Origin: a virus
Virus record (IMG/VR): IMGVR_UViG_3300032820_002681
Location: 1-23,567 of that record
Strand: one strand, 5' to 3'
Length of the DNA stretch: 23,567 nt
Shown: piece after piece, positions 1 through 23,567 of the stretch
How the letters are laid out: each line of letters begins with the position of its first letter
Numbering within the stretch: position 1 is the first letter of the stretch
Made by a program: the position numbers and the translations under genes
Notes under the pieces: model-generated
What the model saw: only the letters and a program-made list of their open reading frames with translations
What the model was told of the DNA's origin: nothing
The model's database searches: none

Positions 1-2
1 TG

Positions 3-371
3 CATGTTGGTGCTATTGGTTATGTCAATAGCTATGGATGGGGAGATGATAAAGTGGTTATTGTTAAGGTAAACCCAAAAGATGTGGTTTCGGTTCCCTT
101 AGATTCTTCATGTCAGAAGTGTCGTGTATGTGAATACTTGGTGTTACGTGAGTTTGAACACGTATTTGAAAAGCCTCTTTATAATGAAGCTGGTAATAGT
201 GCATATGAATTCGATGATGTCGATGACTTTGATTTCGCCAGCGACGAAGAATATGCAGACGACCTGTATAATGAAGGAGATATCGTTTCGGAATGGGATG
301 ATGATTATAATTATGACCACGAAGATGACGATGATAAATTTCCCCCACTTCCTCCTTTCTCTGATAACTAA
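3..371 (+). CDS. rIIB: RIIB-like protein, C-terminal part (5' truncated by window edge)
   Basis: The open frame runs from the first bases of the window, so the true start lies upstream; the ATG-like codons inside are not the start. About 122 residues are visible. The segment beginning HVGAIGYVNSYG, followed by VVIVKVNPKDVVSVPLD and then K-R-V-C-E-Y, matches the conserved C-terminal part of T4 RIIB (which has VVKVKVHPRDVVSIPID and then K-M-R-T-C-Q-Y-E). The last 60 residues are strongly acidic (long Asp/Glu runs) and end in a proline-rich tail, which T4 RIIB does not have. In T4, RIIA/RIIB affect lysis control and exclusion by lambda; the mechanism is poorly understood. The stop overlaps the next start by one base (TAATG), so the next gene is probably translationally coupled. 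Confidence 0.8.
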   Translation, partial: HVGAIGYVNSYGWGDDKVVIVKVNPKDVVSVPLDSSCQKCRVCEYLVLREFEHVFEKPLYNEAGNSAYEFDDVDDFDFASDEEYADDLYNEGDIVSEWDDDYNYDHEDDDDKFPPLPPFSDN

Positions 372-700
372 TGTTACAACCTATTAATTTTGATGTCCAA
401 CTTGAGTACCAGTGTCCTAGTTGTGAGGCTAGGCACTGGCTTACTCAAGATGAAGCTAAAGCCGTTGGTTATAAAATAGTCTGTGATGTTTGCGGGACAA
501 TTCATAAGGTTCGCACTATTGATAATACTAAACTATTAATCAATTTCTTTAAGAAAGCACCGCAAACTATTATTGAAGATGCTTACACCATATTAAAAAC
601 TTATGGTTATAAGAAAACAGAGATAGCAATAGCTCAAAAAAAACTATTAGCCAAATCTAGTAAGCAATTGGTTAAACAATTCCTTGCGAGTAAAGCATGA
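371..700 (+). CDS. Zinc-ribbon protein with RuvA domain III-like C-terminus
   Basis: This 109-aa protein has two recognisable parts. Residues 15-41 form a four-cysteine zinc ribbon (C15-P-S-C18 and C38-D-V-C41). Residues about 67-107 (IIEDAYTILKTYGYKKTEI, then SSKQLVKQFL) resemble domain III of RuvA, whose pattern is xxDAxxALxxLGYxxxEA followed by a short helix with L-I-R-x-A-L. In RuvA this UBA-like domain binds the RuvB motor. The OB-fold and helix-hairpin-helix domains that grip Holliday junctions in normal RuvA (about 200 aa) are absent. It lies directly before a ruvB homologue, which supports an adaptor role: the ribbon could recognise DNA or a partner while the tail recruits RuvB. That role is inference; the domain III resemblance was judged by eye. 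Confidence 0.75.
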   Translation: MLQPINFDVQLEYQCPSCEARHWLTQDEAKAVGYKIVCDVCGTIHKVRTIDNTKLLINFFKKAPQTIIEDAYTILKTYGYKKTEIAIAQKKLLAKSSKQLVKQFLASKA

Positions 701-712
701 AAGTAATTGAAT

Positions 713-1594
713 ATGAACCTAAGACCAACCAACCTTGAAGGAATAACTGGGCAAAAGAAAACAATAGAAGCGATACAAACGAATGTCAAAGCGGTACAAC
801 ATACAGGTGAAGTATTTCCACATATGTTATTAAGTGGACCTGCTGGTACTGGTAAGTCACTGATTTGTGAGGCACTGTCACACGAACTGGGAAGACCCAT
901 TGAGATTGCAAACGCATCAAATATCAGCGGCTTCAAGGGAATATTGCCTTACTTAATGAGGGTAAAAGAACACTCTATTTTATTTGTAGATGAAGTCCAC
1001 AGACTTGGACCCAGGCTAATAGATAGCTTATTAACTATCGTAGAACAGTTTCGCCTAGACCTGGGGGAAGATGGAAACGTGAGTTTTGACCTACCCCGGT
1101 TTACTTTCATTGCTGCTACAACCAACAAAGGCAAGTTGCCTAATACGTTTATTGACCGCTTTATACTAAAGTATAGTCTGAAGTTATACTCTCAAGAAGA
1201 GTTGTCAGAAATAGTACAAAGAAATGCAGACAAATTAGATATTAAACTATCTGATGCTGCTGTTAAAATGGTTGTAGGAAGTAGTCGTAAGACCCCTCGC
1301 ATAGCTAATAACAGATTGTTGTGGATTAGAAACTATGCTATTGCTAATAACTTATCTCTTATTGAAAGGCAACATGTAGAAAAATGTTTACATATAGAAG
1401 ACGTTGATAAGAACGGGTTTACATACAATGACCGTAAATACATAAAAGAACTAAAGAAACACCAGCCTGCCGGTATAAATACTATGGTGGCTGTTACAAA
1501 CATTGAAAAAGATACTGTTGAATCTGTTATTGAACCATTTCTATTAACTTGTGGAGTTATTAAGAAAACACGTAAAGGAAGAATGTTGGTATGA
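713..1594 (+). CDS. ruvB: RuvB-type Holliday junction branch-migration ATPase
   Basis: This 293-aa AAA+ protein follows the RuvB layout from end to end. It starts LRPTNLEGITGQ (family: LRPxxLxxxIGQ). Walker A is GPAGTGKS (42-49), Walker B/DExH is LFVDEVHRL (D93, E94), sensor 1 is AATTN (134-138), the arginine finger is in FIDRF (R149) and sensor 2 is in TPRIAN (R196). The C-terminal winged helix is present (DTVESVIEPFL, then G-V-I-K-K-T-R-K-G-R). The beta-hairpin before FDLPRFTFIAATT, which contacts RuvA in the family, is kept but short. RuvB normally forms hexamers that pump DNA through a RuvA-bound junction. ATG at 713 is chosen; a TTG at 707 is in frame. The gene follows the zinc-ribbon/RuvA-III gene by 12 bases. 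Confidence 0.92.
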   Translation: MNLRPTNLEGITGQKKTIEAIQTNVKAVQHTGEVFPHMLLSGPAGTGKSLICEALSHELGRPIEIANASNISGFKGILPYLMRVKEHSILFVDEVHRLGPRLIDSLLTIVEQFRLDLGEDGNVSFDLPRFTFIAATTNKGKLPNTFIDRFILKYSLKLYSQEELSEIVQRNADKLDIKLSDAAVKMVVGSSRKTPRIANNRLLWIRNYAIANNLSLIERQHVEKCLHIEDVDKNGFTYNDRKYIKELKKHQPAGINTMVAVTNIEKDTVESVIEPFLLTCGVIKKTRKGRMLV

Positions 1595-1624
1595 TTACAA
1601 TATTTAGGAGTTATATAAAACATA

Positions 1625-1903
1625 ATGAAAACATTTAAAGCCGCAGATATATTTCAACCCACTCCTGAGTCTGAATATTCAGATGGTAATAAGAGTACGG
1701 TTACTGGTTGGTTACGAGAATTGTTCTTATATAATCCAGAAGAAGCACTTCCGCCTACCGATAAACAATGTGCAGAATATGAAAGACGTATTGCTAAGCT
1801 GATGAAATTAACAAAGTGTAAATGTTATACAGACTTATTTAATTGGGAAGAAAAGACCAGTCCTGAAAAAGCTGCAACTGTGTTAAACAAGGTAATCAAA
1901 TGA
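1625..1903 (+). CDS. Hypothetical protein, 92 aa
   Basis: I do not recognise this protein. It is a small soluble product with a helical, charged C-terminal half and a lone C-K-C pair near residue 65; there is no signal peptide or membrane segment. An AGGAG lies about 14 bases upstream of the ATG, a longer spacing than usual. It sits 30 bases after ruvB on the same strand and may be co-transcribed with it, but nothing in the sequence links it to recombination. Confidence 0.7.
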   Translation: MKTFKAADIFQPTPESEYSDGNKSTVTGWLRELFLYNPEEALPPTDKQCAEYERRIAKLMKLTKCKCYTDLFNWEEKTSPEKAATVLNKVIK

Positions 1904-1960
1904 TGCCACATGAACTACATGCTTATTTTACATCCAACAATCAAAATTATAGGCGAATAA

Positions 1961-2332
1961 GTGGCATATAAAACTTGTACCAAATGCGAAGAAGAATGTG
2001 GGGTAAGAACTAAAACCTGCCCTAACTGTGGGCAAAAGTTTGCTACAAAAACTTTAAAGAAAACCAAGAAAGGAATACCTATTGATTGGAAGTCATTAGT
2101 AAAGGGCGACCGTATAAAAATACTTAAAGGCTCTGGGCCTTACTTTCAAGCGAAGAACGGAGACAAACATTCGATGGGGTATCACGGCAACTTTACAGTT
2201 CATCGTATTAACTTAGATGGTATTATTGTTTGTGGAAAATTTGGTTATGGCTATGTATATATGGGAGAGAAAGATTATTGTGCCCAAACAGGTATAATTA
2301 AAGTCCCCCATAAGATTAGAAAGATAGACTAA
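1961..2332 (+). CDS. Small zinc-ribbon protein of unknown function (GTG start)
   Basis: A 123-aa protein starting at GTG, with AGG six to eight bases before it. The N-terminal 30 residues form a zinc ribbon with pairs C-T-K-C (near 6-9) and C-P-N-C-G (near 20-24). A lysine-rich linker follows, then a roughly 75-residue part beginning DWKSLVKGDRIKILKGSG. This part has the glycine-rich strand/turn pattern of a small beta-barrel (SH3- or OB-like) and contains many Gly/Tyr residues. A nucleic-acid or protein-binding adaptor is plausible, but no family could be named. It is the second zinc-ribbon protein in the first 2.4 kb. Confidence 0.75.
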   Translation: MAYKTCTKCEEECGVRTKTCPNCGQKFATKTLKKTKKGIPIDWKSLVKGDRIKILKGSGPYFQAKNGDKHSMGYHGNFTVHRINLDGIIVCGKFGYGYVYMGEKDYCAQTGIIKVPHKIRKID

Positions 2333-2422
2333 GATGTCACAGCTAAACTAGCCTCCTACGATAGTCAGGCTCCACCCACAGCACTTGAAAAATATAATTT
2401 TTAAGAAAATACGTGTTTCTTC

Positions 2423-2451
2423 TTGTAATTTGCCCGAGGCTTTAATATAAT
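2423..2451 (+). promoter_or_regulatory. Sigma70-like promoter TTGTAA-17-TATAAT
   Basis: TTGTAA (2423-2428) and a perfect TATAAT (2446-2451) are separated by 17 bases, in the 157-base gap between the zinc-ribbon gene and the small membrane protein gene. Transcription would start near 2458 and read into the genes at 2490 and 2680. The rest of the gap (2333-2422) shows no gene or strong terminator. Confidence 0.6.
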
Positions 2452-2489
2452 ACAATAGGGAAAGTTATTCAATTATTTGAGGCTCTCTG

Positions 2490-2648
2490 ATGTATGAAAC
2501 CTTTTATGCAATCGTTTTAGCTGCCAGTGCCATTTATGGTATATTTTTAGGCTTTAGAGACATGAAGAATGTTACGACAGGACATAAACCTTATGATGGA
2601 GTTTATGACTTTTTAACAAGAGAGATGTTTGATGAAGACACTCCTTAA
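2490..2648 (+). CDS. Small membrane protein, 52 aa
   Basis: ATG at 2490 is preceded by TTGAGG at 2477-2482. The product begins MYETFYAIVLAASAIYGIFL, a single hydrophobic helix (about residues 5-22), and continues with a charged tail that ends in acidic residues (D-E-D-T-P). It is likely an inner-membrane protein with one pass. It lies 38 bases downstream of a good promoter, and its end is close to the start region of the next gene. The function is unknown; tiny single-pass proteins are common in phage early regions. Confidence 0.6.
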   Translation: MYETFYAIVLAASAIYGIFLGFRDMKNVTTGHKPYDGVYDFLTREMFDEDTP

Positions 2649-2679
2649 AAATTGTTGGAATAGAATAGGTAAGAGCGAT

Positions 2680-3243
2680 ATGAACAGGCTAAAAAACCAT
2701 TCTGTGTATATGGTAGGGTCAATGGATTCTGACCGCGAAGCTGGGGCACAATGGAGAGACGAAATGACCCCATTTTTACAATCTTTGGGGCTGAGGGTTA
2801 TCAACCCATATACAAAACCTTTGTGCCAATTTAGTAACGACCCCAAAACGCTAGAAGATGATACTAATTTTGGTAAGATACAAACTTCTTTAAAAAATAA
2901 AAACTACGACCTAGCAAAAGATTTGGTTAAACAACTTAGGGCAACAGACCTAAGATTTGTTGACACCAGCCATCTCTTATTAGTATATTTAGATTTTGAC
3001 CAGTTGCTAACAGGTACTTTAGAAGAAATAGTAACGGCCAATAGACAGAAAAAACCCGTAATAATTAAAACTTCCGTACCTAAAAACCAAATGCCTCATT
3101 GGTATTTCGGTATGCTGCCACACGAACTATTTTTTGAGACATGGAATGAGGTTAAAGAATATTTGACACATATCAACTCTGCCCCAAAAATTGATGATTT
3201 AGATGGCAGATGGGTATTTTTTGACCAAGAATTTTACGCATGA
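2680..3243 (+). CDS. Nucleoside 2-deoxyribosyltransferase-like protein
   Basis: A 187-aa protein starting HSVYMVGSMD, then DEMTPFL..LGLRVINPY, followed by a helical part and a second Rossmann-like half with FVDTSHLLLVYLD and TGTLEEIVTA. This is the layout of the nucleoside 2-deoxyribosyltransferase (NDT-like) fold: an N-terminal V-Y-x-x-G strand-loop, an Asp-rich strand, and a G-T-x-x-E motif (E115/E116) where NDTs carry the nucleophilic Glu. Phage members are thought to act in nucleotide salvage or NAD/nucleotide-derivative chemistry; the substrate cannot be told here. ATG 2680 is preferred because the domain begins at once. An upstream in-frame ATG at 2632 (GAGAG before it) would add 16 residues and overlap the small membrane protein gene. 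Confidence 0.65.
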   Translation: MNRLKNHSVYMVGSMDSDREAGAQWRDEMTPFLQSLGLRVINPYTKPLCQFSNDPKTLEDDTNFGKIQTSLKNKNYDLAKDLVKQLRATDLRFVDTSHLLLVYLDFDQLLTGTLEEIVTANRQKKPVIIKTSVPKNQMPHWYFGMLPHELFFETWNEVKEYLTHINSAPKIDDLDGRWVFFDQEFYA

Positions 3244-3318
3244 ATGATAAGAATTGAGGACATGCAAACAAGTTTGTTATAAAAGCTGCAAAATGGGCTA
3301 TAAAATTACATAAAAAAA

Positions 3319-3328
3319 GGTGTATAAT
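3319..3328 (+). promoter_or_regulatory. -10 box of the tmRNA promoter (GGTGTATAAT)
   Basis: The perfect TATAAT at 3323-3328 ends six bases before the first base of the tmRNA acceptor stem (3335), so the RNA could start at its mature 5' end. No convincing -35 box lies 16-17 bases upstream (TAAAAT). The same ten bases recur at 17866 and 19491, suggesting a specific phage promoter type rather than a chance -10. Confidence 0.6.
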
Positions 3329-3334
3329 TACCCA

Positions 3335-3634
3335 GGGCGCGACATAGATTCGATTTATATTGTAAGATTATGTTTTCATGTAGTGGTTGGTGAGAAGGCC
3401 ACTTAAAAATCTCACTAAATTTTTTAACCGCAAATTACAATTTTGCTTTGGCTGCTTAAAGCAGCTAGGTTTGCTAGAACCATTTGCCAAAACTAGACGT
3501 TGTTATAGCGAATATAACTGATAGTAATAATTTACTGACGTAAGATTGGGCTGGCTGTATGCCTAATACAGCTAAACATGTAAACGACATTATTAAATAA
3601 TATGAAGACCTGGGGGCAGAACCCAGCGCGTCCA
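3335..3634 (+). ncRNA. ssrA: tmRNA (ssrA), one-piece, tag ANYNFALAA
   Basis: The 5' end GGGCGCG (3335-3341) pairs with CGCGTCC (3627-3633) to make the acceptor stem, followed by discriminator A3634; CCA is not encoded. The 5' part contains the conserved tmRNA box GATTCGA. A textbook H-type pseudoknot lies at 3382-3415: AGTGG pairs with CCACT (3399-3403), and GTGAGA (3390-3395) pairs with TCTCAC (3410-3415). Fourteen bases later the resume codon GCA (3430) opens the frame A-N-Y-N-F-A-L-A-A-stop (TAA 3457-3459). The stop sits in the loop of a GCTGC/GCAGC hairpin, as in E. coli helix 5. Further hairpins (GTTATA/TATAAC, GCTGTAT/ATACAGC) fill the rest. The T arm is CTGGG/CCCAG with loop GGCAGAA, which is atypical. 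The tag ends in ALAA, the host ClpXP/ClpAP degron type. Total length is 300 nt. Confidence 0.92.
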
Positions 3635-3672
3635 CTTTTGGACTACATGGGAACCAATATGTATACAGCATA

Positions 3673-3678
3673 TATAAT
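3673..3678 (+). promoter_or_regulatory. Possible -10 box upstream of the sugar operon
   Basis: TATAAT lies 15 bases before the TTG start of the first glycosyltransferase gene, in the short gap after the tmRNA. The -35 region (GGAACC) is poor, so the operon may instead be read through from the tmRNA promoter. No clear terminator hairpin with a T-run separates tmRNA and operon. Confidence 0.35.
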
Positions 3679-3692
3679 AGGAATATAGAGAT

Positions 3693-4400
3693 TTGAAGAA
3701 ATTTACAATTATCTTAAATTCTAGGAAACGATTTCTTTACCTAGAGAACCTCTTAAATAGTATTAAAAATACTACGTCCAATCTCTCTGATATAGAGGTT
3801 CTAATAAGCTGTGATAGTGACGACGATTCTACATCAGTCTTTTGGCAAAATAACTCTAGCCAGTGGCCTTGGGCGTTTTGTGAATTTATCGAAAGAGAAA
3901 AGAACCTAACTCTTAGGTTTAATAATATTATCAAAAACAGCGAAGGAAAATATATATTTATATTAAATGATGATTGCGAAATATTGACTCCCGACTGGGA
4001 AATTGATGCATTTGACAAATTAGAACAATATGAAGATAATATTATTTATGGAAGAACACAAGACAATTCTTGTGACAAGGTTATGGGAGGCCCATACGCA
4101 TCCTTTCCCATTGTGTCTAAAAGGTCCACAGACATATTAGGGTTTTTTATGCACACAGACTTTCCAGGTCTAGGGGGAGATGTTACCTTATATAGAATCT
4201 ATAATGAGATTGATAGAATAATTGATTTAAATGTACATATTAATCATGTTTTGCACACAACTGTTGAAAAGGTTATGAACCCAGATGAAACAGCGTCAGA
4301 GATGAGACAAACGACATACAATTCATATGTAAATGAACAGACATTTGATATTTCTAAAGACGTAGAAAAACTCAGGAAGCATGTAAATCACTATGCGTAA
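3693..4400 (+). CDS. GT-A (family 2-like) glycosyltransferase
   Basis: A 235-aa protein with the GT-A signature: FTIILNSRKR at the N-terminus, the strand VLISCDSDDDS near 36-46, and the nucleotide-sugar/metal motif FILNDDCEI (NDD at 92-94). It lacks membrane segments, so it is probably cytosolic or peripheral. The start is TTG, with GGAAT and GAG just upstream; no ATG fits the domain start. It is the first gene of the 14-kb overlapping operon, and the next gene begins inside its last eight bases. Donor and acceptor sugars are unknown. Confidence 0.8.
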   Translation: MKKFTIILNSRKRFLYLENLLNSIKNTTSNLSDIEVLISCDSDDDSTSVFWQNNSSQWPWAFCEFIEREKNLTLRFNNIIKNSEGKYIFILNDDCEILTPDWEIDAFDKLEQYEDNIIYGRTQDNSCDKVMGGPYASFPIVSKRSTDILGFFMHTDFPGLGGDVTLYRIYNEIDRIIDLNVHINHVLHTTVEKVMNPDETASEMRQTTYNSYVNEQTFDISKDVEKLRKHVNHYA

Positions 4401-5328
4401 ATTATCGGTTATATATAACATATGTGGAATTTCTAAAAAAGAAGATTTTCTACAATATGTTAAGGTGTTAAATAGTTTAAAAAATCAAAACTTTGATGAT
4501 TACAATATAGTCGTATCTGGATGTATGGTAGAAGACAATGTATTAAATCTATTAAAAAATACCTACCCAGACATTTTGGTTGTAAATGTTAAAGACGTAG
4601 TGCCCGTTAACGTGAGTTTTAACGCAACTGTTAAAACAATAAACAAGACCGTAGGGCCATCAGAAGGATACTTATATCTCGATTATGGAGTATCTCTTAA
4701 CAAGGAAGACAATCTACAAAATTTATACAACCTATTTAAAAGTGGGCCATATTCTATGGTTTCTACTCAAACAGAAAACGATAATGGATATCATCTATGG
4801 TTTGGGTTGGGTAAATTTCACGGAGATGAAAGTGAAAATTACAAACTATTTGAAAACGGAGACTTCGTAGTCCCGGTTGGCAAATGTGTTAATCTACATG
4901 CCCAAATCTTTTCACACGAACTATATGAAGCATATGGTAAAGTAATACCAGATATCTTTGCGGCATATTGTACAGAATCTGTGTTGAGTTTTCTAAATGC
5001 TGCTATAAAGAGACAATGGATTATTAGTAAAGATATAATTTTACCACATACTGAATTGGCCTATAATTGTGCTTCTGGGTTTGGCAATGGTGTTAATGGC
5101 CTGGACAGGCCCTTTGGTTTTAATTACTCTATATTAGACAGAATAGCTCCTGGAGTACCTCATGGTATGGGTTATGATGAAAGCCGTGGATTAGTAATGC
5201 ATAATACATCATGTTTCGACGATAACGGATTTTGTACGAACGATGATTTAAAACAATATATTAAAGATTATATCTTTTTATCAAACGAAGAATTTAATTA
5301 TGGTGATTTAGAAATATGTATGATTTAA
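4393..5328 (+). CDS. Glycosyltransferase-like protein (GT-A fold, divergent)
   Basis: A 311-aa protein starting LSVIYNICGISK, with the strand YNIVVSGCM, and later EGYLYLDYGVSL (Asp97 in the place of the DxD motif). These features suggest a divergent GT-A glycosyltransferase. The C-terminal half is rich in His, Cys and aromatic residues and has no recognised domain. No transmembrane segment is seen. It overlaps the preceding gene by 8 bases and the next by 13, within the sugar operon. It is less certain than its neighbours; other nucleotide-sugar-binding enzymes are possible. Confidence 0.6.
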   Translation: MRKLSVIYNICGISKKEDFLQYVKVLNSLKNQNFDDYNIVVSGCMVEDNVLNLLKNTYPDILVVNVKDVVPVNVSFNATVKTINKTVGPSEGYLYLDYGVSLNKEDNLQNLYNLFKSGPYSMVSTQTENDNGYHLWFGLGKFHGDESENYKLFENGDFVVPVGKCVNLHAQIFSHELYEAYGKVIPDIFAAYCTESVLSFLNAAIKRQWIISKDIILPHTELAYNCASGFGNGVNGLDRPFGFNYSILDRIAPGVPHGMGYDESRGLVMHNTSCFDDNGFCTNDDLKQYIKDYIFLSNEEFNYGDLEICMI

Positions 5329-6071
5329 CTATTTTTCAACCGGCATATAGAACAGACAGGTGGCAACAATATATAAACAGCGTAGAAGCTGCATGTTCTA
5401 AATATAGTTGTGAAATTATATTTTGCGGACCAAATGCCCCGAACTGCATCTTGCCAGATAATGTTAAATTTATTCATGATAAAGGCTCTCCGGCTAGATG
5501 CGCCAATATCGCATCTCTACATGCGTCCGGCAAATTTGTATTAGTAGGTTCAGACGATGCTTTGTTTGTCGCTGGAATATTAGACGAATTGCTTGATTTT
5601 TGTTATGCCAATATAACAAAACAAAACATAGTTGTTCCAATTAAGTACGGAGAAGCTAAGACATGGATGGCAGACGAATATTGGTATATGTGGTACCATG
5701 CACCCTTAAGATTAGAAGGTATAGCAGAAGACCGTATCGTAATGTTAAACGCGGTTTATCGTAAAAGTTATTGGGATTACGTTGGGGGATATGACTGTTC
5801 CAAATTTGACACACTAAATTGGGGAGGCCATGATTTAACAATGCGTCTCTATAATTTAAATACTACATTTAAAAAATTCGATAAACATATTATGATGTGT
5901 GATTGGAGCCCAGGAACTAAAGACCATTCTCCTATTGAAAAAAGCGATATTGACAATTATAAAGTTTTTAAAGAATTATATCAAGAGACAAATACAGAAA
6001 GACAAGAAATAGATATTAATAACTGGATACACGCCGACAAAGAGTGGAAATATGGAGACTTAAGACTATGA
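5316..6071 (+). CDS. GT-A glycosyltransferase, paralogue A
   Basis: A 251-aa glycosyltransferase with DLTIFQPAYRTDRW at the start, EIIFCGPN near 33-40, DKGSPARCANI (56-65) and VGSDDALFV (SDD at 79-81, the metal/donor site). The C-terminal half carries GGHDLTMRLYN and the ending INNWIHADKEWKYGD. Its GSPARC block, GPN strand and NNW ending are shared with the products at 9430 and 12045, so these are three paralogues within one operon that probably add different sugars in sequence. It overlaps its neighbours by 13 and 4 bases. Confidence 0.8.
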   Translation: MYDLTIFQPAYRTDRWQQYINSVEAACSKYSCEIIFCGPNAPNCILPDNVKFIHDKGSPARCANIASLHASGKFVLVGSDDALFVAGILDELLDFCYANITKQNIVVPIKYGEAKTWMADEYWYMWYHAPLRLEGIAEDRIVMLNAVYRKSYWDYVGGYDCSKFDTLNWGGHDLTMRLYNLNTTFKKFDKHIMMCDWSPGTKDHSPIEKSDIDNYKVFKELYQETNTERQEIDINNWIHADKEWKYGDLRL

Positions 6072-6991
6072 ATGTATTAATCACTGGTATAAACGGCAGC
6101 GCCGCCCAATATCTAGTTGATTTTATTACAGAGAATTATCCCGCTGTAAATGTTTCGGGCATATCTAGGAGAATAGTACCGTCTGATAAGTACGAAGTCT
6201 ATCAATGTGATTTGTCTGATTTAGGAGCGACTATAAGAGCGTTAAAAGAATTAAAACCAGACTACATATTCCACTTGGCTTCAAATGCTGATGTCAAAAT
6301 GTCTTATGCAAACCCATCGGCAATGCTAGACAACAACATCAACAATACTATTAATTTATTTGAGGCTATTAGAATACTAGAAATAGAACCTGTGGTCCAG
6401 ATGTGTTCTACGTCTGAGGTATATGGAAAGCCACAATATGTGCCCGTATGTGAAAACCACCCCATTAATCCAGCAAATATATATGCCATATCCAAATTAA
6501 CTCAAGAAAATATAGCTAAATATTATTATGAAGCTTTTGGATGTAGGGTAATAATTACCAGGGCATTTGGTTATATTAATCCCAAGAGACATAACATCTT
6601 TTCTACGGCATTTGCCAAACAAATTGCCAAAATGGAACAGGGTAAGCAAGATGTTTTGGTTCATGGAAACCTAGAATCTATTAGGACATTAATAGATGTT
6701 AGAGATATAGTCAGGGCATATTGGATTGCTGTTGAAAAATGTGACTATGGAGTTCCTTATAATATTGGGGGAATACAACCTTTTTCTGTAAAAGAAATAC
6801 TACATAAGCTGTGCGAGAAATCTACTATTGAGCCAAATCTTCATGAGAACCCCGGCTTATTAAGGGCCAACGATATCACAGAGCAGATTCCTTCGGTGGA
6901 TAAATTTAAAGAGCTAACAAATTTTGTTCCTCAGTTTTCAATAGACGAAAGCCTAGATTATTTAATGGAGTATTGTAGATTAAATGTTTAA
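6068..6991 (+). CDS. GDP-mannose 4,6-dehydratase / GDP-4-keto-6-deoxymannose reductase family SDR
   Basis: A 307-aa extended short-chain dehydrogenase. NAD(P)-binding motif TGINGSAAQYL (6-16; third Gly replaced by Ala), IFHLAS (68-72), catalytic STSEVYG (114-120) with Y139-A-I-S-K143, and VRDIVRAYW, a block shared by GDP-mannose dehydratase (GMD) and GDP-6-deoxy-lyxo-hexulose reductase (Rmd). Length and the GNLESIRTLIDVRD block favour Rmd-like enzymes, while the T-S-E triad and ITGIxG start recall GMD; the activity is unsettled. If dehydratase, it would make GDP-4-keto-6-deoxymannose, the shared precursor for fucose, rhamnose, perosamine and colitose. ATG 6068 (ATGA overlap with the previous stop) is preferred over an upstream in-frame ATG at 6044. 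Confidence 0.75.
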   Translation: MNVLITGINGSAAQYLVDFITENYPAVNVSGISRRIVPSDKYEVYQCDLSDLGATIRALKELKPDYIFHLASNADVKMSYANPSAMLDNNINNTINLFEAIRILEIEPVVQMCSTSEVYGKPQYVPVCENHPINPANIYAISKLTQENIAKYYYEAFGCRVIITRAFGYINPKRHNIFSTAFAKQIAKMEQGKQDVLVHGNLESIRTLIDVRDIVRAYWIAVEKCDYGVPYNIGGIQPFSVKEILHKLCEKSTIEPNLHENPGLLRANDITEQIPSVDKFKELTNFVPQFSIDESLDYLMEYCRLNV

Positions 6992-7967
6992 AAATTCAAA
7001 TATTTTAGTTACAGGCGGAACGGGAATGATAGGCAGGCATCTAATAGACCTGTTAAAAGAAGAAAGTCCTAGCTCAATTACAAGCGTATCTTTAGACAGT
7101 TCTAAAATACAAGACGTAAAATGCCTACAATTAGATTTGACCAATTTTGATAATTGCCTTAACATCACCCAAGATAAAGACTATGTGTTTCATTTAGCAG
7201 GCATTAAAGGTTCTCCTAAAATGGCAAAAGAACAACCCGCCAATTTTACTGTTCCTATGCTTATGTTTAATACCAATCTCTTGGAGGCCGCTCGTAGAAA
7301 TTGTGTAACGTGGTTATTATATACATCTTCCATTGGGGTTTATCAGCCTGCTGAAATTTTAAAAGAAGATGATGTATGGAATACTATGCCTTCTAAAAAT
7401 GATTGGTACGCAGGATGGACCAAAAGAATGGGTGAGCTTCAAATCGAAGCATATCAAAAGCAATATAATAAAAACAATATGTCTATTGTGAGGCCAGGAA
7501 ATGTATATGGTAAATATGACAACTTTAATCCTGAAACAAGTATGGTTATTCCTGCCTTAATTGCAAGAATATGTGGAGGGGAAAACCCTCTTAAAGTATG
7601 GGGAGACGGTAGCGCAGAAAGAGACTTTGTTGATGCTCAGGACGTAGCTAGAGGAATGATTTGGGCGGTGAAACATAAAATATGTGAGCCTATTAATTTG
7701 TCTAGCGGGACTCTTATTACTATAAAAGATTTAGTAGAATATATATGTAGTAGTTACCAACAATTGACAGGTACTTCAGTAAGTATAGAATGGGATGTGT
7801 CCAAACCAACTGGAGATGCAAGAAGATTAATGAGTATGGATAGAGCCCGTGGCACAGGTTTTACAAATACGGTTTCTATTGAAGAAGGAATACTATCTGT
7901 TATGAAATGGTATTTAACTAACGGCAGTTTTAACAGAGAAAGATTTGATGTATTCGCTAGCAAATAA
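6984..7967 (+). CDS. GDP-fucose-synthase-like SDR with displaced catalytic Tyr
   Basis: A 327-aa extended SDR with LVTGGTGMIGRHL (8-20), FHLAG and YTSSIGVY (113-120). The block NVYGKYDNFNPETS, then MVIPALI and KVWGDGSAERDFVDA, places it in the GDP-L-fucose synthase (WcaG/Fcl) relatives. The active-site YxxxK is altered: the sequence reads Y142-A-G-W-T-K147, one residue too many between Tyr and Lys compared with the usual Y-G-W-x-K. It may be a 4-epimerase or reductase with shifted geometry, or catalytically weak. It overlaps neighbours by 8 and 20 bases and is closely related to the next gene, suggesting duplication. Confidence 0.75.
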   Translation: MFKNSNILVTGGTGMIGRHLIDLLKEESPSSITSVSLDSSKIQDVKCLQLDLTNFDNCLNITQDKDYVFHLAGIKGSPKMAKEQPANFTVPMLMFNTNLLEAARRNCVTWLLYTSSIGVYQPAEILKEDDVWNTMPSKNDWYAGWTKRMGELQIEAYQKQYNKNNMSIVRPGNVYGKYDNFNPETSMVIPALIARICGGENPLKVWGDGSAERDFVDAQDVARGMIWAVKHKICEPINLSSGTLITIKDLVEYICSSYQQLTGTSVSIEWDVSKPTGDARRLMSMDRARGTGFTNTVSIEEGILSVMKWYLTNGSFNRERFDVFASK

Positions 7968-8874
7968 AAATGTTTTAGTCACTGGGGCTACAGGTCTTGT
8001 GGGTATGAATATTTTACCTGTTTTATTAAAAGAACAGGCCAATGTTTTTTCATGTGGTGGTCATAAAGAATATGATTTAACCAATCATGATGTTATTAAA
8101 GATTTATTCGCAAAATTTAAGCCAGATGTAGTTATTCATTTGGCCGCTCAAACTTCTGGTGCTGCGGTAATGGAAAAAACTCCGCTAGCACATGTTACTC
8201 CTAACGTTGTAATGAACACATGCTTACTAGAGGAAGCATATAAATCAGGGGTAGAAAAATTTGTTTGGCTGGCTAGCACAACTGGCTATCCTGAATTTGA
8301 TGGATTTATTACAGAAGAACGTATGTTTGAGGGAGACCCTTATCATAAATACTTTGCTGTAGGATGGATGAAGAGATACACAGAGAAACTGTGTGAGCTA
8401 TATGATTCATTCAACAAGATGTCTTGCATAGTGTTAAGGCCCACTAATATTTACGGGCCGCATGACAAGTTTGACCCAGAACGGTCTCATGTTCTTCCTG
8501 CTTTAATTAGAAAGGTAGTTGAAAAACAAAATCCTGTAGAAGTTTGGGGAGACGGCAAAGATATTAGAGATATTGTTTATGTTTCAGATATGGTAGATGC
8601 TATTATATTGGCCATACAAAAGATAGATAGTTATACCCCAATGAATATTGGCTTGGGAGAGACCTTATCGGTTAATGAAATTTTAGATATTATTATGAGG
8701 TGTGAAAATCATAATGTTCCTATTTCTCATGTAAACAACAAACCAAGCATGATTCCTAAAAGAGAAGTATCAATTCAAAAAGCCAAAGACCTTCTGGGGT
8801 TTGAACCAAAAGTTTTTCCACAAGAAGGTATACAAAAAACCATAGAATGGTATAAAAATGAGTATCAAGCTTAA
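7948..8874 (+). CDS. GDP-fucose-synthase-like SDR lacking canonical YxxxK Tyr
   Basis: A 308-aa extended SDR with LVTGATGLVGMNIL (10-23), VIHLAAQTSG (62-71), LASTTGY (108-114), NIYGPHDKFDPERSHVLPAL and VEVWGDGKDIRDIV. These are WcaG/Fcl-type blocks. At the catalytic site the sequence reads Y135-F-A-V-G-W-M-K142: the position four before Lys is Val138, so the usual Tyr is missing from its register. Start ATG 7948 lies inside the end of the previous gene (20-base overlap), preceded by AGAGAAAGA; a TTG one codon earlier is possible. It could be a non-catalytic partner of the neighbouring SDR or an enzyme using another Tyr. Confidence 0.75.
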   Translation: MYSLANKNVLVTGATGLVGMNILPVLLKEQANVFSCGGHKEYDLTNHDVIKDLFAKFKPDVVIHLAAQTSGAAVMEKTPLAHVTPNVVMNTCLLEEAYKSGVEKFVWLASTTGYPEFDGFITEERMFEGDPYHKYFAVGWMKRYTEKLCELYDSFNKMSCIVLRPTNIYGPHDKFDPERSHVLPALIRKVVEKQNPVEVWGDGKDIRDIVYVSDMVDAIILAIQKIDSYTPMNIGLGETLSVNEILDIIMRCENHNVPISHVNNKPSMIPKREVSIQKAKDLLGFEPKVFPQEGIQKTIEWYKNEYQA

Positions 8875-9433
8875 TTTAGGCTGTCGAGACAAACCTATGC
8901 CGACATATATAAATGTTGACATAGACCCAACAAATTCTTACGCAGATGTGATAGACAATGCTTTTGAACTGAATACTATTGACGACAACAGCGTCGATTT
9001 AATAGAAGCTATTCATATGTTTGAGCATTTGTCTTATAAAGAATCTACTAAGGCACTCAAAGTATGGTTTAAAAAATTAAAAACAAAAGGGGTATTAAGA
9101 CTCTCTGTTCCAGACTTAGATAAGATGTGTTCATTACACCTGTTGTTGCAAGACAAAGATATCGTAAAAACAATGTTTGTCGGTTCCCAAAGAGATGAAT
9201 GGGATTACCACAAAAACATTCATAGTCGGGCTTCTTTGTCAAAAGATTTAGAAGAGATTGGGTTTAGCAATATACAAACATGGGATTATGCAACTACTTG
9301 GCCCCATAATTATGTTGACACCTATGCTTCTATGACTTGGCCTCCTATGAGAAAGCGATTTGAATTTGCCAATGGTAAAAAAGTAGACTTAGGAGGAATC
9401 TGCCTGTCATTAAACCTGGAAGCAACAAAATGA
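8858..9433 (+). CDS. SAM-dependent methyltransferase (class I)
   Basis: A 191-aa Rossmann-type methyltransferase. Motif I is KLNLGCRDKP (4-13), the acidic residue ending strand 2 is in INVDID (D21), and motif II/III is in DNSVDLIEAIHMFEHL (43-58). It then continues LSVPDLDKM, typical of small COG4627-like methyltransferases found in polysaccharide gene clusters. It probably methylates a sugar hydroxyl or amino group or the end of a glycan. It overlaps neighbours by 17 and 4 bases within the operon. Confidence 0.8.
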   Translation: MSIKLNLGCRDKPMPTYINVDIDPTNSYADVIDNAFELNTIDDNSVDLIEAIHMFEHLSYKESTKALKVWFKKLKTKGVLRLSVPDLDKMCSLHLLLQDKDIVKTMFVGSQRDEWDYHKNIHSRASLSKDLEEIGFSNIQTWDYATTWPHNYVDTYASMTWPPMRKRFEFANGKKVDLGGICLSLNLEATK

Positions 9434-10239
9434 GTTATGATTTAACGGTATTTATAGCAGGGATTAGAACCCCTTTATGGAAAAATTTAGTTGAAAGCCT
9501 AAACTTAGCGTGTAAAAGATATAGTTGGCAAATTATATTTAGCTCATGCTTTAATCTGCCAGACGATTTAACAGGTTTGCCCAATGTGTCTTTAGTTATG
9601 GATAAAGGACATGTTACAAGGGCTAATCAAAAAGGGTTGTTAAACGTAGACAGCGAACTGGTCTTTTTAAGCGTGGACGATGCTGTGTTCTTGGAGGATA
9701 GTCTAGACAAGGGCCTAGACCTGTGGCATAAGCAGTGTACCTCTAAAGACCTTGTTTCAATGAGATATATTGAGGCTAATTCTCGTGTGCCCCTAGACTA
9801 TTGGAGAATGCACCATCATCCTATTTTAAGATTGCCAGGAATACCAGAAACCCAGTTATTTGGTCATCATCCTATAATGAGTATGAGTAATTTTTACGAA
9901 CTGGGCGGATTTGATTGTCAGTTTGAATATTTAACTTATCCTTTATTAGATTACAACATTAGGTTGGTGAAAAACGGAGGTAAAATATATTTATCGGAAA
10001 CAGAGTGTGCGTTTTGCGGACACTATGTAAAAGACACAGGGGACCACGGGCCGGTACATGAGGCTCAAGAGTTTCACGATAGGCCAATTTTTGATGAAAT
10101 GTATAGACAAGCAAACGATAGAATTAAAATCTCTTATAACAATTGGAAGGATGCTTCTCCAGTATGGCATCGTAGATTTTCTAATGGTATTCCAAGAACA
10201 TATGAAGAACTATGTATAAATGAGGGCTATACTATATGA
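9430..10239 (+). CDS. GT-A glycosyltransferase, paralogue B
   Basis: A 269-aa protein homologous to the products at 5316 and 12045: DLTVFIAGIRTPLW at the start, WQIIFSS, DKGHVTRANQKG where the others have GSPARCxNI, and LSVDDAVFLED (VDD at 82-84). The C-terminal half has GGFDCQFEY and the ending ISYNNWKDASPVW. The Arg of the GSPAR block is kept but its context differs, which may reflect a different donor. It overlaps the methyltransferase and the next SDR by four bases each (ATGA). Confidence 0.78.
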   Translation: MSYDLTVFIAGIRTPLWKNLVESLNLACKRYSWQIIFSSCFNLPDDLTGLPNVSLVMDKGHVTRANQKGLLNVDSELVFLSVDDAVFLEDSLDKGLDLWHKQCTSKDLVSMRYIEANSRVPLDYWRMHHHPILRLPGIPETQLFGHHPIMSMSNFYELGGFDCQFEYLTYPLLDYNIRLVKNGGKIYLSETECAFCGHYVKDTGDHGPVHEAQEFHDRPIFDEMYRQANDRIKISYNNWKDASPVWHRRFSNGIPRTYEELCINEGYTI

Positions 10240-11141
10240 GAGTATGTGTCACTGGGTCTGAAGGATTTATTGGAAGATATATTGTTGATAAGTTTTCGAG
10301 AGAAGGACATGAAGTAATAGGGATTGATAATTTAAGTAAGTATGGTCGTACTAAACCAATGTGTAAGTACAGATTAATTATACACGACCTAACACACCCC
10401 AAAACTATTCAGTTGATGCAAAAATTAGATTGTGATTTAATTATTGATTTAGCAGAAGATGTTGGAGGAACGACGTATTTACATAAACAGGGTTTTCATA
10501 AAATACAAACCAGCTTAGCTATTAGGCACAATATTTTATCTAGTTGCCAAATAACAAATGCTAGGTATATGTGTATTTCAACGTCATCTCTATACGAGAG
10601 TGTACAAACATTTCCTACCTCCGAAATACCTTTAAACGAATTGCCATGCCCACAGTCTCCATATGCTTTGTCTAAGTTTAATGCAGAATACTTAACCAAA
10701 TTGGCCAATGTGAATTTTGTAATAGTCAGGCTTTTTAACGCTGCTGGTATTGGGGACGATTGTTTTGAAAAGGCACACGTAATTCCCCATCTTGTTCATA
10801 AAATTAAACATGAAAAGTCGATTAAATTACATGGAGATGGGAAACAAGTTAGGAATTTTACTCATTGTAAAGACATAGCCGATGCCCTATATATAGTTTC
10901 TAGTTCTGCGCATATGGGAGAAACATTTAATATAGGCTCTCATAACACATATGACATATTAACTCTTTGTGAAAAAATATCTAATAAACTAAATATTAAC
11001 AAACCTATAGAAACTTCTACTTCTTTTTCTTACGATGTAAACAAGAGCGAACCAGATATATCTAAATTACTTAACATAGGTTATAATCCTGCTTACGACA
11101 TGGATATGATTTTAGACGAGGCAATACAATATTATGAATGA
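10236..11141 (+). CDS. Extended SDR, UDP-hexose 4-epimerase-like
   Basis: A 301-aa extended SDR: CVTGSEGFIGRYIV (4-17), the acidic strand end IGIDNLS (28-34), STSSLYE (115-121), and a canonical catalytic Y143-A-L-S-K147. Further blocks are VRLFNAAGIG and KQVRNFTHCKDIADAL, as in GalE/UDP-glucuronate-type epimerases and dehydratases. It belongs to a different subgroup from the Fcl-like SDRs around it. The usual H-x-A-A after strand 4 is replaced by IIDLAEDVGG, an unusual variation. The substrate is unknown. Confidence 0.78.
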   Translation: MRVCVTGSEGFIGRYIVDKFSREGHEVIGIDNLSKYGRTKPMCKYRLIIHDLTHPKTIQLMQKLDCDLIIDLAEDVGGTTYLHKQGFHKIQTSLAIRHNILSSCQITNARYMCISTSSLYESVQTFPTSEIPLNELPCPQSPYALSKFNAEYLTKLANVNFVIVRLFNAAGIGDDCFEKAHVIPHLVHKIKHEKSIKLHGDGKQVRNFTHCKDIADALYIVSSSAHMGETFNIGSHNTYDILTLCEKISNKLNINKPIETSTSFSYDVNKSEPDISKLLNIGYNPAYDMDMILDEAIQYYE

Positions 11142-12069
11142 AAAAAGCATTTTAGTCACAGGAAGCAATGGGTTTCTAGGCAAAGCGGTTAAAAAAGAAT
11201 TAAAAAATCGCGGCTATACCAATGTGATTGCCTCAAAGGGTAAAAAAGAATGTGACTTTAGAAACAGAAAAGAAACCCAAGACTTTTTTGAACATCACAA
11301 GCCTAATTCTGTTATACATTTAGCCGCTACCGTTGGGGGAATAGGGGCAAATCAAGCTAATCCTGGAATGTTTTTCTATGACAATATTTCAATGGGTATC
11401 AATCTTATTGATGAGTCTTATAGGCACAATGTAGAAAAATTTGTACTAATTGGAACGGTCTGTATGTATCCTAATCATACAACAGTTCCATTTAAAGAGT
11501 CTGACTTATGGACGGGTTATCCAGAACCAACCAATGCCCCGTATGGGATTGCTAAAAAGGCTTTGATGGAGATGTTAAATGCGTATAGAAAGCAATACGG
11601 CTTTAATGGTATAACGTTATTGCCAGTTAATTTGTATGGGCCTCATGACAATTTTCACCCAGATAATAGTCATGTTATTCCAGCCCTTATTAATAAAGTA
11701 TATGATGCCATGAGTATTTCTCCTCATAAAAATGTTATCGTGTGGGGAACAGGAAATGCTAGTAGAGAATTTTTATATGCAGACGATTGTGCTAAGGGCA
11801 TTTTAGACGGATTAGAAAAATACAATCAGGCAGAACCTCTAAATTTAGGAACTGGGCAAGAAATCAAAATTAAAGACCTGATAGACAAGATAGCTAATTT
11901 AATGGGCTTTAAAGGAAAAATATTATTCGACCACGACAAGCCAGACGGACAAATGAGAAGATGTTTAGATATAACAAATGTTAGAAGTGCATTAAATTTC
12001 AAAGCAACTACTGATTTTGACGAAGGACTGCGAGAAACAATTAAATGGTACATGGCTCAGAAAAGATAG
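11134..12069 (+). CDS. fcl: GDP-L-fucose synthase family (Fcl/WcaG; possibly GDP-L-colitose synthase-like)
   Basis: This 311-aa protein is the clearest Fcl homologue in the window. It has LVTGSNGFLGKAV (7-19), HLAATVGGIGANQA (62-75), and IGTVCMYP (106-113), where E. coli Fcl has LGSSCIYP; the active-site Ser is replaced by Thr and the Cys is kept. Next come EPTNAPYGIAKK with Y137 and K141, NLYGPHDNFHPDNSHVIPAL, and VWGTGNASREFLYADD. Fcl performs 3,5-epimerisation and 4-reduction of GDP-4-keto-6-deoxymannose to GDP-L-fucose; the related ColC makes GDP-L-colitose from the 3-deoxy intermediate. The ColD-like enzyme at 14808 makes the second option worth considering. It overlaps neighbours by 8 and 25 bases. 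Confidence 0.85.
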   Translation: MNEKSILVTGSNGFLGKAVKKELKNRGYTNVIASKGKKECDFRNRKETQDFFEHHKPNSVIHLAATVGGIGANQANPGMFFYDNISMGINLIDESYRHNVEKFVLIGTVCMYPNHTTVPFKESDLWTGYPEPTNAPYGIAKKALMEMLNAYRKQYGFNGITLLPVNLYGPHDNFHPDNSHVIPALINKVYDAMSISPHKNVIVWGTGNASREFLYADDCAKGILDGLEKYNQAEPLNLGTGQEIKIKDLIDKIANLMGFKGKILFDHDKPDGQMRRCLDITNVRSALNFKATTDFDEGLRETIKWYMAQKR

Positions 12070-12800
12070 ATTTAAGCATTATTATTCCGGCCATTAGAAC
12101 AAAAGAATGGTTCAGGCTTTATCGGTCCGTAGAACAAAATTGCACAAAATATAATTTTGAGATTATATTCGTTGGTCCCTATAATTTGCCGGAAGAATTG
12201 CAACAATATACTAATGTTAAATACATAAGAGATTGGGGCTCGCCAGCAAGATGTATGAACATTGGAGCAAGTGTGGCAGAAGGAAAATATGTCACATGGG
12301 GTGCTGACGACGGGGTTATTATAAATGAAATTGCTCCCTGCTTAGACATTTTGAATGACGCAGAAGGTAAGACTGTGGTCGTAACTAAATATTTAGAAGC
12401 GCATGATAATATACAGGATGATTCATACTACTTTTTAAGTAATGCATACCCTCCTTTACCACACATGCAAAACGAACAATTAATATTTAACATAGCATTC
12501 ATGCATTTGTCATCATATTTAGACTTAGGGGGATGTGACGCCATATTTGATGTAAGCTGTATGTGTTTGGCTGATTTAGCAGTGCGTGCGCATAATGCCA
12601 AACTACCTACAGTATTTTACAAAACCCCCACATGGAAATTTGACTGGGCTCCTGGGGGAGAGCATATTCCTATAGAAAAAGCACAGGCTAAAGACTGGAA
12701 AACGTTTAGCCAAGTTCATTTAGACACTAATAGAATTAATATACCATTTAATAACTGGAAAAACAGTCCAAAGATATGGAAAGAAAGATTTCATGGCTGA
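12045..12800 (+). CDS. GT-A glycosyltransferase, paralogue C
   Basis: A 251-aa protein with DLSIIIPAIRTKEW, EIIFVGPYNLPEE (39-51), DWGSPARCMNIG (63-74) and TWGADDGVII (ADD at 87-89). The ending is IPFNNWKNSPKIW. It is most similar to the product at 5316 (shared GSPARCxNI, and HxPIEK near the C-terminus). ATG 12045 lies 25 bases inside the preceding gene, the largest overlap in the operon; no later ATG fits before the domain starts. Confidence 0.8.
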   Translation: MVHGSEKIDLSIIIPAIRTKEWFRLYRSVEQNCTKYNFEIIFVGPYNLPEELQQYTNVKYIRDWGSPARCMNIGASVAEGKYVTWGADDGVIINEIAPCLDILNDAEGKTVVVTKYLEAHDNIQDDSYYFLSNAYPPLPHMQNEQLIFNIAFMHLSSYLDLGGCDAIFDVSCMCLADLAVRAHNAKLPTVFYKTPTWKFDWAPGGEHIPIEKAQAKDWKTFSQVHLDTNRINIPFNNWKNSPKIWKERFHG

Positions 12801-12906
12801 TGTATCTATTATTGTACCCTCTATAAGACCAGATGGGTTCAATCAATTGTTAGACAGTATTAAAAAGAATACTACCGTATGGCCCCGCAGATTTAAAGTA
12901 TCATGA
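12793..12906 (+). pseudogene. Truncated glycosyltransferase N-terminus (37 codons)
   Basis: The frame begins ATG inside the end of the preceding gene and reads MADVSIIVPSIRPDGFNQLL then DSIKKNTT, clearly the first strand and helix of a family 2-type glycosyltransferase (compare DLSIIIPAIRT next door). It then stops at TGA, which overlaps the next start (ATGA). No continuation of the GT domain is seen in other frames; the next gene is a TPP enzyme. The best reading is an internal deletion that removed a fifth GT while keeping start/stop coupling through the junction. Confidence 0.7.
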
Positions 12907-13523
12907 ACAAACAACAATTAATAGATTTTGAAAAAGATATTGCCGCCTTATATGAAGAGGGTAAAATTAAAGGAGTTATTCATTTAAGAGATGGTAATGA
13001 AGAAAAATTAATAGAAATTTTTAAGTCTATTGGCATAGAAGACTATGTTTTTGCAACATGGGCCAATCATTTAGAAGCTTTATTAAAAGGGATACCGCCA
13101 AAACTGGTCAAGGCGCGTATAATAGAGGGAGAGTCTATGGCTATGAATTTTCCCGACTATAAATTTTATACCTCTGCCATAGTAGGAGGAATCTGCCCCA
13201 TTGTGGTAGGAACTGCTATGGCCTTAAAAAGAAAAGGAAGTCCTCATAGGGTATATGCATTTATTGGAGATATGACCTCTGTTTCTGGTATAGCCAACGA
13301 ATCTATTCGTTATAGCATTAATCACAATCTACCTATAACGTGGGTGGTTGCGGATAATAATAAATCTGTAATGACAGACACAAGAAAAACTTATGCAGGA
13401 AACATAGGTAATTATATACAAGAGCTTATAAGCAATGCCAGAGGAACAAACACAGAAATCATACATTATAAATATAAAAGTACGTGGCCACATAGCGGAA
13501 CTGGAACATTTGTGAGTTTTTAA
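12903..13523 (+). CDS. TPP-dependent enzyme, E1 alpha-like (diphosphate-binding) subunit
   Basis: A 206-aa protein resembling the alpha subunit of 2-oxoacid dehydrogenase E1. The N-terminus has F-x-K-D-I-A-A-L-Y-E-E-G-K-I-K-G and H-L-R-D-G-N-E, like E1 alpha (Y..G.I.G..H...GQE). The TPP/Mg motif is GDM (122-124) followed 27 residues later by DNN (151-153); the family usually has GDG...NN. It is much shorter than true E1 alpha (about 330-400 aa) and lacks the phosphorylation-loop/C-terminal part. It is paired with the E1 beta-like protein that follows (TAATG junction). No lipoyl E2 or E3 gene is near, so a decarboxylase/carboligase on a sugar intermediate is more likely than a dehydrogenase complex. 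This is inference. Confidence 0.75.
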   Translation: MNKQQLIDFEKDIAALYEEGKIKGVIHLRDGNEEKLIEIFKSIGIEDYVFATWANHLEALLKGIPPKLVKARIIEGESMAMNFPDYKFYTSAIVGGICPIVVGTAMALKRKGSPHRVYAFIGDMTSVSGIANESIRYSINHNLPITWVVADNNKSVMTDTRKTYAGNIGNYIQELISNARGTNTEIIHYKYKSTWPHSGTGTFVSF

Positions 13524-14056
13524 TGAATTATTTACAAGAAGTACAAAAAGGTATGGACCTTTTAGCAGAAAGTCCGTATACTATATTTATGGGGCAAGCA
13601 GTAGGCTGTAAAGGTCATGCTATAAGCAGACAGGTTGAAAACTACCTTATGGAGAAAAGACTAGAGTTGCCAGTCGCAGAAGAAATGCAGACGGGAATGG
13701 CCCTGGGTATGGCGTTAGAAGGTTATATTCCTGTTTCGGTATATCCTCGTTGTAATTTTGCCATTCTTGCCTGTAGCCAAATAGTAAACCATATAGACAA
13801 GTGGCCTTTAATGGTTCCTAATTCTACCAGACCTAAAGTTATTATGAAGATGGTGGTAGGTTCGGTTCATCCTTTAGACCCAGGTCATCAGCACAAAGCC
13901 AACTATGCAGACGCATTTAAATCTATGTGTGAAACGATAGAAGTATTTGACCTTACACAAACGGAAGATATAATGCCAGCCTATGATAAGGCTCTTAATA
14001 GAAACGATGGTAGGTCTACCATTTTGGTAGAATATGGGGATAAATACAATGGATAG
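13523..14056 (+). CDS. TPP-dependent enzyme, E1 beta-like (pyrimidine-binding) subunit
   Basis: A 177-aa transketolase pyrimidine-binding domain: TIFMGQAVGCKGHA near 20-33, ELPVAEEMQTGMALGMALEG (48-67) with E53 in the place of the Glu that activates the TPP aminopyrimidine, then YIPVSVYPRCNFA and SQIVNH. True E1 beta has about 325 aa with a C-terminal transketolase domain; that domain is missing here. The first base of its ATG is the last base of the alpha-like stop, so the two chains are probably made in equal amounts and assemble. Its place in a sugar operon suggests C-C bond formation or cleavage on a keto sugar, or supply of an activated aldehyde. Confidence 0.75.
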   Translation: MNYLQEVQKGMDLLAESPYTIFMGQAVGCKGHAISRQVENYLMEKRLELPVAEEMQTGMALGMALEGYIPVSVYPRCNFAILACSQIVNHIDKWPLMVPNSTRPKVIMKMVVGSVHPLDPGHQHKANYADAFKSMCETIEVFDLTQTEDIMPAYDKALNRNDGRSTILVEYGDKYNG

Positions 14057-14408
14057 AAAAACAATATTCATAGACATAGATGGAACATTGCTTGAACACC
14101 CTGGAGAGTTGAGCGATATTTATACAGCAAATCAAGAAAAATTACCAGGGGTTACGGAAAAATTAGACAAATGGAATTTTGACGAAGAATATATTATTAT
14201 TGTAACAGCAAGGCCAGAGTCATTACGAAATGTTACGATTAGGCAGTTAGAAGAAAGAGGAATATTTTATCATCAATTAATTATGGGTTTGCCGCATGGC
14301 ACAAGATATGTAATTAATGATGCTAAACCTTCTAAAGCTAAAACCGCATTTGGTATTACTGTTCCGAGAAATGAAGGACTAATCAATGTGGAACTAAACA
14401 ATGAATAA
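14049..14408 (+). CDS. HAD-superfamily phosphatase, small
   Basis: A 119-aa HAD protein. Motif I is FIDIDGTLL (D9, D11), motif II is IIIVTARPES, and motif IV is YVINDAKPSKAK. There is no cap domain, which fits small-molecule or sugar-phosphate phosphatases such as those found beside nucleotidyltransferases in polysaccharide clusters. ATG 14049 is preferred because the domain starts at once; an in-frame ATG at 14034 is possible. It overlaps both neighbours by eight bases. It might dephosphorylate the product of the kinase at 16885 before nucleotidyl transfer, as GmhB does in heptose pathways. Confidence 0.8.
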   Translation: MDRKTIFIDIDGTLLEHPGELSDIYTANQEKLPGVTEKLDKWNFDEEYIIIVTARPESLRNVTIRQLEERGIFYHQLIMGLPHGTRYVINDAKPSKAKTAFGITVPRNEGLINVELNNE

Positions 14409-14826
14409 GGTAGTTTGTTCTGGTTATTTCAATCCTATACATATAGGTCACATCGAATGTTTTCGGGAGGCTAGCAAATTAGGACCATTGACCGTAATTG
14501 TAAACAGCGATAAGCAAGTAGCATTAAAAGGTTCTATTCCTTTTTTTGACGAAGATGAGCGCTGTGCTATTGTTCTTGCTAATAAATATGTAAGTAAGGT
14601 CAAATTATCTATTGATGAAGATGAAAGCGTGGCTAAAACCCTAGCTCTTTTAAAGGCAGATGTGTTTTATAATTCTGGAGACAGAGATATTCACAATGTT
14701 AATGAAAAAGAACGTCTTATATGCGAAGAAATAGGAACGTCTATTGTATATGGCAATTTGGGAAAAGTACAATCTAGTTCTGAATTAATAGAAAAGGCAG
14801 CGAGAGAATGGGTAAAAAGACAATAG
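14401..14826 (+). CDS. Cytidylyltransferase-like nucleotidyltransferase (HIGH family)
   Basis: A 141-aa protein with SGYFNPIHIGHIECFREA; HIGH at 14-17 is the nucleotide-binding signature of glycerol-3-phosphate cytidylyltransferase and the HldE C-terminal domain. VIVNSDKQVALKG follows, close to HldE (VAVNSDxSxxRLKG), then FFDEDERCAIV and VQSSSELI at the C-terminal switch. It should transfer a nucleotide (CMP or AMP) to a sugar- or polyol-phosphate. Together with the HAD phosphatase before it and the GHMP kinase at 16885 this gives a kinase/phosphatase/nucleotidyltransferase set like the ADP- or GDP-heptose routes. A decayed relative is at 22020. Confidence 0.82.
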   Translation: MNKVVCSGYFNPIHIGHIECFREASKLGPLTVIVNSDKQVALKGSIPFFDEDERCAIVLANKYVSKVKLSIDEDESVAKTLALLKADVFYNSGDRDIHNVNEKERLICEEIGTSIVYGNLGKVQSSSELIEKAAREWVKRQ

Positions 14827-15956
14827 AATTTGGCGAACTGAGAATTTCTAAACTAGCCAAAAAACATATTAAAGATTGTATAAAAAGAAACTGGGTTAGC
14901 ATAGGGCCAAAAACGAAGCTATTTGAAGAAAAGTGGCAAAACCTATTTGGATATAATCATACGGTTATGGTTAATTCAGGTACTTCCGCAGACACAGCGG
15001 CGTGTATGGCTCTATATGAATACGACTCTTTAAGACAGGGAGACTACATAATATGCCCAGCTCTCTCTTTTATTGCTACGGCTAATTCTATTAGGGCAGC
15101 AGGTTTTGAACCCTTATTTATTGATGTAGATAAAGAAACTTTAAACATAGATGTAAGCCAAATAGAAGGAGCAATTGAAAAGTACGGAAGCAAAGTTGGT
15201 GCGATTATGTCTGTTAATTTAATGGGCAAGCCCTGCAGATTAGATATTATACAAGACATATGCCGAAAGCATGGTCTAATACATATTGTGGATAACTGCG
15301 AAGCATATGGTAGTAAAATAAAAGGCAAGTATTCTTTAGAATACGCAGATATGGAAACTACGTCGCATTATATTGCCCACATCATTTGCTGTGGAGAAGG
15401 AGGAACCGTAAGCACCAATTCTAAATCTTTAGCAAATCAGATAAAGTCTATAAGGTCTCATGGAAGGTATCCTGGTAGCGCTGATTTTGACCACATTAGA
15501 TATGGATTGAATTTGAAGCCGACAGATTTATGTGCGTCTATAGGCTTAGGAGAGATAGATACTTTTCATGAGATTTTTAAAAAGCGTAAAAAAACGTTGT
15601 ATAAATTTTCAGAAGCCACCCAAGAATTTAAAGACATGGCCTATTTTGTTGAGGAGGATGAAGATGCGGTTAATGCTCCTCATGGATTTTCCATTACTCT
15701 TAAGCCCAAATATAAGGACCAGATACAAAAGTTAAAAAAATACTTAACAAAAGTAAATATTCATTGGAAGAAAAATTTTGGAAGCATGAAAGAACACAAA
15801 GCATTTGACAACTATGGGGAAAAGTATGGAGATTGTTCTAATGCTATATATATAGGAAACTATGGCATTCATATTGGTTGCCACTATTGGTTGTCTAAAG
15901 CAGACAAAGACTATGTGTGTCACCATCTTAAAAAAGGTTTAAGTAAATTACAATGA
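14808..15956 (+). CDS. DegT/DnrJ-family PLP enzyme with Lys-to-His change (ColD-like 3-dehydratase)
   Basis: A 382-aa fold-type I PLP protein of the sugar aminotransferase family: NSGTSADTAA (56-65), CPALSFIATANSI, the PLP-binding Asp in VDNCEAYGSK (D162), and CCGEGGTVSTN (195-204). The residue that forms the Schiff base, five before GEGG, is His191 (Y-I-A-H-I-I-C-C-G-E-G-G) instead of Lys. This substitution is known in ColD, the GDP-4-keto-6-deoxymannose 3-dehydratase of colitose synthesis (His188), and in the Fe-S enzyme RfbH/E1. The length is close to ColD (388 aa), and D-N-C-E-A-Y-G-S resembles the D-x-C-D-A-L-G-S of that subgroup. It therefore probably removes the C3 hydroxyl of a keto sugar rather than transaminating. 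It overlaps neighbours by 19 and 4 bases. Confidence 0.8.
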   Translation: MGKKTIEFGELRISKLAKKHIKDCIKRNWVSIGPKTKLFEEKWQNLFGYNHTVMVNSGTSADTAACMALYEYDSLRQGDYIICPALSFIATANSIRAAGFEPLFIDVDKETLNIDVSQIEGAIEKYGSKVGAIMSVNLMGKPCRLDIIQDICRKHGLIHIVDNCEAYGSKIKGKYSLEYADMETTSHYIAHIICCGEGGTVSTNSKSLANQIKSIRSHGRYPGSADFDHIRYGLNLKPTDLCASIGLGEIDTFHEIFKKRKKTLYKFSEATQEFKDMAYFVEEDEDAVNAPHGFSITLKPKYKDQIQKLKKYLTKVNIHWKKNFGSMKEHKAFDNYGEKYGDCSNAIYIGNYGIHIGCHYWLSKADKDYVCHHLKKGLSKLQ

Positions 15957-16888
15957 GAGTATTAATTACAGGAGCCGCAGGATATATCGGTTCCAAGCTA
16001 ACAAATTATTTTGTAAAGAATAATATTCATGTTACTGCAATAGATAGTTTGTTACACAACCAACATCATTTCGTAGAAGAAGTATTTAAAAGCCCTTGGT
16101 GTTCTTTTCATCAAAGAGATGCTGGAAACATCCCTAGGCACCTATTAAAGAGGGCAGATGTAATTTATCCATTAGCAGCGTTGGTGGGTGCCCCTCTGTG
16201 TGATAAAAGCCCTGAAGAAGCAATAAGGGTAAACACTACAGAAGTTGCTAATTTAATGAAGCTGCTTAGTCCAAACCAGCGTGTGATTTTTCCCAACACT
16301 AATAGCGGCTACGGAGCAACGGGAAAAGATATTTGCACAGAAGAAACCCCGTTAAATTCAGTCTCTGTTTATGGAACGTCTAAAGAATTTGCAGAAGAAA
16401 TTGTGTTAGAGCATGAAAACTCCACAGTTTTTCGTCTTGCCACAGTGTTTGGAACATCTGTTAGACCTAGAATAGACCTGATGGTCAATAATTTTGTATA
16501 TTTAGCAAAAACCACTGGAAAAATAGAGGTTTTTGAGGGTCATTTTAGACGCAATTTTGTACATTTGATAGATGTGGTTTCAACTTTCGCCAAGTGCATA
16601 GAAGATTCCAGAACCAAACAACAGGTTTATAATCTTGGTAACGATTCTTTAAACATGACCAAGTTGGATTTGGCTTATAAAATTGCAAAACATTTGCCTG
16701 TAGAGGTTTCTGAATCCAGTGGTCTAGACCCAGACAAACGAGATTATATTGTTAGTAGCAATAAGCTGTTAAGCCTGGGCTATGAAACTAAAATAGATTT
16801 AGACTATGGTATTACAGAAGTAAGCAATATGCTAGACGAATTAGATTTAAACAATCCAAAATTAGTAAAGGCAATGCGTAATGTATGA
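15953..16888 (+). CDS. Extended SDR, nucleotide-sugar epimerase/dehydratase
   Basis: A 311-aa extended SDR with VLITGAAGYIGSKLT (3-17), the acidic strand end TAIDSLL (28-34), YPLAALVGAP (72-81), FPNTNSGYG (113-121) and canonical Y140-G-T-S-K144. VFRLATVFG and FRRNFVHLIDVV are typical of the epimerase family. It is not of the Fcl subgroup. It shares four-base overlaps with both neighbours and precedes the sugar kinase; in capsule heptose clusters an SDR in this place modifies the activated heptose, but that role is only suggested by context. Confidence 0.78.
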   Translation: MRVLITGAAGYIGSKLTNYFVKNNIHVTAIDSLLHNQHHFVEEVFKSPWCSFHQRDAGNIPRHLLKRADVIYPLAALVGAPLCDKSPEEAIRVNTTEVANLMKLLSPNQRVIFPNTNSGYGATGKDICTEETPLNSVSVYGTSKEFAEEIVLEHENSTVFRLATVFGTSVRPRIDLMVNNFVYLAKTTGKIEVFEGHFRRNFVHLIDVVSTFAKCIEDSRTKQQVYNLGNDSLNMTKLDLAYKIAKHLPVEVSESSGLDPDKRDYIVSSNKLLSLGYETKIDLDYGITEVSNMLDELDLNNPKLVKAMRNV

Positions 16889-17874
16889 TTATTACAAAAA
16901 CTCCGTACCGCTGTAGTCTTTTTGGAGGCTCAACAGACTATCCAAGTTATTACGAACAATATGGTTCGTTGTTAATTGGTTTTGCAATGAATCGTTATTG
17001 TTATAACTCTATAATGAAATTGCCAAGATTTTCAGATATTAATTATCAGGCTTTCTACTCTCGCACAGAAATAGCAAATTTTAGTAATGAGATTAAAAAC
17101 CCAGGTATTCGTGGAACTTTACAATTTTGCGAAAGGAATATTCGAGATTTCAAAAAGGTTGCCATGTTTGTTCAAAACGAATTACCGTCTAGAACAGGAA
17201 TAGGTAGCAGCTCTAGTTTGATTGTAGGTTTGTTAAAAGGGATATATACTCTCTTTAAAATAGATTTTGACAAAAAACAATTAGCTACAGATGCTATTAA
17301 CATAGAGAGACATTTATTAAAAGAGCCAGGAGGAATACAAGACCAGATTTGGGCGGCGTATGGAGGATTTAATAGCGTAGACATTGACAAACACGGAGGT
17401 TTTTTTGTTAAGCCGCTGGCAATATGTTCGGAGTTTGTGGATTACTTTTTAGATTCTTCAATTATGTTTTATACAAAAATACAAAGAGATTCATTTGAAG
17501 TGGCAGAATCTCATAATGAAAAATCTGCGGAACAATACAAAAAACAAATCCACGACATTGCTAAAGACGCTTTAACGTTATTTGAAGATGAAAACTTAGA
17601 AGGAATAGGAAAATTATTGGACAGGTCTTGGCAAATGAAGAAGCAAATTTCACCATTAATCAACAACGAACACATTGATTCTTTGTATAAAAGTATAATG
17701 AAAAGCGGTGCTTTCGGGTGCAAATTGTTAGGAACTGGCAGCGGGGGATTCTTGTTTTGTCTGTGTGATAATAATAGAAGGCAAAAGATTATAGACACTG
17801 TTAAATTACCATACATTGATATCAAACCTAGTTATGATGGAAGCAAAACTATTTTCAATGAGAACGGTGTATAA
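16885..17874 (+). CDS. GHMP-family sugar kinase, HddA-like
   Basis: A 329-aa GHMP kinase. Motif 1 is TPYRCSLFGGSTDYP (6-20), as in D-glycero-D-manno-heptose 7-phosphate kinase HddA and fucokinase relatives (PxRxxxxGGxTD). The ATP loop is LPSRTGIGSSSSLIVG (100-115). EPGGIQDQIWAAYGGFN follows (family: PxGxQDqyaaaxGGxN), and the C-terminal motif is KLLGTGSGGFLFC. It should phosphorylate a sugar or sugar-phosphate at the anomeric or a ring hydroxyl. It is the last gene of the overlapping operon; its stop codon TAA forms part of the TATAAT box that starts the next transcription unit. Confidence 0.82.
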   Translation: MIITKTPYRCSLFGGSTDYPSYYEQYGSLLIGFAMNRYCYNSIMKLPRFSDINYQAFYSRTEIANFSNEIKNPGIRGTLQFCERNIRDFKKVAMFVQNELPSRTGIGSSSSLIVGLLKGIYTLFKIDFDKKQLATDAINIERHLLKEPGGIQDQIWAAYGGFNSVDIDKHGGFFVKPLAICSEFVDYFLDSSIMFYTKIQRDSFEVAESHNEKSAEQYKKQIHDIAKDALTLFEDENLEGIGKLLDRSWQMKKQISPLINNEHIDSLYKSIMKSGAFGCKLLGTGSGGFLFCLCDNNRRQKIIDTVKLPYIDIKPSYDGSKTIFNENGV

Positions 17875-17875
17875 T
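17866..17875 (+). promoter_or_regulatory. -10 box GGTGTATAAT at the end of the sugar operon
   Basis: Same ten bases as upstream of the tmRNA (3319) and at 19491. TATAAT spans 17870-17875 and contains the stop codon of the kinase gene (TAA 17872-17874). The expected start would be near 17882, only about 12 bases before the thioredoxin-like gene start at 17894, giving a very short leader that may trim the ribosome site GGAGAG at 17881. The -35 region (ACTATT) is weak. Confidence 0.5.
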
Positions 17876-17893
17876 ACATTGGAGAGATTTATT

Positions 17894-18331
17894 ATGAGGC
17901 TTATTTTAACTTTAATCATATTTATTACTTTTAGCAACATTGCTTTAGCAGATAGGTTTGTGTTAAAATTTACAGCAGACTGGTGCAAATATTGCAAAAT
18001 ACTTGACCACCAATTGTTAGAGAAAGAATTTGTAAAAGTTACCAAACAATATAAAGATTTAATAGTTATAGACATTGATAAATATCCTAAAATTGCGAAA
18101 GCATATAAGGTCAATTCTTTACCTTTATTGGTTGTCGTAGACGATGCAAAGGATGCAAACGATGCAAACGATGAAAAGGATAAAAAGAAGATACAAATAA
18201 TATCCCGCTGGGTGCCTGCTTATAAGGAAACGCGACCACAAAATAGGCAAAGTTTGTTAAATTGGTTAAAAAAATATTCTCCCAAAAAAGAAAAGAAAAA
18301 AGACTTGACAAAACCCCAGAACAGTGTATAA
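17894..18331 (+). CDS. Exported thioredoxin-like protein (CKYC)
   Basis: A 145-aa protein. Residues 1-19 form a Sec signal peptide (MRLILTLIIFITFSNIALA, cut before Asp20). A thioredoxin fold follows: FVLKFTADWCKYC with the redox pair C31-K-Y-C34, IVIDIDKYPKIAKAYKV, then the cis-Pro loop NSLPLLVVV. An acidic/basic stretch encoded by a 9-base tandem repeat (18143-18187) is inserted after the last beta strands, and the C-terminus is lysine-rich. It would act in the periplasm as a disulfide reductase/oxidase or on a partner. ATG 17894 is chosen because GGAGAG lies nine bases upstream and the signal peptide starts there. It ends in GTATAAT, so its stop is part of the promoter of the tRNA that follows. 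Confidence 0.82.
   Translation: MRLILTLIIFITFSNIALADRFVLKFTADWCKYCKILDHQLLEKEFVKVTKQYKDLIVIDIDKYPKIAKAYKVNSLPLLVVVDDAKDANDANDEKDKKKIQIISRWVPAYKETRPQNRQSLLNWLKKYSPKKEKKKDLTKPQNSV
18143..18187 (+). repeat. Five degenerate 9-bp tandem units in the thioredoxin-like gene
   Basis: Units read GATGCAAAG, GATGCAAAC, GATGCAAAC, GATGAAAAG and GATAAAAAG, encoding D-A-K, D-A-N, D-A-N, D-E-K, D-K-K. The in-frame 9-base period means copy-number change would lengthen or shorten the protein by three residues without breaking it. Confidence 0.85.
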
Positions 18332-18332
18332 T
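18305..18332 (+). promoter_or_regulatory. Sigma70 promoter TTGACA-16-TATAAT for tRNA-Glu
   Basis: Consensus TTGACA (18305-18310) and TATAAT (18327-18332) with a 16-base spacer end 10 bases before the tRNA. The -35 lies inside the thioredoxin-like gene and the -10 contains its stop codon TAA (18329-18331). The -10 context AGTGTATAAT resembles the recurrent GGTGTATAAT motif. Confidence 0.8.
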
Positions 18333-18342
18333 AGAGCGAAAA

Positions 18343-18414
18343 GGCCCATTGGTCTATTGGTAAGGACAAGGGTCTTTCAAGCTCTAGGATAGAGTTCGAT
18401 TCTCTCATGGGTCA
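18343..18414 (+). tRNA. tRNA-Glu (anticodon UUC)
   Basis: A 72-nt cloverleaf. The acceptor GGCCCAT pairs with ATGGGTC (one G-U). The D arm is GTCT/GGAC with loop ATTGGTAA. The anticodon stem AGGGT/GCTCT has loop CTTTCAA, giving anticodon TTC. The T loop is TTCGATT with stem TAGAG/CTCTC, whose outer pair (T:C) is a mismatch. Discriminator A is present; CCA is not encoded. It has its own consensus promoter just upstream. Confidence 0.92.
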
Positions 18415-18431
18415 CTAACACCGAGGTAAAA

Positions 18432-18650
18432 ATGCCAAAATATTACGTAACAGATGCTAGACGACAATTTATTGTGCATAAACCGACAGCAATTGAAGCT
18501 GGTCGGGCTGCTATCTGTTCGTGGTTTGGGCAAGGTATTAAATTAAAAAATGATGCCGCAATTGCTATTAACGAAACGGGTTTTGAAAAAAACAGTTTTA
18601 ATACGGAACAAGTTTTTAGCGTTCGAGAATTAATAGGACTAATACTCTGA
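18432..18650 (+). CDS. Hypothetical protein, 72 aa
   Basis: Starts at ATG with a good GAGGT five to nine bases upstream, 17 bases after the tRNA-Glu. The product begins MPKYYVTDARRQFIVHKPTA and continues EAGRAAICSWFGQGI, a beta-hairpin-plus-helix pattern seen in many small phage proteins of unknown role. It has no membrane segment or cysteine ligands. Probably expressed from the tRNA promoter. Confidence 0.7.
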   Translation: MPKYYVTDARRQFIVHKPTAIEAGRAAICSWFGQGIKLKNDAAIAINETGFEKNSFNTEQVFSVRELIGLIL

Positions 18651-18695
18651 GAAGTGGACCCATTTTTTTTAGACTTATAATGAAGGTAGTTTAGA

Positions 18696-18860
18696 ATGGA
18701 CCCACTAGATTTGGCTTATGAAATAGCTACGATGTTGGAAAGAACATATATTATTAAGAACAGATGGGGAGATGACACAACATCTGCCAGTACTGGAGAA
18801 TTGGTTGGAGACATATCTACTATTTTAGAGGACAAGCTAGGAGAAAAGCCTAATGGATGA
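18696..18860 (+). CDS. Hypothetical protein, 54 aa
   Basis: ATG at 18696 is preceded by GAAGG. The 54-aa product starts MDPLDLAYEIATMLERTYII and is predicted mostly helical and acidic; no family is recognised. The TGA stop lies within the start of the next tiny gene (8-base overlap), which supports real translation. The 45 bases before it include a T-run after a GGACCC, without a clear terminator stem. Confidence 0.55.
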   Translation: MDPLDLAYEIATMLERTYIIKNRWGDDTTSASTGELVGDISTILEDKLGEKPNG

Positions 18861-18954
18861 TGATTTCAAATGGTATGCTTTAATGACGATTGGGCTGTTT
18901 TTATCAATGGGTATTGGCATGTCTATTGAAAATTATTTAGTACAACTTATTTGA
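18853..18954 (+). CDS. Tiny membrane protein, 33 aa
   Basis: Starts ATG inside the preceding gene and reads MDDDFKWYALMTIGLFLSMG followed by IGMSIENYLVQLI. It has an acidic N-terminus and one hydrophobic helix. It is likely a single-pass inner-membrane peptide. Translational coupling with the preceding gene is suggested by the overlap. The small size keeps confidence moderate. Confidence 0.45.
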   Translation: MDDDFKWYALMTIGLFLSMGIGMSIENYLVQLI

Positions 18955-18986
18955 TAATAGTGGAAAAAGTAGATAGGAAAAATTAA

Positions 18987-19154
18987 ATGAAATTATTTGG
19001 ACTTTGGGCACTTCCCTTTCCTAAGAAAAAGGGAGCATTTGACAAGTGGGAAAAACAAGATGACGTTCAGGCTAAAAGTCGCAAAGACGCTATTAGCAAG
19101 ATAGGAAAGAAATATAAAATAGGAACATGGAAATTACGACTAGAAACAGAATAA
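18987..19154 (+). CDS. Hypothetical basic protein, 55 aa
   Basis: ATG at 18987 follows GATAGGAAA with good spacing. The product starts MKLFGLWALPFPKKKGAFDK and is rich in Lys/Arg (about a quarter of residues), with a helical middle. The basic charge suggests nucleic-acid or membrane-surface contact, but there is no recognised family. Confidence 0.55.
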   Translation: MKLFGLWALPFPKKKGAFDKWEKQDDVQAKSRKDAISKIGKKYKIGTWKLRLETE

Positions 19155-19184
19155 TATCTTTACGTTGCCTTTGAGGAACTTAAA

Positions 19185-19499
19185 ATGAGAACTGAACAAG
19201 AACGTTATGACGCTTTGAACCTTATGTCTGCCAACGACGAAGGTAGTGAAAAGTTTGACGAAGGGTTACAAGTATTGGTGGAATACATTTTTCAAGAAGC
19301 CGCCAGACAAGGTGAACCTGAATTAGAATTTGAAGAGATTCATAAGAGGGTAAACGAGTCTTTCGCTGGCCATTTACTAACAGAATTGACGAAAAAGGGA
19401 CTATTAGAGGTTGATTTGAACGGAGATGAGCCTACATATACAGCAACTGAGCTAGGGCGAAAAGTTAGAGACTACTATAATAAAGATAAAGGTGTATAA
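19185..19499 (+). CDS. Small helical protein, possible winged helix, 104 aa
   Basis: ATG at 19185 follows GAGGAAC. The N-terminal half is acidic and helical; the second half (FEEIHKRVNESFAGHLLTEL, then TKKGLLEVDLNG and a beta strand) follows a helix-helix-wing order that could be a winged-helix fold. No specific regulator family is recognised. The gene ends GGT GTA TAA T, so its stop codon lies inside a GGTGTATAAT promoter motif. Confidence 0.65.
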   Translation: MRTEQERYDALNLMSANDEGSEKFDEGLQVLVEYIFQEAARQGEPELEFEEIHKRVNESFAGHLLTELTKKGLLEVDLNGDEPTYTATELGRKVRDYYNKDKGV

Positions 19500-19500
19500 T
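19491..19500 (+). promoter_or_regulatory. -10 box GGTGTATAAT before the exported-protein gene
   Basis: Exact third copy of the ten bases; TATAAT at 19495-19500 with the upstream gene's stop TAA at 19497-19499. The expected start near 19507 would exclude ATG 19502 of the next gene and favour ATG 19520. The -35 region (TACTAT) is weak. Confidence 0.5.
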
Positions 19501-19519
19501 TATGAAAGGAAGAAAGCCT

Positions 19520-20059
19520 ATGTCCAAATGGAAAAAATATGTATTGGCTTTTCTATTGATGGTAACCTGCTCAATTAGCCAGGCCGCAGAGATTACGGGC
19601 TATAAAATTATAGTTTGGAATCCCCGCACACAGAATTATGCTGATGTGCATGTTGAAAAGGGAGAAGATGCCACTTTTACAAAGACACACGAAGTTGCTA
19701 AGAAATTTGCTGAAACACAGGATAAATTTTCAGGCAAGAACGTAATTGTTCCTACCAAATCATTTGCTATTATACCAATGTTAAAATTGGGGCCTAATGA
19801 AGTATTGCCGACATGGAAACCTTATACAAATCCTCCATCTAACGTATATATTTCAATTAGAACCGTAAATAATAGTCATATTATTGTGCCTACTAAGGCT
19901 ACAAATGTTTGGCAAGCTTATAATAATGTAACCGTTGATGATGGTAAGCTTGTTGTGGTGGCGGGGAAGGATAAGATAGTATTGGATGCCGACTTGGTTA
20001 TGTCATGCTCTTTTCAAGTAATAAGGAGAGCGCAGTTTTTAGAACACCGAAAAAAATGA
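19520..20059 (+). CDS. Exported protein of unknown function, 179 aa
   Basis: The product starts MSKWKKYVLAFLLMVTCSIS and has a Sec signal peptide with likely cleavage after S-Q-A (residue 22). The mature part is mostly predicted beta strands, with two related segments, NVIVPTKSFAI and HIIVPTKATNV, suggesting an internal duplication. It contains a single Cys late in the chain. ATG 19520 is preferred over an in-frame ATG at 19502, because AGGAAGAAAG precedes it and the GGTGTATAAT promoter would start transcription between them. It lies in a run of exported phage products (17894, 19520, 20604); its role is unknown. Confidence 0.68.
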   Translation: MSKWKKYVLAFLLMVTCSISQAAEITGYKIIVWNPRTQNYADVHVEKGEDATFTKTHEVAKKFAETQDKFSGKNVIVPTKSFAIIPMLKLGPNEVLPTWKPYTNPPSNVYISIRTVNNSHIIVPTKATNVWQAYNNVTVDDGKLVVVAGKDKIVLDADLVMSCSFQVIRRAQFLEHRKK

Positions 20060-20087
20060 TTATTCTTAAAAAATAGGATTAATTCAT

Positions 20088-20585
20088 ATGACTAAGCAAG
20101 CAATTAAGAATAGAATTAAGAAAGCTGTAAAGGAAGCTAAACAACAAACCAAAAACAAACAAACTGAAAAAGAGATATTTAAAAAAGCAGACAAAGAACT
20201 TAAACAAGCCTTATATGGGGATTTATTAGAGCAAACATTCTCTTGCGGCGATAATGACTGGATAGTAAAAGAAAAATTTAAAGGGGTATATATAGTACCT
20301 GAGCATAATCAGGGCGCATATGATAGTGTAGTACCTAATGCCCCAAATGTTATGTTGGCAGATGTAGTCAGTCCCAAAAAAAACTATAAGTGGAAAGTAG
20401 ATGTGCGAAACCATGGGGAGTTTCATTCTTTTGAAGCTGAAGATGAAGGTCGCATAGACCACGCAAGAAGAATATGGATTAACGGAATAGATGACCCTTA
20501 TGTTAAGCCGCTAAAACAATTAATAGAAGATGAACTAATTAATTTTATTTTGAATCCATCTGTGGTAACTTTTAAAGGCTGGTAG
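20088..20585 (+). CDS. Hypothetical protein, 165 aa, lysine-rich N-terminus
   Basis: The first 45 residues are a Lys/Gln-rich helix likely to form a coiled coil (IKKAVKEAKQQTKNKQ and neighbours). The rest is a mixed alpha/beta domain with no recognised motif; the stretch NAPNVMLADVVSPKKNYKWK may be a beta-hairpin region. There is no signal peptide. It is preceded by TAGGA. The stop TAG is the 5' end of an inverted repeat that leads into the protease gene. Confidence 0.65.
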   Translation: MTKQAIKNRIKKAVKEAKQQTKNKQTEKEIFKKADKELKQALYGDLLEQTFSCGDNDWIVKEKFKGVYIVPEHNQGAYDSVVPNAPNVMLADVVSPKKNYKWKVDVRNHGEFHSFEAEDEGRIDHARRIWINGIDDPYVKPLKQLIEDELINFILNPSVVTFKGW

Positions 20586-20600
20586 CATGTCACATCTACC
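20581..20600 (+). repeat. Inverted repeat between the coiled-coil gene and the protease gene
   Basis: GGTAG (20581-20585) pairs with CTACC (20596-20600), and the inner ATG (20587-20589) with CAT (20593-20595), leaving C20586 bulged and a three-base loop. It carries the stop of the upstream gene and ends four bases before the protease ATG, so it could hide that start. No T-run follows, so it is not a terminator. Confidence 0.5.
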
Positions 20601-20603
20601 ACT

Positions 20604-21320
20604 ATGAAATATTTATTAACACTTTTCTTTACATTATTAGCCTCAATAGCATCGGCAGATTACGACACATCTGTTCGGTCTATAGCTAAAATAGATTCAG
20701 GAAAAGGATACAGTTCTTCTTTTTGCTACCAAGAAGATGACGAGCATTATTTTTATATGACGACAGGACACTCTTACGCAAATAAAAGAGATATCGTCGT
20801 TCGTAATTTTAATAATTGCAAGGAGTCTGACGAGATGAAGGGAATTTTCTTTTTATCTAAATATAAAAAATACACAGAAGGCGAATTTTATACAGATATA
20901 GGGATATATAAGGTTAAAAAGACAGAATTTGCAGAGAAAGATATTCCACTAATTGTGAAGATTAGTAAAGAAATTCCTAAAAAAGAAGATATTTTATGGA
21001 CTTATGGTTGTGCTTTAGGAACACACCCTTCTATAGTTAAACTAAAAGTAAACAGTGTCAACGAAGGGATGATTGATTTTACACCAGCCCCAGAAAGAGG
21101 AAGAAGTGGCTCGCCTGTATTTAACAAAGATTTTACTAAGGTGGTTGGTATTATAGTATTGCAATACTGTGATACTATAGAAATAAAGAATAAAGTAGAC
21201 GGTCGTACAATTATTGAGAGACAGGAGATATCTGGTGGCAAAGCTTTAACAACTACAAGAGCCTTTGATATTTTACAAAAAGCAAACGAAGAAATACAAG
21301 ACAATAAGGAAAAAGACTAA
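20604..21320 (+). CDS. Exported trypsin-like serine protease
   Basis: A 238-aa protein. Residues 1-18 are a Sec signal peptide (MKYLLTLFFTLLASIASA). The mature part fits a chymotrypsin-fold protease: TTGHSYANK gives catalytic H56, FYTDIGIYKV gives D98 (family DIAL), and ERGRSGSPVFN gives S168 in GxSGSPV (family GDSGGP). VVGIIVLQYC is the strand after the Ser. All three triad residues are in order with normal spacing, so it is likely active in the periplasm or on released virions. No good Shine-Dalgarno precedes the ATG; a six-codon frame at 20587-20607 ends on it (ATGA) and might deliver ribosomes. Substrate unknown. Confidence 0.78.
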   Translation: MKYLLTLFFTLLASIASADYDTSVRSIAKIDSGKGYSSSFCYQEDDEHYFYMTTGHSYANKRDIVVRNFNNCKESDEMKGIFFLSKYKKYTEGEFYTDIGIYKVKKTEFAEKDIPLIVKISKEIPKKEDILWTYGCALGTHPSIVKLKVNSVNEGMIDFTPAPERGRSGSPVFNKDFTKVVGIIVLQYCDTIEIKNKVDGRTIIERQEISGGKALTTTRAFDILQKANEEIQDNKEKD

Positions 21321-21622
21321 TGGTTAAAATAGTTAAACTAGTTAATGGTGAATTTTGGATTGGTACGGAAGCAGCTTCGGATGAAGAAACTGTTACCTTA
21401 GAAAATGGACGACAATTGATGTTAGACTGGCAAAGAGAAGGAAACCCCCAGTTAATAGTCGTCCCCTTGCTAGAGTTTCTTTCTAAAGAAGACACAATAA
21501 CATTGAAGCAAAGTACGATTTTGTACGAGCTAACCCCCGTCGATGAAATCGCTGAAGACTATAAACAGTCTATATCAGAAATAGTACAACCCGATTCAAG
21601 ATTAGTGGTTCCTGGAACATAG
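21320..21622 (+). CDS. Small Sm-like phage protein, 100 aa
   Basis: The N-terminal half reads VKIVKLVNGEFWIGTEAAS, then E-E-T-V-T-L-E-N-G-R-Q-L-M-L-D, and LIVVPLLEFLSKEDTITLKQ. This order (bent strands with L-x-N-G-E-x-x-I-G, a variable loop, then strands) is like the Sm/LSm fold found in small phage proteins. The C-terminal segment E-D-Y-K-Q-S-I-S-E-I resembles the tails of those proteins. An RNA-binding role is plausible but only by fold resemblance. Its first base is the last base of the protease stop (TAATG), so it is coupled. Confidence 0.6.
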   Translation: MVKIVKLVNGEFWIGTEAASDEETVTLENGRQLMLDWQREGNPQLIVVPLLEFLSKEDTITLKQSTILYELTPVDEIAEDYKQSISEIVQPDSRLVVPGT

Positions 21623-21624
21623 TT

Positions 21625-22020
21625 TTGGCCCCAATAGCACATGTAGGTATGACAGAATATAAAAACATCAATAGGAAATTTGTTTCGAAGGGCTGGGGAT
21701 ATGAAGACTGGCTTGTAAACAAGGAAGACTATTGTGGGAAAATGCTTTTTTTCAAAAAGGGAAAGAAGTGTAGTTGGCATTATCATAAATTAAAAGATGA
21801 AACTTTCTATGTGCAATCAGGTAAAATTGAAATGACGTATGGGTTTAGTGATGATATGAGTTCAGAAAAAAATCGTCAAATCGTGTTAGAGTCAGGAGAT
21901 ACGTTTTATATTCCTATTGGACTAAGACATCAAGCCAAAGCAATTTTAGATAGTAATGTTTTTGAATTTTCTACTACTCATTTTGATGACGATTCTTATA
22001 GACTTATTAAAGGTGACTAA
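21625..22020 (+). CDS. Cupin protein, mannose-6-phosphate isomerase type II-like
   Basis: A 131-aa single cupin. After K-G-W-G-Y-E-D-W comes cupin motif 1, GKKCSWHYHKLKDETFYVQS, giving metal ligands H52, H54 and E59, and motif 2, GDTFYIPIGLRHQA, with H102. K-x-W-G-x-E and H-Y-H-x-x-K-x-E-T-F are typical of the C-terminal isomerase domain of mannose-6-phosphate isomerase/GDP-mannose pyrophosphorylase enzymes. It could isomerise or epimerise a sugar phosphate feeding the operon at 3693-17874. The start is uncertain: TTG 21625 (GGAA seven bases upstream) or ATG 21649. It ends TAATG on a decayed nucleotidyltransferase start. Confidence 0.75.
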   Translation: MAPIAHVGMTEYKNINRKFVSKGWGYEDWLVNKEDYCGKMLFFKKGKKCSWHYHKLKDETFYVQSGKIEMTYGFSDDMSSEKNRQIVLESGDTFYIPIGLRHQAKAILDSNVFEFSTTHFDDDSYRLIKGD

Positions 22021-22067
22021 TGGAAATCTGTATAGTATCTGGATATTTTAACCCTAACAGAAAATAG
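22020..22067 (+). pseudogene. Remnant of a HIGH-type nucleotidyltransferase (15 codons)
   Basis: Right on the cupin stop an ATG opens M-E-I-C-I-V-S-G-Y-F-N-P-N-R-K-stop. V-S-G-Y-F-N-P is the start of cytidylyltransferase-like proteins; compare VVCSGYFNPIHIGH at 14401. The frame ends where I-H-I-G-H should follow, and no other frame continues it. It appears to be the leftover start of a deleted paralogue that was coupled to the cupin gene. Confidence 0.6.
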
Positions 22068-22087
22068 CAGATATATTGGAGAACATT

Positions 22088-22279
22088 TTGAAAAATCTTA
22101 GAGTATTATTTTCTAAAAAAGACCCAATAGAACAAGACAAATTTGAAGACATAGAGGCAACTAATTTTACCACCGATAAAGGACAGTTAATATTTTACAA
22201 CGAAGAGGGAGAAGTAATAAGGACTCTCGAACACGGAGAATGGGGTTCGGTATCAAACATAGTTAGCGTTAATAGCTAA
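22088..22279 (+). CDS. Hypothetical protein, 63 aa, 3' end overlaps a tRNA-like sequence
   Basis: TTG 22088 is chosen because GGAG (22078-22081) precedes it with good spacing; an in-frame TTG at 22076 has none. The product begins MKNLRVLFSKKDPIEQDKFE and has an acidic middle and a beta-hairpin-like end (LIFYNEEGEVIRTLEHGEWG). No family is recognised. Its last 45 bases form the 5' part of a tRNA-like structure (22235-22309), so coding and RNA constraints may coexist here. Confidence 0.55.
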   Translation: MKNLRVLFSKKDPIEQDKFEDIEATNFTTDKGQLIFYNEEGEVIRTLEHGEWGSVSNIVSVNS

Positions 22280-22309
22280 AAGTTCTCAGTTCGATTCTGA
22301 CATTCGCCT
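22235..22309 (+). tRNA. Divergent tRNA-like sequence, anticodon UAA (Leu?), overlapping a gene end
   Basis: The acceptor GGAGAAT pairs with ATTCGCC (22302-22308) in six of seven positions. The D arm is GGTT/AACA with loop CGGTATCA (GG present). The anticodon stem TTAGC/GCTAA is perfect, with loop GTTAATA (U33; anticodon TAA; pyrimidine at 37). The T loop TTCGATT is perfect, on stem CTCAG/CTGAC with an outer C:C mismatch. Odd points are three linker bases before the anticodon stem, a short variable loop unlike real tRNA-Leu, and overlap with the coding end of the upstream gene. It could be a working overlapping tRNA, a pseudo-tRNA or an integration/recombination relic. Confidence 0.5.
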
Positions 22310-22326
22310 CTATATGTAAGGGTGAT

Positions 22327-22773
22327 ATGATGAAAATAAAACCGGGAGATTTGTTTTTAACACGAAATGTAGGAACTACAGAAGAACAAAATGAAAGCCC
22401 AGGTTATTTCAATCATGCTGCAATTTATGTTGGTGATAATATAGTAGTTGAGGCCCAATTGGGTAAAGGGGTATTAAAAATAAATTTAGAAGAATTTCAA
22501 AATCGCTATCCTATTTATGTTATATTAAGACCCGACGAATCAGAAGAAATAAGATTTCGAGCTGCACTAGAAGCTAAAAAGTTAGTTGGAACCAATTATC
22601 GCAGACTCGCTTCTATTTTTTTTAGAATTAGAAGAGGAGAAAATTGCGTCAGTGTGGTAAGAAAGGCTTATAAAATAGCATTTGAAAAAGACCCAAAGTG
22701 GAAAATACCAGACCATATTTGGGCCGATTTAAGATTTGCAGAAATTGCGAGAAAAGAGGAAAATTCAGCTTGA
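22327..22773 (+). CDS. YiiX-like permuted NlpC/P60 hydrolase
   Basis: A 148-aa protein with MKIKPGDLFLTRN at the start, GYFNHAAIYVGDN giving H30, IVVEAQLG giving E42, and RGENCVSVVRKAY giving C107 near the C-terminus. This His-Glu-Cys order is the circular permutation of papain-like NlpC/P60 enzymes (YiiX/YebB group). Such enzymes cleave amide or thioester bonds in peptides, lipids or cell wall. There is no signal peptide, so it would act in the cytoplasm or be released at lysis. AAGGGTG precedes the start. Its stop TGA lies within the TTGACA box of the promoter that follows. Confidence 0.75.
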   Translation: MMKIKPGDLFLTRNVGTTEEQNESPGYFNHAAIYVGDNIVVEAQLGKGVLKINLEEFQNRYPIYVILRPDESEEIRFRAALEAKKLVGTNYRRLASIFFRIRRGENCVSVVRKAYKIAFEKDPKWKIPDHIWADLRFAEIARKEENSA

Positions 22774-22797
22774 CAATCGCCCAAAGTCGAGTATAAT
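22770..22797 (+). promoter_or_regulatory. Sigma70 promoter TTGACA-16-TATAAT for the tRNA-Arg-like RNA
   Basis: Perfect TTGACA (22770-22775) and TATAAT (22792-22797) with a 16-base spacer, the same spacing as the tRNA-Glu promoter. The start is expected at about 22803-22804, matching the 5' end of the RNA below. The stop codon TGA of the YiiX-like gene is inside the -35 box. Confidence 0.8.
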
Positions 22798-22802
22798 ATA
22801 TA

Positions 22803-22874
22803 TGTCTCTAGCGAGGGACTTTCTACGTCAGGTCTACGAAACCTGAACGATAGGCTTGACCCTTATAGAGCTAC
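22803..22874 (+). tRNA. tRNA-like RNA with ACG anticodon (Arg?), degenerate
   Basis: A strong promoter starts transcription at its 5' end. The acceptor TGTCTCT pairs with AGAGCTA (one G-U, one mismatch). The anticodon stem CAGGT/ACCTG is perfect with loop CTACGAA, giving anticodon ACG. A T-like arm ATAGG/CTTAT has loop CTTGACC (A58-type A present). The D arm is poor (CGAG/TACG with a mismatch, loop GGACTTTC), U8 is missing, and CCA is not encoded. The spacing fits a 72-nt tRNA. It is either a divergent tRNA-Arg or a tRNA-derived small RNA. It sits between the YiiX-like gene and the gene at 22897. Confidence 0.5.
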
Positions 22875-22896
22875 TCACCCCTATTGAGAGATTAAC

Positions 22897-23088
22897 ATGA
22901 CAAAAGAAAAATTTCTAGAAAAGGCCAAGGGAATGATGGCAGATGCTAAGCACCAACTTGAAGTCATTTCAAGAAAGGAAGGACCATTTTGGAGAACTAA
23001 GGCCAATATGTTGATAGACAATATAGAGTGGCTTGAAACTGGTATTAGTTTAGTAGAAAATAGAACACAGCGCAAACCTCGTAAATAA
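22897..23088 (+). CDS. Hypothetical helical protein, 63 aa
   Basis: ATG at 22897 follows TTGAGAG with good spacing. The product starts MTKEKFLEKAKGMMADAKHQ and is almost entirely helical with alternating charge, possibly a short coiled coil; the C-terminus is basic (R-K-P-R-K). No family is recognised. Its stop TAA is directly followed, with no gap, by the first base of tRNA-Asp, so both are probably cut from one transcript by RNase P. Confidence 0.65.
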   Translation: MTKEKFLEKAKGMMADAKHQLEVISRKEGPFWRTKANMLIDNIEWLETGISLVENRTQRKPRK

Positions 23089-23161
23089 GGCTCTATGGTG
23101 TAATGGTTTGCACATCACCCTGTCAAGGTGGAGGAGTTGGGTTCGGTTCCCACTAGAGTCG
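23089..23161 (+). tRNA. tRNA-Asp (anticodon GUC)
   Basis: A 73-nt cloverleaf. The acceptor GGCTCTA pairs with TAGAGTC (one G-U). The D arm is GTGT/GCAC with loop AATGGTTT. The anticodon stem TCACC/GGTGG has loop CTGTCAA, anticodon GTC. The T loop is TTCGGTT on stem TTGGG/CCCAC with an outer T:C mismatch. The discriminator is G73, the main Asp identity base. CCA is not encoded. It has no promoter of its own and begins at the base after the preceding stop codon. Confidence 0.93.
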
Positions 23162-23164
23162 TTT

Positions 23165-23567
23165 ATGAATATTTTTTATACTGATGAAGACCCTATTAAA
23201 GCTGCGCAGTCTTTATGCGATAAGCATGTAGTTAAAATGGTTTTAGAATCAGCGCAAATTTTATGTTCAGTTATTAACGTTATTAACAATGAACAAATAG
23301 CGCCTTACAGAACCACGCATAAAAATCACCCTTGTGTAAAGTGGGCTATGTTAAGTTCACAAAATTTTGATTGGCTACATCGTCATGCCATGGCTTTATG
23401 TAAAGAATATACATTTCGCTATGATAAACGACATAAATCTCAAAATGTTATTGAGTGGTGTGGTAATAATAGAGTTACAAAATTATTGTCAGATTTTACC
23501 TCACCGGCTCAGGCTATGCCCGATGAATATAAACATTCTAATCCTGTAATAGCTTACAGACAGTATT
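23165..23567 (+). CDS. Conserved phage protein, N-terminal part (cut by window edge)
   Basis: ATG at 23165 starts three bases after tRNA-Asp, and the frame stays open to the window end (134 codons). It reads MNIFYTDEDPIKAAQSLCDK, then HVVKMVLESAQILC, THKNHPCVKWAMLSSQNFDW, LCKEYTFRY, and PAQAMPDEYK. This pattern of conserved His, Cys and aromatic residues matches a family I recall from many aquatic phages but for which I know no function. The many invariant polar residues (H-V-V-K-M, N-H-P, P-x-x-M-P) suggest an enzyme. The C-terminus is missing, so length and any further domain are unknown. Confidence 0.75.
   Translation, partial: MNIFYTDEDPIKAAQSLCDKHVVKMVLESAQILCSVINVINNEQIAPYRTTHKNHPCVKWAMLSSQNFDWLHRHAMALCKEYTFRYDKRHKSQNVIEWCGNNRVTKLLSDFTSPAQAMPDEYKHSNPVIAYRQY

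Follow-up and report, generated by a model that had tools for sequence, protein, structure and literature searches.

A one-piece tmRNA gene in a phage genome fragment

The window analysed here is a stretch of 23,567 nucleotides (IMG/VR virus record IMGVR_UViG_3300032820_002681, positions 1 to 23,567). The Rfam tmRNA model RF00023 aligned completely (model positions 1-374) with positions 3335-3637 of the window at 89.9 bits (E 4.9e-34), the gathering cut-off of the model being 47 bits. This full-length covariance-model match, together with the tag reading frame, bore out the claim of an earlier note that the phage encodes a tmRNA with a degradation tag of its own. The gene and its surroundings contain the following features:

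3323..3328, + strand: TATAAT, possible -10 box (sequence; +1 would fall near 3335)
3335..3637, + strand: one-piece tmRNA gene (RF00023 match; relatives)
3335..3341, + strand: 5' strand of the acceptor stem, GGGCGCG, pairing with CGCGTCC at 3627-3633 (covariation)
3342..3353, + strand: D-loop box ACATAGATTCGA (sequence; compared with the RF00023 and RF01849 consensus)
3377..3380, + strand: distal strand of helix 2, CATG, pairing with 3577-3580 (covariation)
3382..3415, + strand: pseudoknot PK1, 3382-3386/3399-3403 and 3390-3395/3410-3415 (compensatory changes in relatives)
3430..3459, + strand: frame of the tag, with GCA 3430-3432 as resume codon, ANYNFALAA, stop codon TAA 3457-3459 (sequence)
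3451..3465, + strand: helix 5, hairpin GCTGC-TTAAA-GCAGC spanning the stop codon of the tag (sequence; Rfam alignment)
3470..3518, + strand: probable PK2-like pseudoknot, 3470-3474/3508-3512 and 3502-3507/3513-3518 (inspection only)
3548..3572, + strand: PK4-like pseudoknot, 3548-3551/3561-3564 and 3554-3560/3566-3572 (inspection; PK4 in L301, L327 and L311)
3572..3582, + strand: CTAAACATGTA motif at the junction of PK4 and helix 2 (RF00023 consensus GACUAAGCAUGUAG)
3607..3626, + strand: GAC and T-arm CTGGG-GGCAGAA-CCCAG (RF01849 consensus GGCgGUA; common to 21 other viral contigs)

The elements listed in the earlier note were found in the sequence: the 7 bp acceptor pairing between both ends, the GATTCGA box, the H-type pseudoknot PK1 (AGTGG/CCACT and GTGAGA/TCTCAC) 14 nt before the resume codon, the tag frame ending in ALAA and the hairpin over its stop codon. 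The acceptor includes the alanine identity pair G3-U70, which is GU in the window and in all three aligned relatives. The assignment of the mature 3' end was corrected to A3634 plus a non-encoded CCA: the mature RNA comprises 3335-3634 and the CCA is added post-transcriptionally (the DNA after A3634 continues with CTT, giving ACTT). The junction motif CTAAACATGTA is a hallmark of standard one-piece tmRNA. PK2 and PK4 of the window were without covariation support in the alignment with its relatives. The strict one-piece layout, defined as a paired acceptor, a D-box and a T-arm that pairs and has GGC or TTC in its loop, did not occur in any of 200 dinucleotide shuffles of the window.

In contrast to RF00023, ARAGORN did not support the gene and in a default run listed only two tRNAs, because the T-loop GGCAGAA and the D-loop UAGA are unusual. 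At relaxed score it reported a 'permuted' gene, which was rejected since it arises by wrapping the linear piece around; the tag frame given in that run is the one read at 3430-3459. No T-arm matching a permuted layout was found within 520 nt upstream of 3335, no acceptor half lies upstream of the tag half, and the model RF04321 scored 26 bits against a cut-off of 47. The gene of the window is thus one-piece and not permuted.

The earlier note had also placed a -10 box so that transcription would start at the mature end. TATAAT is present at 3323-3328, but no -35 element was recognisable for it and a promoter scan listed nothing there; the box is no evidence of late expression. The upstream sequence of L301 is partly similar to that of the window and has TTGACA. 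In five other viral genes of this kind (L053, L180, L245, L305 and L313) a TTCTTTGAAAAT-like element, absent from the window, precedes the mature 5' end by about 5-20 nt; presumably it resembles boxA of ribosomal RNA leaders. In L245, L305 and L313 the tmRNA is immediately followed by a hairpin (AAAGTGGTC...GACCACTTTTTTTTT) that looks like a strong intrinsic terminator, which suggests a stand-alone transcription unit.

The elbow is of the alphaproteobacterial type

The T-loop of the window, GGCAGAA (3615-3621 within the T-arm proper, 3610-3626), deviates from the canonical UUCRANY, and its D-loop has UAGA in place of the UGGA of standard tmRNA. The earlier note, correct in the elements it listed, did not mention the noncanonical T-loop and lacked the combination of a one-piece gene with an elbow of alphaproteobacterial type. 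The consensus of RF01849 (alpha_tmRNA, permuted two-piece, Alphaproteobacteria) has the T-loop GGCgGUA and the D-loop UAGGAUCGA. The elbow of the window agrees with the alphaproteobacterial pattern of a GGCNGUA-type T-loop and a UAG D-loop, although the last two bases of its T-loop are AA, not UA. Its D-loop, with A in place of G18, mixes the alphaproteobacterial UAG with the standard AUUCGA, and with GG at T-loop positions 54-55 the sites normally modified to m5U and pseudouridine are lost. Earlier comparative work reported GG in the T-loop of the Reclinomonas mitochondrion and G in that of Caulobacter (PMC1168896). The T-loop varies among accepted tmRNAs (PMC1168896), so a gene need not have the canonical loop to count as a tmRNA.

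A virus-borne class of one-piece tmRNA genes

IMG/VR was scanned with patterns for the D-box and the T-arm, and a geometry test for complementary acceptor and T-stems was then applied; this revealed the combination of a one-piece gene and a GGC T-loop in 21 contigs besides the window, representing about 15 distinct sequences. In the same IMG/VR loci, 157 permuted GGC genes were counted. The members of the class are:

L042, L043/L046, L053, L180, L229, L245, L302, L305/L322
L301/L312/L330/L332, L311, L313/L315/L331, L320, L323, L327

The weakest member counted is L180, with no Rfam match and an uncertain resume codon; the T-stem of L302, read by eye, is one pair longer or bulged. No RF00023 match was obtained at the L301 and L330 genes in their respective records. 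A comparison of the window and five class tmRNAs with 50,697 phage records gave no DNA relative beyond the T-arm, and scans of IMG/VR for the exact tag and the exact T-arm gave no matches. The huge phage LR756511 was rejected as a member, since the loop in its tmRNA is a normal TTC one. Other noncanonical elbows were observed in the course of the scans. The one-piece tmRNA at L044:4481-4831 (RF00023, 72.8 bits) has a T-loop that looks like TGCAAT, and the T-loops of about 27 distinct permuted viral tmRNAs start with TGC instead of GGC or TTC.

In an alignment of the window with its three closest relatives (L229, L301 and L327), 98.1% of 108 cells were paired. Two-sided pair changes numbered 9, compared with 2.2 in shuffles (0 of 500), and the signal was lost when partners were slid out of register. 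The acceptor, T-stem, helix 2 and PK1 covary in this alignment. Acceptor and T-stem pairing was a selection criterion of the class and is not independent covariation evidence across it; such evidence comes from PK1 and helix 2 in the three-relative alignment and from the PK1 pairs across the class, where the stems vary but stay complementary (AGTGG/CCACT, CGAGG/CCTCG, ATGAG/CTCAT).

The degradation tag

The tag codons GCA AAT TAC AAT TTT GCT TTG GCT GCT TAA encode ANYNFALAA. The commonest tmRNA tag length is 10 (PMC11915505). The shortness of the nine-residue tag, which the earlier note had pointed out, turned out not to be notable: nine-residue tags of the ANENFALAA and ANNNFAMAA type are common in the permuted viral genes detected in this analysis, two Cloacimonadota genomes encode ANYNFALAA itself, and ANYNYALAA occurs in many Bacteroidota-related genomes. 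The genomes of these two groups with such tags had standard TTC T-loops wherever the arm was read. Judged by its sequence, the tag of the window is ordinary; it points to no particular host and does not set the phage apart. Most class members have intact tags with ends in AA, VA or LA, among them GTNQLALAA (L229), ANDNAFAMAA (L042) and ANDNAFESFALAA (L043); among the tmRNA sequences of the class examined, a clear tag was not found in L320 and L323. The one-piece tmRNA at L053:7480-7923 has an unusually long tag of 33 residues, AEDNTDALLAEAEYIFNNADLFVGAEEEMLLAA.

Phage context and host

The window is most likely a fragment of a T4-like phage, because its first ORF matches the end of RIIB and the RuvB-like AAA ATPase at 707-1594 (RuvB N, lid and C domains) has matches to clamp loader families of phages as well. 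The protein encoded at 2629-3243 had no relatives by scan; a relative with 35% identity was found separately in L229, which also carries rIIA, rIIB, ThyX and dCMP deaminase. On these grounds L229 and the window phage are regarded as truly related. The roseophages that matched rIIA best gave no RF00023 match above the cut-off. Downstream of the tmRNA gene, positions 3693-17874 hold a long run of genes for glycosyltransferases, NAD-dependent sugar epimerases, a DegT aminotransferase, part of an E1-type dehydrogenase, a cytidylyltransferase-like protein and a GHMP kinase; the phage thus appears to carry a pathway for surface sugars.

The fragmentary records of the class yielded no SmpB gene; therefore the tmRNA of the window most likely works in trans-translation with the SmpB of its host. 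This partner is probably alphaproteobacterial, since the GGC/UAG elbow points to a host among the Alphaproteobacteria. Near-identical T-arms, encoded in permuted genes, occur in isolated phages of Erythrobacter and Mesorhizobium.

Taken together, it is likely that the gene starting at 3335 gives a T4-like phage a functional tmRNA in one piece, with an elbow of alphaproteobacterial type; it belongs to a virus-borne class. The following scheme presumes that it is expressed and of benefit to the phage. The 5' end of the RNA would arise from the transcription start, from the action of RNase P or from both, the host's CCA-adding enzyme would complete the 3' end, and the host's AlaRS would charge the RNA via G3-U70. 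SmpB binds the elbow, and its binding requires contacts with the D- and T-loops (PMC3968760); the GGC-type T-loop and the UAG D-loop may thus form an elbow that fits an alphaproteobacterial-type host SmpB. The charged tmRNA would then enter stalled ribosomes, translation would switch to the GCA at 3430, and ANYNFALAA would be added to the nascent protein, leading to degradation of the ClpXP type by the host.

Origin of the class

The gene of the window shares with standard one-piece tmRNA (RF00023), phage copies of which are known from mycobacteriophage Bxz1 and Bacillus phage G (PMC4131195), the contiguous order 5'-TLD, PK1, tag, H5, pseudoknots, TLD-3', the junction motif CUAARNAUGUA, G3-U70 and a short tag ending in ALAA. 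It differs from it in the T-loop (GGCAGAA instead of UUCRANY), in the D-loop (UAGA instead of UGGA) and in being ARAGORN-negative. With the permuted two-piece alphaproteobacterial tmRNA (RF01849/RF04321) it shares the GGCNGUA-type T-loop and the UAG D-loop, whereas it is one-piece and keeps PK4 and the junction motif. Permuted tmRNA is known from phage Melnitz (PMC9004378) and was also found in Erythrobacter phage vB_EliS-L02 and Mesorhizobium phage Cp1R7A-A1. The re-permuted mitochondrial tmRNA of Jakoba libera (PMC11915505), set beside the window by its description, is also contiguous and of the alphaproteobacterial/mitochondrial lineage, but mitochondrial tmRNA appears to be without a tag frame, which the phage gene has. 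In sequence terms, the class thus combines the one-piece topology with an elbow whose other known carriers are two-piece tmRNAs of Alphaproteobacteria and mitochondria.

A T-loop without UUC and the rejection of the gene by ARAGORN could indicate a decayed, inactive remnant whose T-loop has drifted. The covarying acceptor, T-stem, helix 2 and PK1 argue instead for a conserved class; the loop is conserved in 22 contigs, the stem changes are compensatory and the tags are mostly intact. This conservation largely refutes decay, which appears very improbable. Another explanation starts from the alphaproteobacterial elbow and assumes that the halves of a two-piece gene were rejoined, for example via tandem duplication. 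Permuted GGC genes are carried by many phages, the tags of L042 and L043 (ANDN...) are like those of many permuted genes, and the Jakoba libera mitochondrial gene provides a precedent (PMC11915505). However, the junction motif CUAARNNUGUAG was found in 10 of 14 distinct one-piece GGC sequences as against 1 of 131 permuted GGC genes, and an H-type PK4 is kept in L301, L327 and L311 (in the window by inspection), whereas in alphaproteobacterial tmRNA a single helix is left of PK4 (PMC1168896). These differences argue against a simple rejoining of halves, and we consider such an origin unlikely.

The same two features favour one of two courses: the class may descend from a stage that preceded the permutation, or the elbow may have passed into a standard tmRNA. 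In the latter case, a standard one-piece tmRNA of phage or bacterial origin would have gained the GGC T-loop and the UAG D-loop, by recombination or by point changes, and would thereby fit alphaproteobacterial SmpB. The standard-like PK4 and junction motif, the D-loop combining UAG with AUUCGA and a tag like those of non-alphaproteobacteria are consistent with this course, but about 15 distinct sequences agree in an elbow that involves several positions. Such agreement calls for a single origin or for the same changes having happened repeatedly, and leaves the proposal doubtful. In the former case, which is possible but less likely than not, the phage genes would be a surviving pre-permutation branch of the alphaproteobacterial/mitochondrial lineage: the GGC elbow would have come first, in one-piece tmRNA, the bacteria would have permuted their gene later, and the phages would have retained the older arrangement along with PK4 and the junction motif.

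Implications

At default settings, ARAGORN found 0 of 20 class members, while reporting 160 permuted and 35 standard tmRNAs in the other loci. A phage survey that classed genes with ARAGORN reported tmRNA in 2.3% of genomes, with only 2.5% of the one-piece copies being marine (PMC9004378), and a tmRNA database was built with ARAGORN and its own BLASTN-based search (PMC11915505). Since ARAGORN is blind to the class, tmRNA frequencies in phages may be underestimated, and the rarity of one-piece tmRNA in marine phages may be overstated, ARAGORN being the tool of the surveys cited. The class joins features that have been assigned to different tmRNA lineages and so bears on the origin of the permuted two-piece tmRNA; it is also a natural means of probing the recognition of the tmRNA elbow by SmpB.
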